Part shown: piece by piece, positions 1 through 64,000 of the stretch
Layout of the letters: the number at the start of each line of letters is the position of its first letter
Numbering within the stretch: position 1 is the first letter of the stretch
Assembly: GCA_021796015.1 (NCBI GenBank)
Contig: JAJYOT010000003.1
Location: 1-64,000 of the forward strand
DNA: 64,000 bases
Direction of reading: 5' to 3'
DNA from: a bacterium
GTDB taxonomy: Bacteria; Elusimicrobiota; Elusimicrobia; UBA1565; UBA9628
Program-made: the position numbers and the translations under genes
The notes under the pieces: generated by a model
What the model was told of the DNA's origin: nothing
Databases searched by the model: none
Seen by the model: the letters and a program-made list of their open reading frames with translations, nothing else

Positions 1-1352
1 AAGCCGTTGTTCTCCAGAGCGTCGCGGAGTTCCGCCAAAACTTCCGCGATTGACGCCGAGACAGAAAATGCGTAGGAGCAATTAAGATCGGGATGCTGTT
101 TGGCTTGAGCGCCGGGTAAGCGAAGAATTCGGCCTACGATTTGTTCAATCGCCGTGGCCGAGCGGGTTTCTTTCAAACTGCACAGCACATAGGCAAAGGG
201 ACAATCCCAGCCCTCTCGCAATTTTTGGACCGTAATGATAAAACGCACGGGGCATTTCGCGGAATTAATGTTTCCCACGTCTTTTAGCTCATCAAGCGAG
301 CCGACCGAAATTTTAATCTGTTCTTTCGCGATAGCGAACTCCGAAACAAGACGCTCCCGCAAGGGCTCGCAGCCTTCGACTTTTTCGGCCTGGAGCAGAA
401 GGATCGGCCTCAAATACTCGCCGGTCTTTTGGGCCTCGATTGCCGCAAGGCGCTCAATGTCCGCGCGAACGCTGATAGCTTCTGAGAGCAATTGATCGCG
501 TTGACTTGGGTGGCGAGACACGACTCGCAGCGGCAATTTAACCATGTCGGCGGCCTTGAGTTCCGCCGCCGAAACGCGGTGAAGAACGTTTGACGGATGC
601 TTGGACCTTGCGGGTGTCGCCGTGAACTCGACAATGCAAGAAGGCGCGACATTGCCCAGCATCTCAAAGGAGAGATCGGTTCGGGCGTTGTGCGCTTCAT
701 CCACGATTAAAACCGGACGCCGCAGGCGCAAAACGTTGACGAGCGACGGAATCGGCTTTCCATCGGGACCGGCTTGAAGTTCGGCCAAGCGGTCCGCGGG
801 AATATTGAGGAAATGTTCGGCTAAAGCCCCGGCCTGGGCATAAACCTTGCGGCCCGTCGTGTCTTCGACGCGAAAAGACTGTATTGTAGCGACAATGATC
901 ACGGTTTGGCCGTCAATTGCGGCGCGCGACAAACGCAGCGCCTCTTCAATAGTCACGACTTCGACCGAGCCGCAGGCAAGCTCAAGCGCGCGCCGGTAAG
1001 GATGCCGAGGATCGCGCAGAGCATCGGCGGTTTGATCCAATATCGTATTGGTCGGGACCAGCCAGAGAGCCGCGGTTTTGTCCGCGTGAAGAAGTTCGTT
1101 CATCGCAATGCCGACAGCATGGCAAGCCAGCAGCGTCTTTCCGCCACCGGTGGGAACGCGAAGACAAACATAGGGCATCCCCGGCGGCAAGCCTTCCGCG
1201 TTGACCGGCAGATACGGAACAGGCTCCGCGCTTCCGTTTTTGACTTGCACGGCCTGAAACGCCGCCTCGGGCCGTCCGTCCCGGGAACACTGGCGAAAAA
1301 AATCGCGCAAGGAGTCGAGAACTCGAACCTGATAATCCTTGAGCGTGATCAT
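1..1352 (-). CDS. Type III restriction endonuclease Res subunit (partial, C-terminus cut by window start)
   Basis: DEAD/DEAH-type translocase of a type III restriction-modification system; with Mod it cleaves DNA after ATP-driven communication between sites. I translated the minus strand from the ATG at 1350-1352. The frame stays open to base 1, giving about 450 residues. Visible motifs: Walker A VPTGGGKT (about residues 66-73), DEAH box IVDEAH (about 216-221), TATP (about 244-247), and a helicase motif VI-like EQIVGRILRLPGA near residue 405. The start ATG overlaps the mod stop by four bases (ATGA), so the two are translationally coupled. The C-terminal nuclease domain is expected left of base 1 and is not seen. 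Family assignment rests on helicase motifs plus the adjacent Mod; a generic DEAD-box restriction subunit is the only real alternative. Confidence 0.88.
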   Translation of the reverse strand, partial: MITLKDYQVRVLDSLRDFFRQCSRDGRPEAAFQAVQVKNGSAEPVPYLPVNAEGLPPGMPYVCLRVPTGGGKTLLACHAVGIAMNELLHADKTAALWLVPTNTILDQTADALRDPRHPYRRALELACGSVEVVTIEEALRLSRAAIDGQTVIIVATIQSFRVEDTTGRKVYAQAGALAEHFLNIPADRLAELQAGPDGKPIPSLVNVLRLRRPVLIVDEAHNARTDLSFEMLGNVAPSCIVEFTATPARSKHPSNVLHRVSAAELKAADMVKLPLRVVSRHPSQRDQLLSEAISVRADIERLAAIEAQKTGEYLRPILLLQAEKVEGCEPLRERLVSEFAIAKEQIKISVGSLDELKDVGNINSAKCPVRFIITVQKLREGWDCPFAYVLCSLKETRSATAIEQIVGRILRLPGAQAKQHPDLNCSYAFSVSASIAEVLAELRDALENNG

Positions 1353-2944
1353 GAAACTTTGACCTCGTAGGGCGTTTGACGCACGATGATTTTCTCGGAC
1401 CGCAGACGATCGGGAGCGAGAAGGTTCCCCGCGCAGTAGATGACTTTTTGGCCCTCAAATTTTGGAAGTTGGGCGAGAACCTGGCGAGTGAGAACGTTCC
1501 CCCCATTCGCGCTTTTGTCGCCAAGAATCCCGTTGTAAAGCAGGTAGATGCCGAGGCCGTGGTGGTCGCCAATAAGCGGCGACTTCGTGACGCGCTCGCG
1601 CGGCAAAGGCTCGCCTGTTTCCGTAAAGTAAACATGGCGCGCGAGATCGGAAAAACTGACCGTCTCGCGAATTTTTCCATCGCGGTCAAATAAAGGCTCC
1701 CCTAATTCGCAAAAGCGAAAACCGCCGCCGAGGCCCTCGACCTTTTCTCCTTTGAGATTCTTATACCCTTCAATGACGCGGCGCACGCGCTCGGCCGTGA
1801 CTTCGCGGGCGATCTTTGGTTCCATCTCCACAAGAATGAAACGGCGATTTCCGCCATCCTCCTTGTTTAGGCTAAGGGTTGCGTGAGCGGCTGTTCCTGA
1901 TCCCGCGAAAGAGTCAAGGATCATATCGCCGGGAACTGTGGCGATTTGGAGAATGCGCTTAAGTAGTCGCACTGGTTTTGGCGTATCGAAAACGCCTTGT
2001 GCTTCAAATAAATCCAGAAGCTCTTTCTTGGCTTCTTGGCTGTGCCCGACCTCGTCATTCGGCCACCAAGTCCACGATGAGACACCTTCGGATTCAGAAA
2101 GGAATGTTTTTCGGCGCGGCACTCCATTCCCTTCCTTACCAAACCAAATCCTATTTTCCGCGACGAGTTTATGGAACACTTCTTCGACATTTTTCCAGCA
2201 TGTTCCTATCGCAGGCTTGACCTTCCTTCCTGATGGTGTCGTTATTTCATACATCTGACGTGGGCGGACACCTTGGGCCGAGTAGTCCGATGAAACCCAT
2301 GGACCACGCGGGTCATTATCGGGATTCTTAAACGTTGCGCGTTGTTTTTCAGTCTGAGGCACCTTGTTTAGAGTCAGGCAATCGCGATTCATCGCGAAAC
2401 AGAAGATATGCTCATGTGCGTCGCTTAGAAGCAATCGTGCGTCGGGAGAAGTGCGCTTTTGCCAAAGGATGTCTGCGACAAAATTTCTCGCTCCAAAAAC
2501 TTCATCCATTAGTAATCGGCAGTGTCCGGCTTCGTTGTCATCGAGACTAATGAAAATCACCCCATCCTCGCGGAGAAATTGTCTAAGCATGGCAAGACGC
2601 GGATACATCATGCACAACCACCGGTCATGTCTATCAAGGGTTTCTCCCTCTCCCCCCACTACCTTGCCAAGCCATTCCGTGATCAGCGGGCTTTTCACGT
2701 TGTCATTGTAGGCCCAGCCCTCGTTTCCCGTGTTATATGGCGGGTCGATGTAAATGCACTTCACTTGCCCCGCATAGTAAGGCAGCAAGGCCTTAAGCGC
2801 GACGAGATTATCTCCCTGGACAATCAGATTCCTGTCCCCGGTTTTTCCGCAGCCAAGATCGGGAACATCCTTGAGTAAATGAAAAGGGACACGATGATGG
2901 TGATTGACAACCGCGTCTTTCCCGATCCAATTCAGCGTAGGCAT
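1349..2944 (-). CDS. Type III DNA adenine methyltransferase Mod
   Basis: Site-specific N6-adenine methyltransferase that recognises and modifies the target of the type III system; Res needs it for specificity. The 531-residue protein has catalytic motif IV DPPYNTG at about 67-73 and the S-adenosylmethionine motif I DSFAGSGT at about 344-351. DPPY before FxGxG is the beta-class order. The region between the motifs would hold target recognition. The start ATG at 2944 has an AGGAA ribosome site about 8 bases upstream. The gene is first in the mod-res pair and overlaps res by four bases. Recognition sequence cannot be read from the protein. Confidence 0.93.
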   Translation of the reverse strand: MPTLNWIGKDAVVNHHHRVPFHLLKDVPDLGCGKTGDRNLIVQGDNLVALKALLPYYAGQVKCIYIDPPYNTGNEGWAYNDNVKSPLITEWLGKVVGGEGETLDRHDRWLCMMYPRLAMLRQFLREDGVIFISLDDNEAGHCRLLMDEVFGARNFVADILWQKRTSPDARLLLSDAHEHIFCFAMNRDCLTLNKVPQTEKQRATFKNPDNDPRGPWVSSDYSAQGVRPRQMYEITTPSGRKVKPAIGTCWKNVEEVFHKLVAENRIWFGKEGNGVPRRKTFLSESEGVSSWTWWPNDEVGHSQEAKKELLDLFEAQGVFDTPKPVRLLKRILQIATVPGDMILDSFAGSGTAAHATLSLNKEDGGNRRFILVEMEPKIAREVTAERVRRVIEGYKNLKGEKVEGLGGGFRFCELGEPLFDRDGKIRETVSFSDLARHVYFTETGEPLPRERVTKSPLIGDHHGLGIYLLYNGILGDKSANGGNVLTRQVLAQLPKFEGQKVIYCAGNLLAPDRLRSEKIIVRQTPYEVKVS

Positions 2945-3091
2945 CGCTATTTCCTAAGATAGAATTTTACTATTTTGCCGGTCTCTTATCGTTAACTGGG
3001 AAATGGAAAGAGGCTGTGGGCCACAATTTCAGGTCAGATATTATGCATCTTAAAAAAAATAGTCGCATATAATCTAGTCACTCCGATTGGT

Positions 3092-3943
3092 CTAGCGGAG
3101 GTCCGATGGGACTAAGTTGGAAATTCTTGTTTCTGCTTCTGCCCTGATGGCCTGCGATCTTGAATGAATGTAATTGTACAACCAAAAAGCTACAGCAACT
3201 AGGCACAATATCTTTAGAATCCTAGTAATAATTTTTTTAAAACGAGGTGGAGAATAAAGCCTCAAGGGGGGCATTAGCATAGTGCTAAATACTCCCCCAA
3301 GTATACCCCAAATTATAGGTCCAATTTTTTTTAGAACAACTTGCCAGACCGAAATTCCAAACAGTGAACGATTGTTGCCTATTTTACCAACTCCTTCGAT
3401 CACGCCAGAAATAACGATATTTGATTTGGGATCTCCCTCATAAATTAATTGAAAGGCAGCGCCATCTCCCTGTTCTAGAATTTTGAATGTTAGTGAAAGC
3501 TCATTAGAAGATGTCTTCTTTAATTTTATGCCTGTTACTAAACGTGACTCCTTTAGAATTCCACTACTTAAAATCCGAGCAGTCTTATCTGTTAGAGAGA
3601 TTTTAATTGGCTCTAAAACTTCTTCCGCTTTAATCGGAAGTTTCCCATCGTTCCAGAAATAAAAACGGGCGGCAGTGAGATCACTCTTGATCTTGATTTC
3701 CTGATTTGAGGAGGATCGATAATAAACAGAAAGAGCGTTTGTTTTTATTTTTTTGGAACTTAATATCTCTGCGCGGATAGGTTCAACAATAAAGATAGGA
3801 TTTCTTTCTGCGAGTCCCTGCTGATACCAGTAGTATCCAAATAATAATCCTAATATCGCGAGGCTAATACTTAAAATATTAGCCCAATTTTGCTTAATCG
3901 AATTAATCACTTGATTTATATTATATGTATTGGCCAGTAACAA
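3092..3943 (-). CDS. Hypothetical membrane protein, three predicted transmembrane segments
   Basis: A 283-residue protein that I do not recognise. It has one hydrophobic segment at about residues 23-42, a soluble middle of about 150 residues rich in beta-type sequence, and two hydrophobic segments near 205-225 and 240-262. The likely topology places the middle domain on one side of the inner membrane. The gene is clearly richer in A+T than the restriction genes on its left and uses many ATA/AAT/TTA codons, a sign of separate acquisition. It stands alone between the type III system and a dispersed repeat. No catalytic motif is visible. Confidence 0.7.
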   Translation of the reverse strand: MLLANTYNINQVINSIKQNWANILSISLAILGLLFGYYWYQQGLAERNPIFIVEPIRAEILSSKKIKTNALSVYYRSSSNQEIKIKSDLTAARFYFWNDGKLPIKAEEVLEPIKISLTDKTARILSSGILKESRLVTGIKLKKTSSNELSLTFKILEQGDGAAFQLIYEGDPKSNIVISGVIEGVGKIGNNRSLFGISVWQVVLKKIGPIIWGILGGVFSTMLMPPLRLYSPPRFKKIITRILKILCLVAVAFWLYNYIHSRSQAIRAEAETRISNLVPSDLR

Positions 3944-3992
3944 AGCGACCGACGCGCCGCCAATCTCAGTTAAAAAGGAAATCGGTATAAAT

Positions 3993-4120
3993 TCCAGGAG
4001 TAGCGTGCGTAATTAAAGTAGCGTGGTGTTTCCTCGCGGGCGGCCTCTGATTTTTTAGTTTCCCACCATCGTGATGGAAATACGGCAAATCGAGGGCGCC
4101 GCACTTAATTCTTCTGCTTG
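3993..4120. repeat. Dispersed ~130 bp repeat, left copy flanking the kinase cassette
   Basis: This block matches 6957-7087 in the same orientation, roughly 85 percent by eye, with a few small gaps. The best-conserved core is CGCGGGCGGCCTCTGATTTT followed by TTAGTTTCCC, and the copies end together at TTAATTCTTCTGCTTG. The two copies bracket three genes. Short reading frames across it share a similar peptide in both copies but look like by-products of the repeat. The rest of 3944-4278 shows no supportable gene; a GGATTCCGGCTTTCGCC motif lies near 4180. Confidence 0.8.
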
Positions 4121-4278
4121 CGCCAGAGCTCCAATTTTTGAGAACGAGAAGAACCCGCATGGCTTTCCGTGGGATATGGATTCCGGCTTTCGCCGAAGTG
4201 GCGGCGGCGGATTACGGGAGCTTGTGGGCCGCGGCGATCAAAACACGACTAACAAAAGCAATAAATTAATACAATACC

Positions 4279-5181
4279 ATGATGATATTTAGGGTTCCCG
4301 AATCCCGTTCCGTCTCAATGGCATTTCCCGAACTTCGGGATATCGTTAAGATTCAACATGGCGGCTTTAAGGCTGTCTACTCAGTCATTGTGGAAGACAA
4401 GAAGGAAGCTCTCAAACTGGTATTTATTCCGCCGGTTTCCGATATCCGCAACGAGGAAGACCTTCCGCGCCAGAAAGAGATCAAAGGACGCATTCGCCGA
4501 GAAATTAATCTCCTCGCAAAACTAAAACGGCCTGAGATCGTAAAACTTGGGGCTCTTGCGCCAAAGGAAATTCAGATTGACGGACAGGACTTTATTGCTT
4601 ACTCGGAAGAATTTCTTGAAGGGAAAAATCTATGGAATATTCTTCGGTCTGGCGGCACGAAACCGGACGAGAACGAGTTGCGGTCGCTGTTTACCTCCTT
4701 GCTCAACGCAATTAAAGAGCTGTGGGAGCATAAGACTGTCCACAGAGATATTAAACCTCACAACATAATAAAACTGGCCGATCCGGATCGGCCATTCGTT
4801 CTGCTTGATTTCGGAATCGCCTTCGTCATTGGAGAAACAGCCCTGACCGACGCCGGATTCCCAAGAACCAACCGCTACATGGCCCCCGAGATGATTCAGC
4901 CGAATTTTCGCGACAGCTTGGACTATCGAAGCGATCTCTATACGACGGCGTTGACCATTTATGAGTATGGGGCTCAGCGTCATCCGATTGCTGGAAATCC
5001 GGAAGACCCGATGCTTACGATCAGCCGTGCGATCAGGGAAATTCCCTCGCCATTAAAAGATCATCGGCCAGACTTATCATCTGAATTTTGTGATACGATT
5101 GATCAGTTGTTAAAGAAAAGACCCTCTCTGCGGCCCGCGAACTTAGAGACGCTTCTGGCCAAAGCCGGACTCTCATCATGA
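4279..5181 (+). CDS. Hanks-type Ser/Thr protein kinase
   Basis: Cytosolic eukaryotic-like protein kinase of 300 residues with no membrane segment and no sensor domain. All key elements are present: Gly-loop-like QHGGFKAVY (about 26-34), ATP-anchoring Lys46 in EALKLVF, a probable helix-C Glu75, catalytic HRDIKPHN (155-162), metal-binding DFG (177-179) and APE (202-204). The activation segment is short. ATG at 4279 is the longest start; an ATG at 4318 (MAFPEL) would still keep the whole kinase fold, and neither has a clear ribosome site. The stop overlaps the next start (ATGA), so the kinase and the 401-residue protein are coupled and probably act together. Target unknown. Confidence 0.92.
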   Translation: MMIFRVPESRSVSMAFPELRDIVKIQHGGFKAVYSVIVEDKKEALKLVFIPPVSDIRNEEDLPRQKEIKGRIRREINLLAKLKRPEIVKLGALAPKEIQIDGQDFIAYSEEFLEGKNLWNILRSGGTKPDENELRSLFTSLLNAIKELWEHKTVHRDIKPHNIIKLADPDRPFVLLDFGIAFVIGETALTDAGFPRTNRYMAPEMIQPNFRDSLDYRSDLYTTALTIYEYGAQRHPIAGNPEDPMLTISRAIREIPSPLKDHRPDLSSEFCDTIDQLLKKRPSLRPANLETLLAKAGLSS

Positions 5182-6383
5182 AATTATTCGCGCAACACGG
5201 AGCTCAAACGGGCCAAAAAATTGAAAGCGGTATTAAGCAGAACCTGCTTGATGGCGTTATTTATAGCCCGAAAGATATTGCGATGACCAAGCTCGGGGAA
5301 GAGTTAAAGAATCTCAATAAAAGCCACCCTCAGTTGGAGAGGCTCCTTGATCCGCAATTCTACGCTTGCTTCGCGGCCGCCAACGCAGAGGCAAGATTGG
5401 GATTTCTTGAGGATGAATACGCGGCTTATTTCGGCCCTAAATCACGAAGAGAGTTAGAGCGCGAAATGGCGGTCCGCGATATTCTTAAACGCTCCCTTCA
5501 GTTTCAGAAGAACCTAGATGTCAGCGCTTTTATCGCGCCGAACATCCTTATCCCTCGCTCGCTAAACTCTATTGAATCAGTTATCGCTAAAAATTTTATT
5601 CGGAGCGCTGCGGCGGAGCATGCGGAACTCAAAGACCCGCGCCGCTTGCTGGTTACTCTCGCCATATCGAGGGACGCTCTTATTGATAAACAGGAATTGG
5701 CCGAGTTTTTAAACGAGATTACCGTTCTTGAAAATCCTCCCGCTGGATTTTACTTGCTTGTGGCGGCCAACTCTTCCGAAGTCCGGGGCGAAATTTGCAA
5801 CGCCGAAACGCTGTCGGCCTGGATGCTCGTAAACCATACGCTTAAAATCAATGGATTTGAGATTATCAATGGTTTTTCGGATGTATTCTCTCCACTCCTG
5901 GGCGCTGCGGGAGCGGATGCGGGCTGTACTGGATGGTTCTCCAACCTCCGCTTGTTTTCTCTTGGGCGGTTTGGGCCATCAAGCGGAGGGCGCCTCCCGA
6001 TTCCTCGCTATCTCAGCAAAAGATTGCTTAACAGGATAACCTTCTCGGAACTGGATGCCATTCGAAATCGCTTTCCAGCTGTCCTCAATGGACTGGAAAC
6101 CGATAGTCTTTATAAAACCGACGGTTCCGAGCCTCAGCGAAATCAGGAAGTATTCCAATCATGGGAAACGATCCGCGCGTTGAATAAAGAAATAGTGAAA
6201 TCCAGCGTTCGAGACAGCCTTCTCTCTTGGAATAAGGCTTTGGATGAGGCCGAGAAGACTTATACCGAAATCAGACGCGCAAACTATTCCCTTGATACAA
6301 AGTCAGGCGATTCGCACCTGGAGCCGATTCGTGAAGCCGTGAATCTATTTGCGCGGGCCGCGGAGATCAAACTTTCGGCGTAG
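5178..6383 (+). CDS. Unknown 401-residue partner of the kinase, possible TIM-barrel-like fold
   Basis: I do not recognise the family. The protein has no membrane segment or signal peptide. Its alternating pattern, with strands ending in small or polar residues such as LLDGVIYSPKD (about 24-34), LLDPQFYACF, GFYLLVAANSSE and IINGF, followed by helices, suggests an alpha/beta barrel, which is only an inference. A Gly/Ser-rich stretch around residues 255-275 is followed by RYLSKRLLNRIT. The last 80 residues are helical and charged. It overlaps the kinase stop by four bases, so it is a likely substrate or effector of that kinase. Its 3' end overlaps the convergent nuclease-like gene by 39 bases. 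Confidence 0.75.
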   Translation: MKLFAQHGAQTGQKIESGIKQNLLDGVIYSPKDIAMTKLGEELKNLNKSHPQLERLLDPQFYACFAAANAEARLGFLEDEYAAYFGPKSRRELEREMAVRDILKRSLQFQKNLDVSAFIAPNILIPRSLNSIESVIAKNFIRSAAAEHAELKDPRRLLVTLAISRDALIDKQELAEFLNEITVLENPPAGFYLLVAANSSEVRGEICNAETLSAWMLVNHTLKINGFEIINGFSDVFSPLLGAAGADAGCTGWFSNLRLFSLGRFGPSSGGRLPIPRYLSKRLLNRITFSELDAIRNRFPAVLNGLETDSLYKTDGSEPQRNQEVFQSWETIRALNKEIVKSSVRDSLLSWNKALDEAEKTYTEIRRANYSLDTKSGDSHLEPIREAVNLFARAAEIKLSA

Positions 6384-6899
6384 AACCTCAAGCGCGCGTA
6401 AGTGCGCAGAGGGGTTTTTGGGGCGCCTGGGTCTCGGAGTAAAAATCTTGGAAATTTTATCCATGTCCTTATGAAAAATCCAAAGGCCAATGCCAAGGTC
6501 CTTAAATAATGGTAAAGCCGGTTTGGCGGCATCCCCCGCTTTCTTTGGCAACACAATGATCGTTCTATCCGAAAAATAAGTGTAGCGGTAGGCTTGGCGA
6601 AGGGCACGGCGCCAATCACTCAGTTTCATCTCAAAAGCCGTAATAGTGTCAGGCAACTGACGACTATGAATAGCGTTCCCCTTACCGTTACGCGTACGAT
6701 CTTGGGCCCAGACAAAATCCGCAATACCGTAGCCAGGCATGATGAACTCATGCCCTCCAATGCCGCGGGTTTCCGCCAAAGAAAGAAAAGCCCGCTGAAA
6801 CGCCCTAGAGAAATGAGTCTCGCCGCTTCGTCTTGAGGAAATGCCTGGAAGATTGCGCTGCGGATGACGAACACAGAAAATCTTTATTTGCGGTGTCAT
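6345..6899 (-). CDS. PD-(D/E)XK nuclease-like protein
   Basis: A 184-residue protein with a candidate restriction-type nuclease core. Counting from the ATG at 6897-6899, Asp61 sits in GIADFVW. It is followed after a gap by the E-x-K signature FEMKLSDW (Glu90, Lys92) and then RRALRQAYRY, in which the Gln is typical of the helix after the ExK strand. A strand IIVLP follows. A GTG three bases upstream is possible, but the ATG is preferred. A perfect TATAAT lies 11 bases upstream of the ATG, with no ribosome site between. The gene faces the kinase pair and overlaps it by 39 bases. Substrate unknown; the fold call rests on motif order only. Confidence 0.68.
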   Translation of the reverse strand: MTPQIKIFCVRHPQRNLPGISSRRSGETHFSRAFQRAFLSLAETRGIGGHEFIMPGYGIADFVWAQDRTRNGKGNAIHSRQLPDTITAFEMKLSDWRRALRQAYRYTYFSDRTIIVLPKKAGDAAKPALPLFKDLGIGLWIFHKDMDKISKIFTPRPRRPKNPSAHLRALEVLRRKFDLRGPRK

Positions 6900-6910
6900 C
6901 ACTGGTAGTC

Positions 6911-6916
6911 ATTATA
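6911..6916 (-). promoter_or_regulatory. -10 element TATAAT for the nuclease-like gene
   Basis: Read on the minus strand this is a perfect TATAAT ending 11 bases before the ATG at 6899, so the transcript would start within about five bases of the start codon. A weak -35 (TTGCAG) lies 18 bases upstream. Near-leaderless expression is implied. Confidence 0.5.
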
Positions 6917-6956
6917 CGTACTTTCGGAATGCCCCTGCAAATTTTTTTCGAGAAAC

Positions 6957-7087
6957 TCCAGGAACAGCATGCGCAATTCAAGTAGTGGGATATTCCCTCG
7001 CGGGCGGCCTCTGATTTTTTAGTTTCCCCCTCCCATCATGATAGAAACACGGCAAATCGGGGGCGCCGCGCTTAATTCTTCTGCTTG
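6957..7087. repeat. Dispersed ~130 bp repeat, right copy flanking the kinase cassette
   Basis: Right-hand partner of 3993-4120, same orientation. It keeps the conserved core and the TTAATTCTTCTGCTTG end. It joins directly to the sigma-factor remnant at about 7090, so one edge of the repeat is sharply defined here. Whether it is a mobile unit or an ordinary intergenic family member cannot be told from two copies. Confidence 0.8.
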
Positions 7088-7089
7088 TG

Positions 7090-7330
7090 GGAACGCCGTT
7101 TTTAAAATGTGCAGTTTTGGCCGTTTGAAAGTATCCAGAAATGGCCGTTATGATGGTCAGATACCAGGCTGAAAACGAACGCAAGGGGTCGTATTGATTC
7201 CAACTCCTCAGAACCCGAAAGTTCGCCTCCTGGACCAAGTCCCGCGCCTCATCTAAACTTTTAGTCAGATTGCAGGCGAACGCCAAAGGCTCCACAAAAG
7301 GCCGAGTTCAACCGCCAAGTGGCCGCGCAT
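7090..7330 (-). pseudogene. ECF-type sigma factor remnant (region 2 only)
   Basis: The minus-strand translation contains FACNLTKSLDEARDLVQEA followed by FRVLRSWNQYDPLRSFSAW. This is the usual region 2 pattern of extracytoplasmic-function sigma factors (NLT..xEEAEDLVQE.F....SW..YDP..PF.AW). Region 4, the DNA-binding part, is missing, because the frame runs into the dispersed repeat at 7087. No proper start is seen upstream. The piece is therefore a broken gene, probably truncated by whatever event brought in the repeat or cassette. Confidence 0.65.
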
Positions 7331-7351
7331 AAATAAAGGTCCCATATTTAC

Positions 7352-7383
7352 ATATTGCAAATTGTAATATTTTGGTGTATACT
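7352..7383 (+). promoter_or_regulatory. Promoter with overlapping imperfect palindrome, winged-helix/nucleotidyltransferase operon
   Basis: -35 TTGCAA at 7355-7360, a 17-base spacer, and -10 TATACT at 7378-7383. An imperfect palindrome with ATATT/AATAT ends spans 7352-7370 and covers the -35, so a repressor bound there would block polymerase. The ATG at 7392 is only 8 bases past the -10 and has no ribosome site, so the mRNA is probably leaderless. Confidence 0.65.
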
Positions 7384-7391
7384 ATCCGTAT

Positions 7392-7952
7392 ATGGCGATG
7401 AGAGTTATGCGGGGCATCAAGCCGCAGGATGTCTTGGTTCTTCTTAAGATCATGCTTTGGGAGAAAAAGCCCTGGCGGCATATGGATTTGGCCGAGGAGC
7501 TTGGGCTTTCACAAGCCGAGGTGAGTTTCGCCCTGGAGCGCTGCCGCCGCGCTGGGCTATTGGACTCATCCAAGAAGAAAATACTGCGTTTCCCTATTCT
7601 CGATTTTCTGGTTTACGGCTTGAGGTATGTCTATCCCGCGCAACCGGGACCGCTCTGCCGCGGCATGCCCACGGCCCATTCGGCGCCGCCGCTCTCTCAA
7701 ATGATCGTCTCGGACGAGCATGACCAATATGTCTGGCCATGGGATGAGGGAACGGTGCGTGGACAGGCCATTGAGCCTTTGTATGAGTCCGTTCCTTTCG
7801 CGGCGAAGAGAGACCCTAAACTCTACGAGTTCTTGGCCATGGTGGATGCTCTGCGTGTTGGCCGCGCCCGTGAGCGCGCCTTGGCGCTTCAAGAGATTAA
7901 GCGCCGATTTACTGGCAGCAAACGGCATAGTAATAATAATGAAAAACCTTGA
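7392..7952 (+). CDS. Winged-helix DNA-binding protein, putative antitoxin/regulator
   Basis: A 186-residue protein with a MarR-like winged helix near the N-terminus: MDLAEELGLSQAEVSFALER (about 31-50) is a clean helix-turn-helix with the recognition helix at SQAEVSFALERC. The C-terminal part (about 90-186) has no domain I can name. It is the first gene of a pair, overlapping the nucleotidyltransferase by 14 bases, and sits behind a promoter that overlaps a palindrome. This is the arrangement of an autoregulated toxin-antitoxin-like operon. An alternative start six bases downstream (ATG at 7398) is possible. The role as antitoxin is inferred from context only. Confidence 0.75.
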   Translation: MAMRVMRGIKPQDVLVLLKIMLWEKKPWRHMDLAEELGLSQAEVSFALERCRRAGLLDSSKKKILRFPILDFLVYGLRYVYPAQPGPLCRGMPTAHSAPPLSQMIVSDEHDQYVWPWDEGTVRGQAIEPLYESVPFAAKRDPKLYEFLAMVDALRVGRARERALALQEIKRRFTGSKRHSNNNEKP

Positions 7953-8628
7953 AATGCTGGCCCTCGTGGCCAAGGGCCTGGGTCCTCTCAAAGAGAAAAT
8001 CGTTTTCGTGGGTGGCGCGACGATCGAACTTTACATTGAGGATGCCGCCACGCCTACGGTCAGGGCAACCAACGATGTGGACTGCGTGGTGCAAATACTG
8101 ACTCGCTCCGATTATTATGAACTTGAAGAAAATCTTCGCAAACTCAACTTTAAGCATCCGATGGGGAAGAACTCGCCCGTCTGCCGCTGGGATTACCACG
8201 GAATTCCGGTGGATGTCATGCCAACCGAGGGCAAAATATTAAATTTCACCAATCGCTGGTATCCCGAGGGCTACAAGCGCGCGGAGAGAATTAAACTCGC
8301 CGACGGCCAGGAGATTTCCATATTTTCGTTGCCGTATCTCATAGCCTCCAAGATTGAAGCGTTTGATGATCGTGGTAAAGGCGATTTCATGGGCAGCGCT
8401 GATATGGAGGATTTGATTGCCGTGCTGGATGGAAGTTTCGATGCCAGTGATAAAATCCAGGCAGCTCCCCATGAGGTTCGCGACTATCTTAAAGAAAAGT
8501 TTAACGATTTTCTTAGCAACCGCGATTTCCTTGACGCGTTGATAGGCCACCTTCAATCGCCGCAAGGCACGTCCGGCCGAGTAGAGCGTATTCGCGCGCT
8601 TTTAGAGAAACTATCGGAATCTCTGTAG
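7939..8628 (+). CDS. AbiEii-like nucleotidyltransferase
   Basis: A 229-residue protein of the DNA polymerase beta-type nucleotidyltransferase superfamily. The signature is FVGGATIELY (about 23-32) followed by the metal-binding pair TNDVD (Asp46 and Asp48). A third acidic residue is likely in IPVDVMP (about 95). AbiEii-type toxins transfer nucleotides to RNA such as tRNA acceptor ends; this protein could do so, but the target is unknown. The ATG at 7939 lies inside the end of the winged-helix gene, with GGCATAGTAATA before it. The pair is repeated in principle at 16609-18274 with different sequences. It is the last gene before the left att-like junction. Confidence 0.8.
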   Translation: MKNLEMLALVAKGLGPLKEKIVFVGGATIELYIEDAATPTVRATNDVDCVVQILTRSDYYELEENLRKLNFKHPMGKNSPVCRWDYHGIPVDVMPTEGKILNFTNRWYPEGYKRAERIKLADGQEISIFSLPYLIASKIEAFDDRGKGDFMGSADMEDLIAVLDGSFDASDKIQAAPHEVRDYLKEKFNDFLSNRDFLDALIGHLQSPQGTSGRVERIRALLEKLSESL

Positions 8629-8658
8629 AAAAATTTCGCTTTTTAGGGGAAAAAACTG

Positions 8659-8676
8659 GTGTCCAAAAAGTGTCCA
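8659..8676 (+). repeat. 11 bp-period tandem repeat GTGTCCA, left island junction
   Basis: GTGTCCA occurs at 8659-8665 and 8670-8676, separated by an AT spacer. The same arrangement occurs at 21572-21589. It lies about 130 bases from the half-tRNA at 8808. Position and pairing fit integrase arm-type binding sites. Confidence 0.55.
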
Positions 8677-8730
8677 TACTGGGTCAAAAACGGCAAAACC
8701 GCAAAAAAGCCCGTCAAAACGGAATAATAT

Positions 8731-8749
8731 GATTTCTCGTCGAGAAATC
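8731..8749. repeat. Palindrome GATTTCTCG-T-CGAGAAATC
   Basis: Perfect 9 bp arms around one central T. The core TTTCTCGTCGAGAAA recurs at the right junction (21644-21660), although the sequence around it has diverged. It could be a protein-binding site or a hairpin. A second near-palindrome, GAGAAAAGGCCTTTTTCTC, abuts the half-tRNA at about 8788-8806. Confidence 0.7.
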
Positions 8750-8807
8750 AAGCTGGAACAAGGAAAACAGAGGTGGGTCAAAACCCAGAGAAAAGGCCTT
8801 TTTCTCC

Positions 8808-8846
8808 TTAGGACGGAGTAGCTCTATCCATTGAGCTATCGGGGCT
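8808..8846 (-). repeat. Left 39 bp direct repeat: 5' half of tRNA-Arg(CCU), probable att site
   Basis: On the minus strand this is the acceptor 5' strand GCCCCGA, D-arm GCTCAATGGATAGAGC, anticodon 5' stem and loop GTCCTAA (anticodon CCT). It is identical over 39 bases to 21709-21747. After the loop the copies diverge. Copy 1 keeps four bases of the 3' anticodon stem and a T-arm-like GGGTTTTGACCC, but has no 3' acceptor strand, so it is not a working tRNA. A break in the anticodon loop is a classic tyrosine-integrase crossover place. The 8629-8891 interval contains no gene. Confidence 0.78.
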
Positions 8847-8891
8847 TTATATTGAAATTATATGTATTTTCCCCCATCTCGAGCGCGAGAT

Positions 8892-9629
8892 TCAATCTTC
8901 AAGTATCGATACAATTTCGGCTCCACAACGTCGCAGCCAGTCGCGCCGCTTCTCATAGTCGGGCAAAAGCGACTTGACGACGCGCCAAAATCGGGGAGAA
9001 TGATCGTGCGTTTTCAGATGGCACAACTCGTGAACGACGACGTATTCCAGAACCGATATCGGCATCATTGAAAGCCGCCAATTAAAGCGAATGTCGCCGG
9101 ACTTGGAACAGCTGGCCCAGCGCTTGGATTGATCGCCGATTTTAAGCCGTTGGGGTTTTACGGCCAAGGCCTTCGCATATTTATGGACGGCGGCTTTCGC
9201 GGATTTTTCCGTGAGCTCGAAATACCATTCGCGCAAAGCCCGCCAAGCGGCGTCTTTAAGCGCCGGGCCGGTTTGACCGTCAACCCAAATCTCAAGCCCG
9301 CGGCCTTGGCGACGGCAATAAGGAGTTTTAAGGCCGGGTTCGCGCTTGAGCTTGAGCCTGAAATTACGCCCCAAAACTGGAAACGTCTCGCCGCTCTTTA
9401 TTTCTTTAACAGGGTTCTTCAGGGTCAAGTTCCGAAAATAATCTTGGCGTTCCCAAATCCACTTCGCGCGGCGCGACACGAAGAGACGCAAATCTTCCAA
9501 AGACATCGCGCGCGGAGAGAGCATCTCCACCCGTCCGTCCGGATAAATTTTAAGCGCAGCGGTCTTTTTTCTCGGCGTGCGGCGCACGGCGTAACGCAAC
9601 TGACGGCCTTGATGAAGGATGGTCGGCAT
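8892..9629 (-). CDS. YgjP/SprT-like zinc metallopeptidase (DUF45, M48-type)
   Basis: Cytosolic metallopeptidase-like protein, 245 residues. The zinc site is VVHELCHLKTHDHSPRFW near residues 205-222, with HELCH as the HExxH motif and a downstream His as probable ligand. The N-terminal half carries the family pattern RxTPRKKTAALKIYPDGRVE (about 17-36). This family commonly follows hsdR in type I restriction operons, and here the gene begins 2 bases after hsdR ends. Its role in restriction is unproven; turnover of restriction subunits is a plausible guess. It is the last gene of the ten-gene operon. Confidence 0.88.
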   Translation of the reverse strand: MPTILHQGRQLRYAVRRTPRKKTAALKIYPDGRVEMLSPRAMSLEDLRLFVSRRAKWIWERQDYFRNLTLKNPVKEIKSGETFPVLGRNFRLKLKREPGLKTPYCRRQGRGLEIWVDGQTGPALKDAAWRALREWYFELTEKSAKAAVHKYAKALAVKPQRLKIGDQSKRWASCSKSGDIRFNWRLSMMPISVLEYVVVHELCHLKTHDHSPRFWRVVKSLLPDYEKRRDWLRRCGAEIVSILED

Positions 9630-9631
9630 AG

Positions 9632-12600
9632 TTACCTCGACATCCCCCGCTGGGCCAATTCCATCATCTCCCGCACCAAAGCCGGGAGGGCGTCCTCATC
9701 GCAGCCCTTGGCGCGCAAAAGCCGCTTAATCTCTCGGCGCATTTCCTTTTGGATGTCCTCGCGTTCGGTCCATTCGGCGACGGCGCGATCCTCGATAATT
9801 TCAATAATCCGCTTGGCCAAGGCCGCCCGCTCTTCTTTAGACTTAAGCGGGATTTGCCGGGCATGTTCGCCCAATAAGCCGAAAAAGGCGAATTCCTTGC
9901 CGCCGTTCAAACCATATTTTTTGGCTTCCGCGTCTTTTTGGGACTCGGCCTCCTTGATTTTCATTAAAGACAAGAGATATTGGGCCTCATCCTGCCGCGT
10001 GCGCTTTTGATCGGCCATCAGTTGTTTAAGTTGATCTTGAAGCGGGCGGTAAAACGCGGGGTCTTCCTCCACGCGGGAGTTCAAGGTGTCGCTCAGAGCG
10101 TAGGTCAGGTGCGCGGCTTTCGCCTTGTCGCTTCCCTTGGCGTTGAGCTGCTCGGAAAAATTGGGAGCGCTGATGGTCAGGGGCGCGAGGAGTTGCTCGA
10201 TTCCTTCCGCGGCGATATGGGCGTGAATCAGGGCCTCTATTTTGGCGCTCAAATTGGCGGAACTCAGCCGCCCATCTCGGTAAAGATTTTTGGCGCCTTC
10301 ACGAATAGAACCCAAGAACTTAAAGTCCTTTAAGAACGGATCGACGCGCAAATCCGGCATCAGAAAATCCATGCTTTTCGCGAACGCGCGGTAGGCTTTG
10401 TCGAACTCGCCGCGAAGGCCCTCGTCTTTCAAGGCTTCGACGCAATTTTGCAAAACATCCCGCGATTCCCCCGCAAGCGGAATTTTGGAGAAGAACTGAA
10501 GGCAGGTTTTTCGATGCTCCGCCAAGGCCTTGAGTTCCCGCTCGACGTCGTCGGTTCTAAACAAGCCCTCCAAGTCCTCCGCGTTGAATTTTTCAAGAGC
10601 GTTGGCCAACTCTCTGCCGAGACCCACGTAATCCACGATGAGGCCGAAATTTTTTCGCGGGTAGATGCGGTTGGTGCGGGCGACCGCCTGTAAGAGCGTG
10701 TGTTCCCTAAGGCGTTTGTCCAAATACATGGCTTGAAGGATGGGAGAGTCAAAGCCGGTCAGGAGCTTGTCGCAGACGATGAGATACTTTAAGGAGCTTT
10801 TTGGATTATTAAAACGTTCCCGGACGGCTTCTTCTTCCGACTCGCTGAGGTTATAGCGCTCGGCCCATTCCTCGCCGCGCTCGACGGTCATCACGACCTC
10901 GGAAGCTTGAGGATCCATGAGCCGGTCCAAGGCCGTTTTATAGAGATGAGCGGCGCGTCTTGTTTCCGCGACGACCATGGCCTTAAAGCCGTCGGGTTTG
11001 ACCGCTTCGTTATAGTGTTGGGCGATATCCAGAGCAATGCGCTCGATGCGCGTGGGCGCCTCGCAGAAAATAGCGGGCGTGGCGTATTGTCTCTTGAGTT
11101 GGGCGAGTTCCTTTTTATTTTTGTCCGGAAACATCCCGGCTAATAGGGAATCCAAGGACGCCCCCACGATTTGAAGCTCGGCTAACCGGCTCATGTATTT
11201 AATGGGAACGACCGCGTGGTCCTCCTCGGCTTGATGGATGTCGTATTTGTGGAGATATTTTTCATTCTCGGGGCTAAAGTGCAGATAGGTGTTGCGATCT
11301 TTCTTGTCCAAGGGCGTGCCGGTAAAGGCGAAAAACATGGCGTTTGGAAGCGCCTTTCTCAAATTCAGGGCCAAATTGCCGTACTGCGTGCGGTGCGCTT
11401 CATCGGTCAGCACAATCACGTTACTTGCGGTGGAAAGGGGCTTGTCCAAGGGCGTCCTGAACTTTTGCACCGTGGTCAAGATGACGCGCCCCACGCTTTC
11501 GGAAAGCATTTGATAGAGTTCTTTTGAGCTTTCCGCGCGGATGGGATTGGGAAAGCCGCAATTTTGGAAGGTGCCGGAGATTTGCTTGTCCAAATCGCGG
11601 CGATCGGTGACTATTAGAAAATAGGGGTTTTTGAGTTTTTCCTCTTCCCTCCTGAGTTTTAAGGCGGCGAAAAGCATGGTCAAGGATTTTCCCGATCCCT
11701 GCCAATGCCAGATGATTCCCTTTTTCTCGGGTTCCTCAAGAACCCGCCGGCAAATTTTTTGCACCGCCGAAAACTGCTGGTAGCGGCAAATTTTTTTCTT
11801 GATTTTGCCTTCATCCGCGTCGAAGACGATGAAGTTTTGAATGATGTCGATTAAGTTTTTCTTGTTGAGAAGGGCCGCGATGAGAACGTCCTGCGCCGCG
11901 GGGGCCGAGGGCAGATCGCTTTTTTCAATCACCCCCTCTTTAATCATTGTCAGGACGGAGGGGTGTTGGGCCAGGTTGGGCAATTTCTCGCCGGGCTTTT
12001 CCTTCCATTCCTGAAACGCCTCTAAATCCCCTCCGACGGCCCCGTATTTGGCCCCGAACAAATTGACGCCGATGAGAATTTGGTTGAGTCGAAAAAGGGC
12101 CGGGATTTCCCTTTGATAGCGCATAAGCTGGTCGATGGCGTCTGCGACCCCCGTTTCCCGGGCGACCGGGCTCTTACATTCGATGACGACTAAGGGAATT
12201 CCGTTGATGAAAATGACGATGTCGGGCCGATCCGGGAGTTTCGGGCCCTTGACCCAAAATTGATTGACCGCCAAAAAATCATTTTTGTCGGGATTCTCGA
12301 AATTAATATAGCGAATCGTCAGACCTCGCCGTCCGCCTTTTTCCTCTTGATCGAGGCTGATGCCGCTCACAAGAGCGGCGTGCCCGGATTTGTTTTCGTC
12401 AATCAGCCCCGAACCCTGGATAGCGGTCAAGCGGCGCACGGCCTTGTCAATCGTCGATTCCGTCGCCTCGGGATTCAATTCCAAGAGCTTCTTCCGAAGC
12501 CGCTCGATCAAAATCACTTCCCGCCTGGAGGTTCGCTCGCTGTTCTCGTTTTCCTGCGGGTCCAGCGCCGCGCCAGGAACGAACTCGTATCCCATGCGGA

Positions 12601-12652
12601 TGAGTTGCTCAATCGCGGGTTTTTCCGAGAGGGTGGATTCGTTAAGGTTCAT
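9632..12652 (-). CDS. hsdR: Type I restriction enzyme R subunit HsdR
   Basis: ATP-dependent translocase and nuclease subunit of the type I complex. From the ATG at 12652 the protein is 1006 residues, normal for the family. The PD-(D/E)XK nuclease domain has Asp144 in RPDIVIF and the ECK triad member at 158-160. Walker A WQGSGKS spans about 317-323 and DEAH about 417-420 (LTDEAHRTQYG), and the helicase C domain ends with QAVARTNR. The frame is open 72 bases further upstream, but the chosen ATG overlaps the DUF3800 stop (ATGA) and has GGGAAGAAGA upstream. It is separated from hsdS and hsdM by cargo genes. Confidence 0.95.
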   Translation of the reverse strand: MNLNESTLSEKPAIEQLIRMGYEFVPGAALDPQENENSERTSRREVILIERLRKKLLELNPEATESTIDKAVRRLTAIQGSGLIDENKSGHAALVSGISLDQEEKGGRRGLTIRYINFENPDKNDFLAVNQFWVKGPKLPDRPDIVIFINGIPLVVIECKSPVARETGVADAIDQLMRYQREIPALFRLNQILIGVNLFGAKYGAVGGDLEAFQEWKEKPGEKLPNLAQHPSVLTMIKEGVIEKSDLPSAPAAQDVLIAALLNKKNLIDIIQNFIVFDADEGKIKKKICRYQQFSAVQKICRRVLEEPEKKGIIWHWQGSGKSLTMLFAALKLRREEEKLKNPYFLIVTDRRDLDKQISGTFQNCGFPNPIRAESSKELYQMLSESVGRVILTTVQKFRTPLDKPLSTASNVIVLTDEAHRTQYGNLALNLRKALPNAMFFAFTGTPLDKKDRNTYLHFSPENEKYLHKYDIHQAEEDHAVVPIKYMSRLAELQIVGASLDSLLAGMFPDKNKKELAQLKRQYATPAIFCEAPTRIERIALDIAQHYNEAVKPDGFKAMVVAETRRAAHLYKTALDRLMDPQASEVVMTVERGEEWAERYNLSESEEEAVRERFNNPKSSLKYLIVCDKLLTGFDSPILQAMYLDKRLREHTLLQAVARTNRIYPRKNFGLIVDYVGLGRELANALEKFNAEDLEGLFRTDDVERELKALAEHRKTCLQFFSKIPLAGESRDVLQNCVEALKDEGLRGEFDKAYRAFAKSMDFLMPDLRVDPFLKDFKFLGSIREGAKNLYRDGRLSSANLSAKIEALIHAHIAAEGIEQLLAPLTISAPNFSEQLNAKGSDKAKAAHLTYALSDTLNSRVEEDPAFYRPLQDQLKQLMADQKRTRQDEAQYLLSLMKIKEAESQKDAEAKKYGLNGGKEFAFFGLLGEHARQIPLKSKEERAALAKRIIEIIEDRAVAEWTEREDIQKEMRREIKRLLRAKGCDEDALPALVREMMELAQRGMSR

Positions 12653-13488
12653 GAATGTTGTCTTCTTCCCATATCTCGTAGAATTGCGGGGGCATGCTTG
12701 TAGAATAAATCCGTACACTCGCATCGGCCTGTTGCGGGATAAGATATCCTTGGTGGCAAGCTAAATTTTTTTACCATGCTAATCCACCCTGAAATTTTAT
12801 CTCCTTCTTTTTCAAATTTTTCTTCAACGTGTTTATCAGATATTTCGATGTGGCGGCGCAGGAAAAAAGCAAGAAAATCCGCTACTTGCAACAAGTGGAC
12901 TTCTTTTGAATCACCAAAATAAGGGACATCAATAATTTGGTTCAGGGGCTTTTCATTCTCTTCTTTTTCATAGTAACTATCTGTCCATGATGGAGGATTG
13001 GCAATAATGTCCGTAAACCGCATGCGTTCTTTTTCTTCATTGTCAAAGATAAAAATGGTATGCCCTTTCGTTTTATTAAGTACCTGATGAGCCTTTTGAA
13101 CACAGAGCAAGATATGTAACCCCATGAAACGCCATAAAGTTGAAATTTCTTTATGGATTTTTCCTTCTTTTTGACTCTGAAAGAATTTTTCTTTTTCAAC
13201 AGCGACATAGACAACTTTATGGCGCCGAGCTTGAAGCCAATTAAATATGGCAGTTATATACAGAGAACGCTTTTCCCCTTTTAGCCCATGCCATATACCA
13301 TTTCCTGAGTAAAAATCTCGGGTATGGATTTCATCTACAGGTTTTCCAACGATTTTGGATAATGTTTCAAGAAGACCTTTCCAGTGATCCTTTGTAACAT
13401 GCATCCGTTGTGAATCAACTATGATTCCTACCATTACAGCAATGGGTTCGTTCCCTGTCCCACTTTCATCACAATAACAAACCTTCAT
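12649..13488 (-). CDS. DUF3800 domain protein
   Basis: A 279-residue protein starting MKVCYCDESG. The Asp-Glu-Ser triplet at residues 7-9 is the hallmark of DUF3800, a family with a predicted RNase H-like fold that is often found in defence islands and next to restriction genes. Other matching features are the early IHTRDFYSG and the later acidic stretch IFDNEEKERM. The biochemical role is not established. The gene is AT-richer than hsdR. It overlaps hsdR by four bases and starts 1 base after the 90-residue gene ends, so it is tied into the type I operon. Confidence 0.82.
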   Translation of the reverse strand: MKVCYCDESGTGNEPIAVMVGIIVDSQRMHVTKDHWKGLLETLSKIVGKPVDEIHTRDFYSGNGIWHGLKGEKRSLYITAIFNWLQARRHKVVYVAVEKEKFFQSQKEGKIHKEISTLWRFMGLHILLCVQKAHQVLNKTKGHTIFIFDNEEKERMRFTDIIANPPSWTDSYYEKEENEKPLNQIIDVPYFGDSKEVHLLQVADFLAFFLRRHIEISDKHVEEKFEKEGDKISGWISMVKKFSLPPRISYPATGRCECTDLFYKHAPAILRDMGRRQHS

Positions 13489-13489
13489 A

Positions 13490-13762
13490 TCATGCCATTA
13501 GAATGGATTTTATTAGTTTGACGGCCGCTATCCCGAGGCCGGAGGCCGTGTCTGCCAATTTCGATTGAATTTCCATGTTGCTTGTGGAGTTCCTCACCGC
13601 AGCAATCAACGCCATTAGATTTTGCTTGTCTTCCGGCGTTGGAAAAAGCGAGTTAATTTGTTCTTGTGAAGGCTTTACGAAGCCGGAAATGACCTGTGCA
13701 TATTTTTGATCTGTCGCGGCGGCGGCATCGTCGGCGGCCTGTTCGAAAGGATTATCTTCCAT
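13490..13762 (-). CDS. Small hypothetical protein (90 aa)
   Basis: Unrecognised. The N-terminus is acidic and alanine-rich (FEQAADDAAAATDQ), followed by a mostly helical body without membrane segment or Cys. It overlaps the lipoprotein gene by 11 bases and ends 1 base before DUF3800, so it is probably translated with its neighbours. A helical partner of the coiled-coil lipoprotein is one possibility. Confidence 0.6.
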   Translation of the reverse strand: MEDNPFEQAADDAAAATDQKYAQVISGFVKPSQEQINSLFPTPEDKQNLMALIAAVRNSTSNMEIQSKLADTASGLGIAAVKLIKSILMA

Positions 13763-14387
13763 TTGACCCTCCCTGATTTATGAGCATTTTTGTTTCGTCT
13801 ACAATCTTCTGTGTATCCTGAATTTTTCCCTGGAATTCAGTCAGCTTATCCATGGCCTTATTGATGTCATTCATTGGCAAAATATTTTCGGAAGGCGCAC
13901 CCAGCTCCTTTAATAGTTGATCTCGCGTTTCCGCCACTTTAGCGGCCGCCTCCAAATGCGCGGTTAATGTTTCGTTGGCTATGAGCATATTTTCGTAGTG
14001 CTCCTGCAAGCGTCGTCTCAGCGCGCTCCCAAGAGCATCAATTCCATCAAAAATGGCTGAACGCCTTTTCTGAAGCTCTGCGGCGGCGGCTTCGGAAAAC
14101 TGCTCAAGAAGTTTTGACTTTTTAGAGACATCACTTGTTGTCGCCAGTTTTTTCTCGATTCCGGCGCGGGTCGTAAAATCTTCCATGAAGCTGGGAAACC
14201 ATTGATTGTTAAGGAAATCATCTGCTCGCGCTTTTCTCTCCGCTATATATGCGTCTACCAAAGCTAAATGCGAGCGCTCCGATTCGCGAATCATCTGATT
14301 TAACTGGGAGCTTAATATGACGGCTTGCTTCGGCACTGATACGCATCCGCCGAAGAACAGAACAAGAAGAAATCCCCATCGCCTCAT
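13752..14387 (-). CDS. Small coiled-coil lipoprotein inside the restriction operon
   Basis: From the ATG at 14387, which has an excellent GGAGGAGG ribosome site, the protein is 211 residues. It opens with a signal peptide and lipobox: MRRWGFLLVLFFGGC, with the acylated Cys at about 15. The mature part is almost all helical, with heptad-like stretches (about 25-60 and 95-205), typical of a long coiled coil anchored in a membrane. An upstream in-frame start would add 14 residues before the signal and is rejected. A lipoprotein is out of place in a restriction operon, so this is probably cargo of the island. Family unknown. Confidence 0.75.
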   Translation of the reverse strand: MRRWGFLLVLFFGGCVSVPKQAVILSSQLNQMIRESERSHLALVDAYIAERKARADDFLNNQWFPSFMEDFTTRAGIEKKLATTSDVSKKSKLLEQFSEAAAAELQKRRSAIFDGIDALGSALRRRLQEHYENMLIANETLTAHLEAAAKVAETRDQLLKELGAPSENILPMNDINKAMDKLTEFQGKIQDTQKIVDETKMLINQGGSNGR

Positions 14388-14462
14388 ATTGTTTCCTCCT
14401 CCAAAATCACCATCAAACCTAAATCCCATAATTTTTTGTCATGAGTCTAAATTTTAAATCAA

Positions 14463-15284
14463 CTATTTATTTCCCAGTCGGAGCAGAATTTTTCTATACC
14501 GATTAATAAAGCCTGAAATGACAGCTTCTTCTCCGTAAAAAGAAGCGCTATCCACACCATTTTCTTCTCGTAAGTAACAATGTTCGCGCACATGTTTAAG
14601 AACATTCAGGCCTACGGTATCACCATCGCGCCCAGGGTAGACAATATTCCAAAGGTATTTTTTTTCTAGAGTTTCCTTCTTTTTGAAAATTCCGCTTGTC
14701 CGCTTCTTATATCTAATAAGATCAATGAAGTTATCTTTGGGATTCTCAAACTCTATATCAAACTTGCGCAATATTTTTTTTAACTCTCTGTAGGTTATCG
14801 GTCTTTCCCCGCGCTTTGTTTTGCGTGTATGAGAACCAAGCCAATCAATGATCGCTGAAATTTCTCCTTCATAGTTCTCTGGCCATGGGGCTTTATGGTT
14901 TTTTGGTGGATAGTGATTTTTGCCAAAGGAATGTTCCGCGACATAAACAATTCGTTTTTCCAATTCATCGTCAGACACGTCTTTAATTGTTAATTTGTTT
15001 CGCTCGAGATGCGCGAGAAGGGTTACAAGCGAAGTCCTTTTGTTCCCATTATGAAAAGGATGATCGCAACAGATGCCGTACATAAGAGATGCGGCATTAG
15101 AAATGGCGTCTGGATATTTTAAGATTCCTCCCAAACTTACCAATTGACGTCCCACTGCCGATTCAAGTGAGGCTCTGTCTTTAACCCCTTCCGGTATAAT
15201 TGCCTTATCAGTCCCTCGAAATTCTTCGCATAAGAGTTCATGGACTCTTTCTACTTCATTTACCGCAAGCGTCTGAAGTTCCAC
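14463..15284 (-). CDS. Fic/Doc-family protein with HicA-like segment
   Basis: A 273-residue protein. The Fic active-site motif HPFHNGNKR lies at about 75-83 (consensus HPFx(D/N)GNxR), with the catalytic His at 75. The N-terminal half matches the Doc-like compact form, with VNEVERVHELL at the start. Fic enzymes transfer AMP or phosphate to target proteins. The C-terminal half has ITYRELKKILRKFDIEF (about 162-178), which resembles the beginning of HicA-type mRNA interferases, but no HicA catalytic His is obvious. The asparagine in place of aspartate after the Phe-His of the motif is a tolerated variant. The gene lies 13 bases after hsdS. Confidence 0.8.
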   Translation of the reverse strand: MELQTLAVNEVERVHELLCEEFRGTDKAIIPEGVKDRASLESAVGRQLVSLGGILKYPDAISNAASLMYGICCDHPFHNGNKRTSLVTLLAHLERNKLTIKDVSDDELEKRIVYVAEHSFGKNHYPPKNHKAPWPENYEGEISAIIDWLGSHTRKTKRGERPITYRELKKILRKFDIEFENPKDNFIDLIRYKKRTSGIFKKKETLEKKYLWNIVYPGRDGDTVGLNVLKHVREHCYLREENGVDSASFYGEEAVISGFINRYRKILLRLGNK

Positions 15285-15297
15285 TACATTCTCCTAA

Positions 15298-16605
15298 TTA
15301 ATTTAATACTCGAACCTTCCCGCTTAAAAGATTTTGCATTAAGGCTTTTTTTTGTTCCTCTAATATTTTACATGCCATTTCTTCTTTTTCGATTTTTAAA
15401 TCCACCGAGGTCAAAATCTCGGCGATTTTCTTTTGCTCGGAAAGTGACGGAGTAGGAATGAAAGCATCATCAAAGAAATCTCGTTGTACGCGTTGTTGAC
15501 CGGCAGAACCACGAAAATGTCGGGCAGCTAGTTCTCGAAATGACTTTTGGGAAATCCAATAGAAAAGATATTGTGATGATACTTCATCTGGGTCTGGGCG
15601 AAGAACATGGAATTCCGTGGAACCAAACCCTATCCCACCTTGCAAATTTCTCGCCAACGCAACTTTTCCATTTTCCATGCAGGGAGTGATTTTTGCGAAG
15701 AGTAGATCACCCTCGCGGAAATAGGTATATCCTTTGTTAATAAAATTTCCCAGCTTGCCTTCCTGAATTTCAGAAATCCCACTGGCATCCTCTCGGATAT
15801 TTTCCATGCGAATAAAAGAAACCTTTGTCGCATTCTCCGAATGTCCAATTTCCGTTTTGCTTGGATTGATAATACACAGGCCACTTATTGGAGCGATTTC
15901 CCACTCCTCCGGAATCTCGCCGATGGGTGTTTTTTTGAATTTCTTATGGCCGATGCCGCGGGTGAGAAGGGTCTGCATGAGGCCTTTTTTGAGTTCCTTG
16001 GTTTTCTCGATGACGGCGCGGGCGCGATCGAGGGCGTCGTCTGCGGCGGACAGTATCTCAACAATTTTTTTCTGTTCTTGAATTGAGGGAAGCGGCAAAA
16101 AAAGACTCGCATATTCCGAACCATTAATATTTGGTTGAGCGCCTGCACGCAACATGTTCTTGACCCATTGATAATAAAAGTTCGAATGCGTGAACTGAAA
16201 CAAGAACTCCGACAAAAGTAGCTGTCGAGCAGGTTTAAAACGAATTGTATAGCCGGCAAAAGCACAAGAACCATCATGTGTCTTATACAAGTAGGTTTTT
16301 CCTACCGTAGCCCCGCTTCGGGCAAATATTATGTCGCCCAACTTTAATAAATACGGCTGGGCCTCTTCTCGATTTATAGATTTTTTTTCTAACGGCGATA
16401 AGGTTCCATCATCATTTACATCAGTTATGCGGATATATCTTGGCAAGCCTTCTCTAAATTCAATTCCAGGCACATTCGCGCCGTATTCAGGACCTTCCAC
16501 ACATAAGTTCCCAAGCTGTTCGGCCCGCCAATCCACCGGAATTTCCCCGGCGGGAGTTTTCTTGAATTTCTGGCGCTCGCTGATGATGGTTGTTGGGTTG
16601 GCCAT
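15298..16605 (-). CDS. hsdS: Type I restriction specificity subunit HsdS
   Basis: DNA-recognition subunit, 435 residues, with the expected two-fold layout: two target recognition domains, each opened by a GEIP-x-x-W motif (GEIPVDWR at about 18, GEIPEEWE at about 230) and followed by a conserved helical spacer (EQKKIVEILSAADDALDRA, and later EQKKIAEILTSVDLKIE). Each half would read one part of a split target site. Sequence differences between the halves mean the target is asymmetric. It starts 3 bases after the winged-helix gene ends. Confidence 0.95.
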   Translation of the reverse strand: MANPTTIISERQKFKKTPAGEIPVDWRAEQLGNLCVEGPEYGANVPGIEFREGLPRYIRITDVNDDGTLSPLEKKSINREEAQPYLLKLGDIIFARSGATVGKTYLYKTHDGSCAFAGYTIRFKPARQLLLSEFLFQFTHSNFYYQWVKNMLRAGAQPNINGSEYASLFLPLPSIQEQKKIVEILSAADDALDRARAVIEKTKELKKGLMQTLLTRGIGHKKFKKTPIGEIPEEWEIAPISGLCIINPSKTEIGHSENATKVSFIRMENIREDASGISEIQEGKLGNFINKGYTYFREGDLLFAKITPCMENGKVALARNLQGGIGFGSTEFHVLRPDPDEVSSQYLFYWISQKSFRELAARHFRGSAGQQRVQRDFFDDAFIPTPSLSEQKKIAEILTSVDLKIEKEEMACKILEEQKKALMQNLLSGKVRVLN

Positions 16606-16608
16606 GGC

Positions 16609-17694
16609 TTATCGCGAAACAGACTCCTCGATTTTTTTGACCCGCACGTCGAAAATCGCGCCCAGAAAGCGAAGAAGCATCTCTTGATAGAGCTCTAGGG
16701 GCAGGCCGGTCGAGGGAACATCTCCCAAGTGAAAACCGGCGCGCCCGAATTCCCGGGCCACGGTCTCGACATGGGGTTGGATGTCCATCAGTTTTGAGCC
16801 GCGCATATAATCCGAGGACTTGGTCTGAACGATCTCATCAAACGCCCTCCAAATGGCGGCTAAACTTGGGAAAATCACGCTCCAGTTAAGCCACTTTGGC
16901 TCAGAAGCGTAGCGCAAATCCGATCCGGCGATAAAGCTCCACCATTTGGGCCGGGAAAGCCAATACTCGATTTTTTTTCCATGAGGCCTTCTTAAAACCA
17001 GCCCGGATTTAGAGACATCGACAAGGGCCTGCTGAACGCTCAGCCAAAAAAGCCCGGCTGAGTCAGCGATTTCCTTGGGACTCCCTTCGTTATGGGTCAG
17101 AAGATATAAAAGGACCTCGGATTTCGCGCCGACGCCGAACAAGGAGCGCATCAGAAAGCGAATATTCGAAGCGGCGTTGACCGGAACCTCTCCCGCTTCC
17201 TTTTGAACCTTGATGCGCGGCCGGTTGAAACCAAAGGCCTTAAAGCTCGGGTCGATATTCTCGTCTTCGGCGCGCGGATGAAACTTTCCCGTGGGCGTTT
17301 TAAAAAGAGGCTCAAGCGGCTCACTCGCGGCGGGCTTTTTACTTTCGCAAAACCCGACGAGGTTTTTCCACTTGCGCTCTTGACCTTTCTCCGCGAGATA
17401 CTGGAGCGCTCCGCCGACCACGCAAACCGTGTTCGCCTCCTGATTTCCCAGCAGGCGGCGCAGGCGCGCATTGTCGAGCCATTCGCCGTTTTTCTCAAGC
17501 CAAGCCAGGATTTCGTCAAAAAGGCGCGGCTCATAGCGGCAAAGTTCAAGTGAAAAAATAAGCAGGGCCTCGGGGTCGATGGCCCACGGGTCTTCCGAGC
17601 TTGTCGTTCCCAACACGCCCAAGGCCGTCCATTGCCGCCACGCCAGCGTCAAAAGACGCTCCTGCAAAGTTTGTCTAAATTCGCTCAGCGACAT
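16609..17694 (-). CDS. Winged-helix protein paired with nucleotidyltransferase (RM cargo)
   Basis: A 361-residue protein I cannot name. A probable winged helix lies at about 190-255, with AKSEVLLYLLTHNEGSPKEIADSAGLF giving helix-turn-helix spacing (shown here in part as SPKEIADSAGLFWLSVQQAL) followed by GLVLRRPHGKKIEYWL as the wing. The N-terminal 150 residues are helical and the C-terminal 100 residues are unlike anything I know. It overlaps the nucleotidyltransferase gene by 20 bases. The same pairing of a winged helix with a nucleotidyltransferase is seen at 7392-8628, with gene order reversed. An antitoxin-like or regulatory role is inferred. Confidence 0.7.
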   Translation of the reverse strand: MSLSEFRQTLQERLLTLAWRQWTALGVLGTTSSEDPWAIDPEALLIFSLELCRYEPRLFDEILAWLEKNGEWLDNARLRRLLGNQEANTVCVVGGALQYLAEKGQERKWKNLVGFCESKKPAASEPLEPLFKTPTGKFHPRAEDENIDPSFKAFGFNRPRIKVQKEAGEVPVNAASNIRFLMRSLFGVGAKSEVLLYLLTHNEGSPKEIADSAGLFWLSVQQALVDVSKSGLVLRRPHGKKIEYWLSRPKWWSFIAGSDLRYASEPKWLNWSVIFPSLAAIWRAFDEIVQTKSSDYMRGSKLMDIQPHVETVAREFGRAGFHLGDVPSTGLPLELYQEMLLRFLGAIFDVRVKKIEESVSR

Positions 17695-18274
17695 CGGGGT
17701 ATCCCATTTCCGTAATGATGCGTTTTACTTCGCCGCGATAGGCTTTGGAAACGTCGTGAGTCATGCTCCAACGCGCGGCTTTTTCAAGCTCCTCGGCCGT
17801 GGGCTTGAGCGCCAAGAGATCTTGGTAATGTTTTCCAGCTTGGTCAACGGCCGCGTAGAGCTTGAAATGGATTTGGTCGAAACGGCTAATAAAGCGCACC
17901 GTTAGAGAACGGCCGTAAGTTTTCGTTTGGGCGCGTTCGAGAACGCCCTCCGGCAGGCCAAAACTTAAAGTCGCGGTCGGGCCGGAATTGAGCCAATCGT
18001 CCTTAAGTTGAAGGTCGCGAGCCACCTTGGCCGCCGCCTCGATTAAATGCGCCGGAAGCGGCTGGGCGGTTTGCATGAGAAATCCATTCGAGGGGCCTTT
18101 CGCAATCAAGGCGACGATGTCGATGTCCTTGGTCGGCCTTGTGATGAGCCGAAGAGCATGGAGGGCCGAGCCGCCGCAAACGAGCAAATCCAAGGGCGCT
18201 TTCTTTATCGCCGCGAGTTGCTCGCCCAGGGCGGAAAGAACCTTGTCGACTTCGTCTTTAGTTTGGAAAGACAT
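17675..18274 (-). CDS. Nucleotidyltransferase-fold protein (AbiEii/DUF6036-like)
   Basis: A 199-residue protein with the nucleotidyltransferase signature: LLVCGGSALHALRL (about 29-42) followed by TRPTKDIDIVAL, in which the two Asp of KDIDI are the metal ligands. A third acidic residue could lie in the SRFDQIHFKLYAAVD segment (about 138-152). Such proteins act as toxins or as antidefence/defence partners by modifying RNA or proteins. It starts 2 bases after hsdM ends and overlaps the winged-helix gene, so it is embedded between hsdM and hsdS. Target unknown. Confidence 0.78.
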   Translation of the reverse strand: MSFQTKDEVDKVLSALGEQLAAIKKAPLDLLVCGGSALHALRLITRPTKDIDIVALIAKGPSNGFLMQTAQPLPAHLIEAAAKVARDLQLKDDWLNSGPTATLSFGLPEGVLERAQTKTYGRSLTVRFISRFDQIHFKLYAAVDQAGKHYQDLLALKPTAEELEKAARWSMTHDVSKAYRGEVKRIITEMGYPDVAERI

Positions 18275-18276
18275 GG

Positions 18277-19767
18277 CTATGCTTTGTACCCCAATTCCTT
18301 GAGATAGCCCTCGACCTTTTTTTCCGCTTGCGCGCGCTCTTGCTTGAGCTTTGCCAGATCATCAATGGTTTTCTGAACGTCAATGGGTTCTTCTTTCTCC
18401 GCGATATCCACGTAACGGGGAATGTTGAGGTTGTAATCATTGCGGCGAATCTCATCTAAGCTAACGGAACGGCAATACTTTTCGACCGATTCATCATTTC
18501 GATACGCTTTGACTATTTTGTCGATGTCTTCTGGCCTTAGCTTATTTTTATTTTTGCGAGGCTCAAAATCGCGGGCGCCGTAGAGAAAGAACACCTTGCC
18601 TTTGCGCTTCTCCGGCTTTTTCTTGTTTAAGATGAACAAGCACGCCGGAATACTCGCGCCGTAAAATAGATTGGGGGGCAGTCCAATCACGGCCTCAACA
18701 ATATCCTCCGTCAAGAGGGCTTGTCTGATTTTTCCCTCGGCCCCCCCGCGAAAAAGAATTCCGTGAGGCAACACAATTCCGGCGCGGCCCGAGGACTTTA
18801 ATACCGAGATTATATGTTGGACAAAAGCCAAATCCCCGTAACCTTTCGGCGGCAGGCCGTATTTGAAGCGCCCGAAAGGGTCATGCTCGGCAAATTCTAA
18901 TCCCCAATTTTTAAGAGAAAACGGCGGATTGGCAATGACGATGTCGTAGTTGATGAGCGCTCCTTTTTGAAGCAATTTGGGTTCCCGAATCGTGTCGCCT
19001 TTCTCGATTCTCGCTCCGGAAATTCCATGGAGGAGCATATTCATTTTGCAGATGGCCCAGGTGTCAACATTGCGTTCCTGACCATGCAGAACCAGATTTT
19101 TCGCGTTTTGGCGAATATCCTTTAAATGATAAACGGTTTGGACCAGCATCCCCCCCGAGCCGCAAGTGGGATCGCAGACATACATCCCTTCCCGGGGGTC
19201 GAGAATTTCGACCAAGAGGGTGACGACTTCCTTGGGGGTATAAAATTCACCTCCCTTCGTTCCGGCGTCGTCCGCGAATTGGGCGATCAGATATTCATAG
19301 GCGCGGCCCAAGATGTCAGGTTCAGACAAGTCTTCGTTGCGCAAACTCATTTTTGAGAAATGGATAATGAGTTTGGCGAGCATGGCATCCGGCAGGCGAT
19401 CTTTATCGTTAAAATCCGTGGCGGAGAGAACTCCCTCCAGGTTCCGATTATCCTCTTCAATTTTATCGTTAGCCTTGTTGATGGCGTCTCCGAAGTTTTG
19501 GGTGAGGCTTCTTAAATATTTCCAATGGGCCTTTGGCGTGATGAAAAAATTATGTTCATCGGGGTCCTCGGTTGCAATCTTTCTGCTCTTTCCCTCCTGT
19601 AACAGCTGATCGGTTTCTTCATCAAAAACGTCGGAGAGGCGTTTTAGGAAAAGCAGGCCGAAGATATAGTTTTTATAACTTGCGGAACCTACCGCGCCTT
19701 CACCGAAGAAAATATTGGCCGACTCCCATAAATGACTTTCGAGCGCTTCAAGAGTTAGTTTTGCCAT
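18277..19767 (-). CDS. hsdM: Type I restriction methyltransferase subunit HsdM
   Basis: N6-adenine methyltransferase subunit, 496 residues from the ATG at 19767. The N-terminal HsdM helical domain is seen first (LTLEALESHLWESAN). Motif I DPTCGSGGM is at about 199-207 and catalytic NPPF at about 280-283. With HsdS it methylates the target; with HsdR it restricts. A longer frame starts at a TTG at 19806, but that TTG is part of the -35 box, so the ATG is correct. The -10 box ends 10 bases before the ATG with no ribosome site between, which implies a nearly leaderless mRNA. It is first in the ten-gene operon. Confidence 0.95.
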   Translation of the reverse strand: MAKLTLEALESHLWESANIFFGEGAVGSASYKNYIFGLLFLKRLSDVFDEETDQLLQEGKSRKIATEDPDEHNFFITPKAHWKYLRSLTQNFGDAINKANDKIEEDNRNLEGVLSATDFNDKDRLPDAMLAKLIIHFSKMSLRNEDLSEPDILGRAYEYLIAQFADDAGTKGGEFYTPKEVVTLLVEILDPREGMYVCDPTCGSGGMLVQTVYHLKDIRQNAKNLVLHGQERNVDTWAICKMNMLLHGISGARIEKGDTIREPKLLQKGALINYDIVIANPPFSLKNWGLEFAEHDPFGRFKYGLPPKGYGDLAFVQHIISVLKSSGRAGIVLPHGILFRGGAEGKIRQALLTEDIVEAVIGLPPNLFYGASIPACLFILNKKKPEKRKGKVFFLYGARDFEPRKNKNKLRPEDIDKIVKAYRNDESVEKYCRSVSLDEIRRNDYNLNIPRYVDIAEKEEPIDVQKTIDDLAKLKQERAQAEKKVEGYLKELGYKA

Positions 19768-19777
19768 AGCTGATATT

Positions 19778-19806
19778 AGTGTAACAGAAGATTCATGATT
19801 TGTCAA
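19778..19806 (-). promoter_or_regulatory. Promoter of the type I restriction operon
   Basis: On the minus strand: perfect -35 TTGACA (19801-19806), 17-base spacer, -10 TACACT (19778-19783). The start codon of hsdM lies 10 bases downstream, so transcription begins about at the ATG. Confidence 0.75.
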
Positions 19807-19811
19807 TATAT

Positions 19812-19845
19812 TAGTTAAACAATCGTATTATTTATAGTTTAACTA
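19812..19845. promoter_or_regulatory. Inverted repeat TAGTTAAAC/GTTTAACTA upstream of hsdM promoter
   Basis: Perfect 9 bp arms at 19812-19820 and 19837-19845 with a 16-base AT-rich spacer. It lies just upstream of the hsdM -35, where an activator or a controller protein would sit; the region also faces the divergent Fic gene. Confidence 0.55.
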
Positions 19846-19964
19846 TATAAATTTTATTTTTAAAGACGTGGCTAGCGTCTCTGGGTCTGCGACGACGAAA
19901 AGAGGACGCTATGGTTGTATAAGTGGATCAAAATCATTCTATAAACAGGATGGGTATTATAGTA

Positions 19965-19993
19965 TTGAAAAAATAGGCCATCTCTGCTACATT
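19965..19993 (+). promoter_or_regulatory. Probable promoter of the Fic gene
   Basis: -35 TTGAAA (19965-19970), 17-base spacer, -10 TACATT (19988-19993). The spacer contains one copy of AATAGGCCAT (19972-19981). Confidence 0.5.
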
Positions 19994-20003
19994 AGAATGA
20001 AAT

Positions 20004-20034
20004 AATAGGCCATTTATGGTCTTCATGGCCTATT
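20004..20034. promoter_or_regulatory. Operator: inverted repeat AATAGGCCAT/ATGGCCTATT
   Basis: Perfect 10 bp arms at 20004-20013 and 20025-20034 with an 11-base spacer, plus a third identical half-site at 19972-19981. They lie between the predicted -10 and the Fic start at 20047, so a bound protein would block initiation. The AbiEi-like N-terminus of the Fic protein is the natural candidate binder. Confidence 0.72.
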
Positions 20035-20046
20035 AGAGCGAAAAAA

Positions 20047-21519
20047 ATGACGCCGCTATCTGAAATCATTTTCGGAACATCCGCGAATAAGGACGCAAAG
20101 CGTCTGCGGCGGCTGTTGCGCAAAGGCGAAGCTAAAAAAATCGCCCCGAGGCTCTATACCACCAATCTGCGGGACTCGCCGGAAAAAATCGTGCGCGACA
20201 ATCTCTATGAAATACTGGGAGGCCTGTTTCCAAAATCCGTATTAAGCCATCGAACGGCCCTGGAAGGAAAGCCTTCCGCCGATTGGGAGGTGTTTCTCAC
20301 CGGCCCTTATTCCCGGACGGTTTCATTGCCGGGCGCGGCCGTTAAAATCCTTAAAGGCCCTTGCGCCGGGGCGGCGGACAAGCCGTTCATGGGAAATTTA
20401 TTCATTTCCTCCGAGCCCCGGGCATTCCTTGAAAACCTGCAGCGCACCCGGCGCGGCGAGAGCGCCGCGAAGGCCGTTTCCCGCGAGGAGCTTGAGGAAC
20501 GTCTGGAAAGAATACTGCGTTTGCGAGGGGAATCCTCCTTAAACGCGCTGCGCGACGGCGCCCGCAAAACGGCCAAGGAATTGGGCTTTGCCGCCGAGTT
20601 TAAGAGACTCGACGGAATTATCGGCGCCCTGCTCAAAACTAGAACCGCCTCAAAACTCAAATCGTCGCCGGCCAAGGCGCGCGCCCTCGGAGAGCCTTTT
20701 GACCCGGAGCGCGTCAGGCTCTTTGAGACTCTCTTCTCCGTTCTCAAGCGAACGCCGCTGCGCGAAAATCCGGAGCCGCACTCGCGGCCGGAAGCCTTGC
20801 GCGTCATCGCTTTTTTCGAGGCCTACTTCTCGAACTACATCGAGGGAACGCGCTTTGAGCTGGACGAAGCCCGCGAAATCGTATTCGAGGGGAAAATTCC
20901 CAGCGCTAGGCCGGAAGACGCGCATGACGTCCTTGGAACTTATCGCGTTGTCTCCAATTTGGCGGAGTTCAAGAAGCTGCCCCGCGACGCGGAGGAGCTC
21001 TGGAAACTTTTCTCCTCTCGCCATGAAGCTATTTTAAGCGGCAGGCCCGAAACTCGTCCGGGAGAAATAAAAACCCGAATCAACCGCGCCGGAGACACGG
21101 TGTTTGTCTTTCCGGACCAGGCGCGCGGCACGCTCAGGAAAGGTTTTGAGTTCTATAAAGTCCTGGATTCCCCCTCCGCCAAAGCGGCGTTCATGATGTT
21201 CATGATCTCCGAAGTCCATCCCTTCAATGACGGCAACGGCCGCGTCGCCCGGGTGATGATGAACGCGGAACTCGTCGCCGCGGGCTTAAGGCGCATCATC
21301 ATCCCCGCCGTTTTCAGGGATGATTATCTGGGCTCGCTCAGGGCCTTGAGCAGACGGAGGGACCCGGCCGCTTACCTGCGGATGCTTGATTACGCGCAGC
21401 AGTTCTCAGCCGGCGTGGACTTCTCGGATTTCGCTTCCGCGCGCCGCGCGCTTGAAGCCGCCAACGCTTTTAAAGAGCCTGGAGAAGCGCGGTTGATTAT
21501 TCCTAGCGGCCTGCTGTAA
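20047..21519 (+). CDS. Fic-domain protein with AbiEi-like N-terminal domain
   Basis: A 490-residue protein. The N-terminus (about 1-130) looks like an AbiEi-type antitoxin or winged-helix module: RRLLRKGEAKKIAPRLYTTN (about 21-40), then a conserved sheet region. The Fic core has HPFNDGNGR at about 391-399, a full active site for AMP transfer. An inhibitory helix motif SNYIEG (Ser262, Glu266) lies before the core, which matches class II Fic proteins that silence themselves in cis. Transcription runs away from the restriction operon. Three AATAGGCCAT half-sites upstream point to autoregulation through the N-terminal domain. GC is clearly higher than in its neighbours. Confidence 0.88.
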   Translation: MTPLSEIIFGTSANKDAKRLRRLLRKGEAKKIAPRLYTTNLRDSPEKIVRDNLYEILGGLFPKSVLSHRTALEGKPSADWEVFLTGPYSRTVSLPGAAVKILKGPCAGAADKPFMGNLFISSEPRAFLENLQRTRRGESAAKAVSREELEERLERILRLRGESSLNALRDGARKTAKELGFAAEFKRLDGIIGALLKTRTASKLKSSPAKARALGEPFDPERVRLFETLFSVLKRTPLRENPEPHSRPEALRVIAFFEAYFSNYIEGTRFELDEAREIVFEGKIPSARPEDAHDVLGTYRVVSNLAEFKKLPRDAEELWKLFSSRHEAILSGRPETRPGEIKTRINRAGDTVFVFPDQARGTLRKGFEFYKVLDSPSAKAAFMMFMISEVHPFNDGNGRVARVMMNAELVAAGLRRIIIPAVFRDDYLGSLRALSRRRDPAAYLRMLDYAQQFSAGVDFSDFASARRALEAANAFKEPGEARLIIPSGLL

Positions 21520-21571
21520 GCATCAGGCGGGAAATGGACTCTCCGACTTAAACATTAAGTCCAGAAAACCG

Positions 21572-21589
21572 GTGTCCAAATAGTGTCCA
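21572..21589 (+). repeat. 11 bp-period tandem repeat GTGTCCA, right island junction
   Basis: GTGTCCA at 21572-21578 and 21583-21589, matching the left junction pair at 8659-8676 in sequence, spacing and distance to the half-tRNA. Likely integrase arm sites. Confidence 0.55.
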
Positions 21590-21643
21590 TCCGGGGTCAA
21601 AAATGGGAAAAATCCCGCAAAGCCCAAAAAATGAATTTTAGTC

Positions 21644-21660
21644 GTTTCTCGTCGAGAAAC
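21644..21660. repeat. Palindrome GTTTCTCG-T-CGAGAAAC
   Basis: Perfect 8 bp arms around a T. It is the right-junction counterpart of 8731-8749 and shares the 15-base core with it. Confidence 0.68.
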
Positions 21661-21708
21661 CGAATTAATCAAGGCCGGACAAAAAACCGCGAAACCGGGC
21701 TTTTCCCA

Positions 21709-21747
21709 TTAGGACGGAGTAGCTCTATCCATTGAGCTATCGGGGCT
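21709..21747 (-). repeat. Right 39 bp direct repeat: 5' half of tRNA-Arg(CCU), probable att site
   Basis: Identical to 8808-8846. The sequence stops being tRNA-like right after the anticodon loop, and no 3' half follows. It lies 14 bases beyond the end of the core gene apt, so it marks the island-chromosome border. The original 3' half of the tRNA is predicted to lie left of the window. The 21520-21760 gap has no gene. Confidence 0.8.
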
Positions 21748-21760
21748 CAAAAGAAGTTTT

Positions 21761-22279
21761 TCAATACTCCAGTAGAGAATGAATGCGCTGGCCAGTCAAT
21801 TTCTGACGGCCTTGGAGCGTTTTGAGCTCAAGTAAGAACGCCAGTCCCGCGATTTTGCCGCCGATTTTTTGTAAAAGCTGGCAAGCGGCTTGAGCGGTCC
21901 CACCGGTCGCCAGGACGTCATCAACCAACAGAATATTAGTTCCCGAGGGGAATGCGTCCGCATGAGCCTCAAGAACGTCTTGTCCATATTCCAAATCATA
22001 ATTGACGGCGACCGTCTTTCGAGGCAACTTTCCTTTTTTTCGAACCAAGATCACCCCGGCGCCCAGGCAATAGGCAATAGGAGTCGCCAGCAGAAATCCG
22101 CGCGATTCAATTCCGGCGACGATGCCGATATGGGCGTTTTTAAAAGGCTCGGCCATTTGGTCAATAGCTGATTTAAAAGCTTTTGGGTTAGCCAAAAGAG
22201 GCGTAATATCTTTAAAGACAATGCCCGGTTTTGGGAAATCGGGGACGTCAACGATGGATTCTTTTAAGTGAGCGCTCAT
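21761..22279 (-). CDS. apt: Adenine phosphoribosyltransferase
   Basis: Purine salvage enzyme making AMP from adenine and PRPP, cytosolic, 172 residues as usual. The PRPP-binding loop ILLVDDVLATGGTA is at about 114-127, and the N-terminal segment DFPKPGIVFKDITPLL (about 14-29) is the adenine phosphoribosyltransferase hallmark. The start ATG overlaps the sigma factor stop by one base (TAATG), so the two are coupled. It is the last core gene before the island. Confidence 0.96.
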   Translation of the reverse strand: MSAHLKESIVDVPDFPKPGIVFKDITPLLANPKAFKSAIDQMAEPFKNAHIGIVAGIESRGFLLATPIAYCLGAGVILVRKKGKLPRKTVAVNYDLEYGQDVLEAHADAFPSGTNILLVDDVLATGGTAQAACQLLQKIGGKIAGLAFLLELKTLQGRQKLTGQRIHSLLEY

Positions 22280-23343
22280 TATTTCCTCTTTTTAGAATGT
22301 GAGGCTTTTGGCGAGTGTTTTTTCGTCGCCTTCTTATTTTTTAAGAGAGTCAGGGTTAGCCGCGGAATTCTTCGCCGCATCAAGGAAAGTTCGTTGGAGG
22401 AACTTCTCTTTTTGTGAAGAACGGGGCGGCCTAGAATGTCGGTTCGCTCGGAATGGGCGTGCCAGCCTGGTTGAAGGTTTGGAGCTTTATATTTTGAGTC
22501 CTCAACCTCGATTAACCCCATGCGATTTGAAACTCGCCGTAGGCGGAGGAGCGCCCTTTCTTCAATTTGGCGTATTCTCTCGCGGGAAAGCCGAAGTCGT
22601 TTGCCCACTTCCTCAAGAGTCATCGGGTTTTGGCCGGTCAGGCCGTATCTAAGCTCGATAATCATTCTCTCGCGGTTTCCAATCTCGCGAATAGCCTGGT
22701 TCAGTTCATCGTGCAATTTGAGAACGGAAAGAAGATTGTCGGGAGAATTGTTCTCGGAATCGGAAAGCGTGTTTTCAACCGTTAAATTTTCTTCCTCGCT
22801 GTCGATGGGCGCGTCCAGAGACCCAACTCCGCGCGTGGCTTCGGCGGTGTCTAAAACCGCGCGCACTTGCCGAGCATTCCAACGCATTTTTTTTGCCATC
22901 TCAACCAAGCTCGGTTCCCTTCCGAGTTTAGCGCGCATTTTTTCCCACTCCTTGAGCCATTTTCGCAAGGCTTCCCACGCATGGGGAGGAACGCGGATAG
23001 TTTTTGATTGCTCCTCGACCGCGCGGCGAATAGATTGTTCGATCCAATAAGAGGAATAGGTTGAAAAACGAAATCCCTTGCGGGGATCGAATTTCTCAAT
23101 GGAGCGAATCAGGCCGATGTTGCCTTCCTCGACTAAATCCATAAAATCAATACCCTGCCGATGATATTTTTTCGCGATGGGAACGACCAGACGCAGGTTG
23201 AGTTCCAAAATGCGCTTTTTGGCCTCATGATCGCCGCGCTTGGCTTGTCTCCAAAGCTTGTGCATTTCCTCGCGATCAACGGCGGGGAGTTTTTGAATGC
23301 CTTTAAAATATTGGTTGAGGGAATCAATACTGGCTTCAGTCAT
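22279..23343 (-). CDS. Sigma-70 family RNA polymerase sigma factor (RpoD/RpoS-like) with basic tail
   Basis: A 354-residue sigma factor from the ATG at 23343 (AGGAGA upstream). Region 2 (LRLVVPIAKKYHRQGIDFMD to FSTYSSYWIEQSIRRAV, about 50-109) directs -10 recognition. Region 3 follows, and region 4.2 is at about 243-270 (LEEVGKRLRLSRERIRQIEE). Region 1.1 is missing, so this may be an alternative or stress sigma rather than the housekeeping one. An odd feature is a C-terminal extension from about 281 to 354 that is rich in Lys, Arg and Ser, past the normal end of the family. It is followed directly by apt. Confidence 0.92.
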   Translation of the reverse strand: MTEASIDSLNQYFKGIQKLPAVDREEMHKLWRQAKRGDHEAKKRILELNLRLVVPIAKKYHRQGIDFMDLVEEGNIGLIRSIEKFDPRKGFRFSTYSSYWIEQSIRRAVEEQSKTIRVPPHAWEALRKWLKEWEKMRAKLGREPSLVEMAKKMRWNARQVRAVLDTAEATRGVGSLDAPIDSEEENLTVENTLSDSENNSPDNLLSVLKLHDELNQAIREIGNRERMIIELRYGLTGQNPMTLEEVGKRLRLSRERIRQIEERALLRLRRVSNRMGLIEVEDSKYKAPNLQPGWHAHSERTDILGRPVLHKKRSSSNELSLMRRRIPRLTLTLLKNKKATKKHSPKASHSKKRK

Positions 23344-23368
23344 GCGTTCTCCTATCGTGTTCCTTGAC

Positions 23369-23641
23369 CTAATGGTGAATCTCAAACCCCGATTCTAATT
23401 TTTGAACAGGCCGGGCTTCTTCAATCAGGGAGGCGATTTTCGCGCGGCCCGGGCCCGCTTTTAAATTTTTCATGAATTCTTTAACCTGGATGTTCGAGCC
23501 TTGAGCCTCTCCTTCAACCAGTCCATCTTCCCTGTTTCGGATCCACCCCGATAAGCCGAGGTTTTGCGCCATTTCCAAAACCGACCAACGCAAGCCCACT
23601 CCTTGCACCTCGCCACTGGCCGTAAAATGGATCCTTTTCAT
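23369..23641 (-). CDS. acyP: Acylphosphatase
   Basis: Small enzyme (90 residues, typical) that hydrolyses acyl phosphates in the cytosol. The phosphate-binding loop and catalytic Arg are in ASGEVQGVGLRW (about 8-19), and the catalytic Asn is in GWIRNREDG (about 32-40). The C-terminus FEIHH is close to the family's usual F-x-I-R-x ending. It lies 25 bases before the sigma factor start and right after tRNA-Pro. Confidence 0.93.
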   Translation of the reverse strand: MKRIHFTASGEVQGVGLRWSVLEMAQNLGLSGWIRNREDGLVEGEAQGSNIQVKEFMKNLKAGPGRAKIASLIEEARPVQKLESGFEIHH

Positions 23642-23648
23642 CTAAAAA

Positions 23649-23721
23649 TCGGGGCACTGAGATTTGAACTCAGAACCTCTTGGTCCCGAACCAAGCGCTC
23701 TGCCAATTGAGCTATGCCCCG
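23649..23721 (-). tRNA. tRNA-Pro (anticodon CGG)
   Basis: Minus strand: acceptor CGGGGCA pairs with TGCCCCG, D-arm GCTC/GAGC, anticodon stem CTTGG/CCAAG with loop TTCGGGA giving anticodon CGG, T-arm CTGAG/CTCAG. No encoded CCA. The starting C is typical of tRNA-Pro. It would read CCG codons. Confidence 0.94.
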
Positions 23722-23746
23722 TAAAACAAGCGCCAAACTTAAAACA

Positions 23747-23818
23747 TCGGGGACCCGGGAATCGAACCCGGAGTCTCTCCCACCCCAAGGGAGCGCTCTA
23801 CCATTGAGCCAGTCCCCG
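23747..23818 (-). tRNA. tRNA-Pro (anticodon GGG)
   Basis: Minus strand: acceptor CGGGGAC pairs with GTCCCCG, D-arm GCTC/GAGC, anticodon stem CTCCC/GGGAG with loop TTGGGGT giving anticodon GGG, T-arm CCGGG/CCCGG. No encoded CCA. It reads CCC and CCT codons. It lies 25 bases from the other tRNA-Pro. Confidence 0.94.
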
Positions 23819-23871
23819 CAAAATTGCGGAACCTTATAAAACCAAAGCTCCATACTCTATAAAAATTTGAA

Positions 23872-24255
23872 TCAGGATGAAAGTTCTTTAACCGTGGCGC
23901 GCAATTCTTGACGGACTTCTTCCAGGGTTTTAAAAAACGAATGGCCAGGCATTGCGAAAACATTGGCGTTGACGGGCAATGATGTCTTTTCCCCTCTTTT
24001 TAATTCTTTTAAAACAGTTTTCCGCGCTCCAGCCAGGGTCACTTTCTGTTCGATAATAATATCTTTAAGTCGAAGAAGGGAAACGATATCCTTGCGCTCA
24101 TAACGGCGGTGGCCGCTGGGCCTTCGAGAGGGGCGAGGAAAGCCTATCCGTTTCTCCCAATACCTGAGCGTATAGGGTTTGATTTGGCAGAAACGACAGA
24201 CCTCGCCCATAGTAAAAAATTTTTTATCGGGCAAAGTCCCTAACAAATCCGACAT
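23872..24255 (-). CDS. MerR-family transcriptional regulator
   Basis: A 127-residue regulator with an N-terminal MerR winged helix: FTMGEVCRFCQIKPYTLRYW (about 14-33) and then the wing RRPSGHRRYERKDI (about 44-57). A helical dimerisation segment follows (about 58-90), and there is no clear metal-binding Cys pair at the C-terminus. This compact form resembles the MerR-like proteins often found beside HU/IHF genes. It starts 5 bases after HU ends. Confidence 0.85.
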   Translation of the reverse strand: MSDLLGTLPDKKFFTMGEVCRFCQIKPYTLRYWEKRIGFPRPSRRPSGHRRYERKDIVSLLRLKDIIIEQKVTLAGARKTVLKELKRGEKTSLPVNANVFAMPGHSFFKTLEEVRQELRATVKELSS

Positions 24256-24260
24256 TCCGC

Positions 24261-24524
24261 TTAAGGGTTAAGTAAGTTTCGCGAAGCTTTAAAACGGACG
24301 CTTCTGCGCTCGGGAACCGAGACCGACGCTCCGGTTTTTGGGTTTCTTCCCGAACGGGCTTTCCTGTATTTAACGCGGAATGTGCCAAAGTTCGAGATGA
24401 CGACTTTTTCATTTTTCCGTAAAGCCTCGCCAATAGTTTGAAAAGCGGTCTCTACGGCCGCAGCCGCTTCGCTCTTCGCGCTAAGGGTTTTTGCGACGGC
24501 TTTGATGACGTCCAATCTATTCAT
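24261..24524 (-). CDS. HU/IHF-family DNA-bending protein
   Basis: Small nucleoid protein, 87 residues. The helical dimer part is followed by the signature ISNFGTFRVKYRKARSGRNP (about 43-62), which ends in the DNA-embracing arm with its Arg-Asn-Pro tip. The C-terminus VRFKASRNLLNP is typical. It likely bends DNA and shapes local chromatin. It overlaps the bifunctional nuclease stop (ATGA), so the three genes nuclease-HU-MerR are one transcription unit. Confidence 0.95.
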   Translation of the reverse strand: MNRLDVIKAVAKTLSAKSEAAAAVETAFQTIGEALRKNEKVVISNFGTFRVKYRKARSGRNPKTGASVSVPERRSVRFKASRNLLNP

Positions 24525-25078
24525 GACCGCGACTCCTCAGATGACAAGGGAGGGTTTTCTCCGCCGTCATCTTTCTTCTTTTCAAGATCTTTAAAAATAT
24601 CTTCCGGTTTTAGATTTTTCAGTTCATCTTTAAATTTAGAAACTTCTTCTTCCGTAATGGGTTTGGCCAAAGTTTGACAACGATCAAAAACGCCGCTATC
24701 AACATAAATAGGGCAACCCACGCGGACGGCTACCGCGATCGCGTCGGAGGGGCGCGCGTCCAGGGTAATCGCGGAATTTCCCTTGTGGATATGGATCCGC
24801 GCGTAAAAGGTATTTTCCTTAATGTCGGAGATGACGGCTTTGTCAACCGTATACCCCAAAGTCTTAATTGTTGAGACTAGGAGATCGTGGGTGAGCGGCC
24901 GGGGCAAAACGATGCCGGAGAAACGAATGGCGATGGCTTGGCTTTCCGCGATTCCAATCCAGATGGGGAGAAGGCGATTGCCGCTTAATTCCTCAAGGAA
25001 AATAATGGCTTCGTTAACCATGGTTGCCAGGGAATAAATCCGGACTTCCAGTTCTTGGGGTTCCTTGGCTTTGGCCAT
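24521..25078 (-). CDS. Bifunctional nuclease family protein (DUF151)
   Basis: A 185-residue protein with the BFN/DUF151 core: LPIWIGIAESQAIAIRF (about 37-53), then RPLTHDLLVSTIKTLGY (about 60-76) and LDARPSDAIAVAVR (about 105-118). Described members have DNase and RNase activity; bacterial roles are poorly known. The C-terminal 45 residues are acidic and lysine-rich and lie outside the domain. It starts 4 bases after hflX ends. Confidence 0.9.
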   Translation of the reverse strand: MAKAKEPQELEVRIYSLATMVNEAIIFLEELSGNRLLPIWIGIAESQAIAIRFSGIVLPRPLTHDLLVSTIKTLGYTVDKAVISDIKENTFYARIHIHKGNSAITLDARPSDAIAVAVRVGCPIYVDSGVFDRCQTLAKPITEEEVSKFKDELKNLKPEDIFKDLEKKKDDGGENPPLSSEESRS

Positions 25079-25082
25079 GAGT

Positions 25083-26243
25083 CTATTTAACCAAATCCTG
25101 AGAACTTAGAAAAGGATGAGCTTGGAGCGTTTCTGTCATTTGTCTCAATAATAAATCGAAGCCTTCTCTCGTTTTTGCTGAAACCAGCAAACGGTCCGGA
25201 TATTTCACATTTAATGCCGCGCGTTTCTGGAAATCCAGCGTGTCCGCTTTATTAAGAATTCTAATCTGGGGGATTTTTTCGGCTTTGAGCTGTTTAAGAG
25301 TTTGAATGACGGACTCATCTTGAATTTCAATATCCTTTGAGCTGGCATCGGAGACAATGAGGAGGCAATCCGCCTGGGGAATTTCTTCCAGAGTTGAATG
25401 GAATGCCGCGATGAGAGCGGTTGGGAGGCGTTGAATAAACCCGACGGTATCCGTCAAAACGGCGAAGGTTTCCCCCAATAAACGGATTTTTCGAGAATGA
25501 GGGTCTAAAGTCGCAAAGAGCTTGTCATCGGCGTAAACTGTTTTTGGGCTTTTACTGAGAGCGTTCAAGAGAGTCGATTTTCCCGCGTTGGTGTATCCGA
25601 TGATGGCAATTTGCTTCTCGTTTCCTTCCAAGCGTTTTTTTCGTCGAACGGATCGACTTGACTTCACTTTTTCAAGCTCGTTTTTTAAGCGCCGAATGCG
25701 GAGCTGAATATGGCGTTTTTCATATTCTAATTTTCGCTCTCCAGGGCCGCGGGTTCCAATTCCCCCCACTTGTTGAGAAAATCCTCTCCAAGATCCGGTC
25801 AAGCGCGGCAAGAGATAAGACAGTTGCGCCAGTTCCACTTGAATTTTTCCCTCGCTGGTTTGCGCTCTTTTGGCAAAAATATCCAAAATAAGGCGTGAGC
25901 GGTCAAGAACTTTTGCGCGGCAAAGAGATTCGATGTTCTTTTGTTGGGCGGCGGTTAAATCGTGATCGAAGATCACGGTCGTGGATTTAAGCCTTTGGCA
26001 GGCGGCGGCAATCTCTAGAATTTTGCCGTGCCCGAGCAAGGTAGCTGGGTGGTAACGCGCGACCAGTTGATAAAATTTTTCCGCTACGTTTCCGCCCGCG
26101 GTTTCCGTTAAACGCTCAAGTTCTAAGAGACTTGATTCCATGGCGGAAAATTCTCGCTTAAGGCCGACCCCGACTAAAATAATACGCTCAAATGATTTGT
26201 TCTCAAAGAAACGAGCAAATCCTTTTTGAGACTCATTGTTCAT
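25083..26243 (-). CDS. hflX: Ribosome-associated GTPase HflX
   Basis: GTPase that splits stalled ribosomes, 386 residues. An N-terminal HflX domain with the VTVIFDHDLTAAQQKN-type segment (about 90-110) and the glycine-rich GGIGTRGPGERKLE (about 165-178) precedes the G domain. G1 is GYTNAGKSTLLNAL (about 218-231), G3 is DTVGF and G4 is NKAD. It overlaps the miaA stop (ATGA), the common miaA-hflX arrangement. Confidence 0.95.
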   Translation of the reverse strand: MNNESQKGFARFFENKSFERIILVGVGLKREFSAMESSLLELERLTETAGGNVAEKFYQLVARYHPATLLGHGKILEIAAACQRLKSTTVIFDHDLTAAQQKNIESLCRAKVLDRSRLILDIFAKRAQTSEGKIQVELAQLSYLLPRLTGSWRGFSQQVGGIGTRGPGERKLEYEKRHIQLRIRRLKNELEKVKSSRSVRRKKRLEGNEKQIAIIGYTNAGKSTLLNALSKSPKTVYADDKLFATLDPHSRKIRLLGETFAVLTDTVGFIQRLPTALIAAFHSTLEEIPQADCLLIVSDASSKDIEIQDESVIQTLKQLKAEKIPQIRILNKADTLDFQKRAALNVKYPDRLLVSAKTREGFDLLLRQMTETLQAHPFLSSQDLVK

Positions 26244-27208
26244 CCGAAAACTCCCTCTTGGTGGAGAATCTTCGTGGCTTGAGAAAACATCAGGGCGGGT
26301 GTTTGTCCCGCGATTTCAAACACCGGGCCCTTAATTTGATGCTTAAACCAGGTGCGCTGTCTTTTGGCGTAGGCGTGGGTTTCCTTTATAAATTCAATCA
26401 TCCCTGCATCTTCTGATATTTCTCCTTTAAGATAGCGGATGGCTTGGGGATAACCAAGGCTTTGAAACCCCGGCTCTTCTCCGGAGTAAAATCTTGGAAT
26501 CAGACGGGCGGTTTCTTCGATAATTTGCGGCCACATACCTCGGCATCTTGTTTCGAGTTTTTGTTTTAAAATTTCAACGGGCCATTCGACGCGAAGGGTG
26601 ATGAATTCCTCCGTATTTTCTTTTTCCTCCTTCCAAAAATCCGACAGAGGGTGTCCGCTGATTCGATACACTTCTAACGCGCGGATCACTCTCTGGATAT
26701 TGTTGGCGGGAATACGGTGCGCTGCTAGAGGATCAATTTTTTTAAGTTCCTGATGTAAAAATAAACGGCCTTTCTCTTTTGAGATTTTTAGAAGTTCGTC
26801 GCGAACATGCGCGTCGGCCTTGGGAAGAAGAGATAATCCTTGTGAAAGAGCCTTAAGATAGAGCCCTGTCCCTCCGGCAATAATGGGAATGCGATTTTCA
26901 TTTTTTAATTTATCGAGAATGGGTTTTGCCAGGGCTAGGAAACTTCCTGCATCAAAGGAGTTTCCAGGGTCTAAAAAGCCCACGAGATGATAGGCGATTC
27001 CCTCAAAGCGGCCTTGGGGGTCGAGCCTGGGTTTAGCGGTTCCCGCATCGAGGCGCTTGTAGATTTGTCGCGAGTCTGCAGACAGAATCTCTCCATTAAA
27101 CTCTTGCGCCAACAAAACCGCAAGTTCCGTCTTCCCGGAACCCGTCGGACCGACGACGGCGATACAAGGCTTTCGAGCTTTTAGGATTTGAGAGTGGATT
27201 CTTTCCAA
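26240..27208 (-). CDS. miaA: tRNA dimethylallyltransferase MiaA
   Basis: Adds an isopentenyl group to A37 of tRNAs reading U-starting codons, the step before MiaB. About 322 residues. Walker A GPTGSGKTELA is at about 20-30, followed by ILSADSRQIYKRLDAGTAKP (about 41-60), which binds substrate, and the tRNA-contact segment SLGYPQAIRYL near the end. The start is a TTG at 27208 with a weak AGGG before it; no in-frame ATG lies between it and the Walker motif, so the start is uncertain but the ORF is not. The gene overlaps the PilZ gene by 28 bases. Confidence 0.93.
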   Translation of the reverse strand: MERIHSQILKARKPCIAVVGPTGSGKTELAVLLAQEFNGEILSADSRQIYKRLDAGTAKPRLDPQGRFEGIAYHLVGFLDPGNSFDAGSFLALAKPILDKLKNENRIPIIAGGTGLYLKALSQGLSLLPKADAHVRDELLKISKEKGRLFLHQELKKIDPLAAHRIPANNIQRVIRALEVYRISGHPLSDFWKEEKENTEEFITLRVEWPVEILKQKLETRCRGMWPQIIEETARLIPRFYSGEEPGFQSLGYPQAIRYLKGEISEDAGMIEFIKETHAYAKRQRTWFKHQIKGPVFEIAGQTPALMFSQATKILHQEGVFG

Positions 27209-27678
27209 TAAGGCCCTTTGTGATTTTTAACGCAGAGACAATGAAAAGAGCAACCGGGGATGCAAACCTCGGGAAGCCTGAGGGAAATCCTTGTTTCACA
27301 ATCTAAGTCGTCTTCCGCCATTTGAACAAGTTCTTTTTGATGTTTGGCGCTAATTTTTGTAAAGGCAATTCCTACTTTATGGGTTTCTCCCTTGGAGTTG
27401 ATGCTGACGATTTCCCCTTCAATGGGAATCCGTTTTAGTCCGGGAAGATTAATGACCATCTCGAATTTTTTGGCCTTAGGCGGCTCTAAGAAAACGATCA
27501 AAGACATTCCCCCCGCTGACAAATCCGTGAGAATGGCGGGTTGAGTCGGCGAATGAGCCTCATGCGGGTTGGGGTGAGCATCGGGTCCGAACTCAATGGA
27601 AATAGGCTCGACCATCCCCTCCATGATGTTAAAACGCGGGTGTTTGCGGCGTTCGGCTCCTTGATGTTTTTGATTCAT
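27181..27678 (-). CDS. PilZ-domain protein with C-terminal Cys cluster
   Basis: A 165-residue protein with the PilZ cyclic-di-GMP-binding signature: RRKHPRF (about 11-17) and then TDLSAGGM (about 53-60). This suggests a c-di-GMP receptor controlling motility or surface functions. The last 40 residues hold five Cys, DCETRISL through VCIPGCSFHCLC, which is not part of the PilZ fold and might bind a metal. It sits between miaB and miaA, overlapping both. No other c-di-GMP gene is in the window. Confidence 0.82.
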   Translation of the reverse strand: MNQKHQGAERRKHPRFNIMEGMVEPISIEFGPDAHPNPHEAHSPTQPAILTDLSAGGMSLIVFLEPPKAKKFEMVINLPGLKRIPIEGEIVSINSKGETHKVGIAFTKISAKHQKELVQMAEDDLDCETRISLRLPEVCIPGCSFHCLCVKNHKGPYWKESTLKS

Positions 27679-29009
27679 TTTATTTTTTCTCCTATGAGAA
27701 GAAAGTCTGATGCGTCGACAATCTTAATGGAATGAACTTTTCCCATGCTTTTGTCCCCACCTTCCCATTTTACCTTAAAGCCGTCGCTTGTGCGCCCGAA
27801 ATTTTCATTTTCTTCAAGGACTTCAATTCTTTGGCCGATTTTCCCTTGGAGGGCCTTTCGCCCGATTTCACGGGCCAGATCATTTAAGCGTGCGAGACGT
27901 TCTTCTTTAACGGAAGACGGAACATCATCAGAGTTTTCAGCGAAAGAAAGAGTTCCGGGGCGTGGAGAATATTTGAAGGAATAAATCCAGGCCGGCTGAA
28001 ACTCTTTGATGAAGGACAAGGTTTCATTGAAATCCGCTTCCGTTTCGGTGGGAAAACCGACGATGATATCGGTGGATAGGACGAGATTGGGGAGTTCTGA
28101 TTTTAGCATCAAAACTTTTTCCATAAACAGTTCTCGGGTGTAATTGCGGCGCATCATCTTCAAAATACGGTTAGAGCCGGATTGAAGGGGTAAATGAAGA
28201 TAGGGGCAGACCGTTTGACAGTCTTTAAAGGCGGAAATCATTTCTTTTGTCACATAATAGGGGTGTGGGCTCATGAACCGGAGGCGTTTGAGCCCTTTGG
28301 TTTCATCAAGAATTCTTAAGAGATCGGGGAATTTGACGGTTTTGCCTTGATATTCGGATTGATAACTATTGACGGTTTGCCCCAGAAGAGTGATTTCTTT
28401 GACCCCGGCTGAGACCTTGGAATTGACTTCCTCCACAATAGTTTCAACCGGGCGATATTTCTCTCGTCCTCGAACCGAAGGGACGATGCAGTAGGAGCAA
28501 GAATAATTACATCCCCGCATAATCGTCACAAAATCGCAGGCAGATCCTTGTAAGGAAACGGAAGTTTGTGGAAAGTCAAGAACGTTTTCGGAGGCGAGAT
28601 CAAATTTTTCCGACAAAACGTCCTCGATTAGTTTTGAAAAACTCTCTATTGATTTGGCGCCAATAACTAAATCGACGTGAGGAAAGCGCTCTTTGAGTTT
28701 GGGGCCCAGCCGTTCGGCCGCGCATCCGGCGACGACCAAAAGACGATGGGGTTTTTGTTTTTTCCAGCTTCTTAGTCTTCCGATAAAAGAGATGGCGCGG
28801 TCTTCCGCGTGCTGGCGCACCGTGCAGGTCGAAATCACAACGGCGTCCGCCGTCTCCAGGGATTCTCCGGATGAGAAGCCTTTATTTAAAAAAGATTGCG
28901 CCATTTCTGAGGAATCGGCAAAAGACATTTGACAGCCAAAACTGACGACATGAATTTTAGGGTTTTTAATCAGAATTTTAGGCGCGGATATCAACGGTGA
29001 ATTTTTCAT
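27675..29009 (-). CDS. miaB: tRNA-2-methylthio-N6-dimethylallyladenosine synthase MiaB
   Basis: Radical-SAM methylthiotransferase that completes ms2i6A37 in tRNA after MiaA. Residues 1-130 form the UPF0004 domain, with an FGCQM-type Cys motif. The radical-SAM cluster motif is in MRGCNYSCSYC (about 155-165), and a TRAM domain ends the protein. The ATG at 29009 overlaps the fur stop (ATGA) and is preferred over the in-frame start six codons upstream. Length (444 residues) is normal. Confidence 0.94.
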   Translation of the reverse strand: MKNSPLISAPKILIKNPKIHVVSFGCQMSFADSSEMAQSFLNKGFSSGESLETADAVVISTCTVRQHAEDRAISFIGRLRSWKKQKPHRLLVVAGCAAERLGPKLKERFPHVDLVIGAKSIESFSKLIEDVLSEKFDLASENVLDFPQTSVSLQGSACDFVTIMRGCNYSCSYCIVPSVRGREKYRPVETIVEEVNSKVSAGVKEITLLGQTVNSYQSEYQGKTVKFPDLLRILDETKGLKRLRFMSPHPYYVTKEMISAFKDCQTVCPYLHLPLQSGSNRILKMMRRNYTRELFMEKVLMLKSELPNLVLSTDIIVGFPTETEADFNETLSFIKEFQPAWIYSFKYSPRPGTLSFAENSDDVPSSVKEERLARLNDLAREIGRKALQGKIGQRIEVLEENENFGRTSDGFKVKWEGGDKSMGKVHSIKIVDASDFLLIGEKIK

Positions 29010-29485
29010 TTTTGGTTTTTTGCGCATTTACCGCAGAATCCAAATATCTCATGACGGTGCCACTTAATTTTAAACCCTATTTTGCGGCAGGTTGTTTCTT
29101 GGATTTTTTCAAGCTCCGGCCACTGAATTTCCTGGATGCTTCCGCAGGAAATGCAGACCAAATGATCATGATGGGGCCGTTCGAAATGGACCTCAAATCT
29201 CGGCGGTCCGGAAAGCCCGGCGATGCGGCTTAAGAGGTTTGAATCTTCGAGCATTTTAATCGTCCTAAACACGGTTGCGCGGCCAATTCCTTGGGAGCGG
29301 AGAGCCTGATAGATTTCTTCTTGATTGAGGTGTCTTTCGGCTTTGAGAAAATAAGCCAGTATCTTTTGGCGCGGAGAGGTTAGGCGCAGTCCATTTCTTC
29401 CCAGATATTCGGAAAAAAGAGTTTCAATTTTCTTTGCGTAATCCTCCCGGTTGATAGCGCCTGGAAAATAGGAGAGTTCACTCAT
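29006..29485 (-). CDS. Fur-family metal-responsive regulator
   Basis: A 159-residue Fur/PerR-type repressor. The winged helix holds LTSPRQKILAYFLKAERHLN and then GIGRATVFRTIKMLEDSNLL. The metal sites include HFERPHHDHLVCISCGSIQE (about 99-118) with His and Cys ligands, and a second Cys pair FCGKC lies at the end. Whether it senses iron, peroxide or zinc cannot be told. It is followed by miaB with an ATGA overlap. Confidence 0.92.
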   Translation of the reverse strand: MSELSYFPGAINREDYAKKIETLFSEYLGRNGLRLTSPRQKILAYFLKAERHLNQEEIYQALRSQGIGRATVFRTIKMLEDSNLLSRIAGLSGPPRFEVHFERPHHDHLVCISCGSIQEIQWPELEKIQETTCRKIGFKIKWHRHEIFGFCGKCAKNQK

Positions 29486-29490
29486 GTGTT

Positions 29491-30891
29491 TTAATCGAGG
29501 ATTCCGACGGCTTTTTTGGGGTCGAGAATTTCGGAAAGCTCTTTTTCCTCAACGAGTTTACGGGCCAGGACGATTTTTGGGATCGTCGTTTTCTTGGCCA
29601 CCGCTTCTTTGAACACTTCCGCGGCGCGGGCGTAGCCGATTTTTGGGTTTAAGAGAGTCGCCAAGGAGGGGTTCTGCTCGAAGTAGTGAGAGCATTTTTC
29701 CGTATCGGCGACAATCCCCGCGATACATTTCTTTTCGACCACGGGAAGAAAATTAATGAGGAGGTTGATTGAGTCAAGAAGATTGTAGGTCGCCAAAGGG
29801 GTCATGACGTTTAAATCCATTTGACCCGCTTGCGCGCAGAGAGAAACGGCCGTGTCTCGCCCCACGATTTGAAAAGAGACCATGTTCAGACATTCGAGAA
29901 TCGAGGGGTTGACTTTTCCCGGCATGATGGAAGATCCCGGTTGAACCGCCGGCAAGACAATTTCCGCAAAGCCGGTGGTCGGGCCCGAGCAAAGAAGTCG
30001 CAAGTCATTAGCGATGCGAATGAGTTCAGAAGCGAGTTCTTTGAGCGCGCTTGAAATAGCGAGCAGCGGTTGATGGCTTTGAAGCGCCATTCTGGGGTCT
30101 TTTGCCGGAACCAAGGGAAGGCGGGTAATCGCGGCTAAATGAGACACGGCTTTTTCTCTAAAATGAGGCAAGGTGTTGGCGCCGGTTCCGGCGGCGGTGC
30201 CGCCTAAAGCGACATGGGCGAGAAGTCCGGACCTTCGATTGATTTCCGAATGGCAGGCTTTTAAGGTTTCTCCATAGGCTTTAAATTCTTGTCCCAACGT
30301 AATGGGAACGGCGTCTTGCAAATGAGTGCGGGCGGTTTTGACGACGTCTTTGAATTCTTCTCCCTTGTCTAGGAAGGCTTTGGCCAATGAGTCGAGAATA
30401 GGGAGAAGTTTTTTTATTTCTAAGAATACCGCGACATAGGAAGCCGTGGGAAAGGTGTCGTTGGTGGACTGAGCCATGTTGACGTGATCGTTGGGGTGAA
30501 TAAAATCATATTTCCCTAAAGGTTTTCCCGACATTTCCGCCGCGCGATTGGCGATGACTTCATTGGTATTCATGTTAAACGAAGTGCCGGCGCCGGCTTG
30601 ATAGACATCAATCATAAATTGTTCTTTCCATTGGCCGGAGAGAATCTCATCGGCGGCCTTGATGATGAGAGAGGCTTTTTCTTCAGGAAGAGCTTGAAGC
30701 TCTTGATTCGCCACAACGCAGGCTTTTTTCACCGCGGCGTAGGCGAAAATTAAGGATGAGTGGGCTTTGAGTCCGGAAACCGGAAAATTCTCGATTGCGC
30801 GTTGAGTTTGAACTCCGTAGTAGGCCTTGGCCGGAACTTCTTTTTCCCCCAAGGAATCTTTTTCGATGCGAAACGAATGAGCGTTGTTCAT
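29491..30891 (-). CDS. aspA: Aspartate ammonia-lyase (fumarase/aspartase superfamily)
   Basis: Converts aspartate to fumarate and ammonia, 466 residues, cytosolic homotetramer in the family. The pattern of the substrate loop, QAGAGTSFNMNTNEVIANRA (about 99-118), the PNDHVNMAQSTNDTFPTA segment and the superfamily signature GSSIMPGKVNP (about 319-329) favour aspartase over fumarase C, whose first loop normally reads QxGSGTQTNMN. AspA and FumC are close relatives, so fumarase activity cannot be excluded. It is 5 bases from fur. Confidence 0.85.
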   Translation of the reverse strand: MNNAHSFRIEKDSLGEKEVPAKAYYGVQTQRAIENFPVSGLKAHSSLIFAYAAVKKACVVANQELQALPEEKASLIIKAADEILSGQWKEQFMIDVYQAGAGTSFNMNTNEVIANRAAEMSGKPLGKYDFIHPNDHVNMAQSTNDTFPTASYVAVFLEIKKLLPILDSLAKAFLDKGEEFKDVVKTARTHLQDAVPITLGQEFKAYGETLKACHSEINRRSGLLAHVALGGTAAGTGANTLPHFREKAVSHLAAITRLPLVPAKDPRMALQSHQPLLAISSALKELASELIRIANDLRLLCSGPTTGFAEIVLPAVQPGSSIMPGKVNPSILECLNMVSFQIVGRDTAVSLCAQAGQMDLNVMTPLATYNLLDSINLLINFLPVVEKKCIAGIVADTEKCSHYFEQNPSLATLLNPKIGYARAAEVFKEAVAKKTTIPKIVLARKLVEEKELSEILDPKKAVGILD

Positions 30892-30903
30892 GACGATATT
30901 CTC

Positions 30904-31707
30904 CTAGATTTTTTCAACGTCTTTTGAAGAAACCCAGCCTCGGGACCCTTCTTTTAAAAGTCCGACTTCAATCCAGTCGGAACTTGCCGACAATATTTCA
31001 ACGCGGCGGCCCTCGGGGGCGGTGAAATTAACGGAAAAAGATTCCCCAGGGCCGCTACGAACTTCCGCGGTTTGAGTAATGATAACTCCCAAGGCGTTCG
31101 GTTCAAGTAAGAACCGGATTCCCCACCAAATTCCAAAAACGGAACAAAGGATAAGGGAGATTGAGATCAGAGGCCGTAACGGGGCGGGCTTTTTCATTTT
31201 AATCCAAATCCCCGCCGACAAAAGAAATATCCATGTAAACATCCAAAAAGAGCCGGAAAGCTCTTTAAGGCTGAGCCAGTAGAAAAAATAAAAGAGAATG
31301 GGCGGAATGCCGGAAGGGACGAGATCTTCCCCTGCTCTTTTAAGCGCAAAGGCTAGATTGTATCGGATATCGGAATTTCGGGGCATGAGATCAAAAGCTC
31401 TTTGATAAGAGACGATGGCTTCCCCCAGTTTTCCAGATTTAAATAAGGCGTTTCCCAAGTCATACTGCAAGAATGGATTGTCGGGAGATTTTCCAACGGC
31501 GCTTTGAAATAAAACAGCGGACGCCGCATAATCGCCGGAATCGTATTTTTGGCGGGCTTGCGCCGCTAAGTTCTGTTGAGCGAACGCGGGAGCGGAAAAC
31601 AAAAAAAGGAACGGAAAGATACGGAAAGAAAGGAAAGTTTTTTTCTGTTTATTCCATCCGTTCTTTCTTTTGCTTTCCGTTTTTTCTTTTGCTTTCCGTT
31701 CTTTCAT
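30904..31707 (-). CDS. BatE-like TPR and SH3-domain membrane protein
   Basis: Last member of the Bat operon, 267 residues. A long basic leader (residues 1-25, KERKAKEKTESKRK) precedes a signal peptide ending SAPAFA (about 43). Two TPR repeats follow (about 48-125), two membrane segments (about 135-175 and 185-200), and an SH3-type domain (about 212-267, AEVRSGPGESF). The start overlaps the batD stop (ATGA), which fixes it. The leader is a low-complexity repeat (see findings). Confidence 0.85.
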   Translation of the reverse strand: MKERKAKEKTESKRKNGWNKQKKTFLSFRIFPFLFLFSAPAFAQQNLAAQARQKYDSGDYAASAVLFQSAVGKSPDNPFLQYDLGNALFKSGKLGEAIVSYQRAFDLMPRNSDIRYNLAFALKRAGEDLVPSGIPPILFYFFYWLSLKELSGSFWMFTWIFLLSAGIWIKMKKPAPLRPLISISLILCSVFGIWWGIRFLLEPNALGVIITQTAEVRSGPGESFSVNFTAPEGRRVEILSASSDWIEVGLLKEGSRGWVSSKDVEKI

Positions 31708-33602
31708 TTAAGTTCTCTCTCGATGGATTCAATTAATGCGGAAACGTCATCGGCAATTTCAGAATTTGCGGTTTGGGTTGTGGCCCCGGCGGGAGCGAAC
31801 CTTCGGGAATCAATTTCATCCCAGACGCGCTTGATATTTTCAAGAGCGTTTGGGGAGACGCGAAAATTAGCTTTTTGGAGTTCTTGATTGAGTCCCTTTA
31901 GCGTCAAAGCCGATGGAGATTGGCCCAGTTTATCCGCTAAGTACCTGATGAGGGCTTCGGAAAGTTTCTCCGTCATTTCTTTCGGATTAGAGAGGTGCTC
32001 TTTTTTTGCTGTTTCAATAATTTGGAGAGCTTTTTTGAAGGCTTGCCGTTTCCTGACTTCCAAGGGGTTGCGAACCTTCATTTCTTCATATTGATCAAGA
32101 CCGAAGAAAAACGCAAAGAAAAGGAAAGGAAAGAAATTAATGAGGCCAGCTGTGGAGAGGAAATCCAAAAATCTTTCAAAGAGAGAGACTTTCTGATAAG
32201 GTTTGAGATAGCGAATATCCTCGGAAATAGTGGATACGTCTTGAGGAGCGGCGGCTGAAAAATTGGAGACGTTTCCTGTTCCTGAGCCGGGAGCCCCCTT
32301 AGCGACGTGAAGGACAATAATTGGAGAATAAAGGGTTTGATAGGAACGCGTTTTAAGGTTAAAAAAGGAAAATGCGATTTTGGGAATTGTCAACGTTCCT
32401 GAAATTCTCGGAACTAAGATGGTCTTAAAGAACTTGCTTCCTTGAACTATGTCGTTTTGCTTGTTGAGCTTGAGAGAATTGACCGTGTCGTAGACATGAA
32501 AATCCGGCATGGTTGGAATTGCGGGAGCGTCCAAACTCTTTAAATTTCCTTGACCGGAAATGACCAGCGTCAAATTGACCGCGTCCCCGACATTAACCTG
32601 GGTTCGGTCCACCGAAGCCGAGAGTGAAAAACTGCCGACCGCCCCCGAAAAATTTGCCGGTTTTCCTTTATCGGGAAGCGGCAAGGCTGTTAAAATTAAG
32701 GGTTCTGAGTGAAGGGTTTCCGCCTGGGTCATTCCCAATTGTCCTGAAAAAATGTTGTTTAAGAAACTTTGAGAAAAAGGATCGACGGCGAGGCTCTTTT
32801 GAATTCGGCAATCGACTGTTGCGGGGCCTATTTCGAGTCGCCCGGCTTGGACTGGAAATAAAGCGAGTTTAATCTCAGAATAATAGTAAGTTCGTCCGTT
32901 AACTACTGTTTGCCCGTTTCTTTGAGGCGGCAAGTCTTCAGAAATAAATCCTGAGAGTTTCGGCGGGTTATATTGCGGGCTTCCCGCGAGGCTGACTCCA
33001 GTAAAAAACTTAACAGAGAGAGTCGCTTGTTCATTGACATATACTCTCTTTTTGTCAACAACTGCTTTCACGAATACATCGGGATTTCGGGGAGTCGGGT
33101 TTCGCGCATAGTTGTAACCAGAACCGGATTGGACGCTGACTCCAGGAGGAGCCTGAACGGAAACGGCTCCGCCGCTCCGGGGATAGCCCTGGTTTGCGGA
33201 TGCGCCATTTTTAGACACCTTGATAATAATCGGCCGGGTTTGATATTTTCGCCCTCCATAGCTGATGGAGATGGGCGGAATCGTTCCTTTTCCGACAAAT
33301 CGCGGAACGAGGACGTAGGTGTATTCGGTGTCTGTTTCCATTTGCCCGTTGATAATTGAAATAGATTGGCCTTTTCCGGAAGAGTAAACGCTAAAATTAG
33401 AAAGAAGCGGGATTTGTGGGTCGGGGATGGAACCGCCGGAGCCCGTGACCGAAACGGTGAGGGTGATCTGTTCATTGAGACTCACGATAGTTTTGTCTAC
33501 GCTTGCATGAATGGCGACTTGGGCGCGGGCCTGAATTCCATAGAACAAAAGAAAACATCCGGCTAAAGCGAGAACGCTTATAATTTTCTTTTTCATTACC
33601 AA
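31704..33602 (-). CDS. batD: BatD-like protein (aerotolerance operon)
   Basis: A 632-residue protein with a signal peptide (residues 1-28, ending ARA), repeated Ig-like beta domains (about 30-450) with the BatD hallmark of an early DPQIPLLSNFSVYSSG stretch, then a single membrane segment (about 490-515) and a cytosolic helical tail. It is part of the Bat complex thought to act in the envelope with the VWA proteins. It overlaps BatB by 7 bases upstream and BatE by four downstream. Substrate unknown. Confidence 0.88.
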   Translation of the reverse strand: MVMKKKIISVLALAGCFLLFYGIQARAQVAIHASVDKTIVSLNEQITLTVSVTGSGGSIPDPQIPLLSNFSVYSSGKGQSISIINGQMETDTEYTYVLVPRFVGKGTIPPISISYGGRKYQTRPIIIKVSKNGASANQGYPRSGGAVSVQAPPGVSVQSGSGYNYARNPTPRNPDVFVKAVVDKKRVYVNEQATLSVKFFTGVSLAGSPQYNPPKLSGFISEDLPPQRNGQTVVNGRTYYYSEIKLALFPVQAGRLEIGPATVDCRIQKSLAVDPFSQSFLNNIFSGQLGMTQAETLHSEPLILTALPLPDKGKPANFSGAVGSFSLSASVDRTQVNVGDAVNLTLVISGQGNLKSLDAPAIPTMPDFHVYDTVNSLKLNKQNDIVQGSKFFKTILVPRISGTLTIPKIAFSFFNLKTRSYQTLYSPIIVLHVAKGAPGSGTGNVSNFSAAAPQDVSTISEDIRYLKPYQKVSLFERFLDFLSTAGLINFFPFLFFAFFFGLDQYEEMKVRNPLEVRKRQAFKKALQIIETAKKEHLSNPKEMTEKLSEALIRYLADKLGQSPSALTLKGLNQELQKANFRVSPNALENIKRVWDEIDSRRFAPAGATTQTANSEIADDVSALIESIERELK

Positions 33603-35359
33603 TCCTCTCCTTCTGGAGGCTTTGACGGGCTTCCTTTTTGCAACTGCTCCTTGGTATTAGGCTTTTGGTCCGTGACCGAACTTAGGATTCGGCGCAAATC
33701 ATCTTTAGACAGCTGGTTATGAGATTGGTTTCTTTGCTGTTGTTGTTGATTTTGCTGAGATGAAGACGGGCGCGGAGGCGGCGGGGGCGGGTTTCCCCCT
33801 CCTCCTTTTTGATTCTTGGGATTATTTTTCTTTTGGTTTTGTTTTTTTGGAGGCGGATGTTTAAGATAATGAAGGGCCACCGCTAAATTGTGCGCGGCTT
33901 CGGGATTATTGGGATTGAGAAGAAGTGAATTTCGATAAGATTGTGCGGCTTCTGCGTATTGGGATTTTTGAAAAGCGCTGTTTCCAATATTGTAATAGGC
34001 TGCTGATTTTAGAAGCTGAGGTGCAGCGTGAATTTTACTTGCCTGGGTGAAAGCCTTGGCGGCGGAGCCGTATTTTCCCAAACGATATAAAGCGTCTCCC
34101 GCGTTAAAAATCGGATTTGGATTGTTAGGGGCGGCCTTGATGGCTGAGAGATAATGGTCGAGCGCTGGGGTGTATTGTTTGTTGTCGTAGAGATTATTTC
34201 CTTGTCTTAAGTCCGATTCCATTCCGGCTTTAACCGGTGAACTCAAAAAGGACATTGAAAGGAGCGCGAAAAAAACAAGGAGCGCGGCCTCTTTTTTAGG
34301 AGGTATCGCCTTTTTTATGAGGTCTTTTCCGGATTTTGAAATTTTTTCCAAAGCCCCCATCTTTTCGGGAATGAGAAGTTCGATAAGAAGAAGAACAAAG
34401 GCGAGACTGAGCGGAATCATAAAATGATTTTTATAGATATGGGCGGTTTCTTGAGTTCCTTTAGACTTGGGCCCTTGCGTTATTCCTTTTAAGAGATCGG
34501 AGATTTCATCTTGAGCGGCGCTGGCCTGCCAATAAGTTCCGCCTGAATTAGAAGCTATTTTCTGCAAGGTTTCCGGTCTCAAATGAGTGATGACGGTTGT
34601 TCCTGATTTATTTTTTTGATAACGAGAGAGATTTCCCGAAGCGTCTTTAATTGGAATCGGTCCTCCTTCCGAGGTCCCGAATCCCAAGGTGAAAATTCGT
34701 ATTCCATGGGCGGCGGCTTCTTTTGCCGCTTCTCCGGGGTGGGTATCGTGATCGCCTCCATCGGAGAGAATAACGAGATTTTTATTTCCGGCGTAAGGAG
34801 TCAGGGTCTGAGTCGCGAGATTAATTGCGTCTCCCATCGCGGTTCCCGGGGTTGGGAGCATATCGGCGTGGATATCCGATAAAACATCGGAGACCGCGTT
34901 TAAATCAGTGGTCAAGGGACACACAATGCTTGCTTGTCCGGAAAAGACGATAATTCCGATGCGGACAGGCGTCCCTTCTTCTTTTAATCCTGAAATAATG
35001 AGTTGGAGTTCGCTACGCGCTTTTTCTAAGCGATTGGGAGAAACATCTTCGGTCAGCATGGAAAGAGAAGTGTCAATGGCGAGAACAACGACCTGAGAAG
35101 AGCTTTTCGATGAACTCAATTCCACGCCCCATTGCGGGCCGGCTAAAGCGAGAAAGAGTAAAATGATAGTTCCAATTTGAAGAAGAGATTTGATATTTCG
35201 TCTTTGGCTGGTTTCCGGTTTTAAGAGACGGGCAAGCGTTCCAAGATTGCCAAACCGACTGGAAATTTTTTCTCTCTTTGAGTTCCCGATACGAATAAAG
35301 ACCCAAATGGTCGCGGCGGCAAGAAGCGCCCAAAACAGATAGAGAGGGTTTCTAAACAT
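33596..35359 (-). CDS. BatB-BatC fusion: VWA domain plus TPR
   Basis: A 587-residue fusion. The N-terminal half is BatB: two N-terminal membrane segments, then a von Willebrand A domain with MIDAS motif DTSLS (about 94-98) and later threonine and aspartate ligands. A membrane segment follows (about 310-330). The second half is BatC: a second membrane segment, at least three TPR units (about 385-500), then a Pro/Gln-rich low-complexity tail (about 505-560). In many genomes BatB and BatC are separate; here they are one gene. Confidence 0.9.
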   Translation of the reverse strand: MFRNPLYLFWALLAAATIWVFIRIGNSKREKISSRFGNLGTLARLLKPETSQRRNIKSLLQIGTIILLFLALAGPQWGVELSSSKSSSQVVVLAIDTSLSMLTEDVSPNRLEKARSELQLIISGLKEEGTPVRIGIIVFSGQASIVCPLTTDLNAVSDVLSDIHADMLPTPGTAMGDAINLATQTLTPYAGNKNLVILSDGGDHDTHPGEAAKEAAAHGIRIFTLGFGTSEGGPIPIKDASGNLSRYQKNKSGTTVITHLRPETLQKIASNSGGTYWQASAAQDEISDLLKGITQGPKSKGTQETAHIYKNHFMIPLSLAFVLLLIELLIPEKMGALEKISKSGKDLIKKAIPPKKEAALLVFFALLSMSFLSSPVKAGMESDLRQGNNLYDNKQYTPALDHYLSAIKAAPNNPNPIFNAGDALYRLGKYGSAAKAFTQASKIHAAPQLLKSAAYYNIGNSAFQKSQYAEAAQSYRNSLLLNPNNPEAAHNLAVALHYLKHPPPKKQNQKKNNPKNQKGGGGNPPPPPPRPSSSQQNQQQQQRNQSHNQLSKDDLRRILSSVTDQKPNTKEQLQKGSPSKPPEGEDW

Positions 35360-35363
35360 AGTT

Positions 35364-36353
35364 TTACGGCCACCTCAAAAGCCAGGTATTGGCGAGCAAA
35401 ATTTCTGATATAAGGATAAGTGCGGCGATTAAAACCGGAATTCGGTACATATCCGCGCGCATGATAATCGGCGGAATTTTTACTTTTGATTTTTGAAGTT
35501 TGTTGATCGTCGCGTAAACTTCTTTGAGTTCACCTTTGTTGGTCACGCGGAAATATCGTCCATTGGTCATTTGCGCGATTTGAGTCAAAAGAGCGTCGTC
35601 AATATCATCGTCAATCCGAACCATGACTTGTCCGCCGCTGGGATCTCTAACCGGCATAAGAGTGGAACCATGGCGGGCGGTTCCAATGGTGTAAATTTTG
35701 ACTCCCATGGAAGCGGCCGCGCGTGCGGCCGTGACGGGGTCGACCGTGCCGGTGTTGGAGCGTCCGTCGGTTAAAAGAATAATGATTTTGGTTTTGGCGT
35801 GGCTTTCCTTGAGATGATTGAGAGCCGAGACAATTCCGTCGCCAATAGCGGTTCCGTTCGATTGCGTGATTCCCGGATAGAGAGTTTTAATTTGAGAAAT
35901 CAAGGCGTTGTAATCCAAGGTGAGAGGACACAAAAGCTCGGGAGCTCCCCCAAAAGTGACCAGGCCAATGCGGTCTTGGACTCTTCCTAAAACAAAGTTA
36001 ATGGCCGCTTCTTTGGCGGCGGTGATTCGATTTGGCTTAATATCAATGGAACTCATACTGAGAGAACTGTCAATGGCGAGCATGATATCGATGCCTTCTC
36101 CAAAGCCTTTAAGGGTGCTTGAAATTTTCTGCGGGCGAGCGAGAGAAAAAATAATCAGACAAAGGGCGAGGCCTCTGGCGATTAAAGGAGTCCATTGCCC
36201 CGCCCAAATTTTGGGAGTTTTCCCCTGCTTCCAAAACCTAGAATTTGCCGGAAAAGGCAAGACCTGTTTCCATCTTTGAAAATAATAGGCGAAAGCGAGA
36301 GATACAATAAGAAGCGCTAAAAGGACGAAAGCCCAAGGGTGAACAAAAATCAT
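35364..36353 (-). CDS. batA: BatA-like VWA-domain membrane protein
   Basis: A 329-residue protein with two N-terminal membrane segments, a von Willebrand A domain with MIDAS motif DSSLSMS (about 94-100) followed by the expected later Thr and Asp ligands, and a C-terminal membrane segment. It is expected to form the envelope complex with BatB. The start overlaps the 306-residue gene (ATGA) upstream, and batB begins 4 bases downstream. This keeps the standard Bat order. Confidence 0.92.
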   Translation of the reverse strand: MIFVHPWAFVLLALLIVSLAFAYYFQRWKQVLPFPANSRFWKQGKTPKIWAGQWTPLIARGLALCLIIFSLARPQKISSTLKGFGEGIDIMLAIDSSLSMSSIDIKPNRITAAKEAAINFVLGRVQDRIGLVTFGGAPELLCPLTLDYNALISQIKTLYPGITQSNGTAIGDGIVSALNHLKESHAKTKIIILLTDGRSNTGTVDPVTAARAAASMGVKIYTIGTARHGSTLMPVRDPSGGQVMVRIDDDIDDALLTQIAQMTNGRYFRVTNKGELKEVYATINKLQKSKVKIPPIIMRADMYRIPVLIAALILISEILLANTWLLRWP

Positions 36354-37270
36354 CGGGGAACTCCGGGCCCTTGAACAGGCAACGACTCCTTGGGATTTGT
36401 GCTCTCGACTAAATAAAGGGCGCTTTCAATATCTAAGAGATTCCAGTCCTTCTCCGGCGCGACTTTTGCAAATTTAACCAAATCCGCTCGGTCAAAAAGA
36501 TTTTTAAATCGGGCCAGAATTTGGGGGTCGATTTCCGATTGTTTGAGATGCCGATAAAGCTCAACTGTCGTCATTTTTGTCGCGGGCATTGTAAATCGCC
36601 GCTCAAAATAGCGTTTTAAGATTTCGCTCAGCTCAAAGTAGAATTCTTTGTAGCGCGTCTGTTCAAAAAGCTTTGCGGCTCGTAATTTTTCAATTTCCTC
36701 TTGCGCGATGACATGCGCCGGGCGCGTATCAATAGTGAGAACAGAGGGGCTGAGCAGAATCTCTTTTTTGCGCTTGAGATAAAGCCAAATAAGTAAGGCC
36801 ACAATGAGGGCGCCTAATATCCATGGCCACAATAAGGGCCACGCCTTCATTGGAGAGGCAATATCGTAAATCTTAAGAGTCTTAAGCGGCTTTTCAGCGA
36901 CGTTCAAGATGAACGGCGGGCTTTGAACTTCGGTGGTTCCGGAAGGGCCTTTGAGTTTCCAAAAGAGATTGATGGGTAAGGATCCGACATTGAGAGGCAG
37001 TATTTTTAATACGAAATTTTGGCTGGGAGAATTGCCGCTTTGGGGAGACAAGCCTTGAACTTGGGCGATGACGAAGGTGTCTGTGGTTGAGGCGGCTAAA
37101 TCGAGAGCGGCGCGGGCGTTGGAAGGATGATTGACGCTCACTTTGAGATAAAGCGGAGTTGCGACCGTGGGAGTTCCGGAAGCGACTTGGATATTAAAAG
37201 TCGCTTCTTGGGCATAAGCCTTTCCGGGTAGGAAAAAGAAGGCGATAAGGCAAAGAGAGCGAATAGTCAT
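36350..37270 (-). CDS. Bat-operon membrane protein with Ig-like periplasmic domain
   Basis: A 306-residue protein with a signal peptide (1-20, ending AYA), a beta-rich periplasmic part (about 21-140), one membrane segment (about 146-165) and a cytosolic helical tail containing an arginine-rich RYFERRFTMPATKMTT stretch. Similar genes lie between DUF58 and BatA in other Bat operons, but I cannot name the family. It overlaps DUF58 and batA by four bases each, so it is translationally coupled to both. Confidence 0.75.
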   Translation of the reverse strand: MTIRSLCLIAFFFLPGKAYAQEATFNIQVASGTPTVATPLYLKVSVNHPSNARAALDLAASTTDTFVIAQVQGLSPQSGNSPSQNFVLKILPLNVGSLPINLFWKLKGPSGTTEVQSPPFILNVAEKPLKTLKIYDIASPMKAWPLLWPWILGALIVALLIWLYLKRKKEILLSPSVLTIDTRPAHVIAQEEIEKLRAAKLFEQTRYKEFYFELSEILKRYFERRFTMPATKMTTVELYRHLKQSEIDPQILARFKNLFDRADLVKFAKVAPEKDWNLLDIESALYLVESTNPKESLPVQGPGVPR

Positions 37271-38181
37271 CTGGAAAGTTTCTTGGCCCGGCGGCGAAAA
37301 AATTGGACTACGGGGTCGATATAAGAGGCGTCTGTTCCAATTTGAATGGAGTCAATGCCGGAGAGTTGAAAGAGTCTTTGAATTTGATCAAGCCTCTTTT
37401 CTTCTTCTTTATGGTGCTCAGAAAGGGCGTTCTTGGATGAAGCGTCAAATAAAATGGATTTCCCCGATTCCGGGTCTTCAAGGTTAATTAAAGCGTCGAA
37501 TGAAGGCAGGTTTTTCTCTCTTGGATCTGTGAGAATGACGGGAATCAAATCGTGCTTGAGGCTTCCGAGTTTGAGCGCGTGCTCAAAGGAAGCGAAATCA
37601 TCCGTTCTAAAATCTGAAATGAGAAAAACGATGCAGTGGCGGCGTAAAACTCGGCTGAGAGTTTCAAGAATAATATCGAGCCTAGTCCCACTTTTCTTGG
37701 GTTCGTAAGCCAAGACATCGCGAATGAGGTGGAGGATGTGTTTTCTCCCCTTTTTTGGAGGAACAAATTCTTCCACTCCCTCCGTAAATAAAAACATCCC
37801 AACCTTATCATTGTTTTGAAGAGCGGAGAAGGCTAAAACGGCGGCAAGCTCGGCCGCGATTTCTTTTTTGAGCGCGGATGATCCAAAGAATTGGCTTTTC
37901 GAAAGATCGCAGGCGATGACGACGGTGAGTTCTCGTTCCTCGGTGTATTGGCGAACGTAGGGTTTTCTTGTTCTGGCCGTGACGTTGCGGTCGATGAGGC
38001 GAATATCATCTCCGGGAGAATATTCCCTGACTTCGGCAAATTCCATTCCACGTCCCTTAAAGACGCTTAAATATTCCCCCGCGAAGGTTTCAGCGACGAG
38101 TCGCCCTGTCAAAATCTCGATATGGCGGACCTTTGACAGGATATCGCTGGAAAGACCGAGAGCGGAATTTGTTCCGGGCAT
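37267..38181 (-). CDS. DUF58 protein (MoxR-associated)
   Basis: A 304-residue DUF58 protein. The signature FKGRGMEFAEVREYSPGDD and then IRLIDRNVTARTRKPYVRQY lies at about 44-82, with a VWA-like fold following (VVIACDLSKS, about 89-98). It acts with MoxR and the Bat proteins. A longer TTG start at 38223 would overlap moxR by 23 bases; the ATG at 38181 leaves 19 bases between genes. Neither has a strong ribosome site, so the start is uncertain by 14 codons. Confidence 0.88.
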   Translation of the reverse strand: MPGTNSALGLSSDILSKVRHIEILTGRLVAETFAGEYLSVFKGRGMEFAEVREYSPGDDIRLIDRNVTARTRKPYVRQYTEERELTVVIACDLSKSQFFGSSALKKEIAAELAAVLAFSALQNNDKVGMFLFTEGVEEFVPPKKGRKHILHLIRDVLAYEPKKSGTRLDIILETLSRVLRRHCIVFLISDFRTDDFASFEHALKLGSLKHDLIPVILTDPREKNLPSFDALINLEDPESGKSILFDASSKNALSEHHKEEEKRLDQIQRLFQLSGIDSIQIGTDASYIDPVVQFFRRRAKKLSR

Positions 38182-38200
38182 GGGGATACTATTTTTTAGC

Positions 38201-39190
38201 TTAAGGGACCTCGACGGCCTCAAAAAGAGAGCGCAAAATATCTTCTGAAGTTATGTTTTGAGCTTCTGCTTCATAGCTGAGAAGAACGCGGTGCCGCAGT
38301 ACGTCGGTCCCAACGGTTTTGACATCTTCAGGCGTGACATATCCACGTCCGTTTAAAAAGGCGTAGGCTCTAGCCGCCTTGGCCAGCGCAATAGTCGCGC
38401 GCGGGCTTGCGCCGTAAGAAATGAGAGATTTTTCCTTGTTGAGTTTGTAGTCTTGGGGCGTTCTCGTCGCATAGACTAAATCCACAATATAGGCCTTAAT
38501 TTTTTCGTCCATGTAGATTTCAGAGGCAACTTTTCTTGCCTGCAAGACTTGTTGAGGGGTGACCACGACTTTGGGGACTAGCGGCGTATCGGAAGACATT
38601 CGTTCCAATATTGTTTTCTCTTCCAGTTTGCTGGGATAGGAGACCTTAATCTTAAGCATGAAGCGGTCCACCTGGGCTTCGGGAAGCGGGTAGGTTCCCT
38701 CTTGTTCGATGGGGTTTTGAGTCGCCAAAACTAAAAAAAGTTCCGGTAGCGGATAGGTAGTGGTTCCAATCGTGATGCTTTTTTCCTGCATTGCTTCGAG
38801 AAGTGCGCTCTGAACCTTGGCCGGCGCACGGTTGATTTCATCGGCTAGGATTAGATTGGCAAACAAGGGGCCTTTTTTAACCGTAAAATCGGAATCCTTA
38901 GGATTAAAGACCAAGGTTCCCGTGAGATCCGCCGGTAAGAGATCAGGAGTAAACTGAATGCGGGAAAAGTCCGCCTTCAAACATTGGGAAAGAGTTTTAA
39001 TGGTCAAGGTTTTGGCCAGCCCCGGCACTCCTTCAAGAAGGATATGCCCCCCGGCGATAATTCCAATGAGAATGCGGTCGATAATGTCTTCTTGACCGAC
39101 AATGACCCGTCCGGTTTCTCTTTTGAGTTCGGCGATAAATAAACTTTCCTCCGAGACTTTTTTGTTGATTTCTTTAATTCCTAATTCCAT
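38201..39190 (-). CDS. MoxR-family AAA+ ATPase
   Basis: Cytosolic AAA+ chaperone-like ATPase, 329 residues, first of the Bat set. Walker A GVPGLAKTLTI (about 55-65), Walker B LILADEINRAPAKVQSALLE (about 111-130), sensor 1 ATQNP, and arginine finger region QVDRFMLKI. The MoxR/DUF58/Bat system is usually tied to maturation of envelope or metal-containing enzymes and to stress tolerance. It begins 12 bases after the HEAT-repeat gene ends. Confidence 0.95.
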   Translation of the reverse strand: MELGIKEINKKVSEESLFIAELKRETGRVIVGQEDIIDRILIGIIAGGHILLEGVPGLAKTLTIKTLSQCLKADFSRIQFTPDLLPADLTGTLVFNPKDSDFTVKKGPLFANLILADEINRAPAKVQSALLEAMQEKSITIGTTTYPLPELFLVLATQNPIEQEGTYPLPEAQVDRFMLKIKVSYPSKLEEKTILERMSSDTPLVPKVVVTPQQVLQARKVASEIYMDEKIKAYIVDLVYATRTPQDYKLNKEKSLISYGASPRATIALAKAARAYAFLNGRGYVTPEDVKTVGTDVLRHRVLLSYEAEAQNITSEDILRSLFEAVEVP

Positions 39191-39202
39191 GCTGGTTTCT
39201 CC

Positions 39203-39865
39203 TTAGTGGTTGAGAGGCGCGGCGCACTCTTCTGGTGCGGGTGGAGTGGGAGCGAGGGGACTTCCGCTTTGAGCGGCCTGAGTTTGCCTTTCCTGCATTT
39301 CCCTTTTCCATTCGGCGCACGCGGCGTCTATTTCTTTTTGCCTTTTCTTTTGTAAATCATTGAGAACATTCAGCGCTTTTTGACGCACCGGGCCTTCTCC
39401 GTCTTTTAATAGAGCCGTGATGTTGGGCGCCGCGGAATAAGCGCTCATGTCGTCAAGAGTTTGGAGGGCCGCCAACCTTATATCCGTGTTATAATCGTTG
39501 AGCGCGGCAAGAACATGAGTCAAGACATCGCTGTTGGATTTATACTGAGAGAGAAGTCCGAGAATCTTCACGCGCAAACTGACGGAGGGATCATTCTTTA
39601 AATGTTTAAAGAGAAGAGGAAGGGCGAGGGAAGATTTTCCATTGACCAATAGCTTTAAGGCTTGCCAGCGAACTTTCTCATTGGTGTCATTGACTGTTCG
39701 GGCTATTTTCTGTTCGTCTTCCGGTGTTAAAAGCGGTTTGATGGTATTGAGTTTGCTGAGGATTGGCGGAGGCGGCGGAGGCGGCGGCAAGGGTTTCGGC
39801 TTTAATTCTTGAAACGCAAAATATCCGGCGATGATAAAAAGAACAAAAAGAAATAAATATTTCAT
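39203..39865 (-). CDS. Membrane-anchored HEAT-repeat protein
   Basis: A 220-residue protein with an N-terminal membrane anchor or signal segment (1-18, YLFLFVLFIIAGYFAF), a proline run of eight (about 27-34) and about four HEAT repeats (about 50-180, for example VSLRVKILGLLSQYK). A proline-rich tail closes it. It is probably anchored in the inner membrane and projects into the periplasm. It precedes moxR in the same operon and may serve as a scaffold. Confidence 0.8.
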   Translation of the reverse strand: MKYLFLFVLFIIAGYFAFQELKPKPLPPPPPPPPILSKLNTIKPLLTPEDEQKIARTVNDTNEKVRWQALKLLVNGKSSLALPLLFKHLKNDPSVSLRVKILGLLSQYKSNSDVLTHVLAALNDYNTDIRLAALQTLDDMSAYSAAPNITALLKDGEGPVRQKALNVLNDLQKKRQKEIDAACAEWKREMQERQTQAAQSGSPLAPTPPAPEECAAPLNH

Positions 39866-39938
39866 GGGGTGTTTTCCTGTCGCGAGAGATAGCGCATATC
39901 TCGATTAAAACAAATTGAATTTAGTGTGCGCAACGCCC

Positions 39939-40982
39939 TTATGGGGCTTGGGTTTTGGATTTACTGGGGAGGTTGAAATTGAGAGACAAATAACTGACGT
40001 TTCCAAGAAAAGCCATGGGAACAAAGGCGTAGTCAAAAGAGACGTCTCCAGCGGAAAAGCCGACTCCCCCTGAGAACATTGAGACCGGTCCCAAGTCGGA
40101 ACTTTCGATGTTCATCGTGTTGATTCCGCCGCGCAAAGAGACTTTCATGGTTTTGTCGATGGGAATAGCGTATTCAGCCCCCACGGCGCCGTAGACGATA
40201 TTTTGTTCGGGCGCGATCATGTCCATGGAGAGAGTCACGCCTTTCCATGGATACATGGCTCCCCCCACTTTAAACTGAAAGGGTTGAACTGTTTGAACGG
40301 CGTCAAATTTCGGCCCTTGTCCAATATTTTGGGCCGTGATTCCCATATCGTAATAGCTATCTCCATGATAAATGCGGGTTTGAACGCCAAAATCTCCCCC
40401 ATAGGAATCAGCGGACTGGACAATGGTCGAATGAATCCAGCGCCCGGAAACTCCCATGGAGGTCGCGATATTGTTGTCGGATAAATCGGGAATACTTTCT
40501 CCCCATCCAACCTCGGCGACGTAATCATGAGGAGAAAAATTTCCGAGAGAATTGCCATTAATGTCGGTTTGCGCGATGGACCCGTAACTCTGCGAGCGAA
40601 ATCCCACGGCAAGAACCCCGGTATCCGAAACTCTTTTGGCGACCTCGGCGGCCTGATAATTGATACCGGCCAAATACGGCGTATACATGAGAGAGCCTGA
40701 TGTGTCCGAAACTCGGGACAGCCCGGCCGGGTTCCAATATAAGGAAGTGGCATCATCAGTGACGGCGGTGTAAGCGCCTCCCATGGCGATGCCGCGCGCT
40801 CCGATGGGTTCGAGTAAAAACTGGTCGCCCGCCGTCCCAATGGCGTTGGTGGTGAAATCCGAGACGACGGCAGCGGAGATTTTTGCCGGGAAAACAAAGG
40901 TGCTGATTACAAATAAAACGAGAGCCGCGCCAATCACTGAGCGCAACCTCATGCCTTTATCGCTTCCCTTGGCGATTTTCAT
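39939..40982 (-). CDS. PorV/PorQ-like outer-membrane protein
   Basis: A 347-residue protein with a signal peptide (about 1-37) and the PorV/UPF0164 opening FLLEPIGARGIAMGGAYTAV (about 54-73), then TSLYWNPAGL. The rest is a beta barrel by pattern. PorV-type proteins work with type IX secretion, binding the sorting domain of cargo. It is followed on the same strand by a Kelch/FnIII protein that carries such a C-terminal domain. No T9SS core genes are in the window. Confidence 0.85.
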   Translation of the reverse strand: MKIAKGSDKGMRLRSVIGAALVLFVISTFVFPAKISAAVVSDFTTNAIGTAGDQFLLEPIGARGIAMGGAYTAVTDDATSLYWNPAGLSRVSDTSGSLMYTPYLAGINYQAAEVAKRVSDTGVLAVGFRSQSYGSIAQTDINGNSLGNFSPHDYVAEVGWGESIPDLSDNNIATSMGVSGRWIHSTIVQSADSYGGDFGVQTRIYHGDSYYDMGITAQNIGQGPKFDAVQTVQPFQFKVGGAMYPWKGVTLSMDMIAPEQNIVYGAVGAEYAIPIDKTMKVSLRGGINTMNIESSDLGPVSMFSGGVGFSAGDVSFDYAFVPMAFLGNVSYLSLNFNLPSKSKTQAP

Positions 40983-41016
40983 TGTGCGTTTTTACGCCAA
41001 AATTCTCCTTTATTTA

Positions 41017-44000
41017 CTACCTTTCAACGGCGACTTTGTAAATATCGTTAGTTCCTTGATAGGTGACGTAAACGAGATAAACTCCACTGGCGACAAGACG
41101 GCCTCCGTGGTTAGTTCCCGGCCAATGAAAAAGGCCGGAGGCGTCGGCGGTTCCCTCAAAAACTAAGGAACCCATGACGGTGTAAATGCGAACTCGGGCG
41201 CTCGCCGGCAAATTCTGAAAAGTGACGTATCCATTTCCGCGAGAGGGATAGAGTGGGTTGGGATAAATTAAAACGTTGTTAACGCTGGTTCCGGCGGCAA
41301 CCGAACCCAGTTCAAATTGAGAGATGTGGTTTAAGGTGGCCGTAAACTGGGAGGCGGGTTGGTTGATGGTTGTTTCAACTGGGATACAGGTATTAGGGCC
41401 AGTGACGCGCAGGAGTGATGCTGTATTGAGATTAAGTCCCAGGACCTGCTGGGTGGTATAAGAGAGAGTCAAGGTGAGCGGAGTCGTCGGCTCAATGGCC
41501 GGGCTTGCCGTTACGGAAATTCCAATTTGAGACCCCGTCCCCGGACAAAGGGGCGGAGATGTTGAAAGAGGCGAGATGACGAGAATGACGTTTTGCGAAA
41601 AAGAATTTGGTTGGACGAGAATACTTCCCGTTTCGCCGTTTGCAAGAGTGAAGTTTTCATAGGTTCGGGAACTGGTCATTACATAAATTCCGGAACTTCC
41701 TGGGGGCGCCCCATTGTTAAAGGTTAGGGTTGATACGACGTTTGAGAAGGCGCTCAAGGCTTGGTTTTCGTTTTCGGCTTGTCCACGAATATAGTAGGTA
41801 TATCCGCCGAGGAGGCCAGAAATGGTCGCGGTACTGCCATTAAAATTGTCTGAGAAAGCAATGGCTGTACTGACGGTGTTGGCAAAATCATCGGTGGAAT
41901 AGGTGATTTGATAATTGTCTAATGATGAGTTTGTGGTGGTACTCCACTCAATCGAAATAGATCCGGCCGTGGTTCCTAAGACCGTCAGGTTTTGCGGCGG
42001 AACGGGCAAGGTTTCTTCCGAGGTCCCCAGAATGAGCGGCGTGCTGAGTATTCCATCTCCATTAATGGCAAAAACCTGGGTTTGGAACCAGGTTCCTGGG
42101 AGAGGCAGGCCCGTGACATTACAATAGGAGAAACTGCTGGCCGCCGTTGTTAGGCTGGTAAAGACATTCGTTGAGACGTTCAACGCGGTGACGCTACAGA
42201 TATAAAGGGTGTAATTAGGGTTGCCGTTAGTTGCCCATTGCCCGAGAAACCCAGAAGTTGAAATGGCGGTAATGGCTGGGCTGACAGGGGTTGGTTGAGC
42301 CGCATCAGTATAGATGGTGGCGCTTGAGGTAAAAGGTCCTTGCCCGGAAGAAGTCACGGCGGCGATTTCAACCGAGCGTGGAGAATTAATAGCGAGTCCC
42401 GAATCCGTAAAGTAGTCGTTGACGGTTGTTCCAATCAAAGCGGGTGGGGTCGTGGTCGCGTTATAAACCGCGAAATACCCTCCAGTGGGAAGAGCGGCGC
42501 TGGTCCAACTCCAATTAATGGAAGTTGGACTTCCGGGCGTTCCAGAGAGATTAAAAACCTCATTAACGGTCATGGTTGTCACGATATTGCTAAATCCGGC
42601 CGAGGCAATCCCATTATAGTTGAAAGCCCTGACTCTGAAATAATAAGTCGTTTCCATTTGGAGGGGCGAAATGACGGCTTGAGTTGAGGTGTAGTCGAGT
42701 GAATTGGGAATCGGGGTTGAAAAGGAATTGACGAAACCATCCGTTGATTCGGAAATTTCATAGACCGTGCCAAGAGAGTTTCCATTTGGGTCCCATCCCA
42801 AGATCAGACTGGAACCTGTGTCCGATGAGATAAAAAGATTTTGAGGAACTGCGGCAAAGGTATAGGTAATATTAGATGTAGCCCCTGGGCCGTCTCCGGA
42901 AATTGTGTACGGGGCGACCAAAAGTTGCACGGTTGTGTTTGGAGCCAGGTTTGTTTCCAAATAAGAAGTCTGGGCATCGGTTGAGAGAAAAACCCCGGTG
43001 GTGGCTTGATAAACGTCATAACCGTCAAAGGTTCCGGCCGCCGCGCTCCAAGCCCAGGAAACGGAAGAAATTCCGAGTATCGTGGGCTGCGGAATTCCTG
43101 TCGCGGATGCCGGCAACGGCGGCCCGGCGTGAACCAAGATCGCGGACGAATATTGGGCGTTAGAACCTTCTCTGAGCTGATACCAGCCGTAGGGGAGGGC
43201 GGAGTTGTTGGCCGGGAGTTGAACCGTAATGGAAGAATCGCTGTTAGTCCAGGTATTGGCGGAGTTGGCATAAACGGCGGTTGTTAGGTCAACCATGAAA
43301 CTGGCGCCGTTATCGGTGGCGTTAAGGACTAAACGCGGTTTATTTTGGTCGGAATTGGCGCTGGAAGCCCCGCCCCCAGAAGCTTCAGTGACCCCATGGA
43401 AGTTACTACCAGTGACCGTAATATTTGCTCCGTTAAGAAGAACCGGAAGATTGACGGAGTTCACAACGGGTTGTCTTAGACTTGGCGGGGCGTTGACGGT
43501 GTCTGCGTCCGGGGAGGCGGTAAAGAAATAGGAATTAGTTCCCGATAAATAATTACCTCCTCCCTGAGAGCTGAGCCCTCCAATATCAAAGACGGTTCCG
43601 GAAAGAGAGATGCTTGTTGTGTGAGCGGCTTTGGGCGAAACGCCTCCAGTAATGGACCATTTTCCAGAATAAGAGTCATAGACCTCGATATCTCCCACCG
43701 CGCCAACAGTGGTAAATCCTCCTGAAACTAAAACTCCACCATTTGGGAGTAAGACTGTGTTATGATCAAAACGCGCGTCAGTGAGAGAACCCGTGGTAGA
43801 CCAGCTATTTACGGGCGGTGGACTGTAGAGATAGGCGCTAGATTGTTCCCCAGTTCCATTATCACCGCCAACCACCAAGACATTTCCATCAGATAAGAGG
43901 GTCGTCGTATGCCCCCATAACGCGGCGGGCATGGAAGCGGCAGCGCTCCAGGAGTTCGTTGCGGGGGTATAAATTTCGGCATTGCTGGTTGGTCCTCCGC

Positions 44001-46215
44001 TATTTTGTCCGCCAGCGACAAGAACGGTTCCATCTTGAAGAAGGGTCGCCGTATGTTGGGCGACAGGGTAAGGTAGTGACCCTGTTGGAGCCCAGGTGGC
44101 GGAGGTTGAATAATAGATTTCGGCCGTGTTGAGATAGGTGCTTCCATTTTCCACTCCTCCAACGACAAGAACATTTCCATTGGGAAGAATGGTTGCGGTG
44201 TGATACTGTCGGGGATAGTTCATGGATCCGGTGATCGTCCAGGCGTTTCCGGTGGAGTTATAAATCTCACAGCTGGAAAGAGTCCCAGTACTAAAATTAA
44301 AACCTCCGGCGATGAGGACGTTTCCGTTGGGCAACAGTGTGGCGGTTTGTTTGGCGCGCGAGACATTGAGGGGGCTTGTGGTGCTAAAAGTCAGAGCATT
44401 CGGATCAAAAATGAGAGAGGTGTTAAGAGTATCGGTAGAGACGTCTTGGCCGCCCGCGATGAGAATTTTTCCGTCGGGTAATGTTGTCGCCGTATGATAG
44501 GCCCGGGGTCCCGGAAGGGCTGGCCCGGTGATTGCTTGGGTAAAGGGCTCAATTCCCATAATGATGTCGACGTTTCCAGAGACGTTTCCTTGGGTGACAT
44601 AGGATGTTCCGTTCCAGGTCGCTCCTCCGATAACCTCATTGGTGTCCATGGGAGACAAAAGGGAATTCTCGGCGAACCGCGAGGGGTTATAGGGGGCGTA
44701 GGGCGGTTTCGAGGGATCTATATAAAAAGCGACGAGCGGGGGGCCGGCTAAGGCTGCGGTTTCAAGGGTCCAGGCGTTTTTCTGGGGATTGTAGCTTTCG
44801 ACATCGGCAAAAACCATGCTGGAAATAATAATGGAAATGGGCGTGTTGGTGCCGGCGGCTTCGCTCATGGAAGAAGATGAACCGCCTGGAGACAAATTAA
44901 TAGGCGATGAACAAGGCGTTTTTGTACAACTGATGCTGCCACTTAAAGGCGGAAGAGACTCTAGCTGAATTTCCCCACAGGTCCAAGGAGGGCTGTTTCC
45001 TGATGTATAAACGCAGGTTCCCTGTCCATTAATAGATACGTTAAAAGCTTTGACATTGATGGTTACACTAGAAAGAACGATTTGGCTGTTTGGAAAACTC
45101 GCGAATCCGCCCACAATGATGCCTGCGCTGTTGACGGAGAGGTTGAGTAAAACAGGAGAGACGTTTGCGAGAGTGACGGTTTGAAATGTGAATGTGGATG
45201 ATGGGCCGCTATAAGCGATGCTTCCGCTGACTTGCAAGGAAGGGTAGGGATCATTAGAGGTGGGAATGGTTCCCAGTCCTCCTGAGACATTGACATTCCC
45301 ATTGGCGTCCAAGTCCGCCGCGAATTTTTCGCGGTTTTCATACATGGGGGCTCCTGGTGAAAATCCATTTGCCGGATCATAAATCTGAACGGTGCTGGTG
45401 CTTTCATTAATTCCTGGGATGGCTTGGGTGAGAGGATTATTAACCGCGTTTTTCCCCCCGACAATGAGAATGCGGCCGTCTCCCATGGCGGTTGCCGTAT
45501 GAAAAGCGGTTTCAAGAAGGAGTGCGGGGCCGCCAGTAAATGAACCTGGAGAACCGGGGGTATAGGTCTCAGTGGCGTCAATATAGTTTCCCCCGCTAAT
45601 GCCTCCGGCCATGAAGACCTTTCCGCTGGGTAAAAGAGTGGCTGAGTGAAAAGCGCGGGCCGTATTCATTGTGGGGCCTGCGACAATAGTTCCGGGGCCG
45701 TAGGCTCCCGACATGTCCGGCGTGTAAATATCGCAGGTATTGGCCGCTGTTCCCGCCGTATTTGGATAGCCTCCGCAAATCAAAACGGTTCCGTTGTTAA
45801 GGAGGGTCGCCGTGTGCCCAAAACGGGCAACGCTTAAAGTTGGACCCGTAGCCCAAGTATTTGTGGTGGGGTTATAAATTTCGGTCGTATTTAAAACTCC
45901 GTTAATGTTATTGATTCCGCCGGCGACAAGAACCAAACCATTCGGCAAAACCGTCGCGGTGTGGGAGCTTACGGCGGGCAAGCCCGAGGTTGCGGCTTGA
46001 GTGACGGTATTATTGGGATTAATCAGTTGGGCGCGGGCTGTTGCGGGCGGGTTAGTTGTTGTCTCTCCGCCGACGACGAGAATGGAGCCGTCCGGCAATA
46101 AACTGGAGCTTTGACCGAACACGGCGGTTAATTGCGCATGGGATAGATTTGGGAAAATAAGGCACGATAATAGCCCCGCCGCCGTTATCCAAGAAATTTT
46201 TAATCGTTTAGACAT
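41017..46215 (-). CDS. Giant Kelch-repeat/FnIII surface protein with sorting-type C-terminus
   Basis: A 1732-residue secreted protein. A signal peptide (about 1-27) is followed by a long Kelch series (about 30-900) with the repeated unit HTAT-L-(P/S)-(D/N)G-x-V-(L/F)-(V/I)-x-GG. At least twelve units are visible, so several beta propellers or one large array are likely. About four fibronectin III domains follow (about 1050-1480), then a ZU5-like sheet domain and a C-terminal YPNPLYPS...VYLVYVTYQG region like T9SS type A or FlgD domains. It could bind polysaccharide or host surfaces. The window has no other large exported protein. It lies 34 bases upstream of the PorV-like gene. Confidence 0.9.
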   Translation of the reverse strand: MSKRLKISWITAAGLLSCLIFPNLSHAQLTAVFGQSSSLLPDGSILVVGGETTTNPPATARAQLINPNNTVTQAATSGLPAVSSHTATVLPNGLVLVAGGINNINGVLNTTEIYNPTTNTWATGPTLSVARFGHTATLLNNGTVLICGGYPNTAGTAANTCDIYTPDMSGAYGPGTIVAGPTMNTARAFHSATLLPSGKVFMAGGISGGNYIDATETYTPGSPGSFTGGPALLLETAFHTATAMGDGRILIVGGKNAVNNPLTQAIPGINESTSTVQIYDPANGFSPGAPMYENREKFAADLDANGNVNVSGGLGTIPTSNDPYPSLQVSGSIAYSGPSSTFTFQTVTLANVSPVLLNLSVNSAGIIVGGFASFPNSQIVLSSVTINVKAFNVSINGQGTCVYTSGNSPPWTCGEIQLESLPPLSGSISCTKTPCSSPINLSPGGSSSSMSEAAGTNTPISIIISSMVFADVESYNPQKNAWTLETAALAGPPLVAFYIDPSKPPYAPYNPSRFAENSLLSPMDTNEVIGGATWNGTSYVTQGNVSGNVDIIMGIEPFTQAITGPALPGPRAYHTATTLPDGKILIAGGQDVSTDTLNTSLIFDPNALTFSTTSPLNVSRAKQTATLLPNGNVLIAGGFNFSTGTLSSCEIYNSTGNAWTITGSMNYPRQYHTATILPNGNVLVVGGVENGSTYLNTAEIYYSTSATWAPTGSLPYPVAQHTATLLQDGTVLVAGGQNSGGPTSNAEIYTPATNSWSAAASMPAALWGHTTTLLSDGNVLVVGGDNGTGEQSSAYLYSPPPVNSWSTTGSLTDARFDHNTVLLPNGGVLVSGGFTTVGAVGDIEVYDSYSGKWSITGGVSPKAAHTTSISLSGTVFDIGGLSSQGGGNYLSGTNSYFFTASPDADTVNAPPSLRQPVVNSVNLPVLLNGANITVTGSNFHGVTEASGGGASSANSDQNKPRLVLNATDNGASFMVDLTTAVYANSANTWTNSDSSITVQLPANNSALPYGWYQLREGSNAQYSSAILVHAGPPLPASATGIPQPTILGISSVSWAWSAAAGTFDGYDVYQATTGVFLSTDAQTSYLETNLAPNTTVQLLVAPYTISGDGPGATSNITYTFAAVPQNLFISSDTGSSLILGWDPNGNSLGTVYEISESTDGFVNSFSTPIPNSLDYTSTQAVISPLQMETTYYFRVRAFNYNGIASAGFSNIVTTMTVNEVFNLSGTPGSPTSINWSWTSAALPTGGYFAVYNATTTPPALIGTTVNDYFTDSGLAINSPRSVEIAAVTSSGQGPFTSSATIYTDAAQPTPVSPAITAISTSGFLGQWATNGNPNYTLYICSVTALNVSTNVFTSLTTAASSFSYCNVTGLPLPGTWFQTQVFAINGDGILSTPLILGTSEETLPVPPQNLTVLGTTAGSISIEWSTTTNSSLDNYQITYSTDDFANTVSTAIAFSDNFNGSTATISGLLGGYTYYIRGQAENENQALSAFSNVVSTLTFNNGAPPGSSGIYVMTSSRTYENFTLANGETGSILVQPNSFSQNVILVISPLSTSPPLCPGTGSQIGISVTASPAIEPTTPLTLTLSYTTQQVLGLNLNTASLLRVTGPNTCIPVETTINQPASQFTATLNHISQFELGSVAAGTSVNNVLIYPNPLYPSRGNGYVTFQNLPASARVRIYTVMGSLVFEGTADASGLFHWPGTNHGGRLVASGVYLVYVTYQGTNDIYKVAVER

Positions 46216-46287
46216 GGCTCAAGCCGCTGAAAAAGAGGATAACAGGGATGTGTTACGGAAAAATGACGGGTTAGTAAACTCCGCGCG

Positions 46288-46884
46288 CTATTTTTCAAGG
46301 GAGAAATAAGAAAATCGGCCTTTATGTCTTGGATTGCGAGGATCGAGGATTTTTTTCCCATCCACCATAAACTGATAATGATAATTTCCCGGCATTAAAA
46401 AAACTTTTGCTTTCCAAGGGCCGCGCTTGGTCTTTTTAAAAGGCTTTTCCCCCCCGCGAATAAACGAAGCGATGAGAAAGACGTGGCGAGCTTTTCTTCC
46501 GTAATAGTCAAATATTACGCCTCGGGCCTTACCGAGACCGCGGGAAGGGAGTATTTGAGGCTCTTGAGCGCGCGCTGGTTTTGGTTGCGAAATTTTATTT
46601 TTTTGCGCTTTTGGCGCCGGCGAAGATGCGGGTTTGGGCGAGGCCGTGGCGGGCGTTTGAGGGGTAGCAGGTTTTAAAGGCTGGGGAATGGAAGAAACGG
46701 CGCGAAGCGGTTTAGACGGAATTGGTTTGAACGGATGAACGGGAGCGGAAAGCTCGTGTCCAGAATTTTGCCAACTTTCATAGAGATTCGCGGCAAAAAC
46801 GCCTCCAAAAATAACCACGAAAAAAGAATCGACGACGAGAAGAAGTCCCCACAACTTTTGTCCCGATTGATTCATTTCGTTCAA
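46288..46884 (-). CDS. Membrane-anchored protein with CBM48-like domain
   Basis: A 198-residue protein with an N-terminal membrane anchor (about 12-33), a proline/alanine-rich linker (about 40-110) and a C-terminal glycogen-binding-like domain: VIFDYYGRKARHVFLIASF, WKAKVFLMPGNYHYQFMVDG, DPRNPRHKG. This pattern is shared with AMPK/CBM48 and isoamylase N-terminal E-set domains. Its carbohydrate ligand is not known, and the tethered form is unusual. It sits downstream of kdsC and pgi, so glycogen or envelope sugar metabolism is a reasonable link. Confidence 0.72.
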   Translation of the reverse strand: MNEMNQSGQKLWGLLLVVDSFFVVIFGGVFAANLYESWQNSGHELSAPVHPFKPIPSKPLRAVSSIPQPLKPATPQTPATASPKPASSPAPKAQKNKISQPKPARAQEPQILPSRGLGKARGVIFDYYGRKARHVFLIASFIRGGEKPFKKTKRGPWKAKVFLMPGNYHYQFMVDGKKILDPRNPRHKGRFSYFSLEK

Positions 46885-46910
46885 AATTATAACAAAGAAA
46901 TTGTCGCGTG

Positions 46911-47456
46911 TTAACGAAATTTGGCCAGAATCTTAGGCCAGAGCCCTTGGGCTTTGAGAATCATTTCGGAAATTTCCCTGACCGCGCCTTTCCCGCCGGG
47001 ATTTTGACTGACCCATCTAGCCGCTTGTTTGACCTCGGGGCGTGCGTTGTTAACCGCGACGCCGATGCCGGCCGATTTAATCACGGGGATGTCCGGCAAA
47101 TCATCTCCGATATAGAGCGCGTGTTCAGGCGGGATTTTAGAGCTTTGGCAAATTTCTTCAAAGACCGCCATTTTGTCGAGGCGACCCTGGTAGATAAAAG
47201 AGACGTTTAGAGCTTTAAGCCTCTCGGCTAACCCCGCCGAATTTCTTCCGCTGATAATTCCAGTTTTGATTTGAAAATCCGCCAGCCAAGCCAGAGAGAT
47301 GGCGTCTTGCGCATGAACGCCCTTAAATTCGACGAGGCCTTCTTTGAGCGCAAAATGGTAAACGGCCCCATCGGTTAAAACCCCATCTACGTCCATGAGG
47401 ACCAGCTTAATTTTTTTCGCGGCCTGAAAAAATTGGCTTTGGTTTTTAAATTTCAT
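46911..47456 (-). CDS. kdsC: 3-deoxy-D-manno-octulosonate 8-phosphate phosphatase
   Basis: HAD-type phosphatase making KDO for lipopolysaccharide, 181 residues. The catalytic motif I is DVDGVLTDG (about 21-29), with Lys in motif III and YIGDDLPDIPV as motif IV (about 117-127). Length and motifs are those of KdsC rather than a larger HAD. Its presence implies an outer membrane with KDO-containing LPS. It starts 4 bases after pgi ends. Confidence 0.92.
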   Translation of the reverse strand: MKFKNQSQFFQAAKKIKLVLMDVDGVLTDGAVYHFALKEGLVEFKGVHAQDAISLAWLADFQIKTGIISGRNSAGLAERLKALNVSFIYQGRLDKMAVFEEICQSSKIPPEHALYIGDDLPDIPVIKSAGIGVAVNNARPEVKQAARWVSQNPGGKGAVREISEMILKAQGLWPKILAKFR

Positions 47457-47460
47457 GCGG

Positions 47461-49176
47461 TTATTTTTTTAAGGCTTGGGTGACGGCTTTAACCGCTGCA
47501 AATTCATTCGTGGGAAAATCAAGCCTAAGAATTCGGTGTCCGGAAGACTTAAGAGCGGAGTAATCTCCCAAAGCCTGGGCCCGAATCAAGGTTTCAAAAC
47601 CCCACGGACGGCCGGGAATGGGGAGTTTTTTTTCTTTCGTCAAGGCGATTTCCAGAAAAAGCCCGCCCGCTCCGCCGCCTTTGTAGAGTTGTCCGGTTGA
47701 ATGGAGGTAACGAGGGCCAAATTCGAGGGCGAAAGGAACGCGGTAAGTTTTCGCGAGAAAAGTTCGGACATTCTCCAACTCTTTTTGAATGGCGTTTTCC
47801 GGATGGAGATAGGCCAAGATGACGGCGTAGTCCCCCGCCTTAAGACGGGAGCAGTGTTTTTTGAGCAAGTCCGAAAGCGGCCAATTGGGTTTTTTCTGAT
47901 CTTTAAGGATTATCTCCTTAAGCGTCTCATCTCCGAACGCCTGGGCTTCTCCGGAACGGAGGAAAGGCTTCTCCTCAGCTATTTTCCCTTTTTTGGCCTT
48001 AGAAAGAATTTCGACGGTCAAATCTTTTGCGGCTTGGACATTGGGCTGATCAAAAGGATTAATCCCCAACAAGAACCCGGCGGTGGCCGTCGCCGCTTCC
48101 CAGAGAAAAAATTGCTCCGAGAGTTCATAGGGGTTTTCAGCGGCATAAGACAAACAAGGCGCGCCGCTTTCTATTATCTTTTTGATTAAATCAGCCGAGC
48201 GAGCGTCCTCACGATGAGTAATCCCGACAAAAATGCGATCAGAGCCGATATCTTTAAGGGATAATTCATCTTCCGCGATAATCGGCACGATTCCGCGCCC
48301 CTCTTTTCCAGTTGACTCGGCGATGAGTTGCTCAATCCACAGCCCAAAGGCTTTATATTGAGGGGAGAGAATCAAGGTCAATTTATCTTGTCCCTTGCGG
48401 GCATGAGCGCCTAAAAACGCGCCGAGACGGAGGGCCGGGTTTTTCTCCGGATTATTCTCCGAGAGAAGCTGGGCTCTTATTTTTCGGGCGCGATTGAGGA
48501 TTTCTTCGACGTTGAGGCCCGAGATCGCGGCCGGAACAATGCCGAAATTAGTCAGCGCGGAATATCTTCCCCCCACTTGGGGGTTGCCGGGCCAAATTTT
48601 TCGAAAGCGCATTTGAGAGGCTTTTTTCTCAAGGCTCGTCTTGGGGTCGGTCACGGCGATAAAATGGTGAGAAGCTCTATCCCCCAAGATTTTTTGAGTC
48701 TCCGAAAAAAAATAATCCATGAAGCAATTGGGCTCCATGGTGGAGCCGGATTTACTGGAAACGATAAACAGAGTTTTTTTGAGGTTGAGTTTCTTTTGAA
48801 GGGCCAAAACGGATTCTGGGGAAGTTGAATCCAAAACCTCAAGCCGGATTTTGTGATTAATGTGCGGGAAACATTCTTTAAATACCTCGCAACAGAGACT
48901 CGATCCTCCCATTCCCAAAACGACGGCAAACTCAATTTCTTCTCTCTCCAGTTCCGAGACAAAAGACCTAAGCGAACCCAAAGACATGGCGGTTGTCTCG
49001 GGGGCGTCTATCCAGCCCAGGGCTTGACGGATAATGGCTTGATGGGCGGGTTCTTTTTTCCACAAAGAGGGTTGTTGAGCTTTAAAGAGACTAAGAAAAT
49101 CGCTTTTTTTTAATTCCTCAAACGCAGCTTCGACGGCGGGGCTTTGAACGGCTTTGGTTTCTTCCAGGGTATTCAT
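47461..49176 (-). CDS. pgi: Glucose-6-phosphate isomerase
   Basis: Interconverts glucose-6-P and fructose-6-P, 571 residues. The SIS-type sugar isomerase signature appears in VLGMGGSSLCCEVFKE (about 84-99) and FIVSSKSGSTMEPN (about 138-151), with the active-site Glu region at about 210-220. The sequence is of the longer type that in other genomes is fused to transaldolase; here it stands alone. It overlaps the rpiB stop (ATGA). It sits with rpiB and close to zwf and gnd, so carbon flows between glycolysis and the pentose phosphate pathway. Confidence 0.93.
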   Translation of the reverse strand: MNTLEETKAVQSPAVEAAFEELKKSDFLSLFKAQQPSLWKKEPAHQAIIRQALGWIDAPETTAMSLGSLRSFVSELEREEIEFAVVLGMGGSSLCCEVFKECFPHINHKIRLEVLDSTSPESVLALQKKLNLKKTLFIVSSKSGSTMEPNCFMDYFFSETQKILGDRASHHFIAVTDPKTSLEKKASQMRFRKIWPGNPQVGGRYSALTNFGIVPAAISGLNVEEILNRARKIRAQLLSENNPEKNPALRLGAFLGAHARKGQDKLTLILSPQYKAFGLWIEQLIAESTGKEGRGIVPIIAEDELSLKDIGSDRIFVGITHREDARSADLIKKIIESGAPCLSYAAENPYELSEQFFLWEAATATAGFLLGINPFDQPNVQAAKDLTVEILSKAKKGKIAEEKPFLRSGEAQAFGDETLKEIILKDQKKPNWPLSDLLKKHCSRLKAGDYAVILAYLHPENAIQKELENVRTFLAKTYRVPFALEFGPRYLHSTGQLYKGGGAGGLFLEIALTKEKKLPIPGRPWGFETLIRAQALGDYSALKSSGHRILRLDFPTNEFAAVKAVTQALKK

Positions 49177-49628
49177 TTGGCGAACTCCTTTTCTATGGAC
49201 AATACTTTCTTAAGGCGTCTTAAATGTCTTTCAGCATTTGAAAATCGGGCGGAGAGAAAAACATTTAGAATTTCTTTCGCGAGTTCTTCCCCGATAATTC
49301 TCCCTCCAAGACAGAGAACATTCATGTCGTCGTCTTCCACCCCTTGCCGGGCGGAAAAAGTGTCGTGACAAACGCAAGCTCGGATTCCTGTTACTTTGTT
49401 GGCCGCGACATTAGCTCCGACTCCGCTTCCGCAAATAAGAATGCCGCGCTCGACTTTTTTTTCAGCGACAGAGAGGGCGACGGCCTTGGCGAAATCGGGA
49501 TAATCATCTTGCGGGTCTGGAAGGCCTTGGCTTAAGTCCAATAATTCGTATCCATTCTTTTTTAAATTTTCCGCAAGTTTTATTTTCAGGGCATATCCCG
49601 CGTGATCGGAGGCGATGGCGATTTTCAT
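49173..49628 (-). CDS. rpiB: Ribose-5-phosphate isomerase B
   Basis: RpiB/LacA-type isomerase, 151 residues. The N-terminal IASDHAGYALK (about 4-14) and the catalytic Cys region GILICGSGVGANVAANK (about 62-78) are diagnostic, and a later HDTFSARQGVEDDDMNVL fits the family. It interconverts ribose-5-P and ribulose-5-P in the pentose pathway. It overlaps both neighbours by four bases. Confidence 0.96.
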   Translation of the reverse strand: MKIAIASDHAGYALKIKLAENLKKNGYELLDLSQGLPDPQDDYPDFAKAVALSVAEKKVERGILICGSGVGANVAANKVTGIRACVCHDTFSARQGVEDDDMNVLCLGGRIIGEELAKEILNVFLSARFSNAERHLRRLKKVLSIEKEFAK

Positions 49629-50353
49629 GGCTTAGGGTTGGGGGTTTCGGTGGTTTGATTAACTTCAATTAAAGCTTTTTGAATCGAATTGATCCAAGAT
49701 TGCTCGCTTTTTCTAACGTTTTCCGGCATTTCGGGATCAACCATTTGGCGAATAATTTGGGCTAGAAGTTTCCTCTTATCGTGGGTCTTGTGTTTAAACT
49801 CAATAGAAACCGAACGTGGACTTTCCTGTGTCGCGGGAGTTGCGGAAATATCTAATTCTCCGATCACGATGGTTTTTTCCGGCTTGACGACCAAGGGTTT
49901 GAGTTGCGATAAGCTTTTGGGAAAAGCGGGGAAATATTTTTTTCCATCGGCGACGATGGGAAGAGTCTTGAGGGTTATTCCCATGAAATTTTTTGGAGCT
50001 TCGATTCGGTAGGTTCCCGCGGCAATCTGGTAGAGAAGAGTTCTTCTGGCGGGAAGATAAAAATTGTAGGTTTCTAAAGACCCTCCTCCAACACCTTGCA
50101 ATGTGAGGTGAACCCCTCCGGTATAAGCCAATCCGTCGGGCGTTTTGATTCTGGCCGCGATGATGACAGCCCCTCGATTGGGCGAAATATCCGCGGTTGT
50201 CCTTGGGGCTGTTCCCGCGCAAGCGCATAAAATAAACGGCAAACAGAGAGAAAAGGAGAGACAAGGAAAGCGACGGAGAGAAACGGAGAGAAAAGGAAAG
50301 AGGCCGTTTCCCCTCGCCTTCCGTTTCTTTCTTTTACTTTCCGTTACTTTCAT
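49625..50353 (-). CDS. Lipoprotein, unknown family
   Basis: A 242-residue protein with a long basic leader (1-20) and a hydrophobic signal ending in a lipobox, LPFILCAC, with the acylated Cys about residue 45. The mature part is beta-rich at first (about 60-140, possible carboxypeptidase-regulatory-like or Ig fold) and helical at the end (about 170-242). The leader is built from the same purine-rich repeat as the BatE leader. The start has GGAAAGGAA upstream. It lies between rpiB and a SpoIID-type gene; role unknown. Confidence 0.75.
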   Translation of the reverse strand: MKVTESKRKKRKARGNGLFPFLSVSLRRFPCLSFSLCLPFILCACAGTAPRTTADISPNRGAVIIAARIKTPDGLAYTGGVHLTLQGVGGGSLETYNFYLPARRTLLYQIAAGTYRIEAPKNFMGITLKTLPIVADGKKYFPAFPKSLSQLKPLVVKPEKTIVIGELDISATPATQESPRSVSIEFKHKTHDKRKLLAQIIRQMVDPEMPENVRKSEQSWINSIQKALIEVNQTTETPNPKP

Positions 50354-50377
50354 TTCCTTTCCGCTACTCTTTATATA

Positions 50378-52444
50378 TCACTTCTTTTTAGAATAGTCCA
50401 GTTGTTTGATTTTAACGCCTGGAAAATAGGCTTGAATAATTTGCTGATAATTTTGTCCGGCCGCGGCCCGGCCCATGGCTCCGGATTGGCAAAGCCCGAC
50501 CCCGTGTCCCCATCCTCCGCCGTGAAAAATGAGAGACTGAGGATGTCCTTTTGCGTCATATTCGGTGTCCAGGACAAAAAGAGTGCTTCTCAATATTTGA
50601 TTTCCCAATAGATTGCGGATTTTGAGTTCGTCGCGAACAATGGCGCGCCTTTTACTTCCTATAAATAAAACAGAGTTGACGTTTCCGGAAACGGAACGTT
50701 TGAGAGGGATGACGGACTTAAGGCGCCCTATTTTCAATTTTTTTGACACCTTTCGGTTTAGGGCTTTGAGGGATACGACCTGGCTCCAGCGGTAATGCGA
50801 ATAATCGACATTCGAGGAGGGTTGGCAGAACGCTTCGGGCCAGGAAAGAAGCCAATGGCGCAATTTCCAGGGAGACAAGGGCCAGTTGCGCTGTTTGCCG
50901 CCATCTGGAATTCCTTTCCAATACGGAATTTTTCCCCAACCGCTGACTTCGTTTCCGGATTGGGTGTGTCCCCCGCAATCGGCGGAATAAATTCCGTGGG
51001 CGATGCGGCCATGATAAGTGAGTATTTCTCCGCGCGTTTCTTGGACGACTCTCCTCGCCAACGCGCTTTCGGCGTGAACGCCGAGATAAACCTGACAATG
51101 TTCACGGTCACAAAGGTCATAGCCCTGTTTTTTATGGCGGCGCCATATTTTTTTGAGAAACAAAGCCTCGCTTCGCGCGAGTATGGCTTGAGCTTTGAGG
51201 GCTTCAATAGGAGAACGTATCGGCATTTCGGCCGCGACAACTCCTTGAGTATAATTTTCAAGATCAATCGTATTCACAATGCGGATATTTTCTTGAAAGA
51301 TGGAAAATTCAACGGTCCCCCTTAAGACCTTGGCTAAAATGAGTTGTGGAAGTCGGGAGGGGCTTTCTAGTTTGATGAGGGCCTCGCGGCTTTCAGGCCA
51401 TATCGTGACTGGTTTTTTAACGCTTAAATTTATGTCGGGCGGGCCAGAGATAGAGAGAATTTTCTTGCGTCCTTTTTGGGCTAAACGGACAAGCCAGATT
51501 TGGTTGGCGTTTCCGTGAGCGAGAAGTTTTCCTTTTGAGTCCGTGATCTTAAAGGGAGAAGTGACGTAAAAACCGACCAGAGAGCGGCGTTCCGGGCGGC
51601 CCAGGTGATTGGTTCCTATCCCGATCCGTAACAGTGGAACTCCTTGGGACGGGAGAGGCTTAGACAGAATCGGCATAAGCCAGTGATAAAAGCGGGAAGG
51701 ATTAAGCGAAAAACCAGGGGTGGCTTGGTTTGGGAGAAGGCTTAATAATTTTTTCCATTTTGAACTTTCGGGGCCCGAGGCATTTATTTTTTCAAATTCG
51801 GCGACAGCCTTCGAATAGTATCCTTGTTTAAGATAAACTCTCGCTAAATCCTCCTCTGCTTCGACGAAATAAGAATCGACGGAGGCTACTTTCTGGTAGA
51901 AAGAAGAAGCCTTTCCAAGGCGGCGCATTTGTTGATAAATCTGTCCCTCATAAAAGGGGATGAGGGTTAAATGGGGGTTTTGTTTTGCCGCGCTTTTAAG
52001 CTCATGGAGAGCCCAGGGAAAATTATTTTCCTCCATATAGATGCGCGCCATTCCCAGGTGGGCGTAAGAATTTTTTGAATCTTCCGCGAGGGCCCGGTTA
52101 AAAGCCGTTTTTGCCGAGGGAAGCTGGTGCAGCCTGAACTCGCACCAGCCCAGCGCAGTTTCGATATCCGAAGAAGGGTTAATAATTGCCGCCTTTTGAT
52201 ACCATGTTTTTGCTTCTTTTTCTCTTCCCAACGATTCAAGAACAACGGCTCCATTAATCCAGGCATCTAAAAGCTGGGGCTCTTTTTGAGTCGCTTTTCG
52301 GTAGGTTTTAACGGCTGAACTTAGGTTTCCTCCATAATAGAGAGCTTGAGCCTGGTTTAACAAGTTTTGAGTCAAAGAGCTTGGAGGTGGGTTGGCCCAG
52401 GAAAGAGAGGTGAAAAACTGCGCGAAGATAAAAATAAAAAACAT
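50378..52444 (-). CDS. SpoIID/LytB-domain protein with TPR repeats
   Basis: A 688-residue exported protein: a signal peptide (1-16), a TPR array (about 25-225), a linker, and a C-terminal SpoIID/LytB domain. The domain is marked by YTQGVVAAEMPIRSP (about 405-419), AHGIYSADCGGHTQS and WGHGVGLCQSGAMGRAA (about 640-656). SpoIID domains are peptidoglycan lytic transglycosylases acting on glycan denuded of stem peptides. In this non-sporulating setting a cell-wall remodelling role is expected. It is followed 24 bases later by the lipoprotein gene. Confidence 0.9.
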   Translation of the reverse strand: MFFIFIFAQFFTSLSWANPPPSSLTQNLLNQAQALYYGGNLSSAVKTYRKATQKEPQLLDAWINGAVVLESLGREKEAKTWYQKAAIINPSSDIETALGWCEFRLHQLPSAKTAFNRALAEDSKNSYAHLGMARIYMEENNFPWALHELKSAAKQNPHLTLIPFYEGQIYQQMRRLGKASSFYQKVASVDSYFVEAEEDLARVYLKQGYYSKAVAEFEKINASGPESSKWKKLLSLLPNQATPGFSLNPSRFYHWLMPILSKPLPSQGVPLLRIGIGTNHLGRPERRSLVGFYVTSPFKITDSKGKLLAHGNANQIWLVRLAQKGRKKILSISGPPDINLSVKKPVTIWPESREALIKLESPSRLPQLILAKVLRGTVEFSIFQENIRIVNTIDLENYTQGVVAAEMPIRSPIEALKAQAILARSEALFLKKIWRRHKKQGYDLCDREHCQVYLGVHAESALARRVVQETRGEILTYHGRIAHGIYSADCGGHTQSGNEVSGWGKIPYWKGIPDGGKQRNWPLSPWKLRHWLLSWPEAFCQPSSNVDYSHYRWSQVVSLKALNRKVSKKLKIGRLKSVIPLKRSVSGNVNSVLFIGSKRRAIVRDELKIRNLLGNQILRSTLFVLDTEYDAKGHPQSLIFHGGGWGHGVGLCQSGAMGRAAAGQNYQQIIQAYFPGVKIKQLDYSKKK

Positions 52445-52486
52445 GGAGATGGTTAATTATATCCAATCCACAGATTTAAAATGAGA

Positions 52487-53233
52487 CTAGATTTGTATTT
52501 TTTCAAACAGCCAGGACCCAATGAAAAGAAGAACGCTTGAAAAACCAAAAAGAACGAGGATGTCTACTCCCATGCGCAAAAGACTTCCGCCTAAAAGCGA
52601 AAGTCTTAAACCCTCGACCCCGTAGGTCAGTGGGTTAAAGGCGGATAAAACTCCTAGAAAGTGGGGCAGGCCCGAGAGCGGAAAAAGAGACCCGGAAAAA
52701 AAGAAGATAGGCATGACGAGGAAATTCATGATGATTTGAAAGCCTTGCATATCCTCAAGGATGGAAGCGATTCCCGTTCCCAAAGCGGTAAATAAGACCG
52801 CGATGAAAAACATAAAACCAAGAGCCGGAAATATTCCAAGCGGAGAAGTCCATTTAAATCCCGCGAGAGTGGCGATCGTCAAAACTAAAATTCCCTGAAT
52901 GACGGCGACCGTCGCGCCTCCAAGAGTTCGTCCGAGCATGATGTAGATTCTGGAAACCGGGGCGACCAGGGTTTCCTTCAAAAATCCGAATTGCCGGTCC
53001 CAGATGATTTCAATGCCGGAAAAAATGGCCGTAAATAAAACCCCCATGGATACGATGCCGGGAGTCAGAAATTCCAGGTAGTTCCCTCCGCCGGCTTTTT
53101 TGAAAATCGGGCCGAACCCGAATCCCAGGGCCAACAAAAAAAGAAGAGGTTGTCCCAGGGAGCCGATTAGGCGCGAGCGCGATCTTAAGTAGCGTTTAAT
53201 TTGTCTTAGCCACAAAGCCCAGACCGCGTTCAT
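52487..53233 (-). CDS. ABC-2 type transporter permease
   Basis: Integral membrane subunit of an ABC-2 exporter, 248 residues with about six membrane segments and a conserved Gly-rich central helix (IPVSRIYIMLGRTLGG region, GGATVAVIQG). The ATG at 53233 overlaps the ATPase stop (ATGA) and is chosen over a start seven codons upstream. Drug, lipid or polysaccharide export are all possible; the paired ATPase is DrrA-like, so drug or lipid export is the first guess. Confidence 0.9.
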   Translation of the reverse strand: MNAVWALWLRQIKRYLRSRSRLIGSLGQPLLFLLALGFGFGPIFKKAGGGNYLEFLTPGIVSMGVLFTAIFSGIEIIWDRQFGFLKETLVAPVSRIYIMLGRTLGGATVAVIQGILVLTIATLAGFKWTSPLGIFPALGFMFFIAVLFTALGTGIASILEDMQGFQIIMNFLVMPIFFFSGSLFPLSGLPHFLGVLSAFNPLTYGVEGLRLSLLGGSLLRMGVDILVLFGFSSVLLFIGSWLFEKIQI

Positions 53234-54036
53234 CTTTTTTTCCCTCCGCTCCACAAAAGACGCCCCTTTCTCATCTGATCGGTCAGAGCCGGAGCGTCCT
53301 CCCTGATATCGCGTCCGGTGAGGGCCAGAAAAGCCTCTTCCAAGGTGTCGGAGTTCGTCGCGGCTTTAATGGAGTCGGGCGTTCCCTCGGCTGAAATTTT
53401 TCCGTGGTCAATAATCACAATGCGCTCGGAGACTTTCTCGACTTCTTCCATGGAATGAGTGGTCAAGAAAATGGTCATATTCATTTTTTTGTTGAGATCC
53501 TTAAGGTATTCCCAGAGGCGGCTTCGGTTTTGGGGGTCAAGGCCTGATGTCGGTTCATCCAGAAACAAAAGCGGCGGCTCGTGAGATAAAGCTCGAGCGA
53601 TTTCAAGGCGTTTTTTCATCCCCCCGGAAAAGTGCTTGACCAGCTCGTCTCGTCTTTCCCAGAGACCAAAAAATTTTAAGAGGGTTTCGATATTAGTTTG
53701 GCGTTTTGAGCGGTTGAGCCCGTAGAGAACGGCATGAAAAAACATATTTTCCTCTGCGGTTAAATCTTCATCCAGACTTGAATCTTGAAAAACGATTCCA
53801 AATTGTTTTCGGATGGCGATTTTATTCTCAGCCAAGTTGATTCCGCCGATATGGATGAGGCCCGAAGAAGGCTCAATGAGGGTGGTCAGCATTTTAATCG
53901 TCGTTGTTTTTCCCGCTCCATTAGGCCCTAATAAGGAAAAAATTTCTCCTTTTTCTACGTCAAAAGAAATTCCGCCGACGGCTTCAAATTCGCCGAAACG
54001 CTTGGAAAGATTTTGAACTTCGATTATTTTGTCCAA
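53230..54036 (-). CDS. ABC transporter ATP-binding protein (DrrA-like)
   Basis: ATPase subunit, 268 residues. Walker A GPNGAGKTTTIK (about 38-49), Q-loop QDSSLDEDL, ABC signature HFSGGMKKRLEIARAL (about 135-150), Walker B LLFLDEPTSGLDP and H-loop TTHS. The C-terminal extension is short. It is coupled to the permease by an ATGA overlap and overlaps the glucokinase gene by 13 bases upstream. Confidence 0.95.
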   Translation of the reverse strand: MDKIIEVQNLSKRFGEFEAVGGISFDVEKGEIFSLLGPNGAGKTTTIKMLTTLIEPSSGLIHIGGINLAENKIAIRKQFGIVFQDSSLDEDLTAEENMFFHAVLYGLNRSKRQTNIETLLKFFGLWERRDELVKHFSGGMKKRLEIARALSHEPPLLFLDEPTSGLDPQNRSRLWEYLKDLNKKMNMTIFLTTHSMEEVEKVSERIVIIDHGKISAEGTPDSIKAATNSDTLEEAFLALTGRDIREDAPALTDQMRKGRLLWSGGKKR

Positions 54037-54698
54037 AGCCTAAACCCCCCGGCGAAGGCGTTGTCGTTGGTCCCGAGTTTAAAATGGGGCGGCAGGCTTT
54101 TAAGTTTTTTAGCGTTGCCGCCACCGAGGACAACCTCATCGGCTTCGAGAGCCTCTTTCAGTTTTTGTGCGATTTCAAAAACATGTTTGCGCCATTTTTT
54201 CTTTCCAGATTTTTTAAGCCCCCGAATTCCCAGGAAGTCCTCGTAGGTTTTTCCGTTTTTGTAGGGAAGATGCGCGATTTCCATCGGTTCCAGAATGCCG
54301 TCGATAATGAGAGCTGAACCGAGTCCGGTTCCAAGTCCGAGAAACAACATCCGGCCGCGTCCGGCGTAGCTTCCTAATGCCTGCATGGCGGCATCGTTGA
54401 TAATTTTCACCGGGCATCCGAAACTCTTTTTAAAATCAAAACCAACCCACCCGCCTCCTAGGTTGAACGGTTCATGGATAGGCTTTCCTCCGATGACGGG
54501 GCCGGGATAGCCGATTGAAATTCGGTCGTATTCCCAATTCCCCGCAGTCTTTTTTACGGCGGCAGTCATTCTGGAGGCGGTCATCGTTTTTCCGGAGAGA
54601 ATTTTTCGTGGAATCTTTTGCCCGCTCGCTAGAATTTTGACATGGGTTCCGCCGACATCGATAGTCAGGATGTTTTTCGGGTTTTTGATTTTGCTCAT
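54024..54698 (-). CDS. ROK-type glucokinase (polyphosphate glucokinase-like)
   Basis: Sugar kinase of 224 residues. The phosphate-1 motif is TIDVGGTHVK (about 13-22), the sugar site IIN(D)AAMQALGSY (about 99-111) has Asp as catalytic base, and the phosphate-2 motif GLGTGLGSALI follows (about 120-130). The short length and the pattern fit polyphosphate/ATP glucokinases, which feed glucose-6-P to zwf, the next gene. Phosphoryl donor cannot be told. It starts 24 bases after zwf ends. Confidence 0.87.
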   Translation of the reverse strand: MSKIKNPKNILTIDVGGTHVKILASGQKIPRKILSGKTMTASRMTAAVKKTAGNWEYDRISIGYPGPVIGGKPIHEPFNLGGGWVGFDFKKSFGCPVKIINDAAMQALGSYAGRGRMLFLGLGTGLGSALIIDGILEPMEIAHLPYKNGKTYEDFLGIRGLKKSGKKKWRKHVFEIAQKLKEALEADEVVLGGGNAKKLKSLPPHFKLGTNDNAFAGGFRLWTK

Positions 54699-54722
54699 GG
54701 GGACACCTTTAAAATTTTCCTT

Positions 54723-56141
54723 TTACGCCTTGAGCTTTAAATCCGCGGGATCGCGGCGCGGGGTCGGATCATGCCAACCGCCATGAAGAGAGATGAGGGC
54801 ATTGGCTTCCTCCGGCCCCCAGGTCCCTGGTCTATAGGGATGGGCGGGATGATGATCGGTTAAAACATCGTCAAGAGTCGCCCAAGCGGCTTCGACGGAA
54901 TCTTGACGGGTGAAAAGCGCGCCGTTTCCGGCCAGGGCGTCGCCCAAAAGCCGCTCGTAAGGCGCTTGTTTTTCCGGTTGGGAATCAAGAAGAAAAAGTT
55001 CTTTTTGATCTCCGATAAATTTTTCTCCGGGGCGTTTAACCCGTGCGGCCAGAGCGATGACCGAATAAGGCGCGAGACGAAAGCGGAGAGAATTCCCTTG
55101 AGAATCAGAATCCGCGAATAATTTTTGCGGCGGAGATTTAAATTTGACGAAAATCTCGGCGGCATTGGTGGGGAGGCATTTTCCGGACCTTAAGTACCAC
55201 GGCACTCCCGCCCAGCGCCAGGAATCGATAAAAAGGCGGAGCGCGCAATAGGTTTCGGTATCGGAATTTTTCGCGACACCCGGTTCGTTTTGATAGCCGA
55301 TAAATTGCCCCCGCACGAGATCATCAGCCTTGAGCGGGCGCATGGCCTGAAAGACTTTCGCTTTTTCATTGCGATAAGACTCAACCTCTTGGGTCGAGGG
55401 CGGTTCCATGGCCAAAAGAGAAACGATTTGGAAAAGATGATTTTGAATGACGTCTTTTAAACATCCCACATTGTCATAGAACTTTCCGCGGCCCTCGACC
55501 CCGAAACTCTCGCAATGGGTGATTTGAATCGAGGAGATGTAGTGGTTGTTCCAAAGAGGTTCTAAAAATGAGTTAGCGAAACGAAAATAGAGAATGTTTT
55601 CGATTTCTTCTTTCCCCAAGAAATGATCGATGCGAAAAATCGAGGATTCCGGAAACACTTCTTGCGCGACTCGGTTGAGTTCTTGGGCGGAAGCGAGGTC
55701 CCGCCCGAAAGGCTTTTCAACGATGACGCGCGCGCACTTGGACAATCCAGATTGCCCCAAGGCTTTGATGACGGTCGCGAAAAGAGACGGCGGGATGGCG
55801 AGATAATGCGCCGGGCAGGTCGAATTTCCGAGAGCTTCCTTGAGGGCCGTAAAAGTCGCGGGATTTTGATAGTCTCCATCAACGTATCGAAACAGGGAGA
55901 GGAGTTTGTTGAGCGTCTCCGGATCGGATTCTCCCATTTGACGGATGCTGTCCTTGATTCGATTCTTAAGATCCTCAAGAGTCCAATTGGAAAAGGCGAC
56001 TCCGATGATGGGAACGTTCAAGGCGCCGCGTTTGACCATGGCGTAAAGAGACGGGAATATTTTTTTGTGCGCCAAATCCCCGGTCGCGCCAAAAATGACC
56101 AAGGCATCAGACGGATTGGGGGCGGTTTTGTGGATGCTCAT
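54723..56141 (-). CDS. zwf: Glucose-6-phosphate 1-dehydrogenase
   Basis: First enzyme of the oxidative pentose phosphate pathway, 472 residues. The NADP-binding IFGATGDLAHKKIFPSLY (about 16-33) and the substrate-binding RIDHFLGKE (about 172-180) with catalytic His are present. The C-terminal domain is complete. It is preceded by gnd (stop 2 bases upstream) and followed by glucokinase, so the three genes form a functional unit. Confidence 0.97.
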   Translation of the reverse strand: MSIHKTAPNPSDALVIFGATGDLAHKKIFPSLYAMVKRGALNVPIIGVAFSNWTLEDLKNRIKDSIRQMGESDPETLNKLLSLFRYVDGDYQNPATFTALKEALGNSTCPAHYLAIPPSLFATVIKALGQSGLSKCARVIVEKPFGRDLASAQELNRVAQEVFPESSIFRIDHFLGKEEIENILYFRFANSFLEPLWNNHYISSIQITHCESFGVEGRGKFYDNVGCLKDVIQNHLFQIVSLLAMEPPSTQEVESYRNEKAKVFQAMRPLKADDLVRGQFIGYQNEPGVAKNSDTETYCALRLFIDSWRWAGVPWYLRSGKCLPTNAAEIFVKFKSPPQKLFADSDSQGNSLRFRLAPYSVIALAARVKRPGEKFIGDQKELFLLDSQPEKQAPYERLLGDALAGNGALFTRQDSVEAAWATLDDVLTDHHPAHPYRPGTWGPEEANALISLHGGWHDPTPRRDPADLKLKA

Positions 56142-56143
56142 GT

Positions 56144-57166
56144 TTAGGCCCCCTTTTCCTTTTTCTCCGCGTGTCCGCCGAATTCCTTTCTCATCGCCGA
56201 GAGAACCTTGTTGGCGTAACTGGATTTTCCTTGGGATTCAAAACGCGCGAAAAGAGCGGCGTTAATGACGGGAGCCGGAACCCCTTCGTCAATAGCGGCC
56301 AGAGCCGTCCAGCGGCCTTCTCCTGAATCGGAAACTCGTCCGGAAAAATCTTGGAGTTCCGCGTCTGTTGAAAGAGCCTTGGCGGTCAGATCCAAAAGCC
56401 AGGAGGCGACCACGCTGCCGCGTCTCCAGACTTCGGTTACTTCCGCGGTGTTAATCTTGTATTGATAAGCCGTGGGGTTTCTCATCGGCGCGGTTTCCGC
56501 GTCCTTGTCATGAGAGCGAAGACCGGCGTCCGCGTTCTTGAGAATGTTGAGCCCTTCCGCGTAGGCCGCCATGAGGCCGTATTCGATGCCGTTGTGAACC
56601 ATTTTGACGAAGTGTCCCGCGCCGTTAGGCCCGCAGTGGAGATATCCTTCCTCGGAAGTCGAGGGGTTTCCTGTTTTTCCAGGAGTTCTTGGAGCCGCTT
56701 CGACTCCGGGGGCGATGGTTTTGAAAATGGGGTCCAGACGCTCGACCACGGGCTTTTCGCCTCCGATCATCAAGCAATATCCGCGTTCAAGGCCGAAAAT
56801 CCCGCCGCTGGTTCCGCAGTCGATATAGTGAATACCCTTGGATTTTAATTGTTTGGAACGCTCGATGTCGTCGAGATAGTAGCTGTTTCCGCCGTCGATG
56901 ATGACGTCTCCTTTTTCAAGAAGAGCGGCAACCTCCTCGACCATGGTTCCCGTGACCGCAGCCGGAACCATGATCCATACGGCTCGCGGGGCCTTGAGTT
57001 TCGAGACGAAATCTTTAAGGGAAGCCGCTTGAGCGATGCGGGGGCCGTTTAGATTCTTAATGGCCTCCGGACTTGCGTCATAGACGACGCAGTCATGCCC
57101 TCCATTGGTAAGCCGTCGTACGAGATTCGCGCCCATTCTTCCCAGTCCGATCATTCCTAATTGCAT
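56144..57166 (-). CDS. gnd: 6-phosphogluconate dehydrogenase, decarboxylating (GntZ-type)
   Basis: Oxidises 6-phosphogluconate to ribulose-5-P, about 340 residues from the ATG at 57166, the shorter GntZ/Yqe-type form. Rossmann motif MIGLGRMGANLVRRL (about 5-19), active site GPNGAGHFVKMVHNGIEYGL (about 166-185). The longer frame upstream to 57310 is rejected because AGGAGG sits just before this ATG and the extension overlaps the MFS gene. A perfect-looking hairpin lies directly upstream of the ribosome site. Confidence 0.95.
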   Translation of the reverse strand: MQLGMIGLGRMGANLVRRLTNGGHDCVVYDASPEAIKNLNGPRIAQAASLKDFVSKLKAPRAVWIMVPAAVTGTMVEEVAALLEKGDVIIDGGNSYYLDDIERSKQLKSKGIHYIDCGTSGGIFGLERGYCLMIGGEKPVVERLDPIFKTIAPGVEAAPRTPGKTGNPSTSEEGYLHCGPNGAGHFVKMVHNGIEYGLMAAYAEGLNILKNADAGLRSHDKDAETAPMRNPTAYQYKINTAEVTEVWRRGSVVASWLLDLTAKALSTDAELQDFSGRVSDSGEGRWTALAAIDEGVPAPVINAALFARFESQGKSSYANKVLSAMRKEFGGHAEKKEKGA

Positions 57167-57181
57167 GATTTCCTCCTTCGC

Positions 57182-57209
57182 GGGAGATGGGGACTTGTCC
57201 CTATCTCCC
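57182..57209. other. Stem-loop just upstream of the gnd ribosome site
   Basis: GGGAGAT-x-GGGAC, loop of two, then GTCCC-x-ATCTCCC: 12 base pairs and one T-G mismatch. On the minus strand it sits between the MFS stop and the gnd AGGAGG, so it could be an mRNA stabiliser, a weak terminator or a dispersed repeat. No U-run follows it. Confidence 0.6.
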
Positions 57210-57210
57210 T

Positions 57211-58437
57211 TTAGTTTACAGTTTGAGCTTCTTGGGCCGTTCGAGGTTCCGTTCTTCGGGAGATGAGGATAAACCCTATTCCTGAAAAAAGAGCCGCGAT
57301 GAGAGCCCAAGCGGCCAAATCTCCTTCGCCTATTAAATATCCCGCCAAAAGCGGCGAAAAAATCGAGGCGATGGAGTTAAGCGACTGCGTCAGCCCCAAA
57401 ACCACCCCCTGTTCCTTTCGTCCGGTCGCGCGGGTAATGAGGCTGGTCAAGGCCGGCCTTAAAACCCCGGTTCCAAAAGCGGTGGCGGTGAAAATCGGAA
57501 TGAGCATGAGTATCGGGCGGTCAAAGGCCAAAAACAGAAGACCGAGGGCGGCCGAAATAAAACCGGCTCGGGCGAGGGCCTTTTCTCCGTAGCGTTTAAC
57601 CAAGCGTCCTAAAAGACCGCCTTGAACGATGAGCCCCAAAAAACCGGAATAAGCGTAGAGGTATCCCACTTCCTTGGGACCAAAGGGATGCCCGTGAATA
57701 AAAAACCTTCTTTCCGCGAAGAGGGCGAATCCTTGGATAAAAAGCGAAAACATCAGGCAGAAGAGCATGAATTCAACGAGGAGCGGCGAAAGTTCCGGGC
57801 GTTTGAAATAGTCCGCATAGCTTCCCCAATCCAAAAGCCCGAGGCGTTTTCCCCCCGGGCCCGATTCTTCTTCCGCGTGCGGAAGGGCTTTTGGCAAAAG
57901 AAAATAGGTGCAGAGTATGCTGGTAAAAGAAAGCGCGGCCGCGGCGTAGGCGGGATAGACGTAACTATATTGCGACAAAAAACCCGAGAGGGCGGGGCCG
58001 ATCAAAAATCCTAAGCCGAAGGCGATGCCGATAATGCCGAAGGATTTCGCGCGGTTTTCCGGGGCGGTGACGTCTGAGATATAGGCTTGGGCTAAAGAAA
58101 GGTTTCCGGCGGTAATTCCGTCTAAAAAGCGCGAGAAGAAAATCCACGCGAGAGTTTTGGCCCAGCCTAAAACCAAAAAGCCCGCGAAGGTCCCGATTTG
58201 GCTGACGATGAGAAGCGGGCGGCGTCCGAAACGGTCGGAAAGCTTTCCGAGGATGGGGCCCGCGATGAGCTGGCAGAAAGCATAGGTCGCGATTAAAAGC
58301 CCCACCATTTGAGGGGTGGCGCCGTACCTCTCGGCGTAAAAAGGGAGGAGCGGCAAAATGAGGGTCAGCCCGAGTATATCGACGGCGACGATCAAAAAAA
58401 TCGGAAGTAAAACGCTTTTCTTTTCTGGAGAACTCAC
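57211..58437 (-). CDS. MFS transporter, TetA-like
   Basis: A 408-residue major facilitator protein with twelve predicted membrane segments. The loop 2-3 motif GPILGKLSDRFGRRPLL (about 61-77) matches the MFS consensus GxLaDrxGrkxxL, and motif C-like GIAFGLGFLIGPALSGFL (about 148-165) places it with drug/H+ antiporters of the TetA type. The substrate is unknown. It lies just upstream of gnd on the same strand. Confidence 0.9.
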   Translation of the reverse strand: MSSPEKKSVLLPIFLIVAVDILGLTLILPLLPFYAERYGATPQMVGLLIATYAFCQLIAGPILGKLSDRFGRRPLLIVSQIGTFAGFLVLGWAKTLAWIFFSRFLDGITAGNLSLAQAYISDVTAPENRAKSFGIIGIAFGLGFLIGPALSGFLSQYSYVYPAYAAAALSFTSILCTYFLLPKALPHAEEESGPGGKRLGLLDWGSYADYFKRPELSPLLVEFMLFCLMFSLFIQGFALFAERRFFIHGHPFGPKEVGYLYAYSGFLGLIVQGGLLGRLVKRYGEKALARAGFISAALGLLFLAFDRPILMLIPIFTATAFGTGVLRPALTSLITRATGRKEQGVVLGLTQSLNSIASIFSPLLAGYLIGEGDLAAWALIAALFSGIGFILISRRTEPRTAQEAQTVN

Positions 58438-58470
58438 AAATTCATTCTACAAAACAAAAGAGTTGTGCGC

Positions 58471-58896
58471 CTAAAAATTAAGTTCCAGCCAGCGGATAAA
58501 CGCCCAGTGGGAATCAATTTTTGGCGGCGCGAGCCACCCGCGTCCGCGGTCGTTCATTTGAGAAACTGGAATTTCCTCGATCTTGACCGGCCCCGGTTGA
58601 TATCCCGCCATGACCATGACATTGCGCAGGGAAGAAGAGCTGATGGAAACGCCCGGTTTAAAATCGAGAATGGCCAGCGAATCCTTGAGATCAAAGCGGT
58701 ATCGCTTGAGTCCTTGAAGATGATAGAGGCGCACCTCGATATTGAAAAATCCACGGGGCGAAAAAACGCCTCGGACCTTGAGAGTCGCCCGAATCGCTTT
58801 TTTCGTTGTTGAAGTGATGGATGGAACTTGGGCGGCAAAAGAAGGGCTTTGAACGCGGGGCAAGAGTAATACTAAAAGGAAGAGGGCTTTTTTCAT
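58471..58896 (-). CDS. Hypothetical secreted protein, 141 aa
   Basis: Starts at the ATG of 58896, which overlaps the stop of the upstream barrel gene (ATGA). A signal peptide (1-21, LFLLVLLLPRVQSPSFA) is followed by a beta-rich domain, with IRATLKVRGVFSPRGFFNI near residue 35. I do not know the family. Pairing with an outer-membrane barrel suggests a periplasmic partner in metal or small-molecule handling. Confidence 0.7.
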   Translation of the reverse strand: MKKALFLLVLLLPRVQSPSFAAQVPSITSTTKKAIRATLKVRGVFSPRGFFNIEVRLYHLQGLKRYRFDLKDSLAILDFKPGVSISSSSLRNVMVMAGYQPGPVKIEEIPVSQMNDRGRGWLAPPKIDSHWAFIRWLELNF

Positions 58897-59900
58897 AGGC
58901 CCGGTTGATTTAAATGCGGCTTTTTCTTTCGCCAAGACGGCATGGCCAAATAGTATTCATAAAACAGTCGGAAAGAGACGACTTGGTTAATCGCTCCGGG
59001 GCCATTTAAGTTTTGAATCAGCGGAACGCCGACTTCCGCCCCCCATTCCCAATGGAGGGTCGCATAGTCAAAGCCCGACCAAAAAAGCCAGGAGAACCCG
59101 CCGGAGGCGCTGTCTAAGTTTCCGGCGATGACGCTTCGGTTGTTCCAAATGCAATTAGTCTCGAAAACCCCCACGAGCTCGCGGGGCAAATAAGAGCTGG
59201 GAAGGGAATGCGGAAAAATTCGGAACTCGAATTCTCCGTCGGTTCTCGCTTCGTCTCCCAAATCAAAGCCCCCCGGAGCCGGCGGGTTATGCCGCCAGGT
59301 CGCGTCCCAACTCCACCCGTAGCGCCGGTTATAAAAAGCGGCGGTGAGGCCGAGCAGGGAATCGACCGAGCCGGATCCGTTTTGAAGGGCTTGAGGCAAA
59401 CGCCCCGAGGCGTTGGATTGGTTGTAATATCCGGTCGGAAGATAAGTTCCCAACAAAGGGGCGACGCGAAAGGTGTTTCCCGGATGATCGATATCCAAAA
59501 GCGTATAGCGGGCGAAAACGAGGGTGTCTCCGGCGCCCGCGGCGCTTAAGCTCTGGCTGCCTTGGGGAAGCCCTTCTTGCATCGAGCTAAATCCTTGCCG
59601 GGCGTCCACGGCGAGGGCGATTTTGTCGGTCAGCCCGTAAAGAAAGGTCTCGGGAAACTGGTAGTTGTTGACTTGCGTTCCGCCGGAAGGCGCGGAAGGG
59701 TTCGAGCTGAGCGTAGGATTAAACGAAAAACGGGCCAAAAGCTGATCTTGAGAGACCGGCAAGGCGGTGATGAAAGTCGCCGGCGCGGCTTGAAGGCGTG
59801 AGTTGAGGGGCCCCGTCAATAGAATGGTCAAAAGCAGGAGACAGGATGACCGCTTCTTCTTGTCTTTTTTATGATGACGGCGATTGCAAACGAATTGCAC
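58893..59900 (-). CDS. Outer-membrane beta-barrel protein (PF13557-like)
   Basis: A 335-residue exported protein with a signal peptide (about 1-38, ending LQA) and an alternating barrel pattern. The stretches FLYGLTDKIALAVDAR (about 84-99), GDTLVFARYTLLD and RVAPLLGTYLPTG resemble the MetA-pathway/transporter barrel family. The end is aromatic-rich. It likely forms a channel for small molecules. It lies 33 bases upstream of tRNA-Gly in transcription sense and is coupled to the next gene. Confidence 0.72.
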   Translation of the reverse strand: MQFVCNRRHHKKDKKKRSSCLLLLTILLTGPLNSRLQAAPATFITALPVSQDQLLARFSFNPTLSSNPSAPSGGTQVNNYQFPETFLYGLTDKIALAVDARQGFSSMQEGLPQGSQSLSAAGAGDTLVFARYTLLDIDHPGNTFRVAPLLGTYLPTGYYNQSNASGRLPQALQNGSGSVDSLLGLTAAFYNRRYGWSWDATWRHNPPAPGGFDLGDEARTDGEFEFRIFPHSLPSSYLPRELVGVFETNCIWNNRSVIAGNLDSASGGFSWLFWSGFDYATLHWEWGAEVGVPLIQNLNGPGAINQVVSFRLFYEYYLAMPSWRKKKPHLNQPGL

Positions 59901-59932
59901 CTAGGAAGATTCTAGCAAAAATCTTAAAACCC

Positions 59933-60003
59933 AGCGGGCGATGGGAATCGAACCCACGTCCGAAGCTTGGGAAGCTTCTATTCTACCATTGAACTACGCC
60001 CGC
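59933..60003 (-). tRNA. tRNA-Gly (anticodon CCC)
   Basis: Minus strand: acceptor GCGGGCG pairs with CGCCCGC, D-arm present, anticodon stem GAAGC/GCTTC with loop TTCCCAA giving anticodon CCC, T-arm GTGGG/CCCAT. Discriminator T, no encoded CCA. It marks the border between core and the right accessory patch. Confidence 0.95.
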
Positions 60004-60360
60004 GATTATCTTTATTATTTAAGCATTATTTTGCTTATTTTAATCTTAATTTCAGTTCTGTTTCCGGCTTTCATGTCGACTTTTTGTCGACTTTTTTCAA
60101 ATCCAATGCAAGTTTGCCCTTGAAATATCTGTTGGCTGAATTAAGCGGAAGCTGAGTTTGCCTGCATTGTAGCGGAAATCGATATTCCATCTTCTCTGTG
60201 TCTTCAAGTTATTTTCTTCCTCGTCATTTGAGGTAGTTTTACAACATTAGCATATGGTTGGATTCGAGCTCAGCGGAACGATGTATCTTACCATAGACGC
60301 ACTTGCGAAGTTAAGTTCCGCCCTTGGATGTTATGGTTTTCAGAAGGCTGGCGTCATCAT
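60004..60360. other. Gene-free border region beside tRNA-Gly
   Basis: No supportable gene. The first 70 bases are AT-rich, then two exact tandem copies of TGTCGACTTTT occur (60074-60095), then mixed sequence up to the stop of the DUF262 gene. The tandem repeat has the same 11-base period as the GTGTCCA repeats at the left islands. Confidence 0.6.
60074..60095 (+). repeat. Tandem repeat TGTCGACTTTT x2, right accessory junction
   Basis: Two adjacent perfect 11-mers, 70 bases from the 5' end of tRNA-Gly. Core TGTCGA and 11-base period parallel the GTGTCCA pairs at 8659 and 21572. Likely integrase arm sites. Confidence 0.55.
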
Positions 60361-62535
60361 TTAGGATTCTGGGTGTTTGTTAGACCTGTTGGAGTCGTCA
60401 GTTATATCGACGCGCGCCTTATTACCTCTCACAAAAGCAATTAATTCGTCTCTGATGGCTTTGTCGCGGGAGGCAATTTCCTGTGCTAAAGTTTTTGAGT
60501 CGATCTGATTAGGATCTATCAGGGCTGGTGTCAGAGCCAAGGCTTTGGCCCACTCTTCAATCAAGTGTTTGTTTTCTTTAAATTCAAATACCTGATCGAG
60601 GAACGATTTAAAGGACTGGTCGCTTTTTGAAATGTTAAAGGTCTTTTCTAGCAAGGAACAGTTTCCTAGGGAGTTAATTACCTCGGCGGCATCATCAGAG
60701 GCGGGAATAGCTGGAGCAGTGCTTTGCACCTTTTTCTGCCATAGCGCGAAAGAGACACAATGATCGACTTCCACAGTCGGATGTTTTCGTTTGCGTTCTC
60801 GCAACTGTATCTGCGACATTTCCCATCTTTGGGTATCAAGTCGATGCCACACCCAAAGAAGATTTCGATATACCGACACCCGTTCACGAGCGGGGGTGGT
60901 GAGAGTTTGCACATGATTCGAAGCATCGGGGATTAGGTCGCTGACTAAGTTCTCGAATCTGTCTTTAAGGATAGGGACAGCCTTTTCATAACTCGATTCC
61001 TGTTGAAGTTTATTTAACGTCGAATTTAGGTCTCGTGCATAGCCAGTCATTGCTGTATTTGAGGATCCCGCCCATCGTCCAGCCCAATGCGAGGCGAATA
61101 ACCATCGGTCCAAGAGTCCAGACAATGTTCGATCAATTTTTTTGCGATAGGCATCTTTTTGCAGGGCAGTCAGTTGCTGGGGCGATTCCCACTGGTAAGA
61201 AAGAAAAAGCCATGCCCAAATAATAGTGAGTGCATTGAGAGATGAATATTGGCGAGCAGCACCGTACTCAAGGTCGCGATAAATTACGGCGTCTACTCCA
61301 TCAAGAACTGCACAGCAAATGTTATTCCAGCTATGCGCTAAGTCAGAGGCCATTGGCCGAATAATATTTCCGCGTAAGAGATCTGAGTTCGCGAGGAGTT
61401 TGCCGTTATTCGAACTAACGCTCCAAAGGAAGGATATCCCAGAGACAAGGTCATCCATTTTAATCTCAATGTTTTTGTCGCGAAGTTTTGCGTGCAACTC
61501 GTTAAAACAATCTGCGGCGCTTCGGCCCCCAGTCGTTTCTGGGACCCATCCAACCTTAAGCCAGGCAAGTGTAATCTCCTCGCGAGTCAAAGTCCGCCCA
61601 GCCGTATTAAGACGGGTGAAGATGTTTACAATTGCATCGTTGTAGGAATCTTCACTCCAAATTTCACTTTCGAACGGCAGTAATTCTAGGTAGGTGACCT
61701 TGCTTAACTTTACATCCCGGATAGTTGTCATCAATTCACCGAGGGGATGAAGTAATTTTTCAATCTTGTCATTGTCGACTTCCAAATCCTTGAGGATATC
61801 CCGTAAACGTTTTTGAAAATCAGCTTCCTTGAGATTCTGGTTTGGAGTCGCTTCAGACCATAAGCGCGCAAACCGAAGATAGCGTCCTTTATTTTCCAGA
61901 AGGAATGTCTTGGGGAGTGGATCTTCGTAAGACTCGGGCTTAGGAAATTTCGATTGACCGTCACTTGGATCAGTAATGGCCCACTGCAACACGGCTTCAA
62001 AATCCATGGCAACAATGCTTCCAGCCCGCGCATAACCACCGGCAAATTCCTGAAGATCAAGACAGAGGCATGCTCGTGACCAATGCAAGTTCTTGCTCCG
62101 TCGCCAATGAGATCGTCGCCCCTGTAATTCTTCTGCCCATATTCGATCTTCGAGCTTGAACCCCCAACCATCGCCTCCTGTAGCGAGGAGCAAACTTTGG
62201 AGCCTCTGTTGTCCATCAAGGACCATGTGGTAAGAAGCCGGAGGATTTCTGCGCCCAAGAGAACTCCCATCTTCGCCTTCCGCCGTTCTATCAACTACTC
62301 GCCAAAACTGTCGATGAGGAATCTTGCCCAAATCGTCTTGATCGATTTTCCACATGAGGAGTGTTCCAAACGGCCAGCCGCGTAGGATTGAATCAAGTAG
62401 CAAAGAGACTTGTTTGGGGCCCCAAACGTATGGCCGTTGCAAATCTGGAATTAAAACGGTAGCTTGATCATCTTGAGAAGCATTGGCAAGTAACTCGTGT
62501 AGGGCTTGGGACTTTCCCTCAAAGATGTTGGCCAC
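60361..62535 (-). CDS. GmrSD-like DUF262/DUF1524 restriction protein
   Basis: A 724-residue single-chain relative of GmrSD type IV restriction enzymes. The DUF262 part has IPDLQRPYVWGPKQV (about 29-43) and the ParB-like nucleotide-binding VLDGQQRLQSLLL (about 105-117). The C-terminal DUF1524/HNH part has VEVDHCVSFALW (about 590-600), with His of the nuclease, and then INSLGNCSLLEKTFNISKSD. Such proteins cut modified foreign DNA using NTP. The GTG start at 62535 has AGGGAGAG about 8 bases upstream. It overlaps the end of the toxin fragment by 17 bases, so it probably came in over an older gene. Confidence 0.85.
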   Translation of the reverse strand: MANIFEGKSQALHELLANASQDDQATVLIPDLQRPYVWGPKQVSLLLDSILRGWPFGTLLMWKIDQDDLGKIPHRQFWRVVDRTAEGEDGSSLGRRNPPASYHMVLDGQQRLQSLLLATGGDGWGFKLEDRIWAEELQGRRSHWRRSKNLHWSRACLCLDLQEFAGGYARAGSIVAMDFEAVLQWAITDPSDGQSKFPKPESYEDPLPKTFLLENKGRYLRFARLWSEATPNQNLKEADFQKRLRDILKDLEVDNDKIEKLLHPLGELMTTIRDVKLSKVTYLELLPFESEIWSEDSYNDAIVNIFTRLNTAGRTLTREEITLAWLKVGWVPETTGGRSAADCFNELHAKLRDKNIEIKMDDLVSGISFLWSVSSNNGKLLANSDLLRGNIIRPMASDLAHSWNNICCAVLDGVDAVIYRDLEYGAARQYSSLNALTIIWAWLFLSYQWESPQQLTALQKDAYRKKIDRTLSGLLDRWLFASHWAGRWAGSSNTAMTGYARDLNSTLNKLQQESSYEKAVPILKDRFENLVSDLIPDASNHVQTLTTPARERVSVYRNLLWVWHRLDTQRWEMSQIQLRERKRKHPTVEVDHCVSFALWQKKVQSTAPAIPASDDAAEVINSLGNCSLLEKTFNISKSDQSFKSFLDQVFEFKENKHLIEEWAKALALTPALIDPNQIDSKTLAQEIASRDKAIRDELIAFVRGNKARVDITDDSNRSNKHPES

Positions 62536-62653
62536 AAATATCTCTCCCTTGTAAGATTTTGAGTATGCGTTCCAGCACGATTTCGCGCTCCGCTATTTCA
62601 ATGGAGACCTGCGAACCCTGTGCGAAAAGGTCTGCGAACTTTTTGTCGATCAT
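62519..62653 (-). pseudogene. AbiEii toxin N-terminal fragment (44 aa)
   Basis: An ORF overlapping the AbiEi stop (ATGA), MIDKKFADLFAQGSQ then IEIAEREIVLERILKIL, and ending after 44 residues. AbiEii proteins normally follow AbiEi with such an overlap and begin with a helical (E)xEREIVL-type motif, but run to about 300 residues and contain GG and DxD sites, which are absent. This is therefore probably a toxin gene cut short where DUF262 was inserted. The family link of so short a piece is uncertain. Confidence 0.5.
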
Positions 62654-63480
62654 CCGACGTGGACCTCGCTCAACAGCTGCTCCTTGGGCACGTTCAAGAT
62701 CAGGTTCCAGCGCTTGTCGCGCGCGCCTTCCGTTCCCCATCGCTCGCGCGCGCCGAGAAATGCAGGGTTGTGCGAGACCTGGGCGCGCAGGTATTCCAGG
62801 AGTTCATTCAAGAGTCCAATTTTAAGCGTCTCGCAAAGAAATCCAAACCGCCGCGCCAGCGCGCCGTCATCATAACGTTTGAGGTAGCCAAGAAGTTTGA
62901 GCTGGTCAAGCCTCTTGGCCGCGCTAAAGAGAGCGTGGGCCGATTCCTCAATGCCCCCCGCCAGTTCCGGACGGTCGATGGCATCAATTACGGATCGCTC
63001 CAAATCCGAGATGTTGACCTTCTCTCCCATGATGGCCGCTTCTTCAAAGCCGAAAAAGCGCTTTCGAGAGAGGGTCACGAATTCGAAACGGACGTTCATG
63101 ATCTCCATGGGCGGCTTCTGTCGCAGCACGGCGACATGGATGACGCTCGGAATTTGCGTGGTGAGCCTGTTATGGGCGCAGGCGGCGCGGTAGGCGAAAA
63201 AGTAGGGCTTCGGCAATAGCGGCGCCGGCGCGTAAGGGTTTATCTCCGCGACGCCTTTGGGTCCCCGCTCGGCGCCAATCACAAGATAATGGCCTTTAGA
63301 GACGGTTTGTAGCCAGCCTTTTTTTCGCAAGACATGCGCCAGCTTGTAGGCGTGCGGACGAGAACAGCGGAGCCGTTTGATGATGTCCTTGATGGTCACC
63401 AACCGGCGTTTGTCCCATTCCCACGCCAGAACGAGGTCCGCTTCTGTCTTAGAAAGGCTTCTCAGGGTCATTCTATTCAC
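62650..63480 (-). CDS. AbiEi-like type IV antitoxin
   Basis: A 276-residue protein. The N-terminal winged helix is clear: VTIKDIIKRLRCSRPHAYKL (about 28-47), then VLRKKGWLQTVSKGHYLVI (about 49-67). The C-terminal domain has the conserved SDLERSVIDAIDRPELAGGI (about 158-177), the core AbiEi motif. It would repress its own operon and neutralise the AbiEii toxin, but the toxin gene is broken. The start is ATG at 63480 or 63471; neither has a strong ribosome site. Confidence 0.85.
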   Translation of the reverse strand: MNRMTLRSLSKTEADLVLAWEWDKRRLVTIKDIIKRLRCSRPHAYKLAHVLRKKGWLQTVSKGHYLVIGAERGPKGVAEINPYAPAPLLPKPYFFAYRAACAHNRLTTQIPSVIHVAVLRQKPPMEIMNVRFEFVTLSRKRFFGFEEAAIMGEKVNISDLERSVIDAIDRPELAGGIEESAHALFSAAKRLDQLKLLGYLKRYDDGALARRFGFLCETLKIGLLNELLEYLRAQVSHNPAFLGARERWGTEGARDKRWNLILNVPKEQLLSEVHVG

Positions 63481-63489
63481 TATGTTTAA

Positions 63490-63523
63490 ACTTACTGAAT
63501 TAGTAATAGTATAAGTAGTAAGT
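63490..63523. promoter_or_regulatory. Inverted repeat ACTTACT/AGTAAGT over the abiEi promoter
   Basis: Arms at 63490-63496 and 63517-63523, plus extra AGTA units between. It covers the -10 and part of the spacer, as expected of an AbiEi operator. Confidence 0.55.
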
Positions 63524-63536
63524 AGAGCTGTGTCAA
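63508..63536 (-). promoter_or_regulatory. Near-consensus promoter of abiEi
   Basis: On the minus strand: perfect -35 TTGACA (63531-63536), spacer of 17, -10 TATACT (63508-63513). The predicted start lies 20-30 bases from the ATG. Confidence 0.75.
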
Positions 63537-63591
63537 TGCTTGCTTGGAATTCCTTTAGATATGCGAGGTGTCGAGATGCGGCTCCGCGTTT

Positions 63592-64000
63592 TTAAACGCG
63601 CGGCTTGGAATTCTCCGGATAAAAAATAGAATCCTCGGGCTTAAGCCTGGCGGTGTTGTCCAGGTAGGACTGAACGGAAATGGGGTCCTCGTGTCCCAAT
63701 TCCATTTGAAGTTGTCTGAAATCGCGTATGACGATAGCTCTGTGCATGGCGAAGGTATGCCGCATATCGTGAGGCCGTAGCCAGTCGAGGTTGGCTTTGC
63801 GCGCGCCGGCGACGAGTTGTCGGCGCGCCCAGCGGTAAGGCAGCGGAGTCCCTTCCCCCTTCGCGCCGTAAAAGTAGAAATTTGTCGCCGGATGAGGCTT
63901 CATATTTTTAAGAAGAGAAATAAATCGTTCTCCAAGGCTGTCTATGAGGAGATAGCGATAAATCTTATCGCGCGATTTTTTCTTTTTAAAAGTGATGAGT
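63592..64000 (-). CDS. Tyrosine recombinase (integrase), C-terminal half, partial
   Basis: The frame is open to the window end (about 136 residues visible). Catalytic motifs are HDMRHTFAMH (HxxR), ELGHED (H) and the nucleophile region VQSYLDN (Y). The upstream Arg lies outside. This is a phage/ICE-type integrase that would use a tRNA or similar site. The stop lies in a CGCGTTT-x-AAACGCG palindrome (63585-63600), and GCTTGGAATTC occurs at 63542 and 63603. Only the catalytic half is seen; the N-terminal half is beyond base 64000. Confidence 0.85.
   Translation of the reverse strand, partial: LITFKKKKSRDKIYRYLLIDSLGERFISLLKNMKPHPATNFYFYGAKGEGTPLPYRWARRQLVAGARKANLDWLRPHDMRHTFAMHRAIVIRDFRQLQMELGHEDPISVQSYLDNTARLKPEDSIFYPENSKPRV

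Follow-up and report, generated by a model that had tools for sequence, protein, structure and literature searches.

What does a bacterial cell do with a stand-alone protein kinase that is joined to a protein matching no family and faced by a gene for a putative nuclease? The question is raised by three genes in a 64-kb stretch of DNA that was analysed as a whole (the window). The first gene, K (4279..5181, plus strand), encodes a Hanks-type Ser/Thr protein kinase of 300 aa; the second, T (5178..6383, plus strand), encodes a 401-aa protein predicted to form a TGT-type TIM barrel (residues ~1–265) followed by a helical C-terminal part; and the third, N (6345..6902, minus strand), encodes a predicted PD-(D/E)XK-fold nuclease of 185 aa with the motif D62...E91-x-K93...Q103. 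The start codon giving 185 aa is GTG, and an ATG is also present at 6899.

The initial annotation had read these genes as a candidate defence cassette, and most of what it stated about their layout is exact. The stop of K and the start of T overlap by 4 bases (5178..5181, plus strand) in an ATGA-type arrangement, suggesting that the two genes may be translationally coupled, and the 3' ends of T and of the facing N overlap convergently by 39 bases (6345..6383, assigned to no strand). The genes do lie between two copies of one repeat, a direct repeat on the plus strand at 3989..4120 and 6953..7087, which aligns in two parts (3989–4064 with 6953–7028, 86% over 76 nt, and 4066–4120 with 7033–7087, 91% over 55 nt). 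Exactly two copies are present in the window, and two cores within it, 26 and 24 nt long, are each found at exactly two places, where shuffled sequences give an expectation of 0.00; a blastn search for the repeat in the other loci then compared gave no match. Restriction systems stand on both sides as claimed, with a type III system (Mod/Res) upstream and a type I system (HsdR, HsdS, HsdM) downstream, where the PADLOC candidate pair PDC-M21A/B and two Fic proteins are also encoded. An AbiEii-like protein downstream matches below its cut-off. The claim that was not confirmed is that N has its own promoter: a consensus scan expected to give 4.1 promoter-like sites gave 5, the minus strand directly ahead of N had none of them, and a separate promoter was rejected as unsupported. 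A structured RNA of known family within the cassette was also rejected, with 0 Rfam matches at gathering score.

Recurrence of the trio and its genomic surroundings

The initial annotation had named as support any defence-island neighbourhoods that repeat the kinase, the 401-residue protein and the nuclease, and the three genes do co-occur: K and N adjoin T at 11 of the 11 T loci with readable DNA, window included, 10 of them independent, where the loci counted are every T gene returned with DNA by any search. In L001, a MAG, K (9105–10004), T (10001–11212) and N (11174–11731, opposite strand) encode proteins that are 68–73% identical to their counterparts. The same layout is found in L003/L008, a genome of the same phylum (29–37% identity for L003), and in L004/L009, a related genome; L009 and L008 share 97.7% identity along 5,506 bases, and the K, T and N reading frames of L009 match the profiles. 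The 4-base ATGA-type overlap of K and T recurs in L001, L003 and L034, and the convergent overlap of T and N measures 39 bases in L001 and 29 in L003. The order N-K-T is seen in L022, an operon reached first via N; in L031, another genome of the phylum of L001; in L029, a plasmid of the haloarchaeon Natribaculum breve; in the viral contig L033; and in L032, plasmid pPNAP03 of Polaromonas naphthalenivorans, where profiles built free of L032 returned N at 4.8e-20, K at 7.5e-35 and T at 7.8e-11. A second viral contig, L034, has K-T with N facing, and a Bradyrhizobium plasmid reached through T (L030) holds degraded remnants of all three genes. The pPNAP03 trio corresponds to PNAP_RS23575/23580 and an upstream ORF that the gene table of the plasmid database, which is incomplete, does not list. 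In the intact loci K and T are co-directional with ends overlapping or nearly adjacent, and N lies on the opposite strand in the window, L001, L003 and L034. The trio persists at identities of about 20%, in two gene orders, and on viral contigs and one archaeal plasmid as well as in Bacteria.

Equal length of the carrying contigs is an indirect sign of one shared contig, and by this measure the best 120 T and best 120 K homologues (119 distinct K values) share 26 lengths, against a mean of 0.97 and a maximum of 6 in 5000 when lengths were jittered by up to 10%. T and N share 5 lengths (null 0.36, maximum 3), and K and N share 6 (null 0.48, maximum 4), one of these being the window's own contig. 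Consecutive locus tags of an Elusimicrobia MAG, DEB40_07905 and DEB40_07910, belong to T and K, respectively. When seven loci are compared two by two, the identities of K, T and N are correlated with r of 0.95–0.97, a value reached by at most 10 of 2000 permutations and heavily weighted by the close pair of window and L001.

The distribution of T is patchy, with homologues in several named phyla and on one archaeal plasmid. In the phylum of L001, T was detected in 3 of 340 genomes using the first profile and in 5 of 340 using a wider one. It is rare in Pseudomonadota (0 of 398 genomes with alignment A1, and again with A5) and in the class of E. coli (0 of 164 genomes with A10). Plasmids and viral contigs were reached by the more divergent T proteins only: tblastn of the window T gave no match in plasmids and phages, nor did P0049 (T search) in plasmids, nor the window T and A1 in the viral contigs, and the phage collection gave no T match even with divergent T proteins included. 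The N profile matched in 6 genomes, namely the trio genomes G001, G014 and G061, G165, which yielded a new divergent trio, and G196 (E 6.7e-5) and G340 (E 4.1e-4), in which tblastn found no K or T in the DNA taken; the G340 match was rejected as a trio member, being a different nuclease-like protein. G098 escaped the N profile, and its trio was reached through T. K matched 287 plasmid records; among the 60 listed, the matches are mostly unrelated to the trio as far as they could be judged. T adjoins K in the records of Natribaculum and Polaromonas, to which T searches led as well, and the neighbourhoods of the other records were covered through T searches.

Several of these loci sit in defence islands or phage DNA. 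The neighbours of L008 include two DNA methylases, PDC-S26, a WYL regulator and a recombinase; those of L022 a Mrr nuclease and HipA; those of L030 a SAVED protein, Fic and a recombinase; and those of L031 DpnII and a DNA methylase. One of the L008 methylases carries a ParB_N domain. In L034, PHROGs tail and head proteins, an endolysin and a holin are followed by the trio and then a DNA methyltransferase; a site after the phage lysis genes is usual for prophage cargo genes. For L033, from the viral collection, four neighbours were scanned and one gave a PHROG match, to a family whose function is unknown. No clear defence neighbour was found among the genes scanned or annotated in L001, L029 and L032. 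A defence-island or prophage-cargo position is seen in 6 of 10 independent contexts, as a raw count.

Predicted folds and conserved residues of the three proteins

K was described at the outset as a complete Hanks kinase with no sensor domain, and this is borne out: Pfam assigns it to PF00069 (E 1.4e-28), and apart from this one other model, the kinase model PF07714, which overlaps it, scores above its Pfam cut-off. The catalytic residues are present (K46, E75, H155-R156-D157, N162, D177), including the Lys, HRD Asp and DFG Asp that define a Hanks-type kinase together with the PF00069 domain. Conservation was read from an alignment of the nine intact trios, which leaves aside L030 as broken and L004/L009 as nearly the same sequence as L003/L008; K46, E75, H155, D157, N162 and D177 are kept in 9 of 9 kinases and R156 in 8 of 9, the exception being L034. 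Judged by its residues, K looks catalytically intact.

For N, Pfam, PADLOC, NCBIfam and PHROGs returned weak matches, none over a curated cut-off, and a PDB sequence search with the N profile found nothing credible. The earlier guess of a PD-(D/E)XK nuclease is upheld by the predicted restriction-endonuclease-like fold and by the D ... (D/E)-x-K motif of that superfamily. The higher fold matches of the model include the DNA enzymes PaqCI and NucS/EndoMS, while the CRISPR ancillary nucleases Can2/Cdn1 match at lower Z (5.8–7.7). D62, E91 and K93 are invariant in 45 aligned sequences, and E91, K93 and Q103 are kept in 9 of 9 aligned loci. The Asp falls out of register in the multiple alignments owing to an insert; it was located in 7 of 7 loci by a pattern composed after viewing the sequences, with SYPDIV and RLIDMA as the candidate Asp strands of L033 and L034, and among the 454 long frames in all the DNA examined, 18 contain the pattern pair, trio copies included. 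N is likely to be catalytically intact. The insert, 60–70 aa between the D and E-x-K strands, is carried by L022, L029 and L031, the N proteins of L033 and L034 are longer, and that of L022 has a weak HTH match (E 0.017, below cut-off); insert and HTH match together hint at DNA as the target of N.

T gave no family match at E ≤ 1 in Pfam, PADLOC, NCBIfam or PHROGs, although at least 509 homologues at E ≤ 0.01 are present in the protein database. Its model has a TGT-type TIM-barrel fold, and identity in the fold matches is 8–11%. At the sequence level, no PF01702 hit was obtained at E ≤ 1, and hhalign against three TGTs and the phage 9g homologue gave a probability of 0.2%; a PDB sequence search with the T profile found nothing credible, and the viral fold library gave no match at E ≤ 0.001. 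The zinc motif CxCxxC, present in the TGTs used for comparison, does not occur in the window T, and no Cys is among the invariant columns of alignment A1. An assignment of T as an ordinary TGT or a housekeeping protein was rejected: it matches no such family or profile, and G001, G014 and G061 each carry a normal TGT besides.

The conserved residues of T are G8, D58, Q60, Y62, P121, Y192, L222 and G252, each kept in 9 of 9 loci, with D58-x-Q60-x-Y62 retained throughout; S30-P31 is kept in 8 of 9, L034 deviating there and at F260. Over seven loci and excluding the start Met, 9 of the 12 invariant residues fall at C-terminal strand ends, a class that holds 56 of the 264 positions in the barrel (P 6e-5), indicating that T has a conserved pocket where the TGT active site is. 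Most residues common to T proteins thus sit at the predicted mouth of the barrel, the base-binding place of TGTs. By strand order, D58, which closes strand 3, would occupy the position of a TGT catalytic Asp. The nucleophile of TGTs, the Asp after strand 8 (D280 in Z. mobilis), appears to have no conserved counterpart in T, where placement by strand order rather than coordinates puts the invariant G252 (9 of 9) instead.

A proposed sensing role for T and competing explanations

As a tentative proposal, one that is possible rather than probable, the recurrent cassette would protect its host from phages or other invading DNA by means of sensing through T and a nuclease switched by K. Since K and T are co-directional and N is sometimes on the other strand, the simplest reading is that sensing and switching fall to K and T as a pair and execution to N. 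The conservation of the T pocket across distant loci suggests a constant ligand (a base, a nucleotide or a nucleic acid) and not a variable phage protein, and since the TGT nucleophile and zinc site are apparently missing, T would be a sensor rather than a base-exchanging enzyme. In such a mechanism, the ligand of T would be a nucleobase or nucleic acid that arises in infected cells; T would then activate K, with which it is co-produced, and N (or T) would be phosphorylated by K; and N, once licensed, would cut DNA, either that of the invader or the cell's own in an abortive response. The original reading as a defence cassette is supported overall, with defence activity, the effector role of N and its control by K as predictions.

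Alternatively, T could be an active DpdA-like DNA transglycosylase that marks host DNA, with N cutting unmarked DNA and K regulating one of the two, amounting to restriction–modification by base exchange. The predicted TGT fold, the place of D58 as judged by strand order and the presence of DpdA and other TGT homologues in DNA-modifying defence systems, as far as the accessible part of PMC12839542 describes them, are in its favour, but G252 in place of an Asp after strand 8 (on the same strand-order mapping), a sequence without CxCxxC and the lack of a preQ0-synthesis or DpdC-like gene in the scanned subset of neighbours make it improbable. We consider slightly more improbable a toxin–antitoxin or island-stabilizing module in which N (or K) is a toxin restrained by the other two proteins. 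A compact unit of three overlapping genes located on plasmids, viral contigs and islands would fit such a module, but three conserved enzyme-like proteins with retained catalytic residues would not, nor would the opposite strand of N in four loci, unlike a classic toxin–antitoxin operon. A regulatory or DNA-repair module without a role in defence, merely riding on mobile DNA, ranks below this again: it would account for L001, L029 and L032, where the genes examined include no defence genes, but sits poorly with positions in defence islands and a lysis cassette and with a spread so patchy that only 5 of 340 genomes of one phylum are reached, yet several named phyla and an archaeal plasmid are. 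Least probable, and quite unlikely, is a tRNA-directed abortive infection in which T, like a TGT, is a tRNA-binding protein, the substrate of N is RNA and K is the trigger, since the shared fold with tRNA-binding enzymes and the resemblance of N to Can2/Cdn1 are outweighed by its better matches to DNA enzymes and by the HTH-like insert of some loci, a better fit to DNA.

Relation to known defence systems

Compared with TGT (PF01702) and DpdA proteins, T shares the predicted fold but differs in the missing profile match and zinc motif, in an apparent Gly at the nucleophile position (by strand order), in its helical C-terminal part and in having K and N beside it at every readable locus. According to the accessible part of PMC12839542, Dpd 7-deazaguanine systems and the BREX-related 'BRC' systems resemble the trio in placing a TGT-type protein within an anti-invader cluster, and those clusters contain DpdB/DpdC, or PglZ, a BrxC-like ATPase and HerA; that part describes no kinase–TGT–nuclease trio. 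None of these partners was found among the window neighbours scanned, and no DpdB/DpdC or preQ0-pathway partner in the scanned part of the neighbours of the window, L001, L008, L022 and L029–L032, the ParB_N methylase aside. PglW of type-2 BREX and variants of DndF join a nuclease domain with Ser/Thr/Tyr kinase domains, as far as the accessible text of PMC12839542 and PMC10853773 indicates, and are thus alike in coupling a kinase to a restriction-endonuclease fold in defence; they appear there as one large fused protein with other partners, whereas the trio consists of three separate small proteins, T among them. K reaches 55.3 bits against the NCBIfam PglW model (cut-off 990) and 62.3 bits against MAD6 (cut-off 460). 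Its best PADLOC matches, the PD-T4-6 and MADS MAD6 kinases (E about 1e-31), reflect the kinase domain common to many kinase models. Other MADS matches are weak, namely mad2 (5e-8) to an L008 methylase and mad8 (2e-4) to an L001 AAA protein.

None of the defence systems described in the searched libraries corresponds to the trio as a set, and the titles and abstract openings listed by literature searches, whose reach ended short of most subscription papers and non-PMC preprints, contain no description of it. Each fold is known by itself. The combination of the three genes, the way they are wired and the T family fit no kind of system that we found. The wider idea, that Bacteria, Archaea and phages share an undescribed class of immune system in which a TGT-fold protein, its base-exchange chemistry lost, acts as a nucleobase or nucleic-acid sensor starting a phosphorylation cascade that licenses a PD-(D/E)XK nuclease, is one we regard as rather unlikely. 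If true, it would be the first case known to us in which kinase signalling employs the TGT fold as its receptor.

The T family, widespread and without a Pfam or NCBIfam model, is the constant middle piece of a module present in bacteria, in phage-derived DNA and on one plasmid of an archaeon. If that module is antiviral, it would extend prokaryotic immunity by a sensor fold and a wiring that are both new, from kinase through TGT-like barrel to nuclease, and the copies on Polaromonas pPNAP03 and the Natribaculum plasmid, both from named strains, make the question testable at once.

Neighbours of the trio at other loci

On one viral contig (L034:5550-11009), the trio of kinase, predicted TGT-type barrel and predicted PD-(D/E)XK nuclease lies between phage endolysin/holin genes on one side and a DNA methyltransferase gene on the other. 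The broken trio of the Bradyrhizobium plasmid (L030:2461-8870) has two Fic proteins around it and a SAVED (CBASS-type) protein nearby. Downstream of the trio on the Polaromonas plasmid pPNAP03 is a 382-aa protein (L032:11084-12232) with no Pfam matches, in which an FEVKTS stretch hints at a further PD-(D/E)XK domain.

Genes flanking the cassette in the window

The cassette is separated from the type III Mod gene by a minus-strand gene (3092-3943) for a 283-aa protein with no family match above cut-off in Pfam or NCBIfam; its hydrophobic stretches, judged by eye, suggest a membrane protein. Downstream, a sigma-70 region 2 fragment (6978-7295, minus strand; Pfam, E 2.2e-10) extends into the downstream cassette repeat (6953-7087) and is apparently a truncated sigma-factor gene. 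Next comes a candidate defence pair whose members match PDC-M21A and PDC-M21B (7392-8628; PADLOC, E 4.9e-48 and 8.3e-59), the PDC-M21B-matching protein being weakly AbiEii-like, below cut-off.

A tRNA-like repeat around the type I RM and Fic genes

A direct repeat pair occupies window positions 8771-8846 and 21672-21747 (82% over 76 nt), the final ~39 nt of the copies being identical. The repeat resembles the terminal part of a tRNA gene; ARAGORN called no tRNA there. The two copies enclose 12.9 kb of DNA in which type I RM and Fic genes lie, an arrangement that reads like the one expected from integration into a tRNA gene.
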